This document shows, in pieces, positions 1 to 64,000 of a stretch of DNA of 64,000 nucleotides; the stretch's first letter is position 1; every line of letters begins with the position of its first letter. The stretch spans positions 186,001-250,000 of the forward strand of contig NZ_JACJQO010000005.1 of NCBI RefSeq assembly GCF_014696715.1, given 5' to 3'. Below the pieces are notes generated by a model. The model searched no databases and was not told the DNA's origin. It saw only the letters and a list, made by a program, of their open reading frames with translations. This DNA is from Pseudanabaena sp. FACHB-2040. Lineage in GTDB: Bacteria > Cyanobacteriota > Cyanobacteriia > Phormidesmidales > Phormidesmidaceae. The translations under genes and the position numbers were made by a program.

Positions 1-2
1 TT

Positions 3-92
3 TCGGGCAGCGGTAACTTTGCCTCGGTGGTGGTGGAGCCAGGGCAGGCCGTTGAGCTGGATTTGCAAAACACTGAGGCCGCTTCTTTTTAA
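3..92 (+). CDS. C-terminal end of an unidentified protein (cut by the left edge)
   Basis: Reading frame 3 is open from the window edge to a TAA at 90-92. It encodes about 29 residues ending in LQNTEAASF. The codon use and a Val/Glu-rich stretch (SVVVEPGQAVELDL) look like the end of a real beta-rich domain, but the fragment is too short to name. It converges on the TPS exoprotein gene, whose stop is only 16 bp away, so the two genes share an intergenic region too short for a separate terminator. The call rests only on the open frame and composition. Confidence 0.45.
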   Translation, partial: SGSGNFASVVVEPGQAVELDLQNTEAASF

Positions 93-107
93 GTTAGAGA
101 ATGGCGG

Positions 108-2717
108 TTACTGGTTTTCTAGGCAGGTTCGGGCCAGTACGAGCCGACCATTGGCCAGAGAAGTCACCGCGTTGGGTTCTACGATGGGGTCGCCGGGCTG
201 CCAGGGAGCGGAGCTGGTGGGGGTTGGAATAGCTTGAACTGAGCCGGTGGCAAAGGGCGCGGGCGCGGCTTCACCAGGGTGGGCCGGCAGGCTGTCGCTG
301 CCGGTGATGACTAGAGAGGCGGTGCCTGCTACGGTCGGCGCGATGCAGCTGCCAGCAATGAGCTGATCGGGATTAACCACGGTATCGGGCAGTTCGCTTA
401 GGCTGTTTTGAATGAAGCTGACGTCGGGCAGCGCGATCGCACCACTTGCGATCGCACCACTCGCATTCACATCTACTCGATCATTGCCGTCTAGCTCAAT
501 TGGGTTGGTGCCGCGCGGGGCGGGCTGGAAATTCTCGCCAAAAAAAGCGGGCGTATTGAGCACGATGTTGCCGCCGCTGCCGCCCACAGAAAAGGCCAGG
601 ATGTCGCTGTCGCCCAGCGCAATCACAGAGCGGGCCGTCATGAAGATGTTGCCGCCCCCACCCTCGCCGCTCAAGACCACAGTGGAAATGTCGCCGCTGT
701 TTGAGAGGCGCACCCGGTCGGCATTAATGACGATATCGCCCCCGGTAGACTGCAGAGCTAGCGTCGTGATGTTGCTGGCATCGACTAGCAACAGATCTCG
801 CAGGTTGAGTTCTAGGGTGCCGCCCTGGCCAGTGCCGCCGGTTGCCGCGTTGATGATGCCGCCCTGGGTGACAAAGAGCGATCTGCCCGTAACCAGAATA
901 TCGCCGCCCTGGCCTTGGGAGCCTTCGTCTGCCGAGCTAGAAATCCCGCTGAAGTCTTCATTGCGGCCGACGCCATCGATGATCACATCCTCGCCTGCTC
1001 TCAGGACAATATCTCCGGCGTCACCCTGGGCAGCCGTCGCTGTTACCAGGCGACCTCCCTGAATAAAGCGAGCGGTGCCGCTGATATCGAGATTGATGTC
1101 GCCCGCATCGCCTGTGCCGTTGGTCAAGGTCGTAATCACGGCATCGTTGCTAATCTGCAGCGAGCCTGCCCGGATATTCACATCGCCCGCATTGCCCGTG
1201 CTGTTGGTCAAGGTGGTGATAATCGCGTCGTTAGTGACCTGGACTGAACCAGCCTGAATTTCGACATCGCCCGCATTGCCTGAATTGTTGGTGATGGACT
1301 GAATCAAGGTGCCTTCGCCGCTGAGGCTGAACTGGTCGCTAGCCAGTATCCGGATATTGCCCGCATTAATCGCGGGTGAAAACGACGAAGCTATTAGCTG
1401 CGATCCGTCCGTCATGACCACCTTAGGAGCCTGAAGCGTCACGTTGCCAATCTGAGCAGTACTCTCCAGTTCGGGATCGATAATAAGGATGGTAGACGTG
1501 ATTTGGCTGATCTCTCCGCTGGGGCCAGTGCCAGCGAGGCGAATCGTATCTTCGGCTTGAATGGTGATGTTGCCGGAGCTGCCCTGGCCCAAGGTAAAGG
1601 CCGCGATGGTGCTGCCCCCTAGCAGTTCGAGGGTTTGGGCTGCGATCGCAATATTGCCCGTACTGCCCAAGCCAAGATACACATTGTTCGACAGATCACT
1701 GCTTTCCGATAGCCGCAGTCGCCCGGTAGCGTTGATTTCAATATCGCCTGCCCGGCTGCTTTCATCGCCTGCCAGCGGCCCTAGCCCTGCCGCGATTTCG
1801 CTGTTTCCAGCGATGTCAATGCTGCGGCCATAAAGGGCTATCTCTCCCCGATCTGGGCCAATGACGCTAAGCTGCGCCCCGTTGAGCAGGGCAATGTCGC
1901 CGCGCTCGACAGCTGCCGGGAAGCTGAGCTGTAGATTGCCCCCAGATTGAGCCAGCCCTACAGAGCCTGTGCCTGCGATCGCACCTAGCTCAATGCGACC
2001 CCCAAAGGCGTTCAAGCCTCCGTTATCAATCAAAACCTGATCTCCCAGCAAAATCAGGCTCTGACCGTCAACTACCCGCAGCCCCTGAGCTGGGCTCAAG
2101 AAGTAGTTTGTGCCCGCATCGGCGCGAGAGGTGCTGACAATCGAGCCTGGGATTGCTTGAGTAAAGAGAAAAGCAGAGGGGTTGACCGTCAGTAGCGGCG
2201 ACGGTGCCTCCTGGTTGAGGGCGCTAAACTGACCTGCTTCGCCAAACTGTAGGGTGTCGGCAGTGGTGGCGACAAAGGCTCCACCTACACTCAGCGCCGC
2301 CTCCTCGCCAAACACAACGCCATAGGGGTTAATCAAAAATAGGTTGGTGTCTGGCACCTCGAACCCGCCCCCTGTGTCCTGGACAATGCTGACCAAGCCA
2401 TTAATTGAGGACGCTGCAGCGCCTGTAATGCGGGCAAAGATGTTGGCCAGATCACCAGGGGGCAAGAAGAAGTAAACCCCGTCTCCAGCCCCCACATTGA
2501 ACGTTTCGAAGCTGTGAAACAGATTTTGGTCGCGGACTACACCGCCCTCAATCAGATAAGTCGAGGGAAAGGCGTCTACGGTCGTGCCCAGAGATCCGTC
2601 TGGGATCACCTCCGTCACCTGGGCCGATGCTGGTAAGACTGCGATCGCACTCCCGATCAGGCCACTTCCAATCGCAGCCAAAATAAACCGTGGACGAGAT
2701 ATAGTTTGCCAAATCAT
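108..2717 (-). CDS. Filamentous haemagglutinin N-terminal domain protein (TPS exoprotein)
   Basis: This 869-residue exported protein has a Sec signal peptide at residues 1-32 (hydrophobic core, then ASA before Gln33). A haemagglutination/TPS domain follows at about 35-270, with the family hallmarks NLFHSFETFNV (65-75) and INPYGVVFG (129-137). The rest is a repetitive Gly/Asn/Ile-rich beta-helix (GDIxI, GNIxI rungs) with two nearly perfect 28-residue repeats. Proteins of this family are moved across the outer membrane by a dedicated FhaC/ShlB transporter; the only one in the window is at 34434-36149. There is no RTX or anchor motif, and the tail is short and Pro/Ala-rich, with a Cys pair as in many cyanobacterial homologues. 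It diverges from the CHAT-TPR gene, a common neighbour of TPS genes in cyanobacteria. Substrate or target unknown; adhesin-like is an inference. Confidence 0.88.
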   Translation of the reverse strand: MIWQTISRPRFILAAIGSGLIGSAIAVLPASAQVTEVIPDGSLGTTVDAFPSTYLIEGGVVRDQNLFHSFETFNVGAGDGVYFFLPPGDLANIFARITGAAASSINGLVSIVQDTGGGFEVPDTNLFLINPYGVVFGEEAALSVGGAFVATTADTLQFGEAGQFSALNQEAPSPLLTVNPSAFLFTQAIPGSIVSTSRADAGTNYFLSPAQGLRVVDGQSLILLGDQVLIDNGGLNAFGGRIELGAIAGTGSVGLAQSGGNLQLSFPAAVERGDIALLNGAQLSVIGPDRGEIALYGRSIDIAGNSEIAAGLGPLAGDESSRAGDIEINATGRLRLSESSDLSNNVYLGLGSTGNIAIAAQTLELLGGSTIAAFTLGQGSSGNITIQAEDTIRLAGTGPSGEISQITSTILIIDPELESTAQIGNVTLQAPKVVMTDGSQLIASSFSPAINAGNIRILASDQFSLSGEGTLIQSITNNSGNAGDVEIQAGSVQVTNDAIITTLTNSTGNAGDVNIRAGSLQISNDAVITTLTNGTGDAGDINLDISGTARFIQGGRLVTATAAQGDAGDIVLRAGEDVIIDGVGRNEDFSGISSSADEGSQGQGGDILVTGRSLFVTQGGIINAATGGTGQGGTLELNLRDLLLVDASNITTLALQSTGGDIVINADRVRLSNSGDISTVVLSGEGGGGNIFMTARSVIALGDSDILAFSVGGSGGNIVLNTPAFFGENFQPAPRGTNPIELDGNDRVDVNASGAIASGAIALPDVSFIQNSLSELPDTVVNPDQLIAGSCIAPTVAGTASLVITGSDSLPAHPGEAAPAPFATGSVQAIPTPTSSAPWQPGDPIVEPNAVTSLANGRLVLARTCLENQ
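1120..1287 (-). repeat. 84-bp tandem repeat inside the TPS exoprotein gene
   Basis: Two adjacent 84-bp units (1120-1203 and 1204-1287) encode successive 28-residue beta-helix rungs with the shared core ITTLTNxTGxAGDV. Partial copies lie on both sides. The unit is a multiple of three, so gain or loss would keep frame and change helix length. Confidence 0.75.
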
Positions 2718-2921
2718 TACTTTTTCCCTTACGTCCCTTTGCTATGCTGAGGTGCATCTTTCAAAGCCCCTTCAATGCCCCCTAAAAGCCCCCTCAAGGG
2801 CCAGCCCTAAAGATTGTTTACAGTCGCCTCAGCCAACTCCCCTGTAGACTTGCCTACCATAACAACAGGGCCGCCTCACCCTGATCAAAACGTCATTCTC
2901 CTTTAAATACCCCATCTCCTC
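2718..2921. promoter_or_regulatory. Divergent intergenic region, TPS exoprotein / CHAT-TPR
   Basis: This 204-bp spacer must hold the promoters of both divergent genes. It has a CCCCT-rich stretch at about 2764-2810. I could not identify convincing -35/-10 boxes or an operator. Confidence 0.35.
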
Positions 2922-5540
2922 ATGTTTCAGCGTTGGCCTCGCCGCACCGCCGCCCTTCTGTTTTTAAGCAGTCTCATTCTCACGCTCTGGCTGGGGCTGG
3001 CCCCACTGCCAGGGTTTTCTCAAGTGAGCAGGAGCACCGCTGTTCCGGGCCAGCTGGTGCAGTCGGGCGTGGCGGCCTACCAGAGCGGCGACTATGCAAT
3101 GGCGATTCGGCACTGGCAGGCGGCGCTAGCGGCTTTTCCGGTCGGCATTGCTCTGGCAGAACAGGCCACTGTGCAGGAGAACCTGGCCCGCGCCTATCAG
3201 CAGATCGGGCAAACCCCAGAAGCCCTGAACTACTGGGAAAAGGCCACGGCGGCCCACAGACAGCTAGGCAACTTGGCACAGGTTAGCCACACGCTGACCG
3301 AACAGGCCCAAGTCTATACCAGCCTGGGGCAGCACCGCCGAGCCATTGCCCTACTCTGCCTGCCCCAGGGCGAAGCCGGAAGCGCAATGGACTGCGCGGC
3401 CAATACAGCGCTGTCGCTAGCCCAAGCCGCTGCCGATCCGGTAGGACAGGCTGCCGCTTTGGGCAGCCTGGGAGAAGCCTATCGCCTCAGGGGTGACTAT
3501 GAGCAGGCGCTCAAGGTACTTCAGACCGGGCTGGCCCTGGTGCAGGCTCACGGGCTAGACCAGTATCAGGCCTCTATGCTGAGTGGGTTGGGCAATACCT
3601 ACATCCGGCTGGCTCAGGCCAGCTATCGGCGGGCAGCTTCGTCTGAAAGCTTGGGCATTATTGAATTTGCTCAAACTTTGCAGGCCCAGGCCCAGGCACA
3701 AGAGGCCCAGGCGCTGACCTATCTGCAGCAGGGGCTGGAGGTAGCCCGCCAGCGGCAGGATGCTGGGGCTGAGGTGCGATCGCATCTCAGTCTGCTGCCC
3801 CTCTACCAGCGTCAGCAGCGCTCTGCCGAGGCTGACACTAGCCGTCAGCGGCTGGGTCAACTGATCGGCCAACTGCCTCCTAGCCGCGAAACGGCCTATG
3901 CTGCCATTACGTTGGCTAAGTCCTACCAGCCCAGTCGCGCCACGCTGAATTGCGTTCCAGGAGTTCACCAAGCCGAGGCCCAGCGTTGGCTAGAGCAGGC
4001 CCAGGCCATTGCTATCCGCATTGATGATGACCGAGCAGCGTCCTTTGCTCTGGGTGAACTGGGCCACCTGAGCCAGTGCCGGGGCGATTTGCCGACTGCT
4101 CTTAGCTTTACTCAGCAGGCACTCTGGGCCGCCGATCAGGCTTTGGTTTCGACCGACAGCACCTACCTGTGGCAGTGGCAGCTAGGGCGAATTTATCGGG
4201 CGCAGGGGCAGCAGGCGCAGGCCCTAGCGGCTTACCAAGAGGCTATAGCCACCCTAGAGGTGATTCGCAACGACATTTTGATTGCTGACCAGGAGCTGCA
4301 GTTTGACTTTCGAGACACGGTCGCACCGATTTACCGGGAGCTGATTGCTCTCCAGCTAGAGCCAGAAGGTGCGATCGCACTTCCCAAGCAGGCAACCTCA
4401 GTCAACCTGGAGGCCGCCCTGACTACCGCCGACTCGCTCAAGCTGGCTGAACTGCAGAGCTACTTTGGCAGCGACTGCGTGATTGCCCCCATCAGCCAAA
4501 CGCGGGTAGACCAGGTCAGCGCCAGCTCGGCCACTACTGTCATCAGCTCCATCATTTTGCCGGAGCGCACTGCGCTTATTGCCCGCTTCCCCGATGGGTC
4601 GCAGCAGCTAGCTTGGGTAGACGACAGTTCGCTGCTGCAAAAGACTGTCGTTGACTTTCGCATTCGGCTGCAGCGCTACCGCGACCCCGCCTTTGACAGC
4701 AGCAGCAGCCAACAGCTCTACGCCTGGCTGATCCAGCCCTTTGAATCTGCCCTGCAGGCCAGCGGTACCACGACTCTAGTGTTTGTGCAGGATGGCGTGT
4801 TGCGCAGTGTGCCGATGGCGGCTCTGTACGACGGCCAGCATTACCTGATCGAGCGCTATGCCGTGGCCACTACGCCCTCTCTAACGCTGACCGATTTTCG
4901 GCCCCTGCGGGAAGAAAATTTGCAGGCCCTGGCCCTAGGTCTGAGTCAAAGTATCACGACCGCCGATGGTCAGTCTTTCATTCCCCTGCGCAATGTGCCC
5001 ACCGAGATTAATACGGTGCTCACTCAGTTTCCGGGAAGTCAGGCGCTGCTCAATGGTGAGTTTAGCCGCGAGCGATTGGGGCAAACCTTGGCTCAGCGGC
5101 CCTTTCCGCTGCTGCATGTAGCCACTCACGGCCAGTTTGGGGGCGATCCTAAAGACACGTTCATCGTCACTGGCAAGGGCGAAAAGCTCACCTTTGGCGA
5201 ACTGGAGCGCCTAATTCGCGGCAGCTCGCCCAATGCTGAGCCGCTTGAGCTGATCTCTCTGACGGCCTGCGAAACGGCCGTGGGCGATGATCGCTCGACC
5301 TTGGGGCTGGCAGGCGTGGCGATTCGTGCTGGGGCGCGCAGTGCGATCGCATCTCTCTGGACCATCGACGATGCCACCACCGCCCAGCTCGTCAGCGGTT
5401 TCTATACTGGGCTGATCAAGCCTGAGCTTAACAAAGCTCAGGCTCTACAGGCAGCCCAAAAAGCAGTCATTGCAGCGGGCGGCGATGGAGCCCACCCCGC
5501 TTACTGGGCACCGCTGATCGTAGTGGGCAACTGGCTATAG
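2922..5540 (+). CDS. TPR-CHAT domain protein (caspase-like protease fold)
   Basis: The 872-residue protein starts with a hydrophobic segment (residues about 9-32, LFLSSLILTLWLGLAPLPGF) that looks like a signal peptide or anchor. Tetratricopeptide repeats follow at about 40-450 (for example YQSGDYAMAIRHWQAAL and LRGDYEQALKVLQTGL). A C-terminal CHAT domain spans about 590-870. The catalytic dyad expected of CHAT/caspase-like peptidases is present: His736 in HVATHGQF and Cys783 in SLTACETA. CHAT-TPR proteins are abundant in cyanobacteria and often sit beside TPS exoproteins, as here. Substrate unknown; processing of the neighbouring exported protein is only a hypothesis. The hydrolase gene downstream is 40 bp away on the same strand, so co-transcription is possible. 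Confidence 0.85.
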   Translation: MFQRWPRRTAALLFLSSLILTLWLGLAPLPGFSQVSRSTAVPGQLVQSGVAAYQSGDYAMAIRHWQAALAAFPVGIALAEQATVQENLARAYQQIGQTPEALNYWEKATAAHRQLGNLAQVSHTLTEQAQVYTSLGQHRRAIALLCLPQGEAGSAMDCAANTALSLAQAAADPVGQAAALGSLGEAYRLRGDYEQALKVLQTGLALVQAHGLDQYQASMLSGLGNTYIRLAQASYRRAASSESLGIIEFAQTLQAQAQAQEAQALTYLQQGLEVARQRQDAGAEVRSHLSLLPLYQRQQRSAEADTSRQRLGQLIGQLPPSRETAYAAITLAKSYQPSRATLNCVPGVHQAEAQRWLEQAQAIAIRIDDDRAASFALGELGHLSQCRGDLPTALSFTQQALWAADQALVSTDSTYLWQWQLGRIYRAQGQQAQALAAYQEAIATLEVIRNDILIADQELQFDFRDTVAPIYRELIALQLEPEGAIALPKQATSVNLEAALTTADSLKLAELQSYFGSDCVIAPISQTRVDQVSASSATTVISSIILPERTALIARFPDGSQQLAWVDDSSLLQKTVVDFRIRLQRYRDPAFDSSSSQQLYAWLIQPFESALQASGTTTLVFVQDGVLRSVPMAALYDGQHYLIERYAVATTPSLTLTDFRPLREENLQALALGLSQSITTADGQSFIPLRNVPTEINTVLTQFPGSQALLNGEFSRERLGQTLAQRPFPLLHVATHGQFGGDPKDTFIVTGKGEKLTFGELERLIRGSSPNAEPLELISLTACETAVGDDRSTLGLAGVAIRAGARSAIASLWTIDDATTAQLVSGFYTGLIKPELNKAQALQAAQKAVIAAGGDGAHPAYWAPLIVVGNWL

Positions 5541-5579
5541 CGGCGACGGGATCAGCGGTAACTCAACTTGGGGGCATCG

Positions 5580-6755
5580 ATGCGAATAGGGTCTGTAGCC
5601 ATTTCTTGGCTGGCTTTGCTGCTTAGCGCAGTTGGGCTATTTCTGAGCCTGTGGATTGTGATTCCGGCCCCGGTCTTTGCGCTGCTGCCGCTCTCGGTTG
5701 GGGCTCCCGAAATTAGTCCCTGGCTGCTGGGGGCAAATGCGATCGCACTTCTCATTGCAGGCTGGGCGGGCAAAGCTAGGCTTAGCCGCATTGCTCTGGG
5801 TTTGAGTGCCCTGGCCCTAGTTCTTAGCAGCCTGCCCAGTCTGCAGCTACCCGCCGTTGTGCAGCAGGCCAATTTGACCTTTCAGCAGCAGCTTGGGGTT
5901 GATCCGGCGACCCCCATAGCAGCCTTTCAGCCCCGTCCCTTTCGCTGGCGTACTGCTTTTACAGGCATCCCCCTGCCATCTGTGCGAGAAACGGTCGGCA
6001 TTCCCTTTGCTGAACCCGATGGTGTGCCGCTGACTCTGGCCGTGTACCAGCCCCTAGAGCGTGCTCCCCACCCGACTCTAATTGCTATCTACGGCGGCGC
6101 ATGGCAGCGGGGCAGCCCCACCCAAGATGCCGATTTGAATCGCTACCTAGCCGGGCAGGGCTATACAGTCATCGCCATCGACTATCGCCATGCGCCCGAG
6201 TATCAGTTTCCGGCTCAGTTGGAAGATGTGCGGGGTGCGATCGCATTCATTCGCGCCCACGCCGCCGAATACGACGTTGATCCGGCTCGCATGGCAGTGT
6301 TGGGTCGTTCTGCTGGGGCGCATTTGGCTATGCTGCTGGCCTACAGCGATGAGGCTCCGCCGCTACGAGGTGTCGTTAACTTCTATGGCCCGGTCGATTT
6401 GGCGACGGCCTACCGCCAGCCGCCGGTGCCCGACCCAATTGATACCCGCGCTGTCTTAACGGCCTTTTTGGGCAACGGCCCTGACCAACAGCCAGAGCGC
6501 TATCAGCAGGCGTCTCCTCTGTATGCAGTGCGGCCTCAGCTGCCGCCTACTCTGATGTTCTACGGCGGGCGCGACCATGTTGTACAGGCCCAATATGGTA
6601 GGGCGCTAGCCCAACAGCTTCTAGCGGCGGGCAACTCAGCCCTCTATATCAAAATTCCCTGGGCCGATCATGCTTTTGATGCGGTCTTCAATGGCCCCAG
6701 CAGTCAGCTAGCGATCTACTACACTGAGCGATTTTTAGCCCAGGTGCTTAAGTAG
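5580..6755 (+). CDS. Membrane-anchored alpha/beta hydrolase (BD-FAE/esterase type)
   Basis: Starting at the ATG at 5580 (an in-frame TTG lies 12 bp upstream) the protein has 391 residues. Three hydrophobic segments occupy about residues 1-95, so the enzyme is probably membrane-attached. The soluble part has the alpha/beta hydrolase pattern: oxyanion-hole YGGAWQRG, nucleophile elbow GRSAGAH with Ser244, acid in YGGRDHVV, and His in WADHAFDAV. The HGG-like motif and spacing match the esterase/BD-FAE families acting on carboxylic esters. It follows the CHAT-TPR gene by 40 bp. The natural substrate cannot be read from sequence. Confidence 0.82.
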   Translation: MRIGSVAISWLALLLSAVGLFLSLWIVIPAPVFALLPLSVGAPEISPWLLGANAIALLIAGWAGKARLSRIALGLSALALVLSSLPSLQLPAVVQQANLTFQQQLGVDPATPIAAFQPRPFRWRTAFTGIPLPSVRETVGIPFAEPDGVPLTLAVYQPLERAPHPTLIAIYGGAWQRGSPTQDADLNRYLAGQGYTVIAIDYRHAPEYQFPAQLEDVRGAIAFIRAHAAEYDVDPARMAVLGRSAGAHLAMLLAYSDEAPPLRGVVNFYGPVDLATAYRQPPVPDPIDTRAVLTAFLGNGPDQQPERYQQASPLYAVRPQLPPTLMFYGGRDHVVQAQYGRALAQQLLAAGNSALYIKIPWADHAFDAVFNGPSSQLAIYYTERFLAQVLK

Positions 6756-7355
6756 GGTGGGCGCTGCCAGCCCTACCATTGCTGTCTTCTACTCAGGCCA
6801 CAGTTCCCGCAAATTTAGGGTGAATCCTGACAGGATGGGGCTGCCGCTAAGGAAGTCAGGGGCTAATAGGGTGGTCACTGAACCGTCGGGTTCATAAATA
6901 TAAACGGTCCTCTACTACAGAGACATGGATTGCAAGTACAAATCTCTAGGTGCAAAATCTGAGTTTGCTTACTTTTCTTCTCTTAATTCGTTTATCTCGA
7001 TATGAGTCTAAGTAATGAAAAGGCTGGAAATTTCCGCTGGGTAAGGCTTTTAAGGGCCTCTCAAGTGTTAAGAAATATGCGTACAATGCATAGATTTTCA
7101 TATAATTTGCCATCCCCAGAGGAGGAAGCAAGAGATGAAGCAATCGCTCAATTACATACTACGTAGACTCTCTAACTATTATTCTGTAAAGAAAGAAGCG
7201 ATAATGCATAGCCTAATTACGTACATAATTATTTAGATCAAAATTAAAGAATTGATGAACACAGATAAAAAATTGATGAACATAGGTTTGTCTATAATTC
7301 TCTAGATGCAAATAAATTAATTTAAAATTACTAAATTTAGTACAGCCTGTAATTT
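6756..7355. other. 600-bp AT-rich intergenic region
   Basis: No supportable gene is seen. Composition drops sharply to AT-rich from about 6900, in contrast to the GC-rich genes to the left. The 12-mer AATTGATGAACA occurs twice, at about 7250 and 7273, just upstream of the PEP-CTERM gene. This could be promoter-proximal or chance in AT-rich DNA. Small reverse-strand open frames here lack coding character. Confidence 0.4.
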
Positions 7356-8027
7356 ATGACTTCACGAAAGTTCTCGCTAGAACTCCCTGTCCTACTAGCT
7401 GGAGTTCTCACTTTTGTAAGCAGTCTCTTCCTCCAGAGTAAAGCTGAAGCGTTTAGCTTCGTTACTGAAATTCCTAATTCAATTACAGGACAAAGCATTA
7501 GCTCAATTTTAGCTACAGATGGCCGGTTCGAGAATGTTGGCACAGCCAGTCTTAATCCGTCTCCAACTCTTTCAGTTGATAAGACGGTAGTGTTCAGTAT
7601 ATCTAACAATAAAACACCTTTACCTATCTCTCAACCAGGAGTTTTAACCTTTTTCGATCAATCAGATAAGTTTGTTGGGAACGAGCTACAGATTACATCT
7701 TTTACGGATAAGGTATTTTTTGGGCTTATAGATCCTGATGAGAACAATCGCTATGACATTTTTCTTAACGGCACTTTACTATTTAAGGATAAACAGTTTC
7801 TTGCAGGAACCGAAAGCGGAATCGTTGTATTGCAAATAGATCCTAGTGAGACTGTAAGAGTTATAACCTCAGTCCCATCAAATGGTTATTTAGGAGACGA
7901 TGGACTAGGCGCTGTTGCCTTAGCCCGCACTCAGCCTGTTCCTGAGCCTACCTCTACATTAAGTTTTCTAGCCTTTGGCGCTCTAGGTGCAGGTTCAACC
8001 CTCAAACGCAAAAGGGTAGTGCGTTAA
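7356..8027 (+). CDS. PEP-CTERM sorting-signal protein of unknown function
   Basis: The 223-residue protein begins with a Sec signal peptide (about residues 1-32, hydrophobic core LPVLLAGVLTFVSSLFL). It ends with a PEP-CTERM tail: a Val-Pro-Glu-Pro motif near residue 192, a short hydrophobic helix (LSFLAFGALGAGS), and a basic end LKRKRVVR. PEP-CTERM tails are recognised by exosortase, which is not in this window. The middle (about 35-185) is beta-strand-like and not recognised. The gene is much more AT-rich than its neighbours, as are 6900-9060 overall, which suggests an acquired or relaxed region. Surface or extracellular-matrix location is inferred from the tail. Confidence 0.8.
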   Translation: MTSRKFSLELPVLLAGVLTFVSSLFLQSKAEAFSFVTEIPNSITGQSISSILATDGRFENVGTASLNPSPTLSVDKTVVFSISNNKTPLPISQPGVLTFFDQSDKFVGNELQITSFTDKVFFGLIDPDENNRYDIFLNGTLLFKDKQFLAGTESGIVVLQIDPSETVRVITSVPSNGYLGDDGLGAVALARTQPVPEPTSTLSFLAFGALGAGSTLKRKRVVR

Positions 8028-8149
8028 TCTGCTGTGAGATTGATAGAGTAGAAAGGCTCATTAACGAGAAATCTGGTGCTGCAATGCCCGCTATATGTCA
8101 TGGTAGAGCCCGTAAACATGGCTTAATGACCATTGGGCATTAACACTAT

Positions 8150-8340
8150 CTTTGTCCTGCTTGCCATCAAATTCAGGATCACCTGCAAATGAGGCCGCCG
8201 TCCTCGGGGCCGATAGCGTTTCAGTTGCTCTCGCAGTGCCCCTCGAACTTGGCGAATCATCCCCTGCACTGACCAAGCGTAGTGATTGAGGAAGCGGCTC
8301 AGGGCACTAGCTGACTTTAGCTCGTTTGAGAAGTTTTCTT
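8150..8340 (-). pseudogene. IS701-like transposase fragment
   Basis: The reverse strand encodes a fragment with the pattern SALSRFLNHYAW, QVRGALREQL, GRRPHLQVILNL. This resembles the N-terminal region of IS701/IS4-type DDE transposases. The frame ends soon after, and no DDE core or terminal inverted repeats are seen. The 5' side is cut by a GATCCCCC palindromic repeat at 8361-8456. It is a decayed remnant, not an active element. Confidence 0.55.
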
Positions 8341-8360
8341 CGATGCACTCGCTTGACAAA

Positions 8361-8456
8361 GATCCCCCTAATCCCCCTATAGCCCTTACGGGCATGCGCC
8401 AAAGGCGTAGGAAAAGGGGGACTTTTTACCCCCTTTTCAAGGGGGCAGGGGGGATC
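8361..8456. repeat. GATCCCCC-type palindromic repeat (MITE/REP-like)
   Basis: The element begins GATCCCCCTAATCCCCC and ends with GGGGGGATC. Internal A/G-rich and T/C-rich blocks (AAAAGGGGG, CCCCCTTTT) pair with each other. Such terminal-palindrome elements are widespread in cyanobacterial intergenic DNA. It adjoins the transposase remnant. A related C/G-run palindrome is at 36186-36248. Confidence 0.7.
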
Positions 8457-8702
8457 CAGATAAGCTGTGGTACTTCTCAAACATCCTCTAAAGAGCCCCA
8501 GGTGTACCGAGAAATTAAACGGTTGCTCAAGGCGTTGAATAAGACCACCCTGTTATTTCCGGTTATCCGATCAATCGTGATTGGAGAATACATGGATGAA
8601 CTAGAAACTCGTTGCTTGGTGATGGTTACAAATCTCAATGACTTTACAATCCTGTTTAATTCAAGCCACAAGCGATATTCCTAAAAGGTTCGAAATGCTT
8701 GG

Positions 8703-9059
8703 ATGAACCTAGAAACCTTTTGTGGCTTAGATGAGAAGGAATATAAACCATTGTTTGTGTTCACATATCTGTTTGAGGGACATCGTGTCGAGTTTATTGT
8801 AGTCCCAGAGCTAATAGAGTACTTTGAGGATTTTTTGACGGCCCAGGAGAACTATCTGCAAACACTTGAGGTGTTCGGGGTGTCTGTGAAAGCGTTGAAA
8901 AGGTTTGACTTTATAGACAGCCTGAACTTAGAAGATACTTATAAAATATTTTCTTCAGATAATCGAAAGACTCTTAGAGAAGCAGCATATTTAAAGCACA
9001 TAAAGGCTGAATTGAATTGTCTAATTGAAGGACGTTGGTCTTTGAACTATGAAGAGTAG
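8703..9059 (+). CDS. Hypothetical protein, 118 residues
   Basis: This open frame encodes an acidic, aromatic-rich protein (VFTYLFEGHRVEFIVVPELIE near residues 18-38) with balanced composition typical of a folded small protein. I do not recognise a family. The same frame is open upstream from 8592 to a TAA at 8682-8684, only 18 bp before this ATG. So an ancestral longer gene split by a stop codon, or a two-gene operon, are both possible. It is AT-rich like the PEP-CTERM gene. No clear Shine-Dalgarno sequence precedes the ATG. Confidence 0.45.
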   Translation: MNLETFCGLDEKEYKPLFVFTYLFEGHRVEFIVVPELIEYFEDFLTAQENYLQTLEVFGVSVKALKRFDFIDSLNLEDTYKIFSSDNRKTLREAAYLKHIKAELNCLIEGRWSLNYEE

Positions 9060-9155
9060 CAGTTTTGTAAGGTGCGCTATTGCTTCAGCGGGACGCACCG
9101 AATTCTGAACTGGTAACAGAGTTCTCAAAGAGGCTAGAAGACTTTCAGCGCCAAT

Positions 9156-9532
9156 ACGGTTGACGCAGCCGCGCCCCTATCCTATGCTCAATCATTAAGC
9201 TGTCGCACGCGGCAGCGGTATACAGAACTCGAAAACCTTAGGCGCTGTCGGAAAGTGTTTGCGCCACCGACCGACAGCTAAATCCCCAAAACTGACCGTA
9301 GCAGCCTCGGAGATCTAGGGTGATGATACCCTGATCATCCTCCACTGCACTATGTAGCGGGATTGGTCAGGGTTTTTGAGTTCTGGTTTCCTCAACCTGA
9401 CCTCACGCCTGTTGGTACGAGTGAGGCGAAGCTGTTTCAAGAGGGCTTACCCCCCAGAGATTGCTGTGCCAAGGCTCGCGATGACAGACGCAGGAAAGGT
9501 TTCTATCCACAAACCAAAGGAACCAGAACCCA
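9156..9532 (+). ncRNA. Conserved structured leader, copy A
   Basis: This non-coding stretch precedes the 77-residue gene at 9533. It is repeated with no net length change as copy B (24942-25318, reverse strand), and its core is shared with copy C upstream of 44404. The core hairpin at 9244-9278 has an 8-bp outer stem (GCTGTCGG with CCGACAGC), an AA/GA internal loop, a short inner stem and a 7-nt loop. A second potential hairpin (GATGAT 9322-9327 with ATCATC 9334-9339) follows. Across the three copies pairs in the main hairpin covary, which supports selection on structure. Whether it acts in cis as a 5' UTR or is a separate transcript is not known. Promoter not identified. Confidence 0.5.
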
Positions 9533-9766
9533 ATGTTTCAATCACCCGATTCGGGCGCACAGTCGCCCACCGTTTCTGCTGAGCAGGTACCCCACCGCGA
9601 ACAAGGCCGCATCGTCGTCTACGGCAGCCTGCTCTACTGCGACAGGATCGTCAAAACCCTTCATACCCTCCACTTCGCCGACCCCAACGACTGGAGCGGC
9701 CCCATTCCTACAGGTCGCCCTAACGAATGGCTACGGATTCTGACCAAACACCTGCTGATTGAATAG
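9533..9766 (+). CDS. Small repeated-family protein, copy A (77 residues)
   Basis: This is one of three related small proteins in the window (others 24708-24941 and 44123-44404). The conserved core is IVVYGS, then DRIVKTLHTLHFAD, then W(S/T)-x-P(I/L)P, then LRILTKHL. The N-terminus is Gln/Ser-rich and variable. Copies A and B share length, both ends and a 377-bp upstream leader; substitutions such as GRI to AHI and LLY to LIA preserve the frame, as expected of genes under selection. No signal peptide or membrane segment. Function unknown. A strong hairpin lies just downstream. Confidence 0.65.
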   Translation: MFQSPDSGAQSPTVSAEQVPHREQGRIVVYGSLLYCDRIVKTLHTLHFADPNDWSGPIPTGRPNEWLRILTKHLLIE

Positions 9767-9804
9767 CCTCTGCTCGGGTATCCAGGCTTCTGTCTGGGTA
9801 CCTT

Positions 9805-9849
9805 CCCTAGTGGCTCTGCCGCTAATCTTAGGAGGCAGAGCCACTGGGG
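9805..9849 (+). terminator. Strong hairpin after copy A gene
   Basis: AGTGGCTCTGCC (9809-9820) pairs perfectly with GGCAGAGCCACT (9834-9845). The stem extends with a G-T wobble and CCC/GGG to 16 pairs. There is no T-run after it, so it may be a factor-dependent terminator, a transcript-end stabiliser or a REP-like palindrome rather than a classical intrinsic terminator. Confidence 0.55.
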
Positions 9850-9996
9850 GCATTCAAATGCAGAGCATTGAAACGAGGAGACGAGGAAAGCACTGGAGCG
9901 AGGGAGGGCCTGCTTAGGCTGTAGTCAGTTGGCGACGCAGGCGTTTGTGTTGGGATTTTTTTGTAGCCAATGGCTGGGCCTCGTCGCTAGTAGAAA

Positions 9997-10150
9997 TGCT
10001 GTGCCAGCTTGGTGGTCTACTGTGCTACATCGGCGATCTAAAAACTGCAGTTTAAGGATCTGCTGTGCCAGTTTAGTGACTTACTGTGCCACAGTGATGA
10101 TCTAAGGCTGCAGTTTAACGACCTGCTGTGCCAGTAGTGTGTGTAATAGT
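9997..10150. repeat. 63-64-bp tandem repeat upstream of the kaiC-like gene
   Basis: Units start at 9997, 10061 and 10124, each with TGCTGTGCCAG. The first two are nearly full length and share ACTGTGC, GATCTAA and CTGCAGTTTAA at matching positions; the third is partial. The short motif CTGTGCCA/CTGTGCTA recurs twice per unit, so the array holds about five spaced copies. The surrounding 9850-10329 has no gene. Position just ahead of the ATPase-kinase pair suggests a regulatory or replication-slippage array; no protein binding site is recognised. Confidence 0.7.
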
Positions 10151-10329
10151 GTGAGTCGGCAGTGTGTAGTGGTGCAGTCAAGGGTGTGAAGTAGTGCGTC
10201 TTTCCTAAAATTGTGGGTAGCTCTAGCGAGGTATCAGCGTTTTCAGAGGAGCTTTACCTACGGTTTTGGCCCAGACAGCCCTACTTCACTGTTTTGTAGT
10301 GTCAGTGGAGTCGAGGTGGCGGCTTGCAG

Positions 10330-11769
10330 ATGTCTATCGATCGTCTATCTACAGGAATTTCGGGACTAAACGAAATTCTTTACGGCGGCTATGTTCCCGG
10401 TTGTGCTTACCTAGTTCGGGGGGGACCAGGCACCGGCAAAACAACGTTGGGAATGCACTTTTTAACGTCGGGGGTGGCAAACGGCGAACCTGTTTTGTTT
10501 ATTACGCTGGCAGAAACTGTCGCCCAACTCCAAAGAACGGCTGAAGGATTGGACTTTGACACTCAAGGCATCACCTTTCTTGACCTTAGCCCGACTTCCG
10601 AATTTTTTGCTCAGGTGCAGACCTACGATATTTTCTCACCTGCTGAAGTAGAGCGCGAACCGACGACCCAGCGCATTGTGGAGCAAGTCGAAACCCTAAA
10701 GCCACAGCGAATTTTCATTGATTCGATGACGCAGTTTCGCTACCTGGCTACAGATACCTTCCAATTTCGCAAACAGGTACTGTCGTTTCTACGATTTTTG
10801 ACAGAGCAAGACACGACGGTTCTATTTACTTCAGAACATAGCATCGAAGCCCCTGACGATGATTTGCAGTTCATGAGCGATGGAGTCCTCAGTTTGGATT
10901 TCAATGAGGGCGCTCGCACTTTGAGTGTTTCTAAGTTTCGAGGGAGTGATTTTCGAGACGGCTCTCACAGTCTTCGCCTCACTAGTAACGGAATGCAGCT
11001 GTTTCCAAGATTGCTGCCCGAAGTGTTTGGAGCAGCGATTACAACGGAAACCATTTCCTCTGGGATTCCAGAAGTTGACGAACTGCTGCATGGTGGCATT
11101 GAGCGCAGCACGATCACGATCCTCAGCGGGCCTAGTGGCGTGGGAAAGAGTACCCTAGGGCTTCAGTTTATGAAAGAGGCGGCCGGACGGGGAGAGCGAT
11201 CGGTGATTTACACCTTTGAGGAAAACAGGGAAACGCTGTTGCATCGGGCTGTAGGCGTCAATGTTCCGGTTCACGCGATGCAGGAGCGCGGCACCCTCTC
11301 GATCGTGCAAATCGAACCGCTTCACTACACACCCGACGAATTTGCTAGCCTCGTGCGACAGGAAGTCGAGCACCAGCAGGTGCGAATTGTCATGATCGAT
11401 AGTGTGTCTGGCTACCGGCTTTCAGTTCGAGGCGAAGACTTAACGCCTCACCTCCATGCCCTTTGCAAGTATCTGCAAAATATGGGAGTTGCTGTCTTGC
11501 TAATCAACGAGGTTGAATCGATTACGGGAGAATTTCGGGCAACTGAAATTGGCATTAGCTATTTAGCAGATACCATTATCTTTCTGCGCTACCTGGAAAT
11601 ACAAGGCGAATTGCGGCGAGTGATTGGTGTGCTCAAAAAGCGGATGAGCGATTTTGAGAAAACATTGCGCGAATTTAAAATCAGTCGCTACGGGATTAAG
11701 GTTGGCACTCCGCTCAAGCAGCTTCGAGGCATCCTCACGGGTATCCCCGAACTGCTGGAAGGTGAGTAA
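10330..11769 (+). CDS. KaiC-like double-domain RecA-fold ATPase
   Basis: Two KaiC/RecA-type domains lie in tandem in 479 residues. Domain 1 has Walker A GGPGTGKTT at 31-39 and a Walker B-like RIFIDS. Domain 2 has Walker A GPSGVGKST near 258-266 and RIVMIDS. The catalytic Glu pair of KaiC (EE after the second strand) is AE in domain 1 (LAET) and EE in domain 2 (FEEN), so the domains probably differ in ATPase activity. No kaiA or kaiB is nearby, and the fused-kinase neighbour points to a signalling KaiC paralogue rather than the clock KaiC. ATG at 10330 is preferred over an in-frame TTG 6 bp upstream. The kinase gene starts 3 bp after the stop, so they form an operon. Confidence 0.85.
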   Translation: MSIDRLSTGISGLNEILYGGYVPGCAYLVRGGPGTGKTTLGMHFLTSGVANGEPVLFITLAETVAQLQRTAEGLDFDTQGITFLDLSPTSEFFAQVQTYDIFSPAEVEREPTTQRIVEQVETLKPQRIFIDSMTQFRYLATDTFQFRKQVLSFLRFLTEQDTTVLFTSEHSIEAPDDDLQFMSDGVLSLDFNEGARTLSVSKFRGSDFRDGSHSLRLTSNGMQLFPRLLPEVFGAAITTETISSGIPEVDELLHGGIERSTITILSGPSGVGKSTLGLQFMKEAAGRGERSVIYTFEENRETLLHRAVGVNVPVHAMQERGTLSIVQIEPLHYTPDEFASLVRQEVEHQQVRIVMIDSVSGYRLSVRGEDLTPHLHALCKYLQNMGVAVLLINEVESITGEFRATEIGISYLADTIIFLRYLEIQGELRRVIGVLKKRMSDFEKTLREFKISRYGIKVGTPLKQLRGILTGIPELLEGE

Positions 11770-11772
11770 GCG

Positions 11773-12861
11773 ATGAGCCGAATTTTGATCCTTGTTGAGC
11801 AAACGGAAAATCGCCGCCTCCTAGCAGAGTGGCTTGAACGATACTACGAGGTCGTAGTCGGAGAATCTGTGGTGCAGGCAGGGAAAGCCGTTCCACTGCT
11901 AAACGAACCGCTTGACCTGTGCATTCTAGATGGTTCGGCCTTACATCATTCATGGGAATGGGTACGGGCCAGAAAACAAGCCGAGCAGCCTGTATTTTTG
12001 CCAGTCCTACTGATTACGCTCCGGGCGGATGTCAAACTGTTGACGCGGCATCTCTGGCAAACCGTCGATGAACTCGTTAGCAAACCGATCGAAAAGTTGG
12101 AGTTGCAGGCACGGGTGGAAATGTTGTTGCGATCGCGACGGCTCTCCCTTGAGCTTCAAACTGCACTAGAGCAAGAACGCGAACTCAAAGAGCTAAAGTC
12201 TCGTTTCGTTTCAATGGTTTCCCATGAATTTCGCAATCCCCTCAATGTCATTTCTGGGTTTGCTCGCCTATTAGAGCAGCACAACTTGCCACCGGAACGC
12301 CGAACCGACTTTTCCCAACGGATTCAAACAGCAGTCGAATCCATGACGGCTTTGCTCGACGATGTTCTGGCGGTCGGCAAAGTTGAAATGAGTGGATTGG
12401 CTGCTAATGCTCCGCTGCTGGAGATCGAGCCGTTCTGCCGCAAATTGATTGAAGAAATCAAAGTCGGCACGGGAACCAATCACATAGTTCAGGTCGATTG
12501 CGAAGACGAGCGCTTGATGGCCAGCGTCAATGAATCGCTACTGCGACAGGTTCTGACGAATCTAGTGTCTAACGCGATCAAATATTCAGCGCCTCAAAGC
12601 ACCGTCTGGCTTAAATTGAAGTGCCAAGCAGAGGCCGTAATCTTTCAAGTACAGGATGAGGGCATTGGCATTCCCTCAGTTGATCAAACACGGTTGTTTG
12701 AATCCTTTTATCGTGCCAGCAATGTCGGTAAGATTCCGGGAACTGGCCTGGGGTTGGCAATTGTAAAACAGGTGGTTGAGCAAGCAGGTGGAACGATCTC
12801 AGTAACCAGTGAGGTGGATGTTGGCACAACGTTCACCGTAACTTTGCCGACCAACAAATAA
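11773..12861 (+). CDS. Receiver-histidine kinase (N-terminal REC, HisKA, HATPase)
   Basis: The 362-residue protein has a receiver domain at 1-118 with phospho-acceptor Asp53 (CILDGS) and Lys104 in SKPI. The usual acidic pair is weakened to Glu9-Gln10, which may reduce metal binding. HisKA follows with His151 in SHEFRNPL. The HATPase domain (about 255-362) has NLVSNAIKYS (N box), DEGIGIP (G1) and GTGLGLAIV (G2). No transmembrane or sensor domain is present, so input probably comes through the receiver or through the KaiC-like ATPase encoded 3 bp upstream. REC-first kinases paired with KaiC-like ATPases recur in bacteria; the signal is unknown. Confidence 0.85.
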   Translation: MSRILILVEQTENRRLLAEWLERYYEVVVGESVVQAGKAVPLLNEPLDLCILDGSALHHSWEWVRARKQAEQPVFLPVLLITLRADVKLLTRHLWQTVDELVSKPIEKLELQARVEMLLRSRRLSLELQTALEQERELKELKSRFVSMVSHEFRNPLNVISGFARLLEQHNLPPERRTDFSQRIQTAVESMTALLDDVLAVGKVEMSGLAANAPLLEIEPFCRKLIEEIKVGTGTNHIVQVDCEDERLMASVNESLLRQVLTNLVSNAIKYSAPQSTVWLKLKCQAEAVIFQVQDEGIGIPSVDQTRLFESFYRASNVGKIPGTGLGLAIVKQVVEQAGGTISVTSEVDVGTTFTVTLPTNK

Positions 12862-13107
12862 GCAAGATCTTTTAGCACACGACCCTAGCCGCCGATTAAG
12901 GCTTCAGTTTTATAGCAGAGGCAGAGTCTCCCCAAGACATTCCAATGCAGGGCGCAGTGAACGAGGAGCCATGTTGCTCCCCTGCCTCCTACCACCTCTT
13001 CCCACTCATTCACCCATCCACCCCTAACCCATCCACCCTCCCACCCCCCAACACCCCTAAACCGCGATATACTCCCTTGAGCAACCAGCCTAGGGAAACA
13101 CAAGTCG
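12862..13107. other. Intergenic region with CT-rich short repeats upstream of glmU
   Basis: The stretch 12965-13065 is built of CCACCC/CATCCA/CTCCCA words, the kind of short degenerate tandem repeat common in filamentous cyanobacteria. The same words flank glmU on the other side (14479-14590) and occur at 17346-17382. A TATACT (13066-13071) is a possible -10 box for glmU. Confidence 0.45.
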
Positions 13108-14478
13108 ATGGTAGCTGTCGCAATTTTGGCCGCCGGTAAAGGCACGCGGATGAAGTCGAGCCTGCCCAAAGTTCTGCATTCGGTGGGCGGCAAAACGATG
13201 GTAGAGCGAGTCTTAGAAGGGCTTTCTGGAATCAACCCAGAGCACCAGTTCATTATCTTTGGATTTGGCAAAGACCAGGTGCAAAACGCCCTGTCTCACC
13301 GGCCCAATTTGACCTTCGTCGAGCAGGCCGAACAGCTAGGTACCGGGCACGCCGTTCAGCAAGTGATCCCCCATCTGGAGGGCTTTGAGGGCGATCTGCT
13401 GGTGCTCAACGGCGATCTGCCCTTGCTGCGCCCCTCCACGATTGAAAACCTGGTGAAAACGCACCAAGAGAAGGGCAATGCCGCCACCCTACTCACCGCC
13501 CAGCTACCCGACCCCACCGGCTACGGGCGCGTCTTTTGCAACGACCAAAACATCGTCACCGAAATCGTCGAACACCGCGACTGCACCCCTGCCCAGCGCC
13601 AAAACCCCCGCATCAATGCCGGGGCCTACTGCTTTAACTGGCAAGCGCTGATGCAGGTATTGCCCCACCTCAAGGCCGACAACGACCAGAAAGAGTACTA
13701 CCTGACCGACGTAGTCAAAGACCTCAACCCAGTGATGGCGTTTAACGTCGAAGACTACCAGGAAATTCTGGGTATCAACAACCGCAAGCAGTTGGCCGAA
13801 GCCTACGCCATTCTGCAAGATCGCATCAAAGACCAGTGGATGGCCGCTGGCGTTACCCTGATCGATCCCATCAGCACCACCATCGACACCACAGTGCACA
13901 TCGAGCCCGATGTCATCATCGAGCCTCAGACTCACCTGCGGGGCGACACCACCATTGGCACCGGCAGCCGCATTGGCCCCGGCAGCCTAATCGAAGACAG
14001 CCAGATCGGGGCCAACGTGACCGTTGCCTTCTCGGTCATCTCCGACAGCGTGATCCAGGATGGGGCACGGGTAGGCCCCTATGCGCACCTGCGAGGCCAT
14101 GCTGTAGTTGGAGAGAACTGCCGCATCGGCAACTTCGTTGAACTCAAGAAGGCCACGCTAGGCGATCGCACTAACGTCGCTCACCTGTCTTACCTGGGCG
14201 ATGCCACGCTAGGAACTCAGGTCAACGTTGGCGCAGGCACCATCACCGCCAACTACGACGGCTATAAAAAGCACCCAACCATAATTGGCGATCGCACCAA
14301 AACCGGCTCCAACAGCGTCCTAGTCGCCCCCATCACCATCGGCTCCGACGTCACCGTTGGCGCAGGTTCTGTCATCACTAAAGACGTACCCGACGATTGC
14401 CTAGTCGTCGCCCGCGCCCCGCAAAAGAGCGTTCCTGGCTGGCGACCTCGGCATTTGCGAGAAGAGAAGAAGGAGTAG
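13108..14478 (+). CDS. glmU: Bifunctional GlmU (GlcN-1-P acetyltransferase / UDP-GlcNAc pyrophosphorylase)
   Basis: GlmU makes UDP-GlcNAc from glucosamine-1-phosphate, acetyl-CoA and UTP, the precursor of peptidoglycan and LPS. The 456 residues match the family length. The N-terminal pyrophosphorylase has the nucleotide-binding [18 protein letters not shown] at 7-24, LNGDLPLL and GYGRV. The C-terminal left-handed beta-helix (about 250-450) has hexapeptide repeats and the acetyltransferase motifs [17 protein letters not shown] (catalytic His) and [13 protein letters not shown]. Cytoplasmic and normally essential. The gene stands alone, bracketed by CT-rich repeats, and converges on the DMT transporter. 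No anomaly is seen. Confidence 0.97.
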
Positions 14479-14577
14479 GAGGGTGGATGAGTGGGAGGGT
14501 GGTAAGGAGTTATACAGCGTAGAAGACGCTTTTTTCTATCTCCTACGCCTTCCCTATCTCCCCTACTCATCCACCCC

Positions 14578-15435
14578 CTACCCCTCACCCTCCCAATAAG
14601 TCGCCACCGTCGTTGTGCCTAAAATCAACAGCCCCCCGATCAGCGTTCTCGCATTGGGAATTTCCCCTAGCAAAACTACTGCCAGGAGAATGCCGTAGAC
14701 GGGCTCTAAAGCGCTAATGACGCTGGCTAGCTGGGTGCGTAGCACTGCCAGGCTCTCGATAAAGAGGGTATGGGCCAGAGCAGTGCAGAGCACGCCTAGA
14801 ACTAGCAGCAGGCCCAGGCTATAGGGGGTTAGCAGGGCTGCTGACAGGGGCGTGACCAGCAGAAGGCTGAGGCAGGCAAAGACATTTTGGTACAGCGCGA
14901 TCGCAAATGCCGAATATCGCTGCCGGTAGCCCTTGTTAACGAGCTGCAGCAGCGCGAACGATAGACCCGACAGCAGGCCCCAGATCGCGCCAACGGTGCT
15001 GCTGGCGCTAAAGCTGTATTCAGGGATCACTAGAACAACGCCGAAGAGGACTGCGGTTGCGATCGCACCATCACGCCAGCGCCAGCGGGTCTTAAAAAAC
15101 CAAGGCTCTAGCAGCGTGACAAAGACCGGAAAGCTGGAAAACGTCAGCAGTCCAATCGCCACCGTAGACAGCTGAATGGCTAGAAAAAAGCTGTACCAGT
15201 GAAAGGCCAGCAGCCCGCCCAACCCCACCAGTCCCAGCAAATCCCAGCGGCTTGTGGGCCGCAGAGCGGTTTGATACCGCAGCAGCCACAGACCCAGCGC
15301 CAAACTGGCAAAGCCCGTCCGACCTAAGACAATGAAGCTCGCAGGAAGGGTCAGAAACTTGCCAAAGAGCCCAGCTAGGCCAAACAAAAAGACCGAGACG
15401 TGAACCTGGATCAGTGCCCGCCGCTGAGAATCCAT
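14578..15435 (-). CDS. EamA/DMT-family permease
   Basis: The 285-residue protein has ten predicted membrane helices in two EamA repeats (about 8-135 and 150-280). The conserved C-terminal helix signature ISALEPVYGILLAVVLLGE is present. Drug/metabolite transporter members export amino acids, nucleobases or other small metabolites; the substrate cannot be assigned. The gene ends among CT-rich repeats facing glmU. The start lies 16 bp downstream of the DUF2996 stop, so the two are probably co-transcribed. Confidence 0.88.
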   Translation of the reverse strand: MDSQRRALIQVHVSVFLFGLAGLFGKFLTLPASFIVLGRTGFASLALGLWLLRYQTALRPTSRWDLLGLVGLGGLLAFHWYSFFLAIQLSTVAIGLLTFSSFPVFVTLLEPWFFKTRWRWRDGAIATAVLFGVVLVIPEYSFSASSTVGAIWGLLSGLSFALLQLVNKGYRQRYSAFAIALYQNVFACLSLLLVTPLSAALLTPYSLGLLLVLGVLCTALAHTLFIESLAVLRTQLASVISALEPVYGILLAVVLLGEIPNARTLIGGLLILGTTTVATYWEGEG

Positions 15436-15451
15436 GCTGCCGCAGCAAAGC

Positions 15452-16039
15452 CTAGTTGCGGTTTAGCCACTTTTGCCCGTTCAGGCGCTGCAGAGTATAG
15501 AGCAACATCAGATCGAGCGTTATCTTGCGCTCATCGCCCATGAACTGCTCAACCGTGCTGCCCTTAAAGTCGCCACTGGAGCAGTAGAAGAGCTTTTGGC
15601 TACCGATATTTTCATCGGTAAAGGCAATGTTAAATTGCCGCTGGTTCTCCTGCCACTGACCGCTAACCTGCCAGTACTCCTCGCTATCAGACAGCCCGTG
15701 AACCTGCAAAGGTTGCTTCTTGAAAGACAGCGCAATTTCTCCCTTAGCATTTTGCTTCAGGGCCTTGTCTAGGCTTGGCAGAAAATCCTGCTGAATGAAC
15801 TGCTCAAACGGCTTGTCTTCAACAGCAGGCGGCTTTTCCTTCTTGGGCTTAGCGTCACCGGCAGCCGCCTTGGGTTTGGCTTCACCAGCAGCGGCTTTCC
15901 CAGCGGCGCGAGCAGCAGGGGCCTTGCCCTCAGCCTCAGGGGCTTTGCCTTCAGCTTCAGGAGCATCACCAGCAGGAGCTGATGGATCCACCTGGGGCGT
16001 TACTTCTTTAGGCGGTTTAGGCGTTTGTTCTTCAGCCAT
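15452..16039 (-). CDS. DUF2996 family protein
   Basis: The N-terminal 75 residues are a low-complexity Ala/Pro/Lys/Glu stretch with repeats (APEAEGK twice; AKPKAAAGD). The C-terminal about 115 residues match the DUF2996 pattern of cyanobacteria and chloroplasts: FEQFIQQDFLPSLDKAL, YWQVSGQW, RQFNIAFTDENIG, MGDERKITLDLMLLYTLQRL. The role is unknown in bacteria. The disordered linker probably expands and contracts through DNA repeats. It precedes the EamA gene by 16 bp. Confidence 0.85.
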   Translation of the reverse strand: MAEEQTPKPPKEVTPQVDPSAPAGDAPEAEGKAPEAEGKAPAARAAGKAAAGEAKPKAAAGDAKPKKEKPPAVEDKPFEQFIQQDFLPSLDKALKQNAKGEIALSFKKQPLQVHGLSDSEEYWQVSGQWQENQRQFNIAFTDENIGSQKLFYCSSGDFKGSTVEQFMGDERKITLDLMLLYTLQRLNGQKWLNRN

Positions 16040-16085
16040 GCAGATTACAGCTTCTCAATGCTATTGGCAGTTTAGCTGATTCAGT

Positions 16086-17159
16086 CTACCCCTGAGGAGC
16101 CAAATGCAGCATCTCCCGCCGCAGCGTAGCAATATCCAAGCTGGCAGCGCCGTTGTGCTGAACGCCGACGGCATCGAGATCGGCTTCTACCATCAGCTTG
16201 ACTAGCTGATCAAAGGTAACAGTAGGTTCCCAACCAAGCTTCTCACGGGCCTTGGCAGGATCGCCAATCAACAGCTCTACTTCGGCGGGGCGCAGGTAGC
16301 GGCTGTCGAACTCGACATAGTTCTGCCAGTCCAAGTTGACGTGCTGAAAAGCAATATCGAGGAATTCTTTAATGGAGTGGGTTTCTCCGGTGGCGACGAC
16401 ATAATCATCGGGCTGGTCCTGTTGCAGCATCAGCCACATGGCTTTGACGTAGTCTTTGGCGTAGCCCCAGTCGCGCTTGGCATCGAGATTGCCCAGGTAG
16501 ATTTTTTTCTGCTGTCCAGCGACGATGCGGGCAACGGCGCGAGTGATTTTACGGGTGACGAAGGTTTCTCCCCGGCGAGGCGACTCGTGGTTAAAGAGAA
16601 TGCCGTTGCACGCAAACAGGTCGTAAGATTCGCGGTAGTTTACCGTTTGCCAGTGGGCGTAGACCTTGGCGCAGGCGTAGGGGCTGCGGGGGTAGAAGGG
16701 GGTCGTTTCTTTTTGGGGAATTTCCTGGACTTTACCAAACATTTCCGAGGAGCCTGCCTGGTAAAAGCGCACCTCTAAGCTGGTGCGCTGCTGGTAGTCG
16801 CGGATGGCCTCCAGCAGCCGCAGAGTGCCCATGCCAACGGTATCAACTGTGTATTCGGGGGAGTCGAAGCTGACTCGTACATGGGACTGGGCTCCCAGGT
16901 TGTAGACTTCGTGGGGCTGCACCTGCTCCAAAATGCGGCGCAGCATGGTGCCATCGGTCAAATCACCATAGTAGAGAAAGAGCCGAGCCCCTTCTTTGTG
17001 AGGATCTTCGTAAATGTCATCGATGCGGTCGGTATTGAATGTGGAGGTCCGCCGGATCAATCCATGCACTTCATACCCTTTTTCGAGCAGCAGTTCTGCC
17101 AGGTAGGAACCGTCTTGTCCGGTAATGCCGGTCAGCAGTGCACGTTTGGGTTGGCTCAT
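16086..17159 (-). CDS. gmd: GDP-mannose 4,6-dehydratase
   Basis: Gmd converts GDP-mannose to GDP-4-keto-6-deoxymannose, the first step to GDP-fucose and related 6-deoxyhexoses for surface glycans. The 357-residue SDR protein has the Gmd-type cofactor motif [13 protein letters not shown] (10-22), [14 protein letters not shown], the catalytic Ser-Ser-Glu and Tyr/Lys motifs in AGSSEMFG and [10 protein letters not shown], and the family signature [17 protein letters not shown]. Length is normal for the family. No GDP-fucose synthase (fcl) adjoins, so the end product is uncertain. Confidence 0.95.
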
Positions 17160-17505
17160 TCAAATCACCATTCTGGTTAAGGTCAAGCAGGCAAGACTAT
17201 GCCCAGGGAAGTGGGGCTTCCATTAGGTCAGATTACCCATGCGAAGTGTTTAAGCTACCATACCTGCTTATCGTGGCGCTGCAGCGGGGATCGGTTAGCT
17301 ATTGGCTGTAAGTATTTATATCAATTCTTTGAATAGCAAATAGCCGCTACTCATCCACCCATCTACTCTCCCACCCCCTATTTGCAGCACTTTTTCTGGA
17401 ATCGGTATCTAGACAGTGGGTGTTGGCTGTTTAAAGTGACAAAGGTCATTAGCCACTTAGGACAAGGGCCCAATGACTAATGACCAGTGCGTTTGAGCTG
17501 TAAAT
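17160..17505. other. 346-bp intergenic region
   Basis: No gene is seen. A CT-rich short repeat of the CCACCCATC type occupies about 17348-17380. The halves CATTAGCCACTTAGGACAAGGG and GACTAATGACCAG region carry imperfect CATTAG/CTAATG inversions (about 17448-17483), possibly a weak hairpin. Confidence 0.35.
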
Positions 17506-17760
17506 CTAGAGGTCCGCCAGATCTGCAGATTTGGTCAGAATTTTGAGCAGGGCTGCTTTTCTGACCTCAACACGGTCTGAAAACCGTCCAGTTTGCCGGG
17601 TAGTAGATAGCTCCAAAATGAGTTGCCTCAGTTCGTGAGCGACCTGCCGGTAGGACTGCATGCGGTTTTGAATTAACAAATCGACTTGAGCTTGAGTGTA
17701 GGTTGCTGAAAGTTGCCGCTTCCGAGACTTGGAACCGGGCCTGATGGCTTTGATCGTCAT
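17506..17760 (-). CDS. Small basic hypothetical protein (84 residues)
   Basis: ATG at 17760 gives MTIKAIRPGSKSRKRQ; a longer TTG start at 17805 has no added support. The protein is basic at the N-terminus, then mostly helical (QAQVDLLIQNRMQSYRQVAHELRQLILEL), with a hydrophobic heptad pattern that could form a short coiled coil or helical bundle. No family is recognised. It could be a small regulatory protein. Its reading frame runs without overlap between gmd and fabG, which favours a real gene. Confidence 0.5.
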   Translation of the reverse strand: MTIKAIRPGSKSRKRQLSATYTQAQVDLLIQNRMQSYRQVAHELRQLILELSTTRQTGRFSDRVEVRKAALLKILTKSADLADL

Positions 17761-17930
17761 TGTTGTAAATGCTTGGAGGTGAGGGTAGCGTAATGACGAC
17801 TTCAATCAGCCAAAACGATTGGCTAGAGGAACTCACGTAAATCTGCAGCACTCCCTCAGGCAATTCAGGATAGTTTGTCAACTTTTTACCCTAAAATTTT
17901 AGGGCTGCGGGCGCGTCATGAGCTGCCTTG

Positions 17931-18836
<906 letters not shown>

Positions 18837-18866
18837 TTAGCCAGAGTGAATTTTTGGGGTAAGGTG

Positions 18867-19187
18867 ATGGCTACTAAACAGCAATTTCAAAGCTTCAGCG
18901 ATCTATTGACCGAATCTGATCGGCCTGTGCTGGTAGATTTTTATGCCAACTGGTGCGGCCCCTGCAAGATGATGGCGGGCGTTTTGGAGCAAGTAAACGA
19001 GCAGCTCAAGCAGCAGCTTAAGATCGTCAAGATCGACACCGAGCGCTATCCTGACCTGGCCAAGCAGCATCGGATTCATGCGCTGCCGACGTTAGTTCTG
19101 TTTAAAGCTGGACAACCTGTTGATCGAATCGAAGGGGTGTTGCCTGCCGACCAGTTAGTGCAGCGGCTGCAGCCTCACCTCGTCTAA
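18867..19187 (+). CDS. Thioredoxin family protein
   Basis: The 106-residue protein carries the active site WCGPCK in DFYANWCGPCKMM, the conserved cis-Pro in ALPTLVLF and the Gly in IEGVLPAD. Single-domain cytosolic thioredoxin reducing target disulfides. ATG at 18867 has GGGGTAAGG just upstream and is preferred to the GTG at 18846. Sequence differs enough from m-type TrxA (shorter N-terminus, Lys/Gln-rich helix 2 QLKQQLK) that I assign no symbol; it may be a y- or x-type isoform. Confidence 0.93.
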   Translation: MATKQQFQSFSDLLTESDRPVLVDFYANWCGPCKMMAGVLEQVNEQLKQQLKIVKIDTERYPDLAKQHRIHALPTLVLFKAGQPVDRIEGVLPADQLVQRLQPHLV

Positions 19188-19347
19188 CGGTTTGATAGCT
19201 TGTCTAGCGTAAATGGATAGACAAAAGCAGCCTCTGCTAAGGGTAAATGCGATCGCAACTCTAGCCTGTCAGGCGATTTTCCTGCTGGGCGGCAGTGGCG
19301 TGGGTGCATCAGAACTGAAACCGAGTACTGATCCCCCTTGCCAAGAT

Positions 19348-19950
19348 ATGATGCAGCCCGCTTTGACCCTGGCTACGCTCGAAACGTTTGAGGCGCTGCT
19401 GGGGCAGCGACAGACCCATCCAGAGCAGGCGGCGGCTATTGATGCTCAGATAGAGGCTCTGTTTAGCCAGGAGCTAGCCGTCATGGTGATGGACATGGCG
19501 GGGTTTTCTCGGCTCACTGTAGATGCGGGGATCATTCCGTCCTTGGCTCAGATCTATCAGATTCGGTCGCTGACGGTGCCCTTAGTCGAAGCTTCTGGCG
19601 GACGCATTTTGAAGCTAGAGGCCGACAATGTCTATGCCGTGTTTCCCAGTGCTGAGCAGGCGCTGATGGCGATGGAGAGCGTGCTCAGTCGACTCCAGGC
19701 AGAAGACCTGCACGCCAGCATTGGCATTGGCTTTGGCGAGGTGCTGGTGGTGGGGGAGCGAGACGTCTTTGGCCACGAAATGAACTTGGCCTCGAAGCTG
19801 GGGGAAGACATTGCCGAAGACGATGAGATTTTGCTCACAGCCGCTGCCTTTGCTGCCCTGCCTGCCTTGCCCCCTGGTGTTGAACCCCTGCAGGCAGAAG
19901 TCTCTGGCCTAATGCTCCAACTCTACCGGGTGCCGCTCCAAGAGCGCTGA
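19348..19950 (+). CDS. Class III nucleotidyl cyclase-like protein
   Basis: The catalytic-domain fold of class III adenylate/guanylate cyclases spans most of the protein. Metal Asp positions are present (MVMDMAGFSRLT and LKLEADNVYAVF), as is the substrate Lys (ILKLEAD). The region with the transition-state Asn/Arg reads MNLASKL, with Asn present but Lys where Arg is usual. This may lower or abolish cyclase activity. The frame is open from 19213, which would add a signal-peptide-like, HIP1-encoded stretch. The ATG at 19348 (MMQPALTLATLE) fits a cytosolic cyclase better. Neither start has a strong ribosome binding site. Confidence 0.7.
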   Translation: MMQPALTLATLETFEALLGQRQTHPEQAAAIDAQIEALFSQELAVMVMDMAGFSRLTVDAGIIPSLAQIYQIRSLTVPLVEASGGRILKLEADNVYAVFPSAEQALMAMESVLSRLQAEDLHASIGIGFGEVLVVGERDVFGHEMNLASKLGEDIAEDDEILLTAAAFAALPALPPGVEPLQAEVSGLMLQLYRVPLQER

Positions 19951-19995
19951 GGGGATGCGCTAGCATGAAAGACTACGGTTTACAGACCTGGTCCT

Positions 19996-20493
19996 ATGGG
20001 GATGGTTTCTTGTGCGATCGCACTTGGCAGCAACTTAGGCGACTCCCGGTGCATCTTGCAAGATGCCCTGACTGCCCTGGATGCCACTGAGGGCATAACG
20101 GTCTTAACCCATTCCAGGTTTTATGAAACGGCCCCGGTTGGCCCGCCCCAGCCCGACTACCTCAACTGCTCTGTCCTGCTGCAAACCTGTCTGGCCCCAG
20201 AAGCCCTACTGCGAGAACTGCTGCAGATAGAGGCCAGCTTTGGCCGCGTGCGCCGCGAGCGTTGGGGGCCTCGGCTGCTCGATTTAGACCTGATCTTGTT
20301 TGGCGATCTGGTGCTGACTACCCCCACGCTGCAAATTCCCCACCCCCGGATGCACGAGCGGGCCTTTGTGCTGGTGCCCCTAGCAGAAGTTGCGCCAGAC
20401 TGGGTCGAGCCGATCTCAGGCAAGACAATTGCCCAGCTGGTCGAACAGGTGGATTGCAGCGGCGTTCATTTACTCGGCGTTAAGGGAAGTTGA
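19996..20493 (+). CDS. folK: 2-amino-4-hydroxy-6-hydroxymethyldihydropteridine pyrophosphokinase
   Basis: HPPK transfers pyrophosphate from ATP to 6-hydroxymethyl-7,8-dihydropterin in folate synthesis. The 165 residues cover the whole family domain: ALGSNLGD near the N-terminus, the pterin-binding SRFYETAPVGPPQPDYLN, the loop RRERWGPRLLDLDLILFGD with the two metal-binding Asp, and HPRMHERAFVLVPL. Cytoplasmic. It lies 45 bp after the cyclase-like gene and 142 bp before the NUDIX gene, on the same strand. Confidence 0.95.
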   Translation: MGMVSCAIALGSNLGDSRCILQDALTALDATEGITVLTHSRFYETAPVGPPQPDYLNCSVLLQTCLAPEALLRELLQIEASFGRVRRERWGPRLLDLDLILFGDLVLTTPTLQIPHPRMHERAFVLVPLAEVAPDWVEPISGKTIAQLVEQVDCSGVHLLGVKGS

Positions 20494-20635
20494 AGAACTG
20501 TAAAGTATTTTCCAGAGTCTCCGATCCTAGGCTGGCTAATCCTGGGGAACAGCGCTTCAATTGGTTAGACAAATTGCCGCTGCTTTTTTCAGCCAGCTCG
20601 GCAGCTAGTCAGCCCAGCTACCATCAGGAAATCCT

Positions 20636-21208
20636 ATGCCCCTTGGTCATGAACCGCCCCAACTGCTCAAGCAGCGCTTGTTTTACGAGGGCCGCAAGTT
20701 TAACTTTGAAGTGATTCGCCTGCGCCTGCCCAACAAAGCTGTTGGCGATTGGGAATGCGTGCGGCACCCCGGCGGAGCACTGGTAATTCCGCTGACGGCA
20801 GAGGGCAAGCTGGTGCTGGTGCGGCAGTACCGATTTGCAATGCAGGGACGCCTGCTGGAATTTCCGGCAGGCACGATTGAACCGGGCGAGTCTCCGGCAG
20901 AGACGGTGCTGCGAGAAATCGAGGAAGAAACAGGATACCGGGCTCAGACCTGGAAAAGCCTTGGCAAGTTTCCCCTAGCCCCCGGCTACTCCGACGAGAT
21001 AATCTATGCCTTTCTAGCAACAGATTTGGAGAAGCTAGAAATGCCCCCCGATATGGACGAAGACGAGGATATGGAGGTGGTCTTGATGACCCCTGCAGAG
21101 CTAGAAAAAGCAATTTTGGCTGGCGAAGCGATCGATGCCAAATCAATCTCTAGCTTTTTTCTGGCCAAGCCGTTTCTCGACTCGCTGTTACCCCAATTAG
21201 GTTTGTAG
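20636..21208 (+). CDS. NUDIX hydrolase, ADP-ribose pyrophosphatase type
   Basis: The Nudix box GTIEPGESPAETVLREIEEE followed by TG is complete (Gly, Glu, Arg-Glu-hydrophobic-x-Glu-Glu). N-terminal features RHPGGALVIPL and LVRQYRFAMQGRLLEFPAG match the ADP-ribose pyrophosphatase subgroup, which hydrolyses ADP-ribose to AMP and ribose-5-phosphate. It may also act on other nucleoside-diphosphate sugars. The 190-residue length is typical. A palindromic TAGGTTTG/CAAACCTA hairpin overlaps its stop codon. Confidence 0.9.
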   Translation: MPLGHEPPQLLKQRLFYEGRKFNFEVIRLRLPNKAVGDWECVRHPGGALVIPLTAEGKLVLVRQYRFAMQGRLLEFPAGTIEPGESPAETVLREIEEETGYRAQTWKSLGKFPLAPGYSDEIIYAFLATDLEKLEMPPDMDEDEDMEVVLMTPAELEKAILAGEAIDAKSISSFFLAKPFLDSLLPQLGL

Positions 21209-21238
21209 ATCAGGTTGAGCATAGCGAAACCAAACCTA
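21198..21238. terminator. TAGGTTTG palindrome between convergent genes
   Basis: TAGGTTTG (21198-21205) and CAAACCTA (21231-21238) bracket AGCATAGCGAAAC. It lies between the convergent NUDIX and DUF4278 genes. The arms and core resemble the TAGGTTGGGTT/AACCCAACCTA repeat family found elsewhere in the window. It could serve as a bidirectional terminator. Confidence 0.45.
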
Positions 21239-21272
21239 CAGGAGCTACAGGAGCCGTAGCTTGGACGTGTTA

Positions 21273-21458
21273 TTACACTTCGTGGTTGTACTTAGCGCCT
21301 CGGTAGGTTAGCTGCACCTGCCCGTGGTAAGCCTGGCTGAGCTTGAAGTGCTTGCGCTGCACCCGAGCGCCGCGATAGGTACCGATTTGTTCGGTATTGC
21401 TTTCCTGCAGGTTGGGCTGCTGGGCTTCGTAATGTGCGCCACGATAAGACAGTTGCAT
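21273..21458 (-). CDS. DUF4278 small protein
   Basis: The 61-residue protein has the DUF4278 hallmark of repeated Tyr-Arg-Gly: LSYRGAHYE at the N-terminus, TYRGARV in the middle and LTYRGAKY near the end. These short cyanobacterial proteins are of unknown function, and some family members carry stress-induced domains. No signal peptide. It reads away from the 55-residue gene upstream. Confidence 0.85.
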   Translation of the reverse strand: MQLSYRGAHYEAQQPNLQESNTEQIGTYRGARVQRKHFKLSQAYHGQVQLTYRGAKYNHEV

Positions 21459-21699
21459 GATTAATTCCTCAAGGGTTTTCAGGTGCCTAGGTTTTTGGGG
21501 GCTGGGACGAAATAGACTGTTTTTCCCGGCATTCCTTACAAACCGTATCTATTTACACAGTTTATATAGGCTAACTGTGCAGCTCAAGGCGTGTAACCCG
21601 TAACAAGGGGGATTTTCACAATTCTTCTTATCGTTGAGGCGGCTTTGGGAGGTAATCCTGCTTGCCCTAATCGCTCTGTTGCAGGAAAACAACGTTGAA

Positions 21700-21867
21700 T
21701 TAGCCTGCTTTAGCGGTGGCCTCTGCCGTTTGCAGCGCAAACTCTGCTTGGGTGAGCGTGGCCGCCACCTGATACATCACTTCTAGCGGCAGCTCGGGCT
21801 GGTTGGTTTGCAGATAGTCTAGGTAGCCGTTAAAGGTGCTGAGCACAATCTGTTTGGTCTGAAGCAC
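21700..21867 (-). CDS. Small helical hypothetical protein with GTG start (55 residues)
   Basis: A GTG at 21867 is preceded by AAGGAGG 8-9 bp upstream, a near-ideal ribosome binding site. It opens a 55-codon frame ending TAA at 21700-21702. The product begins VLQTKQIVLSTFNGYLDYLQ and ends AEATAKAG. It is amphipathic-helical, contains LPLEVMYQVAATLTQAEFAL and has no membrane segment. No family is recognised. The strong ribosome binding site and coding-like composition support expression. The gene would be missed by ATG-only searches. Confidence 0.55.
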   Translation of the reverse strand: MLQTKQIVLSTFNGYLDYLQTNQPELPLEVMYQVAATLTQAEFALQTAEATAKAG

Positions 21868-22034
21868 AAAGCTGCCTCCTTGCGATTTACCCCAATACTG
21901 TATGCCGAAATCTTCCCGGTTGAATGGCCTAGCGAGAGGGTTAGGTGGGCTGCAGATTCACCTCGAAAGCGGCAGAGCATTGTCGTTATACTAAAACCCG
22001 GTCATTTTTAACGGGGCGGCGGCGACACAAGGGC

Positions 22035-23477
22035 ATGGCTGATCTGATTCTGTTTTGGCATCGACGCGATCTGCGGATTTCTGACAACTTGGGGTTGGCC
22101 GCTGCTAGAGAACGCAGCCCTAAGGTGGTGGGCGTGTTTTGCCTAGACCCTGGCATTTTGGAGACGGGGGACGTGCCTGCGGTGCGAGCCACCTATCTGA
22201 TGGGGTGTCTAGAGGAGCTGCAGAGCCGCTATGCAGCAGCAGGCAGCCGGTTGTTGATTTTGAAAGGCGATCCGAAGCAGAAAATTCCGGCTCTGGCTGC
22301 AGCCCTCGGAGCCCAAGCCGTATTTTGGAACCGCGACGTAGAGCCTTATTCTCGGGAGCGCGATAGAGCAGTGGCTCAGGCCCTTAAAGAGAAGGGCGTC
22401 GAGATGCGTACGACGTTTTGGGATCAGCTTTTGCATGGGCCGGGTGAGATTGTCAGCGGTTCTAATGCGCCCTATACCGTCTACACTCCCTTTTGGAGAA
22501 ACTGGGTGAGGCAGCCTAAGGCGGCTCCAGCTCCGGCTCTAGCAGGCGCTGAGGACTTAACGGCGGCAGAACAGGCAGCGGCAGCAGGGGCGGGTGCGAT
22601 CGCACTGCCCAGCGCCAAAGATTTAGGCTTTGTGTGGGATACGCCGCTGCTGTTGGCTCCTGGTGAAGCTGCAGCCCAAGAGCGGCTAGACTATTTCTGC
22701 AATAGCCAGCCGGTTGAGGAATATGGCGAACAGCGCAACTTCCCGGCTACCGAAGGCACTTCGCACCTGAGTGCGGCCCTTAAGTTTGGCGCGATTGGCG
22801 TTCGCACTGTGTGGGAAGCGGCGTTTTCGGCCTTTGAGCGCTCTCGCAGCGACGAAACTCGAGGCAATGTGCAGACCTGGCAGCAGGAGTTGGCCTGGCG
22901 CGAGTTTTATCAGCACGCAATGTATCATTTCCCGGAGCTGTCTCAAGGCCCATACCGCGACCCACTTAAGGATTTCCCCTGGGACAATGACGACGACCGC
23001 TTTCAGGCTTGGTGTGAGGGCCGCACGGGCTACCCCATTGTCGATGCGGCGATGCGACAGATGAACGAGATTGGCTGGATGCACAACCGCTGCCGCATGA
23101 TTACGGCCAGCTTTCTCACCAAGGATTTAATTATTAACTGGCAGCTGGGCGAAAAGTACTTTGAGCAGCGGCTCTACGATTGGGATTTGTCGGCCAACAA
23201 TGGCGGCTGGCAGTGGAGCGCTTCTAGCGGCATGGACCCCAAGCCCCTGCGAATTTTTAACCCAGCTACCCAAGCTCAAAAGTATGACCCCGACGGCGAA
23301 TACATCCGCCAATGGCTACCGGAGATCCGCCATCTAGATACGGAGCTGCTGGTGACAGGCAAAATTCCTAAGGAGGAGTGCGATCGCACCGGCTACCCCA
23401 CCCCAATTGTTGATCACAAGCAGCAGCAGGCTATTTTCAAAGCCCGCTACCAAGCGCAGCGGGCTCGAGTCGCCTGA
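22035..23477 (+). CDS. phrA: Deoxyribodipyrimidine photo-lyase (class I)
   Basis: Blue-light repair enzyme for cyclobutane pyrimidine dimers. ATG at 22035 ([14 protein letters not shown]) gives 480 residues; the longer upstream frame is not conserved. The N-terminal antenna domain (1-130) has WHRRDLR and WNRDVEPY. The C-terminal FAD domain has [33 protein letters not shown], the FAD/DNA motif [17 protein letters not shown], and the conserved tail [16 protein letters not shown]. Length and motifs fit class I photolyases of the cyanobacterial 8-HDF/FAD type rather than cryptochromes. The antenna type is inferred. Confidence 0.95.
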
Positions 23478-23502
23478 ATTAATTCATTCCGACTAAGCAG
23501 CA

Positions 23503-23955
23503 TTACCGGCTCAAGGTCTCAAGCTCCTTCCTCATTCGGTAATGCGGCAGCGTCACCTCAATGAATTCTGACCCCTCGACCTGGTATCCCAGTTTTTCAT
23601 AAAATGCAGTTGCCGTCTTGCGCGCGTGCAGAGTCACCAAGCGAACCCCCTGCTGCCGTAGAATAGCTTCGACCTGCTTTAGCAGCGCTCTCCCGCAGCC
23701 TTGCCCCTGATACTCTGGTGCAACCGCCATCTGCCGCAGTTTGGTGGTGGATGAATCCAGCGCGATCGCAACCACACAGGCGATCAGATCATCAGCCGTG
23801 AATAGACCAAAGTGCAGCGCCTGGTCTTCGTGGGCTAGATCTTCTGCTGATAGCTTCAAGCCTAAGGGTGCTCTGAGAATGCGATCGCGCAACTTACACT
23901 CAAGCGCATATTCGGGTGAGCCAAAGCAAATTCGTTGAAACCTTACTCCATCCAA
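23503..23955 (-). CDS. GNAT family N-acetyltransferase
   Basis: The 150-residue acetyl-CoA-dependent transferase has the GNAT core: strand LRQMAVAPEYQGQGCGRALL, with the CoA-binding Q/RxxGxG/A loop as QGQGCG, then the helix VEAILRQQG and C-terminal FYEKLGYQVEGS. The acceptor is unknown. The ATG at 23955 lies 13 bp inside the end of the small membrane-protein frame upstream, consistent with coupled translation if that gene is real. Confidence 0.87.
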   Translation of the reverse strand: MDGVRFQRICFGSPEYALECKLRDRILRAPLGLKLSAEDLAHEDQALHFGLFTADDLIACVVAIALDSSTTKLRQMAVAPEYQGQGCGRALLKQVEAILRQQGVRLVTLHARKTATAFYEKLGYQVEGSEFIEVTLPHYRMRKELETLSR

Positions 23956-24167
23956 AACGCTAACTCAGCAGATTGAGTAGAGTCTTTAACCAACTCTTGA
24001 GAACGGGCTAGAGAGCCGTTCAACACTAGAAAAGACAAGCTCAACGTCACACAAACAGCAGTTAGGCCGATTTCTAAGCCCGAAACGTGGCGAATTTTGT
24101 TGGCGCAGGGGGAGGGGGCGTTTTTGGCTTGCTGCATTTTAGGGGAGGGGGCATCAACACCTTTCAT
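23943..24167 (-). CDS. Possible small single-pass membrane protein (74 residues)
   Basis: The frame has a Pro/Ala-rich N-terminus, one hydrophobic segment (LEIGLTAVCVTLSLSFLVL) and an acidic tail ending FWME. It overlaps the GNAT start by 13 bp, a pattern typical of coupled genes. No strong ribosome binding site precedes it, and I recognise no homologue. A predicted single-pass membrane protein of unknown function, or a chance frame. Confidence 0.4.
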   Translation of the reverse strand: MKGVDAPSPKMQQAKNAPSPCANKIRHVSGLEIGLTAVCVTLSLSFLVLNGSLARSQELVKDSTQSAELAFWME

Positions 24168-24500
24168 AATCGGTTATCTGCCCTTAGAAGGAGGTGACAG
24201 ATGACCGGGTATCACCGTGATTTTGTAGGACTTTAGCGGTGATGCTTCCCACCCTTGCTGGTGACTGTAGGCCCGAGCAGACGTGACGCAGGATTGGCGA
24301 TGAGAGTGATTCAAGTTTTAACTATGCGTGATCTAAATCATAACTGTGAAAGATGGGCTGTTTCTTGCCTCAATCTTCAGCCGCCGTTAACCAAATCAGC
24401 CTAAAGACTTAATCTCTAAGCTGTGCCAGGGCGCTAAAATAGAAAGTAAGTTCTGTAGTTATTGATACAGAAAGTTTTCAAAATTAGGGTTCCTCCAGCT
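24168..24500 (+). other. Region upstream of gifA with a possible leader peptide and hairpin
   Basis: A perfect Shine-Dalgarno (AAGGAGGTGA, 24188-24197) is followed by ATG at 24201 and an 11-codon frame (MTGYHRDFVGL, stop at 24234-24236). The stem ATCACCG (24211-24217) / CGGTGAT (24237-24243) overlaps its 3' half. The arrangement resembles a leader-peptide region. gifA starts 265 bp further on, after an NtcA site. No other gene is seen. Confidence 0.35.
24455..24468 (+). promoter_or_regulatory. NtcA binding site upstream of gifA
   Basis: GTA-N8-TAC (GTAGTTATTGATAC), with dyad symmetry extended by CT/AG on both sides, is the exact NtcA consensus. It lies 15 bp downstream of a TAAAAT (24435-24440) that could be the -10 box. 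So NtcA would sit over or after the start of transcription, the arrangement of a repressed promoter. NtcA is known to repress gif genes under nitrogen limitation. Confidence 0.75.
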
Positions 24501-24635
24501 ATGACTACTCAAGATCGTGCTCGTCAACTAATTGCCCGTCAGCGTCAGCAAAGCCAAAACCGCCGCGCCGCGATGCTGGGTCGCTCTACCCATGAAATCA
24601 GCCGCAGCGAAGTAGAAAATGGCCCTCTAGCTTAG
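24501..24635 (+). CDS. gifA: Glutamine synthetase inactivating factor-like protein (short IF7 type)
   Basis: IF7/GifA binds and inactivates glutamine synthetase when nitrogen is plentiful. This 44-residue frame begins MTTQDRARQLIARQRQQ and continues NRRAAMLGRSTHEI. It matches the IF7 pattern M(S/T)TQxxARxLxxR, NRxxxMLxR and xEI of characterised cyanobacterial factors, including the Arg-rich positive face that contacts GS. It ends after EISRSEVENGPLA, about 20 residues shorter than the classical about 65-residue factor. An NtcA site upstream and a strong intrinsic terminator 25 bp after the stop support an autonomous regulated transcript. The short C-terminus could change turnover or GS affinity. 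Confidence 0.75.
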   Translation: MTTQDRARQLIARQRQQSQNRRAAMLGRSTHEISRSEVENGPLA

Positions 24636-24656
24636 AGCTAACGGCTAAATAGTTTG

Positions 24657-24692
24657 CAAAAGGAGCGACAGCTAAGCTGTCGCTCCTTTTTG
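24657..24692. terminator. Bidirectional intrinsic terminator, gifA / copy B gene
   Basis: AGGAGCGACAGC (24661-24672), loop TAA, and GCTGTCGCTCCT (24676-24687) form a perfect 12-bp stem followed by TTTTT on the + strand and preceded by AAAA, which gives a T-run for the reverse strand. It can end both convergent transcripts. Confidence 0.9.
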
Positions 24693-24707
24693 GTACAGGG
24701 TTAAGGG

Positions 24708-24941
24708 TTATTCAATCAGCAGGTGCTTGGTAAGCATTCGCATCCATTCGTTGGGTCGCCCGGTAGGCAGCGGATCTGTCCAGTCGTTGGGCTCAGCGAA
24801 GTGGAGGATATAGAGATTTTTGATAATGCGATCGCAAGCAATCAAGCTGCCATAAACGACGATATGGGCTTTTTCACGATGGGGCGAAAGCTCAGCAAAA
24901 ACGGTGGGCGGCTGTGCGCCCGAGTCGGTTGATTGAAACAT
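24708..24941 (-). CDS. Small repeated-family protein, copy B (77 residues)
   Basis: Paralogue of the copy A gene at 9533-9766, same length. The core IVVYGSL, CDRIIKNLYILHFAEPNDW, then PTGRPNEWMRMLTKHLLIE is retained, with substitutions spread as expected under coding selection. Many changes are conservative (Arg/Lys, Leu/Met, Ile/Leu). No membrane segment, no known domain. It shares the structured leader upstream. It ends 15 bp from the bidirectional terminator. Function unknown. Confidence 0.65.
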   Translation of the reverse strand: MFQSTDSGAQPPTVFAELSPHREKAHIVVYGSLIACDRIIKNLYILHFAEPNDWTDPLPTGRPNEWMRMLTKHLLIE

Positions 24942-25318
24942 TGGGTTCTGGTTCCTTTGGTTTGTGGATAGAAACCTTTCCTACGTCTGTCATTGCGAGC
25001 CTTGGCGCAGCACTCTCCAGAGGGCAAGCCCCCCTCGAAACAGCTCCGTCTCACCCGCACAACAGGCGTGAGGTCAGGTTGAGGAAACCAGAACTCAAAA
25101 ACCCTGACCAATCCCGCTACATAGTGCAGTGGAGGATGATCAGGGTATCATCACCCTAGATCTCCGAGGCTGCCTAGTTCAGTTTTGGGGATTTAGCCGT
25201 CGGTCGGTGCCGCTAACACCTTCCGGCGGCGTCTAAGGTTTTCGAGTTCTGTATACCGCTGCCGCGTGCGACAGCTTAATGATTGAGCATAGGATAGGGG
25301 CGCGGCTGCGTCAACCGT
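24942..25318 (-). ncRNA. Conserved structured leader, copy B
   Basis: Reverse-strand counterpart of leader A: the whole leader-plus-gene block (24708-25318) is 611 bp, exactly the length of block A (9156-9766), with no net gap. The core hairpin lies at 25196-25230 (outer stem GCCGCCGG with CCGACGGC; one C-A mismatch). Relative to A, the pair at the sixth position changes from U-A to C-G and remains paired. The stretch GGTGATGATACCCTGATCATCC is identical to A. No promoter is identified. Confidence 0.5.
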
Positions 25319-25430
25319 GTTGTGTGCTGAGGGCCCAGAAATTTTGGATTTGGCTGTTATCAAATGGCGCTTTTTTGCGACTTACCTATAGAAGTCCAAT
25401 TTGGAAGCCTCATTACCCAGGAACGCATGA

Positions 25431-26018
25431 ATGAAGTTTCTCTCACCTCGTTCACCTGCCAGCCAAAGTTTCTTAAATTTAAAAATGAAGTCAGATGAGG
25501 AACTGGCCCAGGAAGCACAGCACAGTTCAGAGGCTTTTGCCGAGCTTTACCGCCGACATCTCAAAGCCGTCTACCGCTACCAGTTTGCCAGACTTGGTAA
25601 TGTTCACGATGCTCAGGACTTAACTGCCCAAACATTTTTGGCAGCCCAAGAAGGCATTGCCAGTTTTCGACGACGGGGCAAGTTTGCAGCTTGGCTCATG
25701 GGAGTTGCCTACCGAAAAAACGTAGACTACTTCCGCCGCAAACGCTCGACGCTGCCCTTAGAAGCAGCCACTAAAGTCGAGGATAATTCTATTGCGCCAG
25801 AAGACTTTGCTGAGCGGCAATTATCGCTTGATCAGGTGGCTCAAGCCCTTAGCCAACTGACTCCAGAACGAGCAGAAGCGATCGCACTTCAAATTTTTGG
25901 TGGGTTGAGCCTTGCTGAAGTGGCCCAAGTCATGGAAAAAAGCCCAGCTGCCGTCAAGATGCTAATTTCCCGCGCGTTGAAAGATCTCCGTAATTACTTA
26001 GCAACAACCTGTGAGTAA
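25431..26018 (+). CDS. ECF-type RNA polymerase sigma factor
   Basis: The 195-residue protein has sigma region 2 at about 30-100 (AFAELYRRHLKAVYRYQFARLGN, then AQDLTAQTF) and region 4 at about 130-190 (LTPERAEAIALQIFGGLSLAEVAQVM, SPAAVKMLISRALKDLR). No region 1 or 3 is present. AGGA lies 8 bp before the ATG at 25431, so I use that rather than the internal Met at 25485. The next gene, 6 bp downstream, encodes a single-pass membrane protein with an extracytoplasmic domain, the usual place for the cognate anti-sigma factor. Target promoters cannot be inferred. Confidence 0.9.
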   Translation: MKFLSPRSPASQSFLNLKMKSDEELAQEAQHSSEAFAELYRRHLKAVYRYQFARLGNVHDAQDLTAQTFLAAQEGIASFRRRGKFAAWLMGVAYRKNVDYFRRKRSTLPLEAATKVEDNSIAPEDFAERQLSLDQVAQALSQLTPERAEAIALQIFGGLSLAEVAQVMEKSPAAVKMLISRALKDLRNYLATTCE

Positions 26019-26023
26019 ATATT

Positions 26024-26632
26024 ATGAATTCTAAAGATCAGTCCAGTGAGCTGTCTCAGGCAGATTCAGCCTTACTTTCCCAACTAAGCCGCGCTGCAGA
26101 GGAAATTGAGCCAGATTCAACTTTTGAGGCCCAACTAGAAACCAAACTGTTGCAGGCTCGGCAGTCAGCATCGAGAGACACCCATCAACCGAAACTTCCC
26201 TCTAGAGGGTTGCGTCGGCGTGCTGCTTTAGTCGCGTATGCTTCGCTTGCGATCGCAGCTGGTTTAAGCATTACAACTATCACCTCCGGATGGCTGCCTG
26301 AGTGGGTAGTATCCGCTCTTACCTCAACAATTGATCCCCAAGCAAACGCACAGACCACTGCCCAACTTAAGGAAACGGGGCAAATTTTTGTGCGTGCAGA
26401 TGCTCAGGAAGTCAATGAAGAGACACAGGAAGTAAGAGCAATTGGCAACGCTGCTTTTATCTATCCAGAAGCTCAAATTGAAGCTAATGCTGATGAAATT
26501 CGATATGTGCCAACAGATCAGCAGATTGTTCTCTTGGGTAATGTTCGAATTTCACAGAGAGGCGAGCAATTGCAAGGTACAAGCGCAATTTGTTCAATTG
26601 ACAAAAAGCAGTGCCGCTTAAGTGAAGATTAA
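26024..26632 (+). CDS. Membrane protein with LptA/OstA-like domain, putative anti-sigma factor
   Basis: The 202-residue protein has a polar N-terminal region (1-62) and one hydrophobic segment (about 64-86, ALVAYASLAIAAGLSITTI). The C-terminal domain (about 115-200) has the OstA/LptA pattern: IFVRADAQEVNEETQEVRAIGNA, YPEAQIEANADEIRY, QIVLLGNVRISQRGEQLQG. Such domains bind lipopolysaccharide. The N-terminus faces the cytoplasm and could bind the sigma factor encoded 6 bp upstream, with the LptA-like domain outside. No ZAS zinc motif is present, so the anti-sigma role is an inference from context and topology. Confidence 0.75.
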   Translation: MNSKDQSSELSQADSALLSQLSRAAEEIEPDSTFEAQLETKLLQARQSASRDTHQPKLPSRGLRRRAALVAYASLAIAAGLSITTITSGWLPEWVVSALTSTIDPQANAQTTAQLKETGQIFVRADAQEVNEETQEVRAIGNAAFIYPEAQIEANADEIRYVPTDQQIVLLGNVRISQRGEQLQGTSAICSIDKKQCRLSED

Positions 26633-26701
26633 AAATGCGATTCTGCTTAACTTCTGCCAAACCTGTGAGCACTTTTTCTGGTGGGAGAGGTTGCGATCGC
26701 A

Positions 26702-26797
26702 CTAAATCCAATAGAACGCCTATGGCAGGAACTCAAGCGGGCTCTAGCTTGGATGCATTTTGATCGCTATGACCTCAAAGCAGTCCAAGCATCAAGC
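26702..26797 (+). pseudogene. IS630-like transposase C-terminal fragment
   Basis: The + strand frame reads LNPIERLWQELKRALAW, then FDRYDLKAVQ. This is the characteristic end of the IS630 family DDE domain (NPIE plus W motif). Only about 32 codons remain, with no ends or upstream catalytic residues, so it is a decayed remnant. Confidence 0.75.
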
Positions 26798-26880
26798 TCG
26801 GCGCGGGGTTTCTAAACCTAGCATTAGCTACGTTAACCTGCGGCAATCTCGGACGTAGGTAGAAGTTAGCAACAAAACTG

Positions 26881-26916
26881 AGAGCGGCGTTTCAAATTAA
26901 GTTAAAACGCCGCTCT
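26881..26916. terminator. Perfect 12-bp hairpin, terminator of the 26944 gene
   Basis: AGAGCGGCGTTT (26881-26892) pairs with AAACGCCGCTCT (26905-26916) around a 12-nt AT-rich loop. It lies 27 bp beyond the stop of the reverse-strand exoprotein gene. No long T-run follows in either direction, so it is terminator-like rather than certain. Confidence 0.6.
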
Positions 26917-26943
26917 TAGCGCTGGCTCTTAAACTCCCGATCC

Positions 26944-29835
26944 TCAGCCAAAGCTAACGCGCGCTACCATGTCGTTGTAGTCAAAATCGCCACCCCCTAG
27001 AAGATCTTCAAAGGCAAAGGTGTTGTTACCCAAGAGGCGCACATGGTCTACCCCATCGGTATTGGCTCCGATGAAAGGCGTGTAGATGGTTGCCCCTGCG
27101 ATCGCTGTTTCCATCGTGCCGTTAGCCACCAGAAAGGGAGCATATAGGGTGTTGCCGTCTAAAGTGGCGGTGAAGGAGGCGCTAGTGTTGTTCTTCACCG
27201 CAAAGGCAATGCCTTCCACCCGGTTGCGGAGAGCCGCCTGAAGGTAGCCCATTTCTCCCGGCAACACCGTGGTGCCTGTGAGGGTATCTAAAACGGCTCC
27301 CCGTTCATTTTGAACCCGATATAGCCCCAGGGTATTTTCAAAGGCAGCCGCTCGGAAGAGGGTAAAGGTTGCCTCCGTAGGGGTAGCAACTTCCCGCAAA
27401 TCAATCAGTTCGCCCTGGGTAGTATCCTGAGTACCAATGCCTGAGATGCCGCTCGCGCCAACCGCCCCCAGATTCAGGGACAGTCGACGGTTGCGCGTGA
27501 CCCAGTCCAGGTTATAACCGTTACCATTTTGAGTGGTGGTAAAACCATCACTGCCCGACAAAATAACGGCTCCAGTGGGATTTTTCCCTAAGCGGAGAGC
27601 ATCTAGAGTGCCATCTTCTACCAGTAAAAACCGGATGCGATCGCTTGCCCCTAAGGTCAGAGTACGGGAGCTAGGGGCAAATTTATTGGGGGGAGCATTC
27701 AAAACCGAGAACACGGTTTTAGCTCGTTGCAAAGCGGCTGCCGAGTAGCCCGTCGTCCCTGGCAAAATGCCATCAATCGAACCCTGGTCGTCATCCACCA
27801 GAAATAAACCAATTTCGCTGATACCAGAGCCTCTGTAACCGGTTAAATTTACTTCCAGTGCGATCGCTCCCGTGGCCTGGAAGGTACCCAGAAATGGCTG
27901 CACTAAAGCGCCACCGGAGGGCTGGGGAGGAGTGGGTGAAGGCTGAGAAGGAGTGGGTAAGGTATCCCCGTCATCATTGACGATAATGCCGGTTCCCTGC
28001 CCGTCCAAGATGGTTGCGTTTGTGGCACTCGCCAGGTTCACTGTAAAGGACTCGTCGGGTTCTGTCACGGTGTCTCCGAGGACCGCAACGGCAACGGTTT
28101 GGGTGGTTTCACCAGGGGCAAAGAAGAGGGTACCGCTGGTTGTCGTGTAGTCTTCCCCTGCGATTGCCGTTCCGTTGGCCGTCACAAAATCCACTGAAAC
28201 TGTCTCCGTGGTATTGCCAGAGCGGGTGACGACAAAAACGGCGTTGACTGTGCCAGCGTTACCTTCCGCCAGCGTGACATCGCCAATGGTGAGAAAAGCG
28301 GAAGACGGCAGTGCGCCATTTAGTTCAAACGCCCCGACATCATAGAGGAACGAGCCGTTGTTATCGCCATCTTGGGGGCGGGCAGTCCCCCGTTGATCAA
28401 ACAGCACTGACCCCACAACTACCCCAGCATCGACGGCGGGGCTACCCGGTTGGAGGGGCCGCACAAGGGTGCCGTTCACGCTTTGGAGAGGCCCCAACTG
28501 CGGATCAACGATGAGAATGCCGGGTATGAGCTCTGGGCCGGCGGGGAATTGAATGTTGCCGCCGCCGTTGTTCATGGGGCGGTTGGTCTGCTGGTTGCCG
28601 TTGAAAGAAACGCCCGTATTGTTGGAGGTGTTGTTGTAAAAGATGGTGTTGGTAGCGGTGACCCCGCCCGTCTGACCGCCAGCGATCGCACCCGAAAATT
28701 CGGCGCTATTGTCGGCCAGGGTGACGTTGGTAACGTTCATTTGGCCGTCATAGGTGGTGATGGCCCCGCCAAAGTTGTTGGGGGCGCGGTTTCCCGAAAA
28801 GGTGGTGTTCACAATGTTGGAGTTGGTTTGGTTTACCCACAAACCACCCCCCTGCCCATTAGCCACGTTATTGACAAAGCTACTGTTGACTACCGCGAGG
28901 CTCCCCGTTGGGTTGAGGGAGTTGCGAACGTGGGCGACCGCCCCACCGTTGCCGCCGTTGCCGCCACCGGTCAGGGCCGCCACCTGGTTATCTCGAAAGA
29001 CGGTGTTTTCAATCACCACCGTATCGTCTGGGTCAGCGAATAGGTAGGCCGCGCCCCCTTCGCCCTCAGCCCGATTGCCTTCAAATACGCTGTTGCGAAT
29101 CACCAAGCTATCGTTCGCGCGATCGACATACACGGCACCACCGTAGCCCCGCAAAAAGTCGCGGGGTTGCCCCGTATCAAACACCGCAGCGGTGGTGTTA
29201 TTGGCGATGAAGCGGGTGTTTTCGATGGTGATCCGCCCATTAATAACGTTGATGGCGGCTCCATTGATGCCCTGGTTGCCGATAAAGCTACTGTCGCGCA
29301 CGATTAGCTCGCTACCTCCTGGCCCAAAACCAATGAAGGCAATGCCGCCCGATCCACGCTCATCGTTGCCTGCGGTGGCCTGGTTGTTGATGAAGCGGCT
29401 GTTGACGACGGTGACCCCGCCGGAGCGGGCGTTCGTCCAGATGGAAGCACCGCCATTGGTGGCGACATTCTCCAGGAAGGTCACGTTTTCTACGGTCAGG
29501 CTGCCCAAATCTTCCGTCTGGATGGCCCCACCGCGATCGCTCGATTGGCCGCGCGTCAAGGTCAGGTTGCGAATAACCTGATTGGTCTGAAAGTCTACAT
29601 TGGAGCCAAAGCGAAAAATCCGGGAGGTGTTGTTGCCGCTGATGATCAGGTTGGGCGCACCTCCCCCATCAATAATCAGATTTTTTCCAGGAGTAACAAA
29701 TATTTCACCGCTGGTTAACGTAATTGTCCGATTGGCCAGGCTGGCATCAAAGCGAATCGTATCCCCTGGGCTGGCATTTGCGATCGCATCTCGCAAAGAA
29801 CCAGCACCACTGTCGTTCGTGTTTGTGACTAGCAT
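26944..29835 (-). CDS. Beta-helix / Calx-beta / DUF4114 exoprotein
   Basis: A large modular surface or secreted protein, 963 residues from the ATG at 29835 (a TTG 36 bp upstream is in frame). A right-handed parallel beta-helix (about 5-510) begins TNTNDSGAGSLRDAI, a choice-of-anchor/polymorphic outer-membrane-type N-terminus. It has repeated strand motifs such as GGAVY and NSSFVNN. A Calx-beta domain (about 515-625) shows GTAIAGEDYTTTSGTL and VNDDGD. After a Pro-rich linker come DUF4114-like modules ending in FEDLLGGGDFDYNDMVARV. There is no Sec signal peptide; such cyanobacterial proteins are usually type I-secreted, but no RTX nonapeptide is seen. The function, probably adhesive or calcium-binding, is inferred. 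Confidence 0.85.
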   Translation of the reverse strand: MLVTNTNDSGAGSLRDAIANASPGDTIRFDASLANRTITLTSGEIFVTPGKNLIIDGGGAPNLIISGNNTSRIFRFGSNVDFQTNQVIRNLTLTRGQSSDRGGAIQTEDLGSLTVENVTFLENVATNGGASIWTNARSGGVTVVNSRFINNQATAGNDERGSGGIAFIGFGPGGSELIVRDSSFIGNQGINGAAINVINGRITIENTRFIANNTTAAVFDTGQPRDFLRGYGGAVYVDRANDSLVIRNSVFEGNRAEGEGGAAYLFADPDDTVVIENTVFRDNQVAALTGGGNGGNGGAVAHVRNSLNPTGSLAVVNSSFVNNVANGQGGGLWVNQTNSNIVNTTFSGNRAPNNFGGAITTYDGQMNVTNVTLADNSAEFSGAIAGGQTGGVTATNTIFYNNTSNNTGVSFNGNQQTNRPMNNGGGNIQFPAGPELIPGILIVDPQLGPLQSVNGTLVRPLQPGSPAVDAGVVVGSVLFDQRGTARPQDGDNNGSFLYDVGAFELNGALPSSAFLTIGDVTLAEGNAGTVNAVFVVTRSGNTTETVSVDFVTANGTAIAGEDYTTTSGTLFFAPGETTQTVAVAVLGDTVTEPDESFTVNLASATNATILDGQGTGIIVNDDGDTLPTPSQPSPTPPQPSGGALVQPFLGTFQATGAIALEVNLTGYRGSGISEIGLFLVDDDQGSIDGILPGTTGYSAAALQRAKTVFSVLNAPPNKFAPSSRTLTLGASDRIRFLLVEDGTLDALRLGKNPTGAVILSGSDGFTTTQNGNGYNLDWVTRNRRLSLNLGAVGASGISGIGTQDTTQGELIDLREVATPTEATFTLFRAAAFENTLGLYRVQNERGAVLDTLTGTTVLPGEMGYLQAALRNRVEGIAFAVKNNTSASFTATLDGNTLYAPFLVANGTMETAIAGATIYTPFIGANTDGVDHVRLLGNNTFAFEDLLGGGDFDYNDMVARVSFG

Positions 29836-30175
29836 GGAGTTATGGAGATATATGGCGGTAAACAGCAGCAATTAAAGGGGCAGGGCTGCTTGCTAACGAT
29901 GACTAAAACTGATAAGCAGCTTCCTCAAGCAAGGCATAGTTACTTTCACGAACTGATAAGTATCCGTGAAACTACGTAAGTCTCGACACTAAGGCAGAAG
30001 CATTTGTAACTTTATTCCTTAGAAAAAATGCAAAATCCGGAATCTTTTTTCTGCAGAATGAGTAGGTCGTAGGATGGGCAAAGCAAAGCGTGCCCATCAA
30101 AGCCCATGATCCTTAGAAGATGGGCACGGGCTGTGCCCTTTGCCCATCCTACGAGGTGCTATAAGGTGTGATCTG
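29836..30175. other. 340-bp intergenic region between exoprotein and metH
   Basis: Its right half is a palindromic repeat (30068-30153). The left half is AT-rich with no recognised gene. It must contain the promoter for the reverse-strand exoprotein gene, but no clear -35/-10 pair was identified. Confidence 0.4.
30068..30153. repeat. 86-bp palindromic MITE-like repeat after metH
   Basis: CGTAGGATGGGCAAAG (30068-30083) and CTTTGCCCATCCTACG (30138-30153) are perfect 16-bp inverted arms. A second nested pair (GTGCCCATC / GATGGGCAC) lies inside. It begins 22 bp after the metH stop on the reverse strand and could act as a terminator. Elements of this type are common between cyanobacterial genes. 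Confidence 0.8.
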
Positions 30176-33100
30176 TTATGAGGCGCTGAAGTACTTTGCT
30201 GATGGGTGATAGGCAATGATTGCTGTTGTGGACTGCTCTGGATAGAGCTGTTCGCTTTCATCCATGTGCATGCCGAGCCGATCAACTTGCAGTAGATCAA
30301 GCTGCACGTACTGGTCAGCCATATTGGGGCAGGCCGGATAGCCAAAGCTATAGCGCGACCCCTGATAGCGCTGCTGCAGCACATCTCGCAGGGTAGACGG
30401 CTCTAGAGCGCTAAAGCCAAGTTCCTGCCGAATGCGGGCGTGGCACCACTCGGCCATTGCCTCTGCCGTTTGCACTGCCAGACCGTGGTAGTAGAGATAG
30501 TCAGTGTATTGGTCGTTGGCAAAGAGTTTTGCCGCAAACTCCGTTGCGACTTCGCCCACGGTCACTGCCTGCATGGGAAACACGTCAAACTGCCCTGGTT
30601 GGGCCAGATCTTTAGGCAAGAAGAAATCGGCAATGCACAGCCGCCGCATTGATTTTTGGCGGGGGAAGGTGAAGGTGGCAATGGGGGTGGGTGGGTGGAT
30701 GGCGTTTTCCTCACCACTAGGCCACTTAGCGTCGCTGTTCATCACGGCGGGGTCGTAGATATGCAGCGAATTGCCCTCTGCTAGGCAGGGAAAATAGCCG
30801 TAGACAAGCTGCGGCTGCAGCAGGTTTTCTGCTCTTACCCGCGCCTGCCAGTTCTGCAGAATGGGCTGCACCTTCTCCTGCAAAAACGTATCGTACTCTT
30901 CCCGCGACTGATCTTTGGGTTTACGGAACTGCCACTGTCCTGCAAAGAGCGCCTGCAAGTCTAGATACCAAAACACCTCATCCAGCGAGATATCCGTTGG
31001 GCCTAGCACGCGAGTGCCCCAGAAAGGTGGAGTTGGGCGAGCAATGGTGGGATCAACAGCTTCGGAGCGGCGGGTATCTATGGGGAGAGCGGCAGGAGCG
31101 AGGGGGGAGGGGTCTTCTGGTGCGATCGCAACTTCCTTCTCCTCTGCCTTTTGACCTTTGACCTCTGCAGTTCCTGCTGCTGCCTCATCCAAGAATCCTG
31201 TCCCGTCATCCCAGTTGCCTGCAGTTTTAGCAGGCATGAGCTTGTCCATGAAGTGCAGGTCAGAGAAGGCGTCTTTGCCGTAGACCACTTGGCCTTTGTA
31301 GGTCTGCTGGCAGTCTTCGTAGACAAACTTAGGCGTGAGGGCTGCCCCACCGAGAATGACTGGAACGGTAATGCCCTCCTGGTTAAAGGTTTCTAGGTTG
31401 TCCTTCATGAAGGCTGTGGACTTTACGAGCAGGCCGCTCATGGCGATGCAGTCGGCCTTGTATTCTCGGTAGGCCTTGATGATATTTTCCACGGGCTGCT
31501 TGATGCCCAGGTTGATTACCCGGTAGCCGTTGTTGGTGAGGATGATATCGACCAGGTTTTTGCCGATATCGTGCACATCGCCTTTGACGGTGGCAATGAT
31601 AAAGGTGCCCTTGGCTGACCCGTCGGAGTCTGATTTCTCCATGTAGGGTTCGAGGTAAGCGACCGCTGACTTCATGGTCTGGGCCGACTGGAGAACGAAG
31701 GGGAGCTGCATTTGACCAGAGCCAAATAGCTCGCCCACCACTTTCATGCCGTCTAGCAAGAAGGTGTTGATGATTTCTAGGGGCGGGTGGATTTTGAGTG
31801 CGTCGGCGAGGGCATCTTCTAGGCCGATGCGTTCGCCGTCGATGATGTGCTGCTTGAGTCGTTCCTCAACGGGCAGATCTAGAGAGATGGCCTGGGCTCT
31901 TTTGACGGTCTTGCCTTCAAAGAGGGTGGTGAGCTTGGTTAGAGGGTCGTAGGAGCAGATGTCGCCGTCGTACTGCCTGCGGTCGTAGATCAAATCGCGG
32001 CAGATCTGCTGGTGGTCTGGCTCAATCTTGGCTAGCGGCAGGATCTTGGCAGCGCTGACGATCGCACCATCTAGCCCGACCTGCATGGCCTCATGCAAAA
32101 ACACCGAGTTGAGCGCCACCCGCGCTGCTGGGTTGAGGCCAAAGGAGACGTTAGAAACGCCCAGCATGATGTGGCAGCCAGGCAGGTTCTCGCGGATCAA
32201 CCGGATGGCCTCAATGGTTTCTCGGCCGTTGACCCGGTCTTCTTCAATGCCGGTGGAGATGGGCAGCGCCAGCGTATCAAAGAACAGTTCGTAGGGGGGA
32301 AGGCCATACTCTAAGGCATCGCGGTAGGCTCGCTGTGCGATCGCAAACTTCTGCTCTGCCGTCCGGGCCATGCCCTCTTCATCAATGGTGCCGACGACGA
32401 TGCCTGCTCCATACTGCTTAGCCAGCTCTAGCACCTTAAAGAAGCGCTCTTCGCCGTCTTCGTAGTTGGTCGAGTTGAGGATGCACTTGCCTCCGGCTAC
32501 CTTCAGGCCCGCCTCCATTTTGGTCCATTCGGTGGAGTCGAGCATCAGCGGCAGGGTAACGTTGGTGACGAGTCGCGACACCAGTTCGTGCATGTCTTTT
32601 TCGCCGTCTCGGCCCACGTAGTCTACGTTGACATCGAGCACGTGGGCTCCCTCTTTTACCTGGGCGCGAGCCAGGGCTACCAGGCCATCCCAGTCTTCGG
32701 CGTTGAGCAGGTCGCGGCACTTTTTAGAGCCGCTGGCGTTGAGCCGTTCGCCCACGATGAGGAAGGAGTTGTCTTGGTCGTAGGGCTGGGGGCTGTAGAT
32801 AGAGGCGGCAGAGGGGATGTAGTTGAAGGCAGGGCGGGGGGAGGGGGGGAGGGGATGGGTGGATGAGGTGTCTTTTGTAGGAAGGGGGTTTTCTGGGCTT
32901 TTGGCTTGGAGCGTTAGGGGGGAGCGCACTGGGCGGGCTTTGGGGTGCAGATCTTTTGCTACCTCAGCGAGCTGCCCGATGTGCTCATAGCGGGTGCCGC
33001 AGCAGCCGCCGATTACCTGCACACCGAGGTCTTCGACGAAGTGCATGAGAGACATCCGCAGCTCCATCGGGGTGAGGCGGTAGACGGCGTTGCCACCGAC

Positions 33101-33883
33101 GTTCTCGGGCAGTCCGGCATTGGGAATGCAGGAGATGACGAAGGGGGAGTGCTCCGAGAGGTAGCGAACGTGGTCTTTCATCAGGTCGGGGCCGGTGGCG
33201 CAGTTGAGGCCCAGAATGTCGATGGGATAGGGTTCTAGGATGGTGAGGGCAGCGGCCATTTCAGTGCCGACTAGCATGGTGCCCTGCTGCTCCATCGTTA
33301 CGGAGACCATGAGGGGAATGCGATCGCATCCCTCCTCAAAGACCTCGATGATGCCGTTTAGGGCGGCCTTGATCTGCAGCACGTCTTGACAGGTTTCTAC
33401 CAGCAGCAGATCGGCTCCTCCGTCGATCAGGCCTCGGGCCTGCTCCCTGTAAGCGTTTTTAAGCGTGTCAAAATCAATGTGGCCTAGGGTGGGCAGCTTG
33501 GTGCCTGGCCCCATCGAACCGGCGACAAAGCGGGGTTTTTCGGGGGTTGAATATTCTTGGGCTACTCGCTTGGCTAGGGCGGCAGCGGTTTTGTTTAGCG
33601 CGTAGGCTTGGTCGGTCAGATCGTACTCGGCCAGCACAATTGAGGTAGCGCCAAAGGTATCGGTTTCGATCACGTCTGCCCCGGCTTCTAAAAAGCCTCG
33701 GTGGACAATTTCAACCGCCTCTGGTTTGGTAAAAACTAGGTACTCATTGCAGCCTTCGTACTCGGGGCCGCCAAAGTCTTCTGCTGTGAGGTTTTGAACT
33801 TGCAGATTGGTGCCCATCGCTCCGTCGAAGACGATGACCGGACGATTGGGGCTGTGGAGGCGTTCGAGAAAGGCGCTGGGCAT
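30176..33883 (-). CDS. metH: Cobalamin-dependent methionine synthase
   Basis: MetH transfers a methyl group from 5-methyl-THF to homocysteine through cobalamin. All four modules of the family are in 1235 residues. Homocysteine domain (5-320) with Zn ligands in GLNCATG and GGCCGT. Pterin-binding domain (about 375-640) with [14 protein letters not shown] and [13 protein letters not shown]12 domain with the cobalamin His motif [10 protein letters not shown]-terminal AdoMet activation domain ([10 protein letters not shown]-like [11 protein letters not shown]). Three linkers carry extra Pro/Ala-rich sequence encoded by CT-rich DNA repeats, making it longer than usual. No cobalamin riboswitch is visible upstream. 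Confidence 0.97.
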
Positions 33884-34041
33884 GGCTGATTCTGTCTGAG
33901 ACGAAACCGTAACGACTGTCTGAATTTTCTATTATCAGACACAAGCCCAGCAATGACAGAGTTGATCCGGTTTTCTGCTTGACCATCACCCCTCCAGCAT
34001 TGACTATTGTCTGTAGGTAACTCCATTTGTAGGGCTTTCGA

Positions 34042-34401
34042 ATGGGCAAGCTGACTACCCACGTTTTAGATACTGCATCAGGGAAGCCCGCCGCTGGCAT
34101 GCGCCTGACTCTTTGGGCGGTCAATTCCTCAGCCGATATCAAAACTGCGCTCAAAACGATTGAGACTAACAGCGATGGCCGTACGGATGAACCGTTGCTG
34201 ACAGGTAACGAATTAAGAGTGGGCATCTATGAACTGGTCTTTGAAGTTGCGCCCTACTTTGCGAGCTACAGCACCCACCTCTCAAATCCGCCTTTTTTAG
34301 ACCAGGTGCCGATTCGTTTTTCGGTGTCTGACCCGCTGGGCAGCTACCATGTGCCGCTGCTGGTGTCTCCCTGGTCTTACAGCACCTATCGGGGAAGCTA
34401 G
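34042..34401 (+). CDS. uraH: 5-hydroxyisourate hydrolase (transthyretin-like)
   Basis: HIU hydrolase converts 5-hydroxyisourate, formed by urate oxidation, to OHCU. The 119-residue beta-sandwich has the catalytic motifs of the family: [14 protein letters not shown] (His), the Arg of [27 protein letters not shown] with the invariant C-terminal Tyr-Arg-Gly-Ser. Normal length. The substrate-forming urate hydroxylase and a nucleobase permease are encoded at 54-57 kb. It diverges from metH and is 32 bp from the TPS transporter gene, with which it may be transcribed. Confidence 0.93.
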
Positions 34402-34433
34402 GGCTAGGTTTTTCTTGAGATTGCGTTATCTCT

Positions 34434-36149
34434 ATGATCCGTGCGTCTTTGGGTTGGGTTGGGGCTGGGGGAGTCTTGGGTTTTGTAGGGGGCTTGTGGG
34501 GGGTGGCGCTGCCTGCGATCGCACAGCAGCCCCCCACGCTGCCGCCTGATCTGCCCGATCCGGTAGAGCAGACGCTACCGCCGCCCAGCCCGCCCCCGGT
34601 GCCTATCCCGAGCGCTCCAGAGCCGCCCATTCTGGCTCCTGAGGTAAGCCCTGAAGGGCCGCCGCCCGCTGCTGCTGGGCCGACCTTTTTGGTGGAGCAG
34701 ATTGAGGTGTTGGGCAGCACCGTTTTGCAGACAGAGATTGGGGCACTGGTTGCGCCGCTAGAGGGCCAAGAGCTAACGCTGGCCGATCTGCTAGATCTGC
34801 GAACTGACATTACCAATCTCTATATCAACAGCGGCTACATTACCTCGGGCGCGTTTGTGCCCAACAACCAGGATCTCAGTGATGGGGTAGTGCAGATTCA
34901 GGTGGTGGAGGGGGCGCTAGAGACGGTGCAGATCAATGGGCTGAGCCGCCTGCGAGAGTATTATGTGCGCGATCGCATTGCTCTGGCGACTCAGCCGCCG
35001 CTCAATGTAGACCGTCTAGAAGAGGCGCTGCAGCTGCTCCAAAATGATCCACTGCTGGCGCGGGTGAATGCAGAGCTGACAGCAGGCAGTGGGCCGGGGC
35101 AAAACAGCCTGATTTTGGATGTGGCTGAGGCCGACCCGTTTTTGACGAACTTGGGAGTAGATAATGCTCGCGCCGCCAGTATTGGCTCTGTGCAGGGCAC
35201 AGTGGCCGCTACGCATTTGAACCTGCTGGGCTTTGGCGATCGGCTTAGCGCTGGCTATAGCTACAGCCAGGGGCTTGATCTGTACGAGTTTCGCTATGGG
35301 GTGCCGCTCAATGCTCTAGATGGCACTTTGCAGGTGCGCTACGAAAACGCCGACAGCCGCATTGTCGATCCGCGCTTTGTCGATATCGGCATTCGCAGCG
35401 AGAGCGAAACGCTGTCGGTCAACTTTCGGCAGCCCTTGACCCGGTCGCTGTCATCAGAGGTGGCTCTGGGCCTGGGCCTAGATCTGAGGGAGAGCCGCAG
35501 CTTTATTTTGAACAACGTTCCCTTTTCGTTTTCGGTGGGGCCAGAGCAGGGCGTGGCGAAGGTCAGTGCCCTGCGGTTTTCTCAGGAGTGGCTGACTCGC
35601 GATGTCAATAGCGTGGTGGCGGTGCGATCGCAATTTAGCCTGGGCCTAAATGCCTTTGGAGCCACGGTTAACCAGAGCGGCACCGATGGCCGCTTCTTAG
35701 CCTGGCTGGGCCAGCTGCAGTGGGTAGAGCAGTTTGCCCCCGGCACCCTGCTGCTGACCCGGCTCAATGCCCAGCTCACCCCCGACTCTCTGCTGCCGCT
35801 GGAGCGCTTTAGCCTGGGCGGTATCGATACGGTGCGCGGCTACGCCCAAAACCAGGTCGTGACTGATAATGCCGTGGTGGCTTCGGTGGAGTTTCGCTTT
35901 CCCCTAACGGCCAATCCTAATGAGCTACAGTTGGCCCCTTTTCTCGATGCTGGTGTGGGTTGGAATACGCAAACGATCAATCCCGACCCCAACTTTTTGA
36001 TGGGAACGGGGCTGGGGTTGCTCTGGCGACCTGCGCCGGAGGTAAACCTGCGGCTAGACTACGGCATTCCGCTGGTGAGCGTGAGCAATCGGGGCGGCTC
36101 GCTGCAGGAAAACGGCTTTTACTTTTCGGTTAACCTGCAGCCGTTTTAG
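34434..36149 (+). CDS. ShlB/FhaC/HecB-type TPS outer-membrane transporter
   Basis: This 571-residue protein carries exoproteins across the outer membrane. Residues 1-31 are a signal peptide (LWGVALPAIAQ). A Pro-rich linker (32-82) follows. The POTRA domain (about 85-165) has FLVEQIEVLGSTVL and YINSGYITSGAFVPNNQ, typical of ShlB-type POTRA. The barrel (about 200-571) has the conserved LGGIDTVRGYAQN motif (VRGY) and ends in Phe, as outer-membrane proteins do. The partner is likely the TPS exoprotein at 108-2717 or a protein outside the window. Confidence 0.93.
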   Translation: MIRASLGWVGAGGVLGFVGGLWGVALPAIAQQPPTLPPDLPDPVEQTLPPPSPPPVPIPSAPEPPILAPEVSPEGPPPAAAGPTFLVEQIEVLGSTVLQTEIGALVAPLEGQELTLADLLDLRTDITNLYINSGYITSGAFVPNNQDLSDGVVQIQVVEGALETVQINGLSRLREYYVRDRIALATQPPLNVDRLEEALQLLQNDPLLARVNAELTAGSGPGQNSLILDVAEADPFLTNLGVDNARAASIGSVQGTVAATHLNLLGFGDRLSAGYSYSQGLDLYEFRYGVPLNALDGTLQVRYENADSRIVDPRFVDIGIRSESETLSVNFRQPLTRSLSSEVALGLGLDLRESRSFILNNVPFSFSVGPEQGVAKVSALRFSQEWLTRDVNSVVAVRSQFSLGLNAFGATVNQSGTDGRFLAWLGQLQWVEQFAPGTLLLTRLNAQLTPDSLLPLERFSLGGIDTVRGYAQNQVVTDNAVVASVEFRFPLTANPNELQLAPFLDAGVGWNTQTINPDPNFLMGTGLGLLWRPAPEVNLRLDYGIPLVSVSNRGGSLQENGFYFSVNLQPF

Positions 36150-36185
36150 GTCAGCGCTGTTTGAGAAGCAGCAGAGCTTAATTGC

Positions 36186-36248
36186 ATCCCCCCCTCCCCC
36201 TTTTTAAGGAGAGTTTTTAACCCTTATCAAAATGGGGGGAGGGGGGAT
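36186..36248. repeat. C-run/G-run palindromic repeat
   Basis: ATCCCCCCCTCCCCC (36186-36200) pairs with GGGGGGAGGGGGGAT (ending 36248). The loop is T/A-rich with CTTTTTAAGGA inside. It lies between the convergent TPS transporter and CheR genes and could serve as a bidirectional terminator. It resembles the repeat at 8361-8456. Confidence 0.7.
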
Positions 36249-36289
36249 ACCTATCAATTAGGTGTGCGAAAGGGATTTTTTAGGCAGCC

Positions 36290-37195
36290 TCAGTTTGCCA
36301 AGGCAAAATCAAGGGTTGGAAACATTTGCAGGCGGTGATCGGGCTCTAGATCGGGTGCTTTTTTAAATGCCTTTGCTTGCCGATCAACAGCCGTAAAAAG
36401 TGCCCTTTGAGGACGGGTAATAATGTTTTCTGCCTGACCTAGCATTAGCAGACCCGACTGCTTTAAGCTGAAACGAAAATTAGCGAGTATCCGGGTCTGA
36501 GCCTCTGGCATGAGATAGATAAAAACATTTCGGCAGACAAGTAGATCAATCTGAGTCAAGGGAGAGGCTTGCAGCAGATTGTGGTGATGAAAGACAATGT
36601 CGTGACCGCGATCTCGTCGCCATTGGTAGCCATCAGCTGTGCATTCAAAATACCGCTCAAGCAGGTCAGGAGAGATTTCCTTAACTGAGTGAGGAAAATA
36701 TCGGCCTCTACGAGCGTGCGTTATGGCACCTTGATCAATATCTGTGCCGTAGATCTGCACGCGCTGCTGATATTGCTCGGCACCTAGGGCTTCTGCCAGC
36801 AGCATGGCCAGTGAATAGGTCTCTTCTCCCGAAGCACAGCCTGCACTCCACACCCGAATCGGCTCATCGGGAGAACGGTCGGCAATAAGCTGCGGAATAA
36901 CCTGATCTTCTAGATATTTCCAGACAAAGCGATCGCGAAAGAAGCTGGTGAAATTAATGAAAATGGTGTTTAAAAGACCAATGATCTCGCCAGGCTGCTT
37001 TAAATGGCCGAGATAATCTTGATAGTTTTTAGCTCCAGCTCGCTGCATTCTTACCTGAATTCGGCGCATGAGCGTGGAGCGCTTATAGCCAGTCAGATCT
37101 ATCTGTTCAACTTGCTTGAGATAACTTAGTAAATCTTCTAGTTCAATTGCTTCTAGTGACGGAGTGATACTGTTAGCATAGGAAATAGTTTGCAT
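36290..37195 (-). CDS. CheR-type chemoreceptor methyltransferase
   Basis: The 301-residue protein has an N-terminal CheR helical domain (about 18-80, LLSYLKQVEQIDLTGYKR) and an SAM-binding domain: INFTSFFRDRF, RVWSAGCASGEETYSLAML (motif I), YGTDIDQGAI, then DLLVCRNVFIYL and the C-terminal LGQAENI. CheR methylates glutamates on chemoreceptors. No receptors, CheB or CheW are in the window, so it may instead belong to a non-chemotactic signalling system of the 36-44 kb regulator cluster. Confidence 0.93.
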   Translation of the reverse strand: MQTISYANSITPSLEAIELEDLLSYLKQVEQIDLTGYKRSTLMRRIQVRMQRAGAKNYQDYLGHLKQPGEIIGLLNTIFINFTSFFRDRFVWKYLEDQVIPQLIADRSPDEPIRVWSAGCASGEETYSLAMLLAEALGAEQYQQRVQIYGTDIDQGAITHARRGRYFPHSVKEISPDLLERYFECTADGYQWRRDRGHDIVFHHHNLLQASPLTQIDLLVCRNVFIYLMPEAQTRILANFRFSLKQSGLLMLGQAENIITRPQRALFTAVDRQAKAFKKAPDLEPDHRLQMFPTLDFALAN

Positions 37196-37444
37196 AAATA
37201 AAGCAAAGTTATAATTTTGCTTAAGATTTTCTCTAGGAACCGTTTGTTTTCATCAGCTTACCTTTTACCTAGTCCATCCTTCTGTCCAGTTTCGTACGTA
37301 AGCACTACATATATAGAGAAACATTATGTAGAGGCTTTTATTCCTTGAACCAAGCGAGTTTAGCGGTTGGCTATTTTAGCTTGTGCTCGCATCGCTGTTT
37401 TAGCTTTGAGATACGCTTTATATATACGGATACAGAAATGGGTC

Positions 37445-38173
37445 ATGGCTACTAAAAACTGGCTGCTTGAAGCCCTGCCCCCCGGACTAAATGAAAAGTT
37501 TGCTCCAGACTTTAAAAAAGTTTTTTTGGAGCGCGGGAAGCGGCTGCATGAGCCCGGTGAAGTCATCAAGGAGCTATATTTCCCCCTCGACTGCGCCCTC
37601 TCAATTACGCTCACGATGGTCGACGGGAGAACGGCTGAGACGGGGTTGGTCGGTCGGCGAGAAGTCATTGGCGTTAATGCCTTTATGGGGGGCAGAGAAA
37701 CCACTCAGACCACCTACATCGTGCAGATTCCGGGCAATGCGATGAGGATCAGCTCCAAGGTCTTGCGGACTGAGTTTGACTGCAATCAAGATTTGCGCGA
37801 TGTGATGCTGCGCTACACCCAGGCCTTGATTGCCCAAATCTCGCAGACCACTGCCTGCAACAGCCTTCATAGGCTAGAGCAACGAATGGCGCGCTGGCTA
37901 TTAGAAGTGCATGACCGGGTTGAGGGCGACGATGTCGCACTAACCCAGGAATTTTTGGCAGAGATGCTGGGGGTGCGTCGGGCGGGGATTACCCAAACGG
38001 CGCAAAAGTTTCAGGAGAGCGGCCTGATACGATACCGCCGGGGACATATTCAAATTCTTGACCGACCCGGGCTAGAATCTTCTTCCTGTGAGTGTTTCGG
38101 TGTGGTTAGGGATGAATACGACCGCTTGCTTGGAGAAAAGCACGGCGCTTTTCCGGCAGCTCAAAGAAAGTAG
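37445..38173 (+). CDS. Crp/Fnr-family transcriptional regulator, copy 1
   Basis: The 242-residue regulator has a cyclic-nucleotide-binding fold (about 5-150: YFPLDCALSITLTMVDGRTAETGLVG, REVIGVNAFMGG) and a C-terminal helix-turn-helix (EFLAEMLGVRRAGITQTAQKFQE, then IRYRRGHIQIL). The ligand pocket lacks the Arg-Ser cAMP motif, so the ligand is unknown. ATG at 37445 (MATKNWLLEALPPG) is chosen over a longer frame from 37367 that has no homologous pattern. A degenerate receiver gene follows after 6 bp, so they are co-transcribed. Copy 2 of the same cassette is at 39277. Confidence 0.92.
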   Translation: MATKNWLLEALPPGLNEKFAPDFKKVFLERGKRLHEPGEVIKELYFPLDCALSITLTMVDGRTAETGLVGRREVIGVNAFMGGRETTQTTYIVQIPGNAMRISSKVLRTEFDCNQDLRDVMLRYTQALIAQISQTTACNSLHRLEQRMARWLLEVHDRVEGDDVALTQEFLAEMLGVRRAGITQTAQKFQESGLIRYRRGHIQILDRPGLESSSCECFGVVRDEYDRLLGEKHGAFPAAQRK

Positions 38174-38179
38174 CAGGGC

Positions 38180-38578
38180 ATGAGCCAAAAACAGTTTGTA
38201 TCGCCAACTATCTTGCTAGTTGAGCCGGATAGTGAAGTTCGCCCGCTGCTGCTGCACAATTTGCAAAGCTGGGGCTATCGGGTCGTTGTGGCCTTAGATG
38301 AAGCAGACGCAGTTCAGCGGACTCGAGATGGGCGAGAGCCCTTTGACCTGATTTTGCTCAATCAAGTTGGGCAATCAGTCGATAAATTTGCTGGTTTCGG
38401 GCGATACATCTGCCAGCGAGCAAAGCTGCCTAGCTCCACACCTGTTGTGGTCATGGCTGAGCAGTACGGGGCAGATTTAGAGGGGAAAACTATTCAGGTG
38501 GGAAGACACGAGTACGTGACCTACCTGGAAGATGGGCAGCAGTTAATGGACTTGCTGTATCAACTTTGCCCGGCGTAG
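38180..38578 (+). CDS. Degenerate receiver-domain protein, copy 1
   Basis: The 132-residue protein has the receiver fold pattern (ILLVEPDSEVRPLLLHNLQSWGY; FDLILLNQVGQS; VVVMAEQYGAD). At the phospho-acceptor the usual Asp is Asn (LILLNQ), and the signature Lys-Pro region is replaced by YVTYLEDGQQ. So it is probably not phosphorylated and may act as a stand-alone interaction domain. It begins 6 bp after the Crp-like gene, and copy 2 (40030-40443) has the same changes, so the degeneracy is conserved, not a recent mutation. Confidence 0.85.
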   Translation: MSQKQFVSPTILLVEPDSEVRPLLLHNLQSWGYRVVVALDEADAVQRTRDGREPFDLILLNQVGQSVDKFAGFGRYICQRAKLPSSTPVVVMAEQYGADLEGKTIQVGRHEYVTYLEDGQQLMDLLYQLCPA

Positions 38579-38778
38579 AAGAATTGATACCTGGCCAAGC
38601 CTAACTGTACTTAAGTTTTTCTTTAGGGTACGAAACCGTACTGTCGTCTATCTTTAGAGAGACTAGATTGAATGCATGGCGAAAGATTCATTTCTCTGCG
38701 CTTTGCCCTCGATCAGTAGCTTTTACTCCCTGCCTCTCGTTGTATTGCACCCTTTTCCTGGGGCAACGTCTTGCGGAT

Positions 38779-39207
38779 ATGTGTAACTCAACTATCCCCC
38801 ACAAGGGCCTCCGAGTGCTTGTTGTCGATAGCGATCTAGATTCTAGGGAGCTACTGATAGCGTTGTTTGATGGGTATGAGATTGAGACGGTAACGGCAAC
38901 TTGCGTTAGCGAGTCGCTGGAGGCTATGCAAAATACTTTACCAGATCTCTTGATTAGCGAGATTGCTCTACCAATTGAAGATGGCTACACCCTAATGCGT
39001 AAGGTGCAAGCCTTTGAAACGAATCATCGGGTTCGGATTCCTGCGATCGCACTTACTGCCCGCACCGGAAACGAAAATCGCGCCCAGGCCCTAGCTGCCG
39101 GATTTTGCAGGCATTTGCCCAAACCGCTCGATATTGATGAACTGATTGCAGCAGTAGCCTGCATTACTGAGCCCAATCAGGAGGTTGCTGCGAGCACATG
39201 TAGCTAA
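38779..39207 (+). CDS. Response-regulator receiver protein with Glu at the phosphosite
   Basis: ATG at 38779 (MCNSTIPHKGLRVL) gives 142 residues; the frame extends upstream to a TTG without homology. A receiver domain fills the protein: VLVVDSDLDSRELL, LTARTGNENRAQALAAGFCRHLPKPLD. At the phospho-acceptor the motif reads LISEIALPIEDGY, with Glu in place of the Asp seen in the neighbouring kinase (LLSDIGMPHQDGY). Glu can mimic phosphorylation. It lies between the two Crp/pseudo-receiver cassettes, on the same strand. No output domain is attached. Confidence 0.85.
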   Translation: MCNSTIPHKGLRVLVVDSDLDSRELLIALFDGYEIETVTATCVSESLEAMQNTLPDLLISEIALPIEDGYTLMRKVQAFETNHRVRIPAIALTARTGNENRAQALAAGFCRHLPKPLDIDELIAAVACITEPNQEVAASTCS

Positions 39208-39276
39208 GCAGAGTTTGTCGTTTAGTTTTGAGATGTGTTCTATGAAGGGCCTCTCTGGAGTTCTTTTGAGGCCCCC

Positions 39277-39975
39277 ATGACCGTTGAAAATCAAATATTG
39301 GCTGCTCTGCCTTCTGAGGTCTTTAAGCGCTTAGACCCTCATCTCCATCAGGTCAGCCTTAAACAAGGTGAGTTTATTCATCGACCCGGTGAGCCTATGT
39401 CTTACCTCTATTTCCCGATGGGCTGTCTCTTTTCAGTGACGATAACGATGCAAGATGGATCGACTGCGGAGGTGGGCATGGTCGGTCGTCGGGAAGTGCT
39501 GGGCATTAATGCTTTTATGGGTAAGAGCGAAACTACTCAGACGGAGTACGTGGTACAGGTTGCAGGCAGCGCCATGAAAATTGAGGCCCAAATCCTGAGG
39601 CAGGAATTTGATCGCAATGGGGAACTGCGCGACGTGCTGTTTTACTATACCCAGGCGTTTTTGGCGCAGGTTTCGCAAACGGCTGCCTGCAACTCTCTCC
39701 ACGTTTTAGAACAGCGCTTGGCTCGCTGGCTGCTAGAAACTCAGGAGCGAATTGGCTCAGATTATCTGCCGTTGACCCACGAGTATGTTGCGACGATGCT
39801 GGGCGTTCGTCGGTCTGGGGTGACCCTGGCGGCGCAAAAGCTGCAGGAGCGAAAAGTCATTCAGTATCGTCGGGGCAATGTTCAGATTCTCAACCAGTCT
39901 GGGCTAGAAGCCTCTGCCTGTGAGTGTTTCAAGACCATTAGAACTGAATATGACCGCCTGCTAGGATCCGTATAG
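39277..39975 (+). CDS. Crp/Fnr-family transcriptional regulator, copy 2
   Basis: Paralogue of the 37445 gene, 232 residues from the ATG at 39277. The conserved body SYLYFPMGCLFSVTITMQDGS and AEVGMVGRREVLGINAFMG matches copy 1 nearly throughout. The helix-turn-helix lies in EYVATMLGVRRSGVTLAAQKLQE with QYRRGNVQIL. No cAMP-type Arg-Ser motif. Both copies share the same tail (ACECFKTIRTEYDRLLG). It is followed at 54 bp by the second degenerate receiver. Confidence 0.92.
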   Translation: MTVENQILAALPSEVFKRLDPHLHQVSLKQGEFIHRPGEPMSYLYFPMGCLFSVTITMQDGSTAEVGMVGRREVLGINAFMGKSETTQTEYVVQVAGSAMKIEAQILRQEFDRNGELRDVLFYYTQAFLAQVSQTAACNSLHVLEQRLARWLLETQERIGSDYLPLTHEYVATMLGVRRSGVTLAAQKLQERKVIQYRRGNVQILNQSGLEASACECFKTIRTEYDRLLGSV

Positions 39976-40029
39976 TGGGCAACAGACCTTGTTTATTAGA
40001 AATACGTAAAAGCTGAACTAGTAGGTAAA

Positions 40030-40443
40030 ATGGTGCCTTTCATTTTCGTTTTAGAGCCGGATGATGAAGTCCGGCCGCTGCTGAAGCATAACCTGCAAAA
40101 CTGGGGCTATGAGCTGATCATCGCTCTCGACGAAGCAGATGCAATTCAGCGAATTCAGGGAGGACATGAGCACTTTCACCTGATTTTAATTAACCAAGCC
40201 GGGCAATCCATTGCACAGATGCTTGAAATCGGCAGTCGGATTCGCCAAAGCTCACAACTTGAAGATCCTGTCCCTATTCTCGTTATGGCCGAACGCTATG
40301 GGGCCGATCTTGAGGGGCAAGACATTCAGGTGAGTGAAAACGAGTATGTGACTTACTTGGAAGATGGGCAGCAGCTAAAGGTCATTTTGCAGCGCCTGTG
40401 CCCGGTTCCTGACGCTGATTCTGCTGCATTAGCTCAGCAATAG
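40030..40443 (+). CDS. Degenerate receiver-domain protein, copy 2
   Basis: Paralogue of the 38180 gene, 137 residues. Shared motifs: FVLEPDDEVRPLLKHNLQNWGYE, ALDEADAIQR, LILINQAGQS (Asn at the phosphosite), MAERYGADLEG, EYVTYLEDGQQL. No Lys-Pro motif. The C-terminus extends beyond copy 1 (PDADSAALAQQ), and its last 62 bp overlap the 3' end of the convergent hybrid kinase gene. That creates a region where antisense transcripts could affect each other. Confidence 0.83.
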   Translation: MVPFIFVLEPDDEVRPLLKHNLQNWGYELIIALDEADAIQRIQGGHEHFHLILINQAGQSIAQMLEIGSRIRQSSQLEDPVPILVMAERYGADLEGQDIQVSENEYVTYLEDGQQLKVILQRLCPVPDADSAALAQQ

Positions 40444-43400
40444 CTCTAACCAGCATCTCTGGCTCAACCGGTTTGGAAATATGTCGCTGAAAGCCTGCCG
40501 CTAGCGCCTGCTGGTGATCTACCTCTCCGGCGTAGGCGGTCAATGCGATCGCAGGAATGTGCCCGCCCTGTTCTGGCGGCAGCTTTCTGACCTGCCGCAT
40601 CAGCATATAGCCATCTTGATGGGGCATACCGATATCGCTCAGTAAGACGTCTGGGCAAGCTTGGGTTAATAGGGTCAGTGCTTCGTCTGCAGAACTGGCT
40701 GTGAGAATGTGGGCTCCGGCTTGCTCCAGCGAAAAAGCGGCAACTTCTAGCGCATCTGGCTCGTCGTCTACAACTAAGATTTGGGTGCCCTTTAGGCTGA
40801 GGGTCTCTTTGAAGAAGTGACAGCTTGGAGGGTGTTTGCTAGGCGTGGGCGCGAGCGGCAGCCTGACGGTAAAAGTGGCTCCTTGCCCCTCACCTGGGCT
40901 TTCGGCCCGAATGGTTCCTCCGTGGGCTTCGACGAGCTGGCGGGTGATCGCTAGCCCTAGCCCCAGCCCCCCAAACTGGCGGGTGGTGGCGCTGTCTGCC
41001 TGTCGAAAGTAGTCAAATACGTGGGGCAAAAAATCAGCAGGGATGCCCTTGCCAGTGTCTCTTACGGTCAGTTGGGCGAACTGGTTAAGGGGTAGGGATG
41101 CTTGGCTATGGGCTGCGATCGCTTCATTTACCTCTAAGCCCTGATCAATCACCCGTGACAGCTTGACCTCAACCCGTCCTCCAGCTGGCGTGAACTTAAC
41201 CGCATTAGACAGTAGGTTCCAGACTACCTGCTGAAGCCGGGTGACATCTCCTAAAACCGGCGGAATTTCCTGGTTGATTGCAGTCTCTAGCGTGATGGAT
41301 TTGCTTTGGGCTGCCAGTCGTACAGTTTCAATGGCCGACTCGACGACTTGTGGCAAGCTAGCCTGGTTTACATCTAAGCTGAGCTTGCCGCGCAAAATGC
41401 GAGAGATATCTAGTAAATCTTCTACCAGTTGCGCCTGCAGCTTGGCATTGCGCTCAATGGTAGACCAGGCTTTTGCGGTTTTGGCAGCGTCTAGGTTGCC
41501 CTTTTGAATCAGCTTCACCCAGCCCAAAATTGGGTTGAGCGGCGATCGCAACTCGTGCGACAGTACGGCTAAAAACTCATCTTTCATCCGGTTGGCTTCT
41601 TGGGCCTGCTGGTATAGCAGGGCGCTGTCTAGAGCTAGCGCAGCTCGGTGGCCGAGTTCTTCTGCCAGGGATAGGTCTGCCGAGGTGTAGTGACGATCTG
41701 AGGAAGTGTCTAGGCAAACGGTCAAGGCTCCTAGCTGACGGGCATGGGCAATCAGGGGCACGGTGATTTGCGATCGCACCTGAGCCTGCCGAATAAAATT
41801 CCTGTGCTCCTCACCTGTCTCTGCTCCCTGCATCCAGGCCTCTGTAACGTGGGAGACAAAGACAGCCCGACGACTGGTTAGAACCTGCTCAACAGGATGG
41901 TTTCTTCGATCTTGGGGTAGCACAGAGCGCTGCAGCTGATCAAACCAGCCTCGCTTTGCCGGATCGCGGTGGTGCCAGGCAGAGCGCTCGATCTGTTGAT
42001 TGGCATTAACAATATCAAAAAAACAAAAGTCGCCTAAAAACGGTACAGCCAGACGAGCAATGTTAAATAAGGTAGTTTTATAGTCGATAGATCCGGCCAA
42101 TACGGCACTGGCTTCTGATAAAAACTGCTCCCGCTCTGCTGCCTGCCGCGACTCGGTCACGTCCCGCAAAATTTTAACCAGGCCCTGCAAATTGCCCTCA
42201 TCATCCTGCAGCTGCGTCATCAGACCGCTAGCAAAGAAACGGCTGCCATTCTTGCGGATGTGCCAGCGTTCATCTTCTGCCCGTCCCTGAGTTAGAGCCG
42301 TCTGGATCTCCTGCTCGGCTTGGCTGTTCTCATTATCTTCAGGCGTAAAAATCACGCGGCTATGATAGCCGATGGCTTCTGCTTCCTGGTAGCCCAACAG
42401 CCTTTCAGCGCCAGGGTTCCAGCTGGTGATAATGCCATCTAGGTCAAGGGTGAAGATGGCATAGTCTTTAGCACTTTCAACAATCAGGCGAAAGCGCGAC
42501 TCGCTCTCTTGCAAGGCAAGCTCTGCCTGCTGCCGTTTGGCTTCGGTGCGCTTGCGCTGAGTAATGTCTCGAAAATAAATACTAAAGCCAACCTCACAGG
42601 GATAGGCATGGATCTCTAGCCACAGCCTTAGCGATTCATCAAAAGCCTCAAAGTGCCCCACAAACTGCTCTGTCACAGTGCGCTGATACACCTGCTCAAG
42701 CACCGTACCGAGGGTCCAAGGCTGCATTTCCTGGCGCGTCTTGCCAATCAGCTTCTCTGGCCGCAGTTTGGTTAGCCGAGCAGCCTCCTGATTGACGTAA
42801 GTAATCCGCCACTCATGGTCAATGCAGACAAAGGCATCCGTAATGCTTTCTAGAATTTCAACAGCCCGCTGTGCCGATTCATTTAGGGCCTGACGGGTTG
42901 CTGCCGCTTCTTGACGAGCCGCCTGCTCTTTCTGCCAGGCCAGCTCAGCAGTCTGGCGCAGATGAATGCTTTGCAGCGCTGCCGTTGTAAAGTCGGCCAG
43001 GCTGGTCATCACTCGCACATCTTCGGCATCAAACCGCCGCGCCTCGTCATGAGACACAATCCAGAGAGCACCCAATGACTTATCAGCCCCTATCAACGGA
43101 ATCACCAAGCCCTCAACGATCCTCGGACTTGTCTCCTGAAGGTAAGTAAAATACCGATCAGGATAAGCATACAGCTGCGGCGCTTGGAGGTCTAAGCAGG
43201 TGCCACAGGGGCTAAAGTCTCTGGGCGCTGTCCCCTGGTCGTAAGCTTCTAGCACACCGCAGAGCGCAGCCCAGCGAAAGATTTCTTCCCCCTCTGAGGT
43301 AGTTTCTAGTAAGCTGACTCCGGCGGTTCCTGCCTGACAAAGGTCTTTGGCAACCATCACCAGGGTTTTGAGCACCGTTTGACACTGCTCTGCTAGCTGC

Positions 43401-43522
43401 CGGGTCAGAGCGTGGAGCGCTTGAATCTCAGCCTGTAGATTAGGGGCTTTAGGTGGTCTTGTCGCTAACTCTGCCGTGATCAAAACATTGTCTAGAGCTA
43501 CAGGAGGACGCACTTCAGCCAT
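40382..43522 (-). CDS. Hybrid histidine kinase: GAF-PAS-PAS-GAF-HisKA-HATPase-REC
   Basis: This soluble 1046-residue kinase has a GAF domain (about 45-190), PAS domains (about 220-330, SITDAFVCIDHEWRITYVN; 340-460, YAIFTLDLDGIITSWNPGAERLLGY), a second GAF (about 470-640), HisKA with His in LSHELRSPLNPILGW, HATPase (NLLSNAVKFTPAGG, DTGKGIP, GLGLGLAITRQLV) and a C-terminal REC with intact DD and Asp in LLSDIGMPHQDGY and Lys in SKPVE. The first GAF has no phytochrome-type chromophore Cys that I can confirm. It overlaps the XRE regulator gene upstream by 8 bp and converges on the pseudo-receiver copy 2. Signal unknown. Confidence 0.92.
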   Translation of the reverse strand: MAEVRPPVALDNVLITAELATRPPKAPNLQAEIQALHALTRQLAEQCQTVLKTLVMVAKDLCQAGTAGVSLLETTSEGEEIFRWAALCGVLEAYDQGTAPRDFSPCGTCLDLQAPQLYAYPDRYFTYLQETSPRIVEGLVIPLIGADKSLGALWIVSHDEARRFDAEDVRVMTSLADFTTAALQSIHLRQTAELAWQKEQAARQEAAATRQALNESAQRAVEILESITDAFVCIDHEWRITYVNQEAARLTKLRPEKLIGKTRQEMQPWTLGTVLEQVYQRTVTEQFVGHFEAFDESLRLWLEIHAYPCEVGFSIYFRDITQRKRTEAKRQQAELALQESESRFRLIVESAKDYAIFTLDLDGIITSWNPGAERLLGYQEAEAIGYHSRVIFTPEDNENSQAEQEIQTALTQGRAEDERWHIRKNGSRFFASGLMTQLQDDEGNLQGLVKILRDVTESRQAAEREQFLSEASAVLAGSIDYKTTLFNIARLAVPFLGDFCFFDIVNANQQIERSAWHHRDPAKRGWFDQLQRSVLPQDRRNHPVEQVLTSRRAVFVSHVTEAWMQGAETGEEHRNFIRQAQVRSQITVPLIAHARQLGALTVCLDTSSDRHYTSADLSLAEELGHRAALALDSALLYQQAQEANRMKDEFLAVLSHELRSPLNPILGWVKLIQKGNLDAAKTAKAWSTIERNAKLQAQLVEDLLDISRILRGKLSLDVNQASLPQVVESAIETVRLAAQSKSITLETAINQEIPPVLGDVTRLQQVVWNLLSNAVKFTPAGGRVEVKLSRVIDQGLEVNEAIAAHSQASLPLNQFAQLTVRDTGKGIPADFLPHVFDYFRQADSATTRQFGGLGLGLAITRQLVEAHGGTIRAESPGEGQGATFTVRLPLAPTPSKHPPSCHFFKETLSLKGTQILVVDDEPDALEVAAFSLEQAGAHILTASSADEALTLLTQACPDVLLSDIGMPHQDGYMLMRQVRKLPPEQGGHIPAIALTAYAGEVDHQQALAAGFQRHISKPVEPEMLVRAIAELMQQNQRQEPGTGAAK

Positions 43523-43763
43523 CAGAATTTGCCTTTAGCCCATATTGATTCAGGAGAGCCTGGCCCGGTTCGCCCAAGGTTTCTAGCAGATCTTCAATCA
43601 GCTTTAGCGCCATTGGAGAGGGCTCGGTATGTCCCTTTTCCCAGCGATTGACGGTTTTAAAAGAGACCCCCAATTTAGCCGCAAACTTCTCCTGAGACAG
43701 GTTGAGGTGCTGTCGGAGGCCCCGGACTAAATGTGCAGTTTGCAAAGATTTGGTGGTAGACAT
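43515..43763 (-). CDS. XRE-family helix-turn-helix regulator
   Basis: ATG at 43763 (MSTTKSLQTAHLVRG) gives 82 residues; the longer frame upstream is unlikely. A single HTH_3 domain: LRQHLNLSQEKFAAKLGVSFKTVNRWEKG, the typical helix 2-turn-helix 3, then EPSPMALKLIEDLLETLGE. Its stop overlaps the kinase start by 8 bp, so the two are translationally coupled, a one-regulator/one-kinase operon. The DNA target is unknown. Confidence 0.85.
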   Translation of the reverse strand: MSTTKSLQTAHLVRGLRQHLNLSQEKFAAKLGVSFKTVNRWEKGHTEPSPMALKLIEDLLETLGEPGQALLNQYGLKANSDG

Positions 43764-43912
43764 CTCTATTGTGATTCTTAAGGGATCACAATAGGACATC
43801 TGGGATAACCTCATCCACATTCCTAAGGAAGAGTTTGCAAGCAACTTTTCCTATATCTCGCTGTAGAGCTGATTTAGGCAGCAGCCCCCTCAGGCTAAAA
43901 CTACGGTTTTGT

Positions 43913-44066
43913 GTAGGTTGGGTTAAGCGCAGCGAACCCAACAAACCCCTTGAACTGTTGCGTTTCACCAACAGCAACAGCGCAGTTTTTGTAGGTTGGG
44001 TTAAGCGCAGCGAACCCAACAAACCCTTAAGACTGCTGGGTTTCGCTGGGCCCTAACCCAACCTAC
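43913..44066. repeat. GTAGGTTGGGTT palindromic repeat cluster
   Basis: Two consecutive units of the GTAGGTTGGGTT family occur: 43913-43950 and 43991-44066, each with AAGCGCAGCGAACCCAAC. The second is bounded by GTAGGTTGGGTTA and TAACCCAACCTAC. Shorter or degenerate copies are at 47862-47963, 50079-50108 and 50160-50190. This is an abundant cyanobacterial REP-like repeat. It occupies most of the gap between the XRE gene and the small gene at 44123. Confidence 0.8.
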
Positions 44067-44122
44067 GAGACTAGGTTTCGCCAACAGCATCGGCCCAGCA
44101 AAACCCAACCGATACGCTTCAG

Positions 44123-44404
44123 TTAGCTTACCGACCGCCAGCGAATCAGATAGCGCAGCACTTCCCCTTGGGCTGGGGTAATCGTAATGCCCGTTTCAGG
44201 CACAATGATGGGCTGACTCCACTGAAACTGCTCGGCATAGGTGAGCGCATGGAGCTGCTGCACCGCCTGCTCTACGCCATCGCGAGAGCCTACCAAAATA
44301 TGGCGCAGCGGCTCACGACCCGGCACCCGCAAAGGCGAACCAAGCATAATCGGCTGAGCCGCCTCGCTGCCAGCGGGCGACCTGAAATAGGGAACGTAAA
44401 TCAC
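44123..44404 (-). CDS. Small repeated-family protein, copy C (93 residues)
   Basis: A divergent third member of the family at 9533 and 24708. Shared core: HILVGSRDGVEQAVQQLHALTYAE, then WSQPIIVPETG, then GEVLRYLIRW. Compared with A/B it has a longer N-terminus (MIYVPYFRSPAG) and a beta-hairpin insert ITITPAQ. Start GTG at 44404 with GGAGG 9 bp upstream. The leader contains the same hairpin as A/B. Preservation of this gene and its leader after wide sequence divergence suggests an old, selected module. Function unknown. Confidence 0.65.
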   Translation of the reverse strand: MIYVPYFRSPAGSEAAQPIMLGSPLRVPGREPLRHILVGSRDGVEQAVQQLHALTYAEQFQWSQPIIVPETGITITPAQGEVLRYLIRWRSVS

Positions 44405-44615
44405 GGGGGTTCCTCCAGATAAGAGTGGGTAGGAAACCCCAAAAATTTGGCCGCCCCAGACATCAGAATGCGAGGCGGCCAGCGACGTGATCTACTAAGA
44501 TCACCTCTAGCCTCCGCGACAGGCTCCATCTGTCTTCGGGGGTTAGGTGTCGGTTGTTGGTGCAAACAACTTCCGGCACCGCCAAATTTTTGGGAGAGAC
44601 AAGCTGCACACACAC
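44405..44615 (-). ncRNA. Conserved structured leader, copy C
   Basis: The core hairpin at 44546-44580 aligns with A and B without gaps over 40 nt, although many bases differ. The outer-stem pair at position 5 changes from C-G to G-C, and the inner-stem pair at 15 from G-C to U-A. Both remain paired. A second stem (GTGATC-TTAGTA-GATCAC, 44487-44504) lies where A/B have GATGAT/ATCATC. Distance from the hairpin to the GTG start is 141 nt, compared with 254 nt for A and B. Confidence 0.5.
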
Positions 44616-44687
44616 AGCTATAAGCATTGAAACTACTGGATCTGGCTCAAAGAGTCAAGTCAGATCTCATCCACCCTCATTCCCTTT

Positions 44688-47600
44688 TTACCCCTCCTGA
44701 CCCCCCAACTCTGGCTCAATGTCCGGCGTTAAAGGCTCATCTAGCCCCGGCTCGCTTTCATCTAGCTCGCGCAAAATCGGTGGGGTCGTGGGCTGCTCCT
44801 GCAAAAAGACGGCTGAAATGGCGTCTTGCAGCGTCTCAGCCATCGCAATGCGGTTGCGATATACCAAAATGACCCGCGTTAGCGCGGGCAGCCGGTTTTG
44901 CTCAGCCACCAGGTAGAGCGGCTCGACATAAACTAGCGACTGCTCGATCGGAATTGCCAGCAGGTTACCCTGCTGCGCCCGCGACCCCTGGGTATCCCAC
45001 AGGGAAATGCGCTGGGAGATGGCCGGGTCTTGGTTGATGCGGGCCTCGATCTGCTCAGGGCCAAAGACCAGCTCTTGTTTAGGAAAACGATAGAGCAAGC
45101 GCAGGCCGTAGCGATCGCCATCAGAGCGGGCCGCTAGCCAGCCGATCAGGTTGTTGCGCTGGGCCGGGGTAAAGAGCCGCAGCAAGATAAACTCTTCAGT
45201 TTCTTCCCCCGGTAGCCGAATGATCAGGTAGTAGGGCTCGACCGCTCGGGCTTCGTTGGCGTAGATTTCGTTGGGGGCGCGCCACTGGTCTTCCCGGTTG
45301 TAAAACACCTGGGGGTCGGTCATGTGGTAGGTCATGAGCTGGTTGGCCTGCACCTGAAACAAATCCTGGGGATAGCGGATGTGCTCTTGCAGGGCGGGCG
45401 GCATGTCTGCCAGGGGCCGAAACATGCCGGGAAACACGCGATCCCAAGTTTGAATCAGCGGATCATCGGCATCAGCAATGAAGAAGCCAACGGAGCCATT
45501 GTAGGCATCGACGACGACCTTAACGGAGTTGCGGATGTAGTTAAAGTCGTTTTCTCCTGGGTCGGAGTAGGGGTAGCGATCGCTAACGGTATAGGCGTCG
45601 ATGATCCAGTAGAGGTAGTTGGGGTCGGTTTGGGGATCAAAGTTATCCTGGCTGATGTCAGAGTTGCGCGACTGAAAAGCCTCTAAATTGATGTCTCGTC
45701 GGGCATTGATAGGAGCCTCTAACCCCGTTCCCCAAGTGCGGGAATCGTCTCCGGCATCGACTACGACTAGGTAGGGGTCGTTATCGAAGCGCAGAAAAGG
45801 TGCGATCGCACGTACCCGCTCAGCAATGTTGCGGCGATAGAGCAGTCGGGTCTGGGGCGTAAAGTCTTCGGTAAAGAGCATGCGCCAATCGAGCAGGCGA
45901 CGGGCAAAAATCAGCCGCCGCCAAAAAGCGCCTACGTCAATTCCGGCTCGGCCTTGATAAGCCGTGTAGATGTTCTCTTCGTTGCTGGGGTAGTCTAGCT
46001 CTGGCACCTCGGCGTTGGTCATGATGTTGGTGTCGGTCAGCTCCCCAAAGTAGATGCGGGGCTTGGCAATGGGTATGCTGGCAGCGATTTCTGGGCTGCT
46101 GGGGACGTTTTCGATGCCTCGGACAAAATAGGTCGGCAAGCCATCGGGCGCTGCCGTATTCACCGGGCTCATGGTAAAGCCAAAGCCATGGGTATAGACT
46201 AGGTGCTCGTTAACCCAGGTTTTTGCGATCGCAGGCACCTGCTCGTAGTTCAGCTCGCGGGCCGATACCAGCACCTGCCGCCGATCATAGGTGCCCAGGG
46301 TGTTGAGAAGAGGGTAGCGATCTACATCGGCATCCCGAAACTCGTAGTAGAGCCGGATCTGCTGCAGCTGGCGGTTGCTCTCCAGCAAGGGAACGGTGTC
46401 CCACAGACGAATGTTGTCTAGCGTGAGGGTGTTTTCCTCGATGTCGGCATAAGTTAGCTCGCCATCTGGGTTAAATGGCTCAACATCAATGTCAGCCAGA
46501 TCAAAGGCGTTGCGGGTGAGGGCAATGGAGTTGCGGATGTAGGGCTGCTCGCGCACCAGCTCGTTGGGCTGCACCACTACCCGCTGCACTAGGGGCGGCA
46601 GCAGCACTGTTCCCAGAGCCGCCACCAGCAGATACAGCACAATGCCCCAGATCAAAAGGCGCGATCGCAACGGCTGATAGGCCAGCTTGGGCAGGGCTGC
46701 ATACTGCCGCCGCCCCACATCGCGCAGCCAAATCACCAGGCCCCGCAGGGTAACCCGCCAAAAAACAAAGCGCGACAAAAAGCCCAAGCCCAAAACCAAG
46801 GTCAGCACGCTCAGGACGGTGTAGGCGGGCAGGTTGACATGCACTTCGGTGTAGCCTGCCCCAGCTACGGCCCCGTCTTGGGCGTAGAGAATCTGATAGC
46901 GGCCCAGCCAGTGATTGAGACTGGTCGCCAAAAACAGCAGCCCGGCCAAGGCGTAGAGGTGGCGCTGCTGCGATAGCGACATCCCCAAAAAGCGGCCCTG
47001 ACTGAGGCTGTCTCCGGCCAACAGGTAAACCAGCGTCACCGATACCAGCATGAAAAAGCTCAGCCCAATCATCCAAAAATTGAGCAGCTCCCAGATCGGC
47101 AGCCGAAAAATGTAAAACCCAATGTCTCGGCCAAAAATCGGATCGCTCTGGCCAAAGGCCAGCGGCTGCAGCGCCAGCAAAACCTTGTTCCAATGCTCTG
47201 ACAAGATCAGGGCAAAGCCCAGACTCATGAGCCCCGCCGCCAGCCGAATCGACCAGCGGGGGTAGAGTAGAAATGCGATCGCAGCCATCACCAGCGCCAC
47301 TAGCTGCCAGGGTTGAGCCACCAGCCGCCCAGCCACAGACTGCACTGCATCGGGCTTGGCCCACAGCGGCAGGGGCGGAGCCGAGTTATACAGGCTAGAC
47401 GTAGTTGGCCAGTAGCTAGCCACCACCTGCCCCTGATAAAGCAGCTGCACGCCCAACAGTAGCCCCAGCGCCACCGCCAGCAGCAGCAACCACCGCAGCC
47501 CTCGCCCAGCAGGCCGGTCGACCAATTCTTCTGGCGGCTTGAGAGGCCGCAGCCTAAAGGCCAAAGCCAAATTGCTCATGGCAAAGATCAGGCTCAAGGC

Positions 47601-47795
47601 AAAAGCCACAATGCCTAAACTAAACTGGGTCAGCATTCGCAGCTGAAACACCGCCAGGTAGTTGACCTCCTGGAACCACAGCCCCTCTGAGAAGAGATAT
47701 ACGGCGGCATCGGCAAATAGCAGCAGAGCCAGAGGCCCCAGAGCCCACTGCCACCAGAGGACTTGCCGCAACTTCAGCGCTTTAAGAAAATACAT
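44688..47795 (-). CDS. UPF0182 family integral membrane protein
   Basis: A large cyanobacterial membrane protein of 1035 residues from ATG 47795 (a TTG 18 bp upstream is in frame). The N-terminal third has about seven membrane helices (e.g. LWWQWALGPLALLLFADAAV). The large extracytoplasmic part begins VVVQPNELVREQPYIRNSIALTRNAF, a hallmark of the UPF0182 family. Conserved segments include LRYDNDPYLV-like FLRFDNDPYLVV, DAYTVSDRYPYSDP and IRYPQDLFQVQ. The C-terminus is an acidic Pro/Glu-rich tail. The molecular function is not known in the family. Confidence 0.93.
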   Translation of the reverse strand: MYFLKALKLRQVLWWQWALGPLALLLFADAAVYLFSEGLWFQEVNYLAVFQLRMLTQFSLGIVAFALSLIFAMSNLALAFRLRPLKPPEELVDRPAGRGLRWLLLLAVALGLLLGVQLLYQGQVVASYWPTTSSLYNSAPPLPLWAKPDAVQSVAGRLVAQPWQLVALVMAAIAFLLYPRWSIRLAAGLMSLGFALILSEHWNKVLLALQPLAFGQSDPIFGRDIGFYIFRLPIWELLNFWMIGLSFFMLVSVTLVYLLAGDSLSQGRFLGMSLSQQRHLYALAGLLFLATSLNHWLGRYQILYAQDGAVAGAGYTEVHVNLPAYTVLSVLTLVLGLGFLSRFVFWRVTLRGLVIWLRDVGRRQYAALPKLAYQPLRSRLLIWGIVLYLLVAALGTVLLPPLVQRVVVQPNELVREQPYIRNSIALTRNAFDLADIDVEPFNPDGELTYADIEENTLTLDNIRLWDTVPLLESNRQLQQIRLYYEFRDADVDRYPLLNTLGTYDRRQVLVSARELNYEQVPAIAKTWVNEHLVYTHGFGFTMSPVNTAAPDGLPTYFVRGIENVPSSPEIAASIPIAKPRIYFGELTDTNIMTNAEVPELDYPSNEENIYTAYQGRAGIDVGAFWRRLIFARRLLDWRMLFTEDFTPQTRLLYRRNIAERVRAIAPFLRFDNDPYLVVVDAGDDSRTWGTGLEAPINARRDINLEAFQSRNSDISQDNFDPQTDPNYLYWIIDAYTVSDRYPYSDPGENDFNYIRNSVKVVVDAYNGSVGFFIADADDPLIQTWDRVFPGMFRPLADMPPALQEHIRYPQDLFQVQANQLMTYHMTDPQVFYNREDQWRAPNEIYANEARAVEPYYLIIRLPGEETEEFILLRLFTPAQRNNLIGWLAARSDGDRYGLRLLYRFPKQELVFGPEQIEARINQDPAISQRISLWDTQGSRAQQGNLLAIPIEQSLVYVEPLYLVAEQNRLPALTRVILVYRNRIAMAETLQDAISAVFLQEQPTTPPILRELDESEPGLDEPLTPDIEPELGGQEG

Positions 47796-47861
47796 GAGCT
47801 CAGGCCAAATCAAGGGGCGATCCTGCCTGAGATTGTACCGCTGTCGTCAGCAAAACCCCTG

Positions 47862-47963
47862 CTGTTGGGTTTTAACGCAAGGCAAAATCCGTGGGTTAGT
47901 TGAGGCTTCGCGAAACCCAACAGTCTTTTGCAGCGCCGGGTTTCGCTAGCTAACCCAACCTAC
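47862..47963. repeat. TGTTGGGTTT-type palindromic repeat
   Basis: A degenerate unit of the GTAGGTTGGGTT family: TGTTGGGTTTTAACGC, later GCGAAACCCAAC and a final TAACCCAACCTAC (47951-47963). It fills the gap between UPF0182 and the DUF4079 gene. Confidence 0.6.
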
Positions 47964-47967
47964 AGGC

Positions 47968-48663
47968 TTATTCAGGACAGGTCTGATTGGTAAAGTCACA
48001 CTGATAGACGTGCGGCTCTTGCCAGTGCAGCGGAATCTCCAGCAGGTCGCGAGTGCCCGTAACCCCCTGACTAATAAATAGCAGTAGGGCAACAGAGTTG
48101 AGGACGATGTGAGTAATGCGCCAGCGGCTAGATTTGTAGATATCAGGCAAAATAGCCACAGAAAAAACCATCAGCAGGGCTGCGGTCATGCCGAGGTAGT
48201 AGTGGGAAACGTACCACTCGTCGGTGCGCCGAAATACCCCATCCTGGCAGCCCAAAATTACCAGCCCCATGCCCGTCAGGGTGGCGAATACCCCGCGCCA
48301 GAGCGGCATTCGCGCCCGGAAGAGAAACACCAGAGCCGCAATGGTCAGGGCAAACATCAGCACAATAAAAGTGCCCTGAAAGGGGTCTGAAGTCCAGATT
48401 TGAGCGTTGTTGAGATACTTAAAGATGGGGTGAGCTAGCCCAATCAAGACCAGCCCCACGACCGAACCTGCCAGCCAGCGGCCAACCTGCACGTGCTCCT
48501 TACCCACGGCCGGGCTGACTTTAGTTTTTTCTTTGGCGGCGATAGCCAGTCGGCGCTGCCGCGTCTGCATAGCAAAGTAGGTGACAACGCCGATCAGGGG
48601 AAAAACGTATACAACGGCAAGAATTGGGTGAATTAGCCGCAGCAAATCCGGGGTGTCCAGCAT
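47968..48663 (-). CDS. DUF4079 family membrane protein
   Basis: The 231-residue protein has seven hydrophobic segments with His at helix ends (LIHPILAVVYVFPLIGVVTYF, LIGLAHPIFKYLN, YVSHYYLGMTAALLM, RWRITHIVLNSVALLLFISQG). This is the DUF4079 pattern, plausible for haem-binding cytochrome b561-like proteins, though that is only inference. The ATG has AGGAAC 8 bp upstream. An open 5-codon frame (48726-48743) lies in the leader. Function unknown. Confidence 0.85.
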   Translation of the reverse strand: MLDTPDLLRLIHPILAVVYVFPLIGVVTYFAMQTRQRRLAIAAKEKTKVSPAVGKEHVQVGRWLAGSVVGLVLIGLAHPIFKYLNNAQIWTSDPFQGTFIVLMFALTIAALVFLFRARMPLWRGVFATLTGMGLVILGCQDGVFRRTDEWYVSHYYLGMTAALLMVFSVAILPDIYKSSRWRITHIVLNSVALLLFISQGVTGTRDLLEIPLHWQEPHVYQCDFTNQTCPE

Positions 48664-48790
48664 GTTAGTTCCTGGGCCTGTAGGGTTGGCGTTTTTAAAC
48701 CCAAGGCTGGTAAAGCAGCCCTAGGTTAGATCGCTGATTGCATCTTCCTCCTTTGGAGGGAGGGCAGTCAGCACCATCCTACCGAGAGAA

Positions 48791-49558
48791 CTAGCTCCAA
48801 AGATTAAAGCGAGCTAAATGTTCTTCGACTGCCTTAGGCAAACTCTTGTGCAGATCACCCTTGCCGCTGAAGGTGAGCCGGTTGCGCCCCGACAGGTCAA
48901 AGGGAAACTGCCCTGGCAGATCGTCGCGCTCCATCTGGGCCAGCAAAATCTGCTCAGGCCGCTTGCTCTGGAGCGCATAGCCCATTTCGACACAGACCTT
49001 GGGGCTGGGAATAAGCTGAGGCGGGGAACCGTCTATCTGAGTAATGGGTGTGCCATCGGCCAAAAACAGCAGGCACTTGCGGATTTTGCGGGTCAGGCCG
49101 CTGCCCAGGCGAGCGGGGCCTTCGCTCAGCCGGTGAGACTCTTCTAGCGTTAGGGCAATGCGAGAACGCCGGTTGAGCCTTTCGATCACGTCCTGCAGCT
49201 CGTCGCGCAGCAGGTTGCTGGCGTCGGGATAGTCATCTTGATAGCAGAAGAAGATAGTCGGATCTAGGTTGGCAAAGACGTCTTGCTTGGCGAAGTAGAT
49301 CTCGTGGCTGATCAGGTCAATGTTGGCAATGATGTAGGTACCGCTGCCCTCAACGTAAAACTCGACCGTGTCGCCTTCTAGGTAGCGCTGAAACCAGGCC
49401 GATTTTTTAACGTCGTCGCTATCTTCTAGAAAATCAGCTCGCAGCGCCGACTTCAGCAGACTATTTTTGCTCAGCCGCAGGTCGTGGGGCCGTTTTTCTA
49501 GCGCCTTGACCGGCTCGTAATCCTCTAGATACCAGGCTTTTAGCGCGATAATAGCCAT
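48791..49558 (-). CDS. Conserved hypothetical protein with a possible TIR-like C-terminus
   Basis: The 255-residue soluble protein has an N-terminal region (1-100) rich in charged residues (YLEDYEPVKALEKRPHDLRLS). The C-terminal half has FFCYQDDYPDASNLLRDELQ and CVEMGYALQSKRPEQILLAQ followed by FPFDLSGRNRL. The order Asp-rich loop, E(M/L)GYAL and PFDL resembles predicted TIR-like nucleotide-binding domains; this is a weak motif match. GGGAAGC lies upstream of the ATG. No nearby partner suggests a defence system. The function is unknown. Confidence 0.7.
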   Translation of the reverse strand: MAIIALKAWYLEDYEPVKALEKRPHDLRLSKNSLLKSALRADFLEDSDDVKKSAWFQRYLEGDTVEFYVEGSGTYIIANIDLISHEIYFAKQDVFANLDPTIFFCYQDDYPDASNLLRDELQDVIERLNRRSRIALTLEESHRLSEGPARLGSGLTRKIRKCLLFLADGTPITQIDGSPPQLIPSPKVCVEMGYALQSKRPEQILLAQMERDDLPGQFPFDLSGRNRLTFSGKGDLHKSLPKAVEEHLARFNLWS

Positions 49559-49751
49559 TTTGCTTCCCTGCCCCGTCAGCGTGTCCTACTACATATACCT
49601 GAAACGCTAGCAATCGGCACACCTATAAAGCAACAACATCCAAGCATAGACCGAGTGACTTCCTGACATGGGCTGAGCCTGGACGGAGTTAGCCGATCAG
49701 CTGGCCTTCTGTGAAGGTGCGATCGCAGTGCTCCCAATCTATCAGTATAGG

Positions 49752-49945
49752 AAGTGTCGTTGAGCTTGGATGTTGTTAGTTGAACGAGACAGATTCGGGA
49801 TTAACAGCGTCTTTACCTCTTGGTGTTGGATGGACAAGTTGGCTGTTTAATCTGCCAGGGAAGCTGTATTTGCTTCTCCTTAACTATAGCTTGATTTGGA
49901 GGGGGATCAAGAAGTCGAAAAATAAGTTCACTTTTCTGATCGATT
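49752..49945 (+). repeat. Duplicated non-coding element, first copy
   Basis: Shares with the copy at 50403-50590 the blocks GGATG(T/C)TGTT(A/G)GTTGAACGA, GAGACAGATT, ACCTCT, TCTGCCAGGGAAGCT, GCTTC-TCCTTAA and AA(A/G)TT(C/T)ACTTTT(C/G), in the same order and spacing. The first copy lies just downstream of the reverse-strand 49558 gene. Possibly a MITE or a small-RNA gene. Confidence 0.6.
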
Positions 49946-49996
49946 ATTGTTTTTGTCAGAGTATAAGGTAGCTTGCTTGCCATCTTCTAGATTGTC

Positions 49997-50030
49997 TTAC
50001 TAAGCAGGACTTTAAAGTCCTGCTTAGTAA
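49997..50030. repeat. 34-bp perfect palindrome
   Basis: TTACTAAGCAGGACTTT and its exact reverse complement AAAGTCCTGCTTAGTAA abut without a spacer. A perfect 17-bp arm is far longer than expected by chance. A cruciform, a protein binding site, or a terminator-like hairpin are all possible; there is no loop, which disfavours a classical terminator. Confidence 0.85.
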
Positions 50031-50402
50031 GGAATAAAAAACAAATATGTTAGAGTTCTTTACTCAAAAGGTTGGAAGTGTTGGGTTCGCTGCGCTTAAC
50101 CCAACCTACAGGAGATGGCTATTATTTTTGATGCTTCTTTATACGGAAGGTTAGAGTTTTGGGTTTACTGCGCTTAACTCAATCTACGTAGCTCAACTTA
50201 TGCAACTCTTTAAAAAAATAGAGACGCAGGCTAGCTGCGTCTCTGGGCGAAAGAAAGTTGAGGACGTATTTCAACAGCAAGTTCCAGTTGAGATTTCTAG
50301 GGGCTTCCAACATTTCACAAGGATGAGTAGAGATAGCTGATCTGGCGTTAGAGGCGATTGTAATTGGCCAGTCACAGAGCTCTCAGGACATCAGTTTTGG
50401 AA

Positions 50403-50590
50403 GTGTAGATTCCAGATTGGGATGCTGTTGGTTGAACGAGACAGATTGAACTTTAGCAGAACTCTACCTCTCCTGTAACGGTTTCAATTGACTGTTCTAT
50501 CTGCCAGGGAAGCTTTAATCGCTTCATCCTTAAAGTGTAGGCGGGCTTAAATAGAAAATGCCTGCTTGAAAATAAAGTTTACTTTTGGGA
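50403..50590 (+). repeat. Duplicated non-coding element, second copy
   Basis: Second copy of the element at 49752-49945, with the same block order. Identity is patchy (about 20-nt conserved blocks separated by diverged stretches), so this is an old duplication or a repeat family with conserved cores. Confidence 0.6.
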
Positions 50591-50820
50591 TCGGGGCATT
50601 CAAAGGTCTTTTTTACGACTTTGGGTATAGGTACGGTTGCCGTAGGCCATTAGTAGATGCTGCTAGTCCATCAAAAGAGAGATAAATTACAGGCCAGCGG
50701 CTAACAAAAAATCAACTAGCAAAAGCAAATTGTTGACTCCTTTTAATCAACGGTCAAGCAATGAAAAAGATTGTTACCTGGGTGAGAACTGTGCTCGAAT
50801 AGAAAAAAACCTTGACTGCC

Positions 50821-51603
50821 ATGCTGACGAATCTTACCCAGGGCCATTTAAGCCTGCTTGAGACTTGCCCTCGCAAGTTTCAGCAAATTTTTCTAGAGGG
50901 CCTCACGGTGCCTCCGTCTCCAGACCTACAGGCCAGTCAGCTGTGGGGCAACCGCTTTCACCTGCTGATGCAGCAGCGGGAGCTAGGGCTGCCGCTGCCG
51001 GGCAATCTGGCCGATGAGGAGCACCTGCGAGACTGTATGGCGGCACTGCTAGAGCGAGCCCCTGAGCTGTTTCAATCTGAGCCGACCCATTTTCGGCAGA
51101 GTGAGCACCGGCGGTCGCTGGCCTTTAATGGCTATAGCCTGACGGTGATCTACGACCTGCTGATTTGTCGTCCAGGAAGCGGGCTGATCGTGGACTGGAA
51201 GACCTATCTGCAGATGCGCGATCGCAACTCCTTGGCGCAGGACTGGCAGACCCGGCTCTATCTCTATGTGCTGGTTGAAACCACCGACCTTAGCCCTGAA
51301 CAGGTGGCTATGAGCTACTGGTTTGTGCGCCACCGTGATGCTCAGACAGGCGAGTTTCTGCCCCAGGAAGTGCAGATTACCTACAGCTCAAAGCAGCACG
51401 AGCAGACCCGACAGGATTTGCTAAAGCTAACGGCGGACTTGAGTGGCTATCAGCAAAGCGGTCATTTTCCCCAGGTGAGCTTGGCGCAGGAAAGTTGCGA
51501 TCGCTGCCTTTTTGTCTCGCCCTGTGGCCGACTGCCCGAGTCTGGGGCTGCGGGCTTGTCGTCGCTGCCTTCGCTCGCAGAGATCGAAGAAGTGCCGCTC
51601 TAG
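50821..51603 (+). CDS. PD-(D/E)XK nuclease-family protein (RecB/Cas4-like)
   Basis: The 260-residue protein has the pattern of a PD-(D/E)XK_1 nuclease: LSLLETCPRKF at the N-terminus; acidic/DWK motif YDLLICRPGSGLIVDWKT (Asp and Asp-x-Lys), then QTRLYLYVL (QxxxY); and a C-terminal Cys cluster CDRCLFVSPCG. With the N-terminal Cys the set of four matches the Fe-S cluster of Cas4/AddB-type enzymes. ATG at 50821 is used rather than a TTG 9 bp upstream. No CRISPR or helicase neighbours, so the substrate is unknown; DNA-end processing is an inference. Confidence 0.85.
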   Translation: MLTNLTQGHLSLLETCPRKFQQIFLEGLTVPPSPDLQASQLWGNRFHLLMQQRELGLPLPGNLADEEHLRDCMAALLERAPELFQSEPTHFRQSEHRRSLAFNGYSLTVIYDLLICRPGSGLIVDWKTYLQMRDRNSLAQDWQTRLYLYVLVETTDLSPEQVAMSYWFVRHRDAQTGEFLPQEVQITYSSKQHEQTRQDLLKLTADLSGYQQSGHFPQVSLAQESCDRCLFVSPCGRLPESGAAGLSSLPSLAEIEEVPL

Positions 51604-51671
51604 AAAACACCGCCCAGAAAATTTCCTGATCAGCCGAGCGATCTCCTGAAACTTGAATTGGTAAGCCGTTG

Positions 51672-54110
51672 ATGCCCCCTCTTCCTTGCCCTGCTTCAAC
51701 TGTTCTTATCCTTTCCGTCAGGGATTTGCAAAAAACTGTGAAAGACCGTCATTGGCTCAGGCTGGCAGAATATTCCTTACTGGCTGGCTCGGGGGCTGGC
51801 ACCATCGCCTCAGTTGCAACTCAAAACATCGCATTTGCCTCGGCACCCCTCACGGCAGTTGTTGCCTTGGGGCTCCTTAGCCGCAACCGTTTAGAGCAGC
51901 GGCTGAGTGAAGCCGATCAAACACTGCTGCAGCAAAATCGCTTAATTGCTCGAAAGGTCATTAACTTAAGCAAACAGGTCACAGCCCTACCGTCACCAGA
52001 GGCCCTGACCAATTTTCAGCGATCGGTGATGGATCGCAACGATCGGTCCTTTTTCCGCTTTTCTAAAGAGCTGCAGAGCCTACAACAGGACGTAGAACAG
52101 CGGCTGACCTCGCTAGAGATGCCCGATCTGAGCCAGATCAACCAAGACATCTGCCGCCTGCAAGACCACTATGTTTATTTGACCGCTTCTCTAGAAAGTT
52201 TGACCTCCTACATTCAGCGCCTGTCTACCCTGCCTCGGGTAGAGGCAGCAGAGTCTCAAATTTCGGTGCTCAAGACAGAAGTGATGCAAATGCGCGTCAC
52301 CCTAGAAACCCTGGGCAGCGAGACTAAAACCACCGTCTCTCATCTGCAAGACACCATTCACCATGTCGATCGACGGCTGCGGCAACTGCCAGTAACCCTC
52401 GATCCTCAGCACCTCAAGGAGGAAGTGCAGGAGCTGATCAAGGCAGTGTCTGGGCTGGTGCCCCGCCATGAATTTGATAATTTAGTGACCCGACTTCAGG
52501 AGCTGAGCCAGCAGCAGACCACCTTAAACCACGCGCTCAAGCGACTGCGAACAGGCAGCCAGCCGGTGCAGCCCGTGGGCGAAAATACCTTTCAAATGGA
52601 GTTCATCGCAGCTTCTTTGGAAGCCGAAATGGAGCGACTCTCTGCCTCTCTAGAGCACGTAGAGCAGCACCTGCAAGAAGGCAAAGACCCGTCCCACCTA
52701 CAGGCTGAGCTGCAGCGCCTAGCAACCACCTACACAGAAACCTGGGAAGGAAAGCTGTCTCAGCTAGAAGCCTTAACGGGACAATTGCAGACACAGCAGC
52801 AGTTGCTCCTGCAGCAGATAGAGCAAGGGGCAGCGCCAGCCCAAGAACTGCTCAGCCAGCTAGCGAGCCGCCTAAACTGGACGGAGGAAGCTTTGCAGGG
52901 CCTGAGCAGCCAATTTAGTGCAGGTTCGCCGCTGGCGACCGTAGATCCGGCCCAGAGCCAGTGGATTATCGACTTTCCGGGGGCAAGCGACTCTAGCTTG
53001 CCGACTAGCCGCAACGCTAGCCGCCGAGCCTTAGAAGCGGCGCTGGACTGGGCTCATCATCGGCTGCTGCTGGTCTGGCCTTGGTCTGCCGACCTGGAGC
53101 TAGATGATGCGCTGGTGTATCGGTTTCGGCAAGTGCTGGCGCGGCAATGCCACCTGGAGATTGGCTGGTGCCACCGGGGCAACCGCCAAGAGGGGCGGCT
53201 GGTGCGGGCGATCAGCCTGCGCTGGGGCACTGAGTCAGCCCAGATCAAGACACTCAAAGCGGCTCTCAACCGGCTGATGCCGCTGCGCCAGAGCTATCCT
53301 GATCGCTTTCGGTTCAAGATTTTGGGCAGTGATGAAAGCTTTTTGGTGTGCGATCGCACCCTGGCCATCCTCGGTCTTCAGGGGCTGCAAACCCGCACCA
53401 GCGTTTTTCCCGACCTCGATCTCAAGCTGCAAACCACAGACCCAGAGGTGGTACAGGCCCTAGCCGAACGCTTTGAGAACCCAGTGATTGCGGCAACCGA
53501 TGCAGCGGCCTTTTTCAACCGGGGAACGACTCGCTACGACCTGCGTGACCAGCCGGGGGCCATTGCCGACTACACCCAAGTGCTCTCAATTGAGCCAGAG
53601 AACGGCGTAGCCTACAACAACCGGGGCGTGGCCCTAGTTGATCTGGGCCAAATTGACGATGCCGAAGAAGATTTTAGCCAGGCCATTGCCTTGTGCCCAG
53701 ATCTGCTGGCAGCCTACTGCAACCGAGGCTGGCTGCGCCTGGAGAAAAATCGCTATCAGGCAGCGGTAGCTGACTTTTCTAGGGCAATTGAGCTAGATCC
53801 GCAGTCGCCCATGTCTTACCTCTACCGAGGCAGCGCCATTCAGAAGCTGGGGGATTTGAGTGGGGCTATTGAAGACTACGACCGGGCCGTGGAGTGGAGC
53901 GATGAAACTGCGCTGCCCTACTTTTTCCGCAGTGCCGCCTACGATAAGCAGGGCGACCGCCAGCAGGCCATTGCCGATCTAGAAAAGGCCCAGCACCAGC
54001 TGCAGACTCAGGGAGATCAGCAGATTTTGCCGACTGTGCAGCGCACCCTGAGTAAGCTCAAGCAAACCCCCGCTGACGGAGCTGCTTTAAACGGATCTTC
54101 TCCGTATTGA
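51672..54110 (+). CDS. Coiled-coil / PLD-like / TPR protein
   Basis: The 812-residue protein starts with two hydrophobic segments (about 25-65) that may anchor it. A long alpha-helical coiled-coil region (about 70-400) follows. A central region (about 450-600) has RALEAALDWAHHRLLLVWPW and FKILGSDESFLVCDRTLAILGLQ, resembling a phospholipase D-like fold without the catalytic His-Lys-Asp. Five TPRs close the protein (about 615-780, e.g. YNNRGVALVDLGQIDDAEEDFSQAI). It lies 68 bp after the nuclease gene and may be in the same unit. The scaffold role is inferred. Confidence 0.8.
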   Translation: MPPLPCPASTVLILSVRDLQKTVKDRHWLRLAEYSLLAGSGAGTIASVATQNIAFASAPLTAVVALGLLSRNRLEQRLSEADQTLLQQNRLIARKVINLSKQVTALPSPEALTNFQRSVMDRNDRSFFRFSKELQSLQQDVEQRLTSLEMPDLSQINQDICRLQDHYVYLTASLESLTSYIQRLSTLPRVEAAESQISVLKTEVMQMRVTLETLGSETKTTVSHLQDTIHHVDRRLRQLPVTLDPQHLKEEVQELIKAVSGLVPRHEFDNLVTRLQELSQQQTTLNHALKRLRTGSQPVQPVGENTFQMEFIAASLEAEMERLSASLEHVEQHLQEGKDPSHLQAELQRLATTYTETWEGKLSQLEALTGQLQTQQQLLLQQIEQGAAPAQELLSQLASRLNWTEEALQGLSSQFSAGSPLATVDPAQSQWIIDFPGASDSSLPTSRNASRRALEAALDWAHHRLLLVWPWSADLELDDALVYRFRQVLARQCHLEIGWCHRGNRQEGRLVRAISLRWGTESAQIKTLKAALNRLMPLRQSYPDRFRFKILGSDESFLVCDRTLAILGLQGLQTRTSVFPDLDLKLQTTDPEVVQALAERFENPVIAATDAAAFFNRGTTRYDLRDQPGAIADYTQVLSIEPENGVAYNNRGVALVDLGQIDDAEEDFSQAIALCPDLLAAYCNRGWLRLEKNRYQAAVADFSRAIELDPQSPMSYLYRGSAIQKLGDLSGAIEDYDRAVEWSDETALPYFFRSAAYDKQGDRQQAIADLEKAQHQLQTQGDQQILPTVQRTLSKLKQTPADGAALNGSSPY

Positions 54111-54130
54111 TCTTCATACAGTCTGATTTT

Positions 54131-54331
54131 CTATAGGCCTAGAAGATAAGCGCTGGCTAAGCTGCGGCCTAGGTTAACTAAAGACTCTTCGGTCCAACCC
54201 TCAGCCGATTCTTTGGCTGAGGATTGAGCCAGGCCTAGACCATAGGCAGCCTCTAGCTGATGGCCATGGTTAGCTAGTCGGGCAGCATTCCAAGCGTTGG
54301 ATTGGGAGGGTTGGCGATTGTGTAGCGTCAT
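54131..54331 (-). CDS. Small hypothetical protein (66 residues)
   Basis: ATG at 54331 has CAGGAG 8 bp upstream, a good ribosome binding site. The protein begins MTLHNRQPSQSNAWNAARLANHGHQLEAAY and continues GLGLAQSS to ASAYLLGL. It is Ala/Leu/Gly-rich with a repeat-like AYGLGLAQS / SAYLLGL, probably amphipathic helices. No family is recognised. The convergent neighbour (TPR protein) ends 20 bp away. Confidence 0.55.
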   Translation of the reverse strand: MTLHNRQPSQSNAWNAARLANHGHQLEAAYGLGLAQSSAKESAEGWTEESLVNLGRSLASAYLLGL

Positions 54332-54403
54332 GGGTTAGCTCCTGCTTTGTTTCTCTTGTGTCTATAGCTCCATTCTGCAAAAAAGTAGCGAAATTTACAA
54401 AAA

Positions 54404-54454
54404 GTAGGCTGCATGGGTTCCATGAGAAGGTTTCATAGAACTCATGCAGCCTAC
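54404..54454. terminator. Long hairpin downstream of the urate-permease operon
   Basis: GTAGGCTGCATG (54404-54415) pairs with CATGCAGCCTAC (54443-54454). Inner pairs GTTC/GAAC and ATGA/TCAT extend the stem to about 20 base pairs with single mismatches. It lies 27 bp beyond the permease stop on the reverse strand. No T-run follows, so it is a terminator-like or REP-like hairpin. Confidence 0.6.
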
Positions 54455-54480
54455 CCGCAGGGCTATTTAAGAATTGACTT

Positions 54481-55923
54481 CTACACTTCGCCGCCCTGGG
54501 TGCCGGGCTCTTGAACAGGCTCGACGGTATCAGTTGGATAGGGCAGCAGCCAGTTCAGCAAAATCGCCGTTAATCCCCCAGTGGAAATGCCGGAAGAGAA
54601 GATGTTTTTGATCATGGCGGGCTTATCTACCAGCAGTTCAGGCACGTAAACGACGCCAAGGCCGAGGGCCAGGGACACCGCGACGATGATCAGCGAGCGC
54701 CGATCGAGTGGAGCCGAGGAAATAATGTTGATCCCAGCGACGGCAATGGCTCCAAACATGACGATGGTGGCTCCGCCCAAGACCGGCTGCGGTAGCGACT
54801 GGAAAATGCCGCCAACAACCGGCAGCAGCCCCAGCAGCACAAAAATGCCCGCGACAAAAAAGCCGACGTAGCGGCTGCCTACCCCGGTCATTTGAATGAC
54901 GCCATTGTTTTGGCTAAAGGTGGTGTTGGGAAAGGTGTTGAACACGGCAGCGATGAGGGAGTTAACCCCATCACCCAAGACTCCACCTTTGATGCGGCGC
55001 ATATACAGGCTGCCCTTGACCGGCTGCCGAGATACGGCAGAGGTGGCTGTGAGGTCGCCAATGGTCTCAATTGCGGTAATCAGGTAGAGCAGAATAAAGG
55101 GCAAAAAGGCGGCAAAGTTAAAGTCCATGCCGTAGCGGAAGGGAATGGGCACCCGCACTAACGGCAGGGTGCTGAGGGCACTGAAGTTGACGATCCCTAG
55201 AAAGACGGAGACTAGGTAGCCTAGTACGAGGCCAATGGCGATCGCACCCATTCGCAAATACCGATTGCCCGTCATGTTCAAAATCACAATAATCACCAGC
55301 ACAAAGCCGCCCAAGGCCAAGTTTTGATTGCTGCCAAAGGTGCCGTTCTGCTGAGCAATCACGCCGCCGCCCATGCTGGTAATGCCGGTCTTGATCAGGC
55401 TTAGGCCAATAATCATCACCACTGTTCCAGAAACGACTGGAGTAATGATTTTTTGGGCCAGGTGCAGAAAACGGCTGAGAAAGACCTCGACAAACGAGCC
55501 AAAGAAACATAGCCCAAAAATCAGCGCTAGCGCTCCCTGGGGCGTTTCTCCCCCTGCGATCGCAGCTGTGCCTACGCCGATAATCGGCCCCAAAAAGGCA
55601 AAGCTAGTCCCCTGCAGGCTCAACAGCCCCGACCCTACTGGCCCAATCCGTTTGCACTGAATAAAGGTGGCAACGCCTGAGACAAACAGCGACATGCTGA
55701 TGATGTAGCCGGTATCGGCCGGTTCCAGCCCCAGCGCATTGCTGATGATCAGCGGCGGCGTGATAATCCCGACAAAGGCTGCCAGCACGTGCTGCAGCGC
55801 TACCACAATTGCTTCGCCAACCGGGGGCCTATCGTCTAGTCCGTAGATCAAATCTGCTGATACCCTGGGCGGCTCAGGCGTGGCCGGGATATCCGCCGTG
55901 AACTTTTGATCAGAAGATGCCAT
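54481..55923 (-). CDS. NCS2-family nucleobase (xanthine/urate) permease
   Basis: The 480-residue transporter has about 14 helices. NCS2 motifs are present: ALQHVLAAFVG (QH motif in helix 1), SGTVVMIIGLSL (helix 5), TAIETIGDLTATSAV, and the family signature QNNGVIQMTG (Q-N-x-G-x4-T-G). This pattern matches the urate/xanthine clade (UacT/UapA-like). It lies 67 bp after the FAD monooxygenase gene on the same strand, so uptake of urate or xanthine with intracellular oxidation is likely. Confidence 0.9.
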   Translation of the reverse strand: MASSDQKFTADIPATPEPPRVSADLIYGLDDRPPVGEAIVVALQHVLAAFVGIITPPLIISNALGLEPADTGYIISMSLFVSGVATFIQCKRIGPVGSGLLSLQGTSFAFLGPIIGVGTAAIAGGETPQGALALIFGLCFFGSFVEVFLSRFLHLAQKIITPVVSGTVVMIIGLSLIKTGITSMGGGVIAQQNGTFGSNQNLALGGFVLVIIVILNMTGNRYLRMGAIAIGLVLGYLVSVFLGIVNFSALSTLPLVRVPIPFRYGMDFNFAAFLPFILLYLITAIETIGDLTATSAVSRQPVKGSLYMRRIKGGVLGDGVNSLIAAVFNTFPNTTFSQNNGVIQMTGVGSRYVGFFVAGIFVLLGLLPVVGGIFQSLPQPVLGGATIVMFGAIAVAGINIISSAPLDRRSLIIVAVSLALGLGVVYVPELLVDKPAMIKNIFSSGISTGGLTAILLNWLLPYPTDTVEPVQEPGTQGGEV

Positions 55924-55990
55924 CGTGTCTAGCCTTTAGAGTGAATGCAACAAGATTGGGGCAAGCACATCGAGCAAAGCTGTCACCACT

Positions 55991-57151
55991 TCAACCCAAC
56001 GGCCCGGCTAGGATGATGCTAGAAATGGCGTTTGTGACATCGCGGGGGTCTTCCTCCGCCAGCTGCCGGTACCACTTCTGGGTCACCTCAGGCTCCTTGC
56101 CGTGGATCATTTCCGCCCGCTTGCGAGCCTTTTGCACCACTGCAGTGGTGCGATCTTTGCGGTCTTTTTCGTAGCGGGCCAGGGCATAGTCCAAACCCAC
56201 ATTTGTCGTCATTAAATATTGGGCCAGCACCAGGCCGTCTTCCATTGCCTGGCAGCCCCCCTGCCCCAAATCTGGGCAGGTAGCGTGAGCCGCATCGCCT
56301 AGCAATGCCACCCGGCCTCGCACCATGCGATCAATCGGGCCAACATCATGGATCTCAGGTCGGGCTATCGTGGCTGGATCTAGCCGCTCAATCAGCCGCT
56401 GCACCGGTTCAGCCCAACCTGCAAAGTACTGGGCCAGGTCGGCCTTATGCGTTTCAGGATGTCCGGGGGTGCCCTTGGGCAGCGGCACATCAAAGAAGAA
56501 GTAGAAGCGATCTCCTGCAACCGGCATCAGTGAGGCCCGCTGGTGGTCACCAACATAAATCACCCAGTCGTTAGCGGGGGCCAGATCGGGGCTAGCGGGC
56601 ACCAGGCCATTCCAGTTGATGTAGCCGCCGTATTGGGGCTCTACTTTGCGCCCCAGCACGTGCTCCCGCAAAATCGAGTGAATGCCGTCTGCCGCTACCA
56701 GCAGATCGCCAGTAGCCCGATGGCCGTTCTCAAAAATAGCGGTAATGCCCTTTTCGTCTTCTTCGATGGCAACACACCGATGGCCCAGCTTAACCTCGCC
56801 CCCATAGGCCCCCATCAGCATGGCCTGGAGATCGGCTCGGGCGACGGGGTAAGGCCGCTGCCCTACCGCTTCAATTAGGGGCAAGAGGTCGATGTCATTG
56901 AGCAGTTCTCCGGTCTTGGTAAGGTACTGCATCCGATCCATCCGACCGCCAATCTGCGCTATCTGCTGGCCTAGCCCCAATCGGTTGAGCACCTTCACCC
57001 CGTTAGACCAGAGGGAAATGCCCGCCCCCACCGGACGCAAATCGCGCACCCGATCATAAACCTCTACTTCAAACCCAGCCTGCTGCAGGGCAATCCCTGC
57101 GGTTAAGCCGCCAATGCCTGCACCAATGACGATTACCTTCAGGTCATTCAT
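55991..57151 (-). CDS. hpxO: FAD-dependent urate hydroxylase-like monooxygenase
   Basis: HpxO oxidises urate to 5-hydroxyisourate with NADH and O2. ATG at 57151 (MNDLKVIVIGAGIGGLTAG) gives 386 residues, close to HpxO. Motifs: GxGxxG FAD loop IGAGIGGLTAG, the DG-type VAADGIHS, substrate-side GDHQRASLMPVAGDRFYFFFD, and the FAD motif LLGDAAHATCPDLGQG. The neighbouring permease, and uraH at 34 kb for the next step, support urate catabolism. Related hydroxylases act on other substrates, so the symbol is a best match rather than proof. The longer frame from 57256 is not conserved. Confidence 0.8.
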   Translation of the reverse strand: MNDLKVIVIGAGIGGLTAGIALQQAGFEVEVYDRVRDLRPVGAGISLWSNGVKVLNRLGLGQQIAQIGGRMDRMQYLTKTGELLNDIDLLPLIEAVGQRPYPVARADLQAMLMGAYGGEVKLGHRCVAIEEDEKGITAIFENGHRATGDLLVAADGIHSILREHVLGRKVEPQYGGYINWNGLVPASPDLAPANDWVIYVGDHQRASLMPVAGDRFYFFFDVPLPKGTPGHPETHKADLAQYFAGWAEPVQRLIERLDPATIARPEIHDVGPIDRMVRGRVALLGDAAHATCPDLGQGGCQAMEDGLVLAQYLMTTNVGLDYALARYEKDRKDRTTAVVQKARKRAEMIHGKEPEVTQKWYRQLAEEDPRDVTNAISSIILAGPLG

Positions 57152-57354
57152 AGCATCTCCCCAGTTCAACCCTGTAAACGATAGATTATTCCCCCCACAA
57201 TCTACTTGCCCAGCGGCAGCTGATCCCCACCCTATAAAGTTTGAACAGTACTGCATTCCTAAAAAGCAGATTTGCCAAAAGGGATACAGATAGGGGCAGA
57301 GGTAGGGCGAAATAGTTGGCTTTAAAGCGGGCAGTAGCTTCCTTTAGGCAGTGC

Positions 57355-59292
57355 TTAGAAGAAGAACTGGGTTTGGAAGCTCAGCAGGAAAATATCGGGG
57401 TTGTCGCTGAAGTTGTTGGCGTTGCCAATCCAGTAAAACGAGGGAATTAGCGCCAGATTTTGGCTCAGGGGATAGCGGTAAGACAGCTCCACTTCATGCT
57501 GCACACCGCCATCGCCACCGCCCGAAACTAGGAAGTTGCGCCCAGCAGTCACATTAAAGGGCTGCAGGTAGGAAATGGTAGCCAATGCCCCTTCTTTAAA
57601 CAGATCAGGAAAGGCAACGCCGAGCTGGAAAGAGTACCCGTTGATTTCGCCTGGGGCTCGGCCGAGGGTGGCGGGCTGTAGGTTGGTGCTGCCGTAGCTG
57701 TAGCGGCCAAAGAAGCCCAGCCAGTCGGTCACCTGCCAGTCGAAGTTGACCAAGAAGGTATCGGCGGTCGCAAAGCTCAACGGCCCCCCCAGCCCATCGT
57801 CGGCAAAGCCATAGAACGGTTCACTGGTGGATCCGCCAACTAGACCCGCCGCATTGGCTGCCAGACTGGAGCGGGTGTAGAGCAGCCGCAGGTTGAGATT
57901 ATTGGTAGGTCGGATGCCCACTTGGGCGGTCAATGTGTTGGTGCCACCAAATAGACCCACTGCTGGGTTTCCTGGTGGCCGCAGCCCCGGCAGAAATTCG
58001 TTGCTCTCGGCCAGGTAGCCCAGCCGGAAGTCGAGCCAGTTAGTGGGATTCCAAACTGCGATCGCACCTGCCCCCCGATCCACTGCATTAACTTGGGTGC
58101 CGCCACTGGAGTTAAAGCTGTTTGCGCCGGTCACAAAGAAGGTGTAGCGGTTGTTATCAAAGTAGCGATACCAGTTGATGCGCGGGCCGATGTCTACTGT
58201 GATGCGATCGCCCACCGGAAAACTGTAGGAAAGCTCTCGAACCGCAAAGTCATCAGGCGTAACGCTGCCATTTTGGAACGTAAAGGGCGTGCCAAAGGTA
58301 TTGAACAGCCCCGCCGATACATAGAAATTTGCAGGAGCCGTTCCATTACCCGCCACCAGCTGCAGATTCAACCGGTCAGATCCGGTAAAAGACGTGTCCA
58401 TATTGAGGAACGTCAGGTAGCCGTAGTTGAGCGCTGTATTGCCCTCAACTGTGCGAACAACGGGCTGTAAGGTCACCGGATCACGAGCAGGCGTAAATGC
58501 GTTCAGTCCCTCTGCCCGAATGCCGCCACTGGTAAAGCCGTTGCCCAAAAAGGCAAAAACGTTGCCCCGGAGCTTGGTCATGGTGGCAAACTGATTAGCC
58601 TCTAGCTCTGCCGCAGCTACCTCCAAGTCATCTACCCGCTGCCGCAGCGTAGCCAGCTCAACCCTAAATTCCGCCTGCAGGCGGCTCAGTATATCAATAT
58701 CAGGGCGAGGTCCTGGTGCGACCAGAGCAGACAATGCGTTGAGGCAGGCATTCAGGCCTGCGGCAAATTCATAGCGAGTTAGAGCTGCCTGACCCTGGAA
58801 GCTGGCGTTTGGGTAACCCACCAGACAGCTATAGTCTTCCACTAGCTTCTGCAGTGCTTGATAGGCCCAGTCCGAAGGCAACACGTCAGAAAGCTCTCCG
58901 ATACTAGTCAGTTGAGCCAGCTCAGTCCCTTCTTCCTGGGCAGTTGTCCAGCTCTCATTAGGGCCTGCCGGATTGATTAAAGCAGCAGGGGCTTCTAGGG
59001 ATGGAGAAGGGAGCTGCTGATGTGTAGATGCAGTAGCTTGAATGGATAGATCAGAGCGATTGGGGTTTGCCTCCCCAAGAGAGGCCCTTCGGCCCTGTAG
59101 GTGCGAAAAATCAGGTTCTGCAATCAGCGCATCGGCCGATTGTACCCAGGATTCATCAAGGGGTTTAAGTTGTTCAGAGGCGGCTACTGGAGCTGCAAAA
59201 ACTAGTAAAAAAAGACCTGTCTTCAATAACAATTTCTGCCAGCCATCAGAAACAGGAAGACAACTTTGTGCTTCCGAAGTCACTTGGCTCAT
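57355..59292 (-). CDS. Iron-uptake porin (SLH-coiled-coil-OprB)
   Basis: The 645-residue outer-membrane protein has an N-terminal signal peptide (core LLLKTGLFLLVFAAPVAA), an SLH domain at about 130-190 (DVLPSDWAYQALQKLVEDYSC, LVGYPN), a short coiled coil (about 200-235, LRQRVDDLEVAAAELEAN) and an OprB-like beta-barrel (about 240-645) ending in QTQFFF. Cyanobacterial proteins of this architecture are the major porins mediating iron and small-solute uptake and are anchored to peptidoglycan through SLH. A typical housekeeping surface gene, with no visible Fur box in the 5' region. Confidence 0.92.
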   Translation of the reverse strand: MSQVTSEAQSCLPVSDGWQKLLLKTGLFLLVFAAPVAASEQLKPLDESWVQSADALIAEPDFSHLQGRRASLGEANPNRSDLSIQATASTHQQLPSPSLEAPAALINPAGPNESWTTAQEEGTELAQLTSIGELSDVLPSDWAYQALQKLVEDYSCLVGYPNASFQGQAALTRYEFAAGLNACLNALSALVAPGPRPDIDILSRLQAEFRVELATLRQRVDDLEVAAAELEANQFATMTKLRGNVFAFLGNGFTSGGIRAEGLNAFTPARDPVTLQPVVRTVEGNTALNYGYLTFLNMDTSFTGSDRLNLQLVAGNGTAPANFYVSAGLFNTFGTPFTFQNGSVTPDDFAVRELSYSFPVGDRITVDIGPRINWYRYFDNNRYTFFVTGANSFNSSGGTQVNAVDRGAGAIAVWNPTNWLDFRLGYLAESNEFLPGLRPPGNPAVGLFGGTNTLTAQVGIRPTNNLNLRLLYTRSSLAANAAGLVGGSTSEPFYGFADDGLGGPLSFATADTFLVNFDWQVTDWLGFFGRYSYGSTNLQPATLGRAPGEINGYSFQLGVAFPDLFKEGALATISYLQPFNVTAGRNFLVSGGGDGGVQHEVELSYRYPLSQNLALIPSFYWIGNANNFSDNPDIFLLSFQTQFFF

Positions 59293-59503
59293 TAATTTTC
59301 CTCACACCCACCTTTTGGTAGATGACAGTAGCAAGCAAAGACAGCCAAAAAAGTAGCCGAGAAGACAGCTACAGAGAAATCTGCATAAACGTACAAGCGA
59401 AAGTTAGATTTGGGCGGTGCACTTTAGTACAAGTTGGCCCGCTGAGCTGTACGCTTTGCTCGCAATGACTATTTCTGGCTCCTTATTTACCTATTACCAT
59501 CTG

Positions 59504-60292
59504 CTATTTGATCACGCATAGGTAGTAAAGCCACTGGTCAACATTGGCGTACAACTCTTTTTCTTGAGTGATTTCTAGACCACTTTTCCACGAATAAGTC
59601 TTGATATCTGTAAAGTCAGGCGTTAGCTGGTTAACCTGTTCCTTGGGCCTGATGTAGTAGGTTTTTAGCCGAAAGTTGTGGGACTCATCTCGGATCACTG
59701 CATAATTAGCAGCCTGTAGCTTATGGGGAATGATTGAAGCATTAAATCCCCGAAAAAGAACCCACATTACCAAATTTACGTAGGTTTTGATAGGGTTGAA
59801 GCTGAGCTGCGTTTTAACGTTAAATGCTCGTTCAATGCCCTGAAGGCTGTGGCTAGAGAAGCAGAAATAAGCGCCAGGCTTACCCACTCTTGCAACTTCT
59901 TTAAAGATCTTTAGCCGATCGCTGTGGGAAACATAGTCGATGCCGTTGAAGCTAAACAGGATGAAGTCGAAAGTGTTGTCTTCAAACTGGCGCATGTTCC
60001 TGGCATCGCAGACTTCAAACATTGCCGGATGGGAGGCGCTTGAGAAACGGCTCTTGCAGGCTGCGACCATGTCGGCTGAGTAGTCTATACCAATGTATTC
60101 TGCAGCTACGTTAGAGAAATGTTTTGCTGTTCGTCCTCCCCCAACCCCAATATCTAGCATCTTCATGTTGGGGAGCTGGTCTTGAAGCAGGTCGAGAACT
60201 GTCTTCTCTGCAGGCTGCAGCATATTTAACTGAGCATAGTGGTGCACCACCCCACGGGATGAATAGGTTTTTCTATTGCTATCGTCAACCAT
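59504..60292 (-). CDS. Class I SAM-dependent methyltransferase
   Basis: The 262-residue enzyme has motif I MLDIGVGGGRTAKHF, motif post-I EYIGIDYSADMV, VCDARNMRQFEDNTFDFILFSFNGIDYV (motifs II/III) and a C-terminal region with FCFSSHSLQGIERAFN. The substrate is unknown. The ATG at 60292 is used; an adjacent GTG at 60295 gives one more residue. The C-terminus contains TYYIRPKEQVNQL, a feature also found in lipid or sugar methyltransferases of this class, but no assignment is secure. Confidence 0.88.
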   Translation of the reverse strand: MVDDSNRKTYSSRGVVHHYAQLNMLQPAEKTVLDLLQDQLPNMKMLDIGVGGGRTAKHFSNVAAEYIGIDYSADMVAACKSRFSSASHPAMFEVCDARNMRQFEDNTFDFILFSFNGIDYVSHSDRLKIFKEVARVGKPGAYFCFSSHSLQGIERAFNVKTQLSFNPIKTYVNLVMWVLFRGFNASIIPHKLQAANYAVIRDESHNFRLKTYYIRPKEQVNQLTPDFTDIKTYSWKSGLEITQEKELYANVDQWLYYLCVIK

Positions 60293-60402
60293 CACCGATG
60301 CACTCTCATAGCAATTGAGCTAGGACAGTCGGCCGATGCACTCGCTGTAACGCTGGATTCTCTATCGTTCACCCTGCCGCCTGCGGAGAAGGCACTGCGG
60401 CA

Positions 60403-60678
60403 TTATTTCCCTTCTTCCAATATTTCTAAATGGGCTTTGCAGATATTAAGCCACTCAACTGCTTCTACAAAACTCAGATTGCGGTACTTGGCTAGCTTTT
60501 TGATCTGCTCTAGCTTAATGTCAAACAGCAAGTGTTTCTTCCATCTCCAGAGCACTTGTGATGATATCTCTACAGCCTGAGCAAAATCCTCAAAGCTATT
60601 GTACCGTGCCTGTTCTGTGTCAATCCAGGACGATAGTGTCTGGGTATTCCAAGGGTAGTAGTTGATTTGCATTTTCAT
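60403..60678 (-). CDS. Small hypothetical protein, possibly DNA-binding (91 residues)
   Basis: The frame begins MKMQINYYPWNTQTLSSWID and has a helix-turn-helix-like spacing in EDFAQAVEISSQVLWRWKKH followed by LEQIKKLAKYRNLSFVEAVEWL. Composition is coding-like and charged. No family is recognised with certainty. A divergent 394-bp AT-rich region follows. Confidence 0.55.
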   Translation of the reverse strand: MKMQINYYPWNTQTLSSWIDTEQARYNSFEDFAQAVEISSQVLWRWKKHLLFDIKLEQIKKLAKYRNLSFVEAVEWLNICKAHLEILEEGK

Positions 60679-61072
60679 TAAATGCTTGCTAATCGCTCTA
60701 GACTACTGCCAATCTAGTGCCTATGGCTAGCGATGAAAAAGGTATTGCAATAAAAACAAGGTTTGTTGAACAATCAATAAACTCTTGAATTACTGATTGA
60801 ACTTAGAATTCATGAAGGCCTATCCTTTCCTGTGGTCAATTCTTATGGATAATGCCCATCCCCCTTCGAATGCGCTATATCTTGCTCTGAGTGCACAAGC
60901 CTGTACCTCTAGTGTTTGCTCTGATTTAGCACAGGTTTGCATCGAATTAGCATAATCTTGAATTAGGTTAACAAACTGTATTGATTAAAATCAATACAGG
61001 CAGATGAGATTCCTCTCGTTTGTTGAACCATGATAAAAACAGTATCGTCTGGGACATTTTCAACAGCAGCTT
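60679..61072. other. 394-bp AT-rich intergenic region
   Basis: It separates the divergent 60403-60678 and 61073-61360 genes and must hold both promoters. TTGAATTACTGATTGAACTTAGAATT (about 60786-60811) has repeated TTGAA words. No gene or hairpin is seen. Confidence 0.35.
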
Positions 61073-61360
61073 ATGAGCAACTTCCTCTCTAACAAACAGT
61101 GGGAAGACTTAGAAGTCTATTGCTCCCAACTGGCGGTAACAGGGCGAGAAGCCCAAGCTCAAGCCTTTCGACGCTGCCTGCACTGGTTTAAGCATTCACC
61201 GCCCCACAAAATCATTGCCATTACCCCAGGTATGTGGAAAATTGAGTTTGACACTGAAGCAGAAGCCGCGCACTGGATCAAAATCTGCAGCAGCGCCAGC
61301 AGCAGCAATAGCGTTACCTTTAGCCAAACGGGCGCGATCGTCATTGTTGAGGGGGTATAG
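61073..61360 (+). CDS. Small hypothetical protein (95 residues)
   Basis: MSNFLSNKQWEDLEVYCSQLAVTG opens a mixed alpha/beta frame with TPGMWKIEFDTEAEAAHWIK and ending AIVIVEGV. A balanced, coding-like composition with no low complexity. No known domain is recognised; the size suggests a ferredoxin-like or ACT-like small fold, which is only a guess. A reverse-strand frame over the same region (61159-61374) is less convincing. Confidence 0.5.
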   Translation: MSNFLSNKQWEDLEVYCSQLAVTGREAQAQAFRRCLHWFKHSPPHKIIAITPGMWKIEFDTEAEAAHWIKICSSASSSNSVTFSQTGAIVIVEGV

Positions 61361-61461
61361 AACTGCGATCGCATCCCAGTTACCGCCGATCGATTCTAGG
61401 CAGGCCTAAATAGGTTGGCCAGATTGGGAGCAGTAGCGGTCGAGATCATCTTTAAACAAGC

Positions 61462-62094
61462 CTAAACAAGCGGCTGCGGAGATCGCTTGCTTTCTACCCA
61501 GGTCAAATCGACTGTGCGATCGCACAGTCGATTTACCAGTGGCTTGTCATGGCTGACTACAATAACCCCCACCTGATGCAGCCGGGTGTAGTCTAAAACG
61601 GCCTGCCAAATCAGCGCCTGGGTATTGGCATCGAGCATGGCGGTCATTTCGTCGGCAATTAGGTAGCGGGTCATTGGGTTGAGGGTACGTGCGATCGCAA
61701 TTCGCTGCAGCTCGCCGCCGCTCAGCTCATGAGGATAGCGATTGAGCCAGCCCGCGTGAACACCCAGAGCCTCGAGCTGATGCAGCAGGGGAGGATGCCC
61801 CTCTCGCAAGATCTGATCGATCCGCCAGCGGGGATTGACCGCCAGTTCTGGGTTTTGAAAGACGAGCTGCACCGGGCAGTAGCCTCGGCTCGACAGCGGT
61901 AGGTCATTGACCCTAACCTGCCCCCGAGTAGGCCGCAGATAGCCCGCCAGCAGTTTGACCAGAGTGGTTTTACCAAAGCCTGAGGGAGCCATTAACCCCA
62001 CTACCTCGCCCGGTTTTACCGAGAGGCTCTGGGCCTGCACCACCCAAGGCAAATGAGGCTCGTAGCGAAACCAAAGTTCTTCACCGATCAGCAT
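61462..62094 (-). CDS. ABC transporter ATP-binding protein (DppF/NikE-like)
   Basis: A short 210-residue ATPase has Walker A APSGFGKTT (Ala in place of the first Gly), LSGGELQRIAIARTL (signature), Walker B RYLIADEMT and the switch His in VIVVSHDKPL. It overlaps the end of the partner ATPase by 14 bp, with which it would form a heterodimer. The oligopeptide C-terminal extension found in the partner is missing here. It closes an operon of a Dpp/Opp/Nik-type importer. Confidence 0.9.
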   Translation of the reverse strand: MLIGEELWFRYEPHLPWVVQAQSLSVKPGEVVGLMAPSGFGKTTLVKLLAGYLRPTRGQVRVNDLPLSSRGYCPVQLVFQNPELAVNPRWRIDQILREGHPPLLHQLEALGVHAGWLNRYPHELSGGELQRIAIARTLNPMTRYLIADEMTAMLDANTQALIWQAVLDYTRLHQVGVIVVSHDKPLVNRLCDRTVDLTWVESKRSPQPLV

Positions 62095-63010
62095 GGATGC
62101 ACCTCACTAAACCTTCCCGCACCGCCCGCAGCGCTGGCCGCTCGGCCCGGCAAGCCTCTGTCACCCAGGGGCAGCGATCGCTAAATAAGCAGCCCACCGG
62201 CAGCGCCTCCGGACTGGGCTGATGCCCCGGCACCGGCACAAAGTCATTTTGCGGCAGAGAGCGCCACAGGGCCTGAGTGTAGGGATGGCGCAGATTACCG
62301 CTAGCGAAGTCTTTAGCGGCAGCAATCTCCACCGTGGTTCCGGCATAAAACACCGCCACTCGATCGGCTATCTGCAAAGCCGCTTCGATGTCGTGAGTAA
62401 TTAAGATCACGCCCCGTCTATCCTGGGCTAGCTCGCGCAGGTGGCTTAGCGTTTCTGTCACCACATCTGGATGCAGGCCTGGGGTAGGTTCATCGGCAAT
62501 CACCAGCTCGGCCTGACTAACAACTGCTGTAGAAACCAGCACTCGCCGTGCCATGCCGCCAGAGATCTGAAAAGGGTAACGCTGCTGGGTTTTAGACGGC
62601 AGATCGTAGCGCCGAAAGGTGCGATCAACCGCTGTTTTGGCCACTGATTTCGGTAGCCCATTGAGTTGAGCTACCCGCTGCACCTGCGGCCCCACTCGCA
62701 TGAGCGGATCGAGATAGCCTACCGACTGGGGGATCAAAGCAATAGTCTTACCCCGAAGTCTCTGGCACCGTTCTAGGGTCAGCGGTTCTCCCCGAAACAG
62801 CATTGTTCCACTGAGGGCCGCATTCTCTGGCAAAATTCCCAAAATTGCGTGGGCCAGCAGGCTTTTACCCGAACCGCTGGCCCCGACAACGGCCACCACT
62901 TCCCCCCGTCGCACCTCTAGATCTAGATCAGTAATGACTGTAAGCTGCTTGCGGTGCAGCCCTTGCTCATATTGGGTAAAGGTAACGCCCAGATTAGCAA
63001 TGGAAAGCAT
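62081..63010 (-). CDS. ABC transporter ATP-binding protein (DppD/NikD-like)
   Basis: The 309-residue ATPase has Walker A GASGSGKS, a modified signature ISGGMARRV (for LSGGQ), Walker B LVIADEPTPGL and the switch His VILITHD. A C-terminal oligopeptide/dipeptide region has HPYTQALWRSLPQ and CLFSDRCPWVTEAC, which contains a Cys pair sometimes linked to iron-sulfur or metal binding in this subfamily. It starts 2 bp after the permease stop and overlaps the second ATPase by 14 bp. Confidence 0.92.
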   Translation of the reverse strand: MLSIANLGVTFTQYEQGLHRKQLTVITDLDLEVRRGEVVAVVGASGSGKSLLAHAILGILPENAALSGTMLFRGEPLTLERCQRLRGKTIALIPQSVGYLDPLMRVGPQVQRVAQLNGLPKSVAKTAVDRTFRRYDLPSKTQQRYPFQISGGMARRVLVSTAVVSQAELVIADEPTPGLHPDVVTETLSHLRELAQDRRGVILITHDIEAALQIADRVAVFYAGTTVEIAAAKDFASGNLRHPYTQALWRSLPQNDFVPVPGHQPSPEALPVGCLFSDRCPWVTEACRAERPALRAVREGLVRCIHADR

Positions 63011-63012
63011 CT

Positions 63013-63873
63013 CTATTCCTGACTGGTTTTAGGATCAAGCAAGGTCCGCAGGTTTTCGCCCAGCCAGTCAAAGGCTTTGACCGACAGCAGCAGCAGCAGA
63101 CCGGGCAACACCCCTAGCCACCAGTAGCCGGTAGACAGGTGCCGCATCGACTCGGCCAAAATAATGCCGATGGCAGGCAGGTGGGGCGAGAGGCCAATGC
63201 CGATAAAAGACAGGGCCGCCTCATGCAAAATCGCGTGGGGAAACAGCAAAATCAGCCCCACCAGCAGCTGTGGCATGATGTGGGGCACCATGTGGTGGCG
63301 AGCAATCCAGGCGGGGGAGCGGCCCAGCCGGTGAGATAGCTGTACGTAGTCTGAGCTGTTGACCTGCAAGACTTCCGCCCGAATGACCCGAGCCAAACTG
63401 GGCCAGTGGGTCAAGGCCACTGCAATGATCACGCCTCGGGTGCCGCCGCCAGCGGCAAAGGCAATCAAAATCAGCAGCACCAGGTGGGGCAGGCTCAAGC
63501 AAACGTCAACTACCCAGGTGATCAGGCCATCTACCCAGCCGCCGAGGGTGCCTGCTGCTAAGCCTAATAGGGCTGCAATCAGGGCGCTCAGGGTGGCCGC
63601 CAGCAGGCCGATGCGCAGACTGAGAGACATGCCGTGCAGTGAGCGGGTCAGCATATCTCGCCCTAGCCAGTCTGTACCAAAGGGGTGGGCCAGGGAAGGC
63701 GGCTGGTTGCGCTGGGCCAACACTGGGTTGAGCCCGGTATCTCCCAAGAACCAGGTGCTGAGGATGACAGCGACCAGAAAGAACAGGCATAAGCCGATGA
63801 TCCAGAGGGTTTGCTGCCGCCGGTTGCCTCGACCTTCTCGAACCTGAGGGCTTACAGGAGCGGTAAGGGTCAT
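63013..63873 (-). CDS. ABC transporter permease (DppC/NikC-like)
   Basis: The 286-residue membrane protein has six helices, with the N-terminal TrpD-type segment PLAHPFGTDWLGRDMLTRSLHG, a hallmark of OppC/DppC permeases. The EAA-like loop has FIGIGLSPHLPAIG. It overlaps the previous permease by 4 bp (ATGA) and is followed 2 bp later by the ATPase. Peptide, nickel or similar substrates; specificity cannot be assigned without the binding protein, which lies outside the window. Confidence 0.92.
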   Translation of the reverse strand: MTLTAPVSPQVREGRGNRRQQTLWIIGLCLFFLVAVILSTWFLGDTGLNPVLAQRNQPPSLAHPFGTDWLGRDMLTRSLHGMSLSLRIGLLAATLSALIAALLGLAAGTLGGWVDGLITWVVDVCLSLPHLVLLILIAFAAGGGTRGVIIAVALTHWPSLARVIRAEVLQVNSSDYVQLSHRLGRSPAWIARHHMVPHIMPQLLVGLILLFPHAILHEAALSFIGIGLSPHLPAIGIILAESMRHLSTGYWWLGVLPGLLLLLSVKAFDWLGENLRTLLDPKTSQE

Positions 63874-64000
63874 GCTGCCCCCCTGCCACCCAGGCGAATT
63901 CGGGGATCAATCACTTGGTAGGCCAAATCAGCCAGGGTATTGCCGCTGTAGACAAACAGAGCGCTAAAGAAAACGATGCCCACCAGCAGCGGCACATCAC
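63870..64000 (-). CDS. ABC transporter permease (DppB/NikB-like), C-terminal part
   Basis: The visible C-terminal 43 codons read DVPLLVGIVFFSALFVYSG, then NTLADLAYQVIDPRIRLGG. This is the end of DppB/OppB permeases (NxLxDxxYxxxDPRxR). The frame stops at TGA 63870-63872, overlapping the next gene by 4 bp. The 5' part lies beyond the right edge. Confidence 0.9.
   Translation of the reverse strand, partial: DVPLLVGIVFFSALFVYSGNTLADLAYQVIDPRIRLGGRGAA

Follow-up and report, generated by a model that had tools for sequence, protein, structure and literature searches.

In Escherichia coli, binding of LPS to RseB has been proposed to release the anti-sigma factor RseA for proteolysis, with LptA counteracting this release by competing for LPS; this RseB route of LPS sensing is indirect and disputed (PMC6358824). 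In the Bacillus subtilis anti-sigma factor RsiV, juxtamembrane amphipathic helices guard the signal-peptidase site-1 position (PMC6066255). In cyanobacteria, the ECF sigma factor SigG is co-transcribed with a partner, SapG, that binds SigG (PMC2758279). No LPS-responsive sigma system in cyanobacteria was found in the literature that we searched, and no anti-sigma factor with an LptA or OstA domain is described in the open-text literature searched (PMC).

Here we describe a gene pair of Pseudanabaena sp. FACHB-2040 (contig NZ_JACJQO010000005.1) that we are inclined, on balance, to read as an autoregulated ECF sigma factor and its membrane anti-sigma factor with a sensor domain of the lipid-binding LptA type. 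Coordinates are positions in the window, the whole 64,000-nucleotide stretch of this contig that was analysed, and all features of the pair lie on the forward strand.

An ECF sigma factor gene is followed by a gene for a membrane protein

Both open reading frames are found where a preliminary description of this DNA had placed them: one encodes a 195-residue ECF sigma factor (25431–26018) and the other a predicted 202-residue membrane anti-sigma factor with an LptA sensor domain (26024–26632). The same description had the second gene follow the first by 6 bp; the close adjacency stands, while the gap between the sigma stop codon and the partner start codon is 5 bp. The sigma protein matches Pfam Sigma70_r2 (2e-14) and r4_2 (2e-12) and the NCBIfam model sigma70-ECF (TIGR02937, 4e-24), all above cutoff and as had been claimed for an ECF factor, and the same two collections gave no match to region 1.2 or region 3. 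By these profile matches, the product is an ECF (group 4) sigma factor with regions 2 and 4 only. It is 69–73% identical to the orthologues that adjoin an LptA-type partner, and 56% identical to the paralogues whose partner is of the DUF4367 type. Translation may truly start at the in-frame ATG at 25485 rather than at 25431, since the first 18 residues are poorly conserved.

Three features of the surrounding DNA were seen in passing. A 23-codon frame (25427–25498), which begins at an out-of-frame ATG four bases 5′ of the sigma start, overlaps the sigma N-terminus, and a frame of 22–23 codons is found in six of the seven orthologues compared. Upstream of the operon, about 1.2 kb (24168–25354) hold no convincing gene, no RNA family and no tRNA. 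Downstream, a short frame with NPIERLWQELKRALAWMHFDRYDLKAV (26690–26805) looks by eye like the remnant of an IS630-type transposase; its 40-residue translation has no Pfam match.

The partner protein has a single predicted membrane helix and a probable LptC-like topology

The partner had been described as a cytoplasmic N-terminus, one membrane helix and an LptA domain, an architecture that hydropathy, the PF03968 match and the structure model all bear out. The predicted anti-sigma domain spans residues 10–46 (26051–26161), as judged from a profile scored against shuffled sequences, and the full-length AlphaFold model puts helices at residues 12–28 and 32–51; their boundaries are weak because pLDDT is below 60 in the N-terminal half of this model. 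There is no zinc-finger Cys/His motif: the cytoplasmic segment of the window partner contains no Cys and thus no HxxxCxxC, which rules out a zinc-binding (ZAS) anti-sigma factor. Curated anti-sigma models gave no match above cutoff among the seven members, and a match to the anti-sigma model NF052375, seen in one of the seven at 21.8 versus 100 bits, was not used as evidence.

Hydropathy of seven orthologues places a single transmembrane helix at residues 66–88 (26219–26287), with a basic flank on its N-terminal, cytoplasmic side; the full-length model has this helix at 62–88. A predicted juxtamembrane helix (residues 93 to 101 or 103) then leads to an AxA-like motif, A107-N-A109|Q110-T (26300–26350 for both), which is a candidate site for a site-1 protease or signal peptidase. 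Among the orthologues A109 (position −1), N108, Q110 and T111 are invariant; A, V or T occupies position −3, with Thr in one orthologue. The motif lies about 20 residues past the transmembrane helix, a wider spacing than normal signal peptides have; the protein would be cleaved at this site after the helix. In topology the partner appears to match LptC, extended on the cytoplasmic side by a putative anti-sigma domain.

The sections of the protein evolve at different rates. The LptA part is the slowest-evolving and most constrained, with a median dN of 0.24 (dS 1.05) against 0.54 for the linker and transmembrane helix, and as its dN is the lowest in the protein it is under selection for function. 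With the pair conserved and dN well below dS, we rejected the reading of the partner as a pseudogene.

The extracytoplasmic domain is an LptA homologue distinct from housekeeping LptA

Partner residues 125–193 match PF03968 (LptD_N/LptA) at 26.6 bits, above the gathering cutoff of 20.4, and this model is matched by all seven of the orthologues first aligned; absence of LptA similarity in a profile search had been named beforehand as the outcome that would speak against the assignment. The match to TIGR03002 (LptA, 9e-8) scores 32.1 bits, below the equivalog cutoff of 71.7. In an AlphaFold model of residues 104–202 (mean pLDDT 81), the top 42 Foldseek matches in the PDB are all LptA, LptH, LptC, LptD or LptG, and the full-length model has the same top structure matches (LptA/LptH/LptC). 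The LptA/OstA β-jellyroll (β-taco) accordingly comprises residues 112–199 (26357–26620), close to the 110–202 of the preliminary description. Judged by profile and predicted fold, the extracytoplasmic domain of the partner is a true LptA homologue.

It shares the jellyroll and PF03968 with housekeeping LptA, and differs from it in several ways. Housekeeping LptA is periplasmic, with a cleaved signal peptide and a C-terminal tail; the fusions stop at the last hairpin, beyond which housekeeping LptA proteins extend a median of 54 residues more. A tree of 59 LptA domains groups the seven fusions in a single clade (support 100/99), which two stand-alone proteins join (L002 and L003; 95/90) and which lies apart from the 50 housekeeping LptA; branches to the latter are longer than 1. 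An lptA-lptB-lptF/G-like housekeeping locus is intact elsewhere in the genome of the window, which, together with the distinct clade, argues that the fusion domain is not the LptA of the cell. We rejected the identity of the partner as LptA proper, the LPS bridge protein, on these two grounds as well as on the equivalog score and the membrane anchor.

The missing tail bears on a different way in which the domain might work. Lpt jellyrolls assemble edge to edge (PMC6358824), and with its LptC-like topology and without the C-terminal tail of housekeeping LptA the fusion could cap a jellyroll edge. It would then dock on the jellyrolls of LptC, LptD or LptA and report the integrity of the bridge, with loss or gain of docking, rather than LPS uptake, controlling proteolysis of the anti-sigma factor. 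The long branches that separate the domain from housekeeping LptA count against such docking, and we consider it unlikely.

A second hallmark is a Cys pair, C190-X6-C197 (26591–26614), in the last β-hairpin, where it likely forms a disulphide. All seven fusions carry CX6C, as do all further copies read and both stand-alone relatives, while the 52 housekeeping LptA compared all lack it. This invariance would suit a sensor of redox or folding state, in which the disulphide tracks periplasmic redox and makes the jellyroll, and with it the anti-sigma factor, more or less stable; the same pair is, however, found in stand-alone LptA-like proteins that have no anti-sigma part (L002, L003 and L124). 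This is more in keeping with a structural staple of the subfamily than with a signalling device, and redox sensing strikes us as quite improbable. Even so, given its Cys pair and missing tail, the domain may no longer handle LPS, or may respond to redox state.

The stand-alone proteins are periplasmic LptA-like open reading frames of 124–127 residues with a signal-peptide-like N-terminus and CX6C (L002:1393–1776, L003:1489–1872 and L124:1408–1779, the last left out of the tree). As the nearest relatives of the fusions in the tree, L002 and L003 point to a possible source of the sensor domain. A further LptA-like protein, of 275 residues (L090:1390–2217), seemingly has two jellyroll stretches, with LptC-like and LptA-like matches.

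Related sigma factors have partners with a similar predicted anti-sigma segment and other putative sensors

The genome of the window encodes a second sigma factor, 62% identical (G000:C1, 304268, L035), whose gene is followed by one for a 384-residue DUF4367-domain protein. Genome G054 likewise has a sigma paralogue with a DUF4367-type partner (L033), and in genome G009 a related sigma factor precedes a short partner of 103 residues. With a profile of the N-terminal segment of the LptA-type proteins (55 columns), the two DUF4367-type partners reach 31.8 and 30.1 bits and the short partner 13.8; the best of 3000 shuffles reaches 9.5. By this comparison the cytoplasmic segments of the LptA-type and DUF4367-type partners are homologous. 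Homology in the transmembrane and juxtamembrane part was dropped, since the scores there did not exceed those of shuffles. Unlike the LptA-type protein, the DUF4367 partners have a sensor of about 200 residues that lacks CX6C and is not LptA.

Since the segment is common to three kinds of partner while the outer part differs, it would constitute one anti-sigma domain with interchangeable sensors, which suggests a family of sensor-swapped sigma/anti-sigma pairs. The partner is very probably the cognate anti-sigma factor and probably holds the sigma factor at the membrane; with the segment shared among partners of paralogous sigma factors, the anti-sigma role that had been assigned to it next to the adjoining sigma gene is very probable.

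The pair is an accessory module of patchy distribution

A search of other cyanobacteria, called for in the preliminary description, found the intact pair in at least 13 genomes (those shared between scans counted once), which belong to three families plus one unplaced MAG. Unrelated pairing in other genomes, which that description had named as a refuting outcome, did not turn up. Among them are G262 (the same locus as in Myxacorys californica WJT36, L039), G480 (the same locus as in Cyanobacteria bacterium FACHB-63, L044), G478, Nostoc sp. FACHB-892, N. flagelliforme FACHB-838, Nostoc sp. CCCryo 231-06 and one uncultured cyanobacterium. The pair occurs in one of 65 genomes in the order of the window, in three of 42 in the family of G262 and in about eight of 218 in another family, where the scan gave eight intact pairs, partly in the same Nostoc genomes. 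This patchy distribution points to an accessory module rather than a core envelope-stress system. Distribution also sets the sigma factor apart from SigG: both are ECF sigma factors paired with a partner gene, but SigG-SapG occurs in several distant strains whereas the clade of the window sigma is found in two of the 386 genomes of a phylum-wide sample.

The flanking genes vary. In Nostoc sp. FACHB-892 the pair is flanked by Mob_Pre relaxase and D5_N primase-like genes, as on a mobilisable plasmid (L040:7278–9221 and 2122–5367), and in FACHB-63 a transposase gene lies near it. The changing surroundings and these neighbours indicate that the pair travels as a two-gene module. A plasmid collection contained no match to the anti-sigma protein and one distant sigma factor only. 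Chance neighbours are excluded, since the pair is kept in at least 13 genomes amid unrelated flanking genes.

Three copies from the Nostoc group (L122, L123 and L126) are truncated at different break points. Each keeps the transmembrane helix and the LptA part and has lost both the sigma gene and some or all of the anti-sigma segment. By DNA alignment, a single deletion in L122 took out the promoter-like site described below, the sigma gene and about 26 codons at the start of the partner gene. Such joint loss, together with strict adjacency, the absence of other lpt genes near the pair and the cytoplasmic segment that is common to DUF4367-type and short partners of paralogous sigma factors, weighs against the view that the partner is a transport accessory of the LptC/LptA kind and no more than co-expressed with the sigma factor. 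A weak LptC profile match that includes the transmembrane region (E 0.0034, below cutoff) speaks for such an accessory, which we nevertheless regard as highly improbable. Our preferred reading of the partner remains that of an anti-sigma factor.

A conserved promoter-like site precedes the sigma gene

Upstream of the sigma gene lies a promoter-like site, TGTTATCAA-N14-CGACTTAC, with putative −35 (TGTTAT) and −10 (CGAC) elements, which in the window reads TGTTATCAAATGGCGCTTTTTTGCGACTTAC (25355–25385). Every intact copy of the operon has it, with the consensus TGTTAYSAA-N14-CGAC / TGTTAC(G)AA-N14-CGACATAC, with identical internal spacing and at a similar distance to the sigma gene, and outside this block the DNA 5′ of the sigma gene is poorly conserved among orthologues. 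A resembling site, TGTTACAAA-N14-CGAT, stands 5′ of the paralogous sigma gene in the genome of the window (L035).

In four whole genomes the exact pattern has one match each, always at the LptA-type operon, versus none for a reversed control. With a looser pattern, seven of the nine genomes scanned have one match each, while G501 has two and G054 has none; the site in G009 precedes the related, paralogous sigma gene. Extra single sites in G478 and G501 were considered as regulon members and are weak and not trusted; besides these, the search for a regulon by scanning for the site returned only the operon itself and the paralogous operon in G009. At the stringency used in the genome scans, the site was absent from Lpt and LPS genes, which counts against our reading of the pair. 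Its position and conservation, and its near-confinement to the operon, indicate that the site is presumably the promoter used by the sigma factor itself, in an autoregulatory loop.

Discussion

The pair resembles the E. coli sigma-E/RseA/RseB system in having an ECF sigma factor and what are probably a single-pass membrane anti-sigma factor without a zinc motif and an autoregulated operon; as with RseB, a periplasmic domain of lipid-binding type would feed LPS status, the putative ligand, to the anti-sigma factor. In E. coli RseB is a separate protein with another, LolA/LppX-like fold; in our pair the anti-sigma protein itself carries the sensor, an LptA jellyroll, and the cyanobacterial operon contains no RseB or DegS-type partner. 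According to the preliminary description, folds of LPS transport do not usually serve as sensors of anti-sigma factors; this is true of the LptA fold and overstated more generally, given the precedent proposed for RseB (PMC6358824). With B. subtilis sigma-V/RsiV the pair shares the order of an anti-sigma domain, a transmembrane helix, a juxtamembrane helix by a signal-peptidase-like site and an extracytoplasmic domain (PMC6066255). However, lysozyme is the ligand of the RsiV sensor, which falls into other families (DUF4179 etc.), and in our case the AxA-like site, a candidate for cleavage, lies farther from the membrane helix. Its sensor being of a different family, the pair is a member of neither the RseA/RseB nor the RsiV group. 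What is new is the LptA sensor domain and its direct fusion to an anti-sigma factor; LPS-responsive sigma control as such was already known, in the form proposed for E. coli RseB.

We propose that the cytoplasmic N-terminus (residues ~10–46) would hold the sigma factor, that one helix would span the inner membrane and that the jellyroll, anchored in the periplasm like LptC, would report the state of LPS transport. The trigger could be lipid A-type acyl chains that back up in or escape from the Lpt bridge, or a bridge contact that is lost or gained. The resulting change of state in the jellyroll would open the juxtamembrane stretch to site-1 cleavage, intramembrane proteolysis would then free the sigma factor, and this would transcribe the operon that encodes it and probably a small number of targets. 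We infer binding of the sigma factor by the partner, the topology and the autoregulation with more assurance than the lipid or Lpt ligand and the proteolytic release; sensing of LPS or of Lpt status is, more tentatively, the best reading of the LptA domain. One possibility is that a direct anti-sigma sensor was made out of an LPS bridge module, with lipid A acyl chains or bridge contacts controlling an ECF sigma factor in a modular family; we entertain it seriously while stopping short of calling it probable.

A sensor built on the transport fold itself would bear on how bacteria gauge the supply and transport of LPS. As a simple two-gene device, the pair could be introduced into a model cyanobacterium to report on the status of LPS transport, and could serve to test occupancy of the jellyroll as a driver of regulated proteolysis. 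In the cyanobacteria that carry it, the pair may let cells read outer-membrane lipid supply directly.
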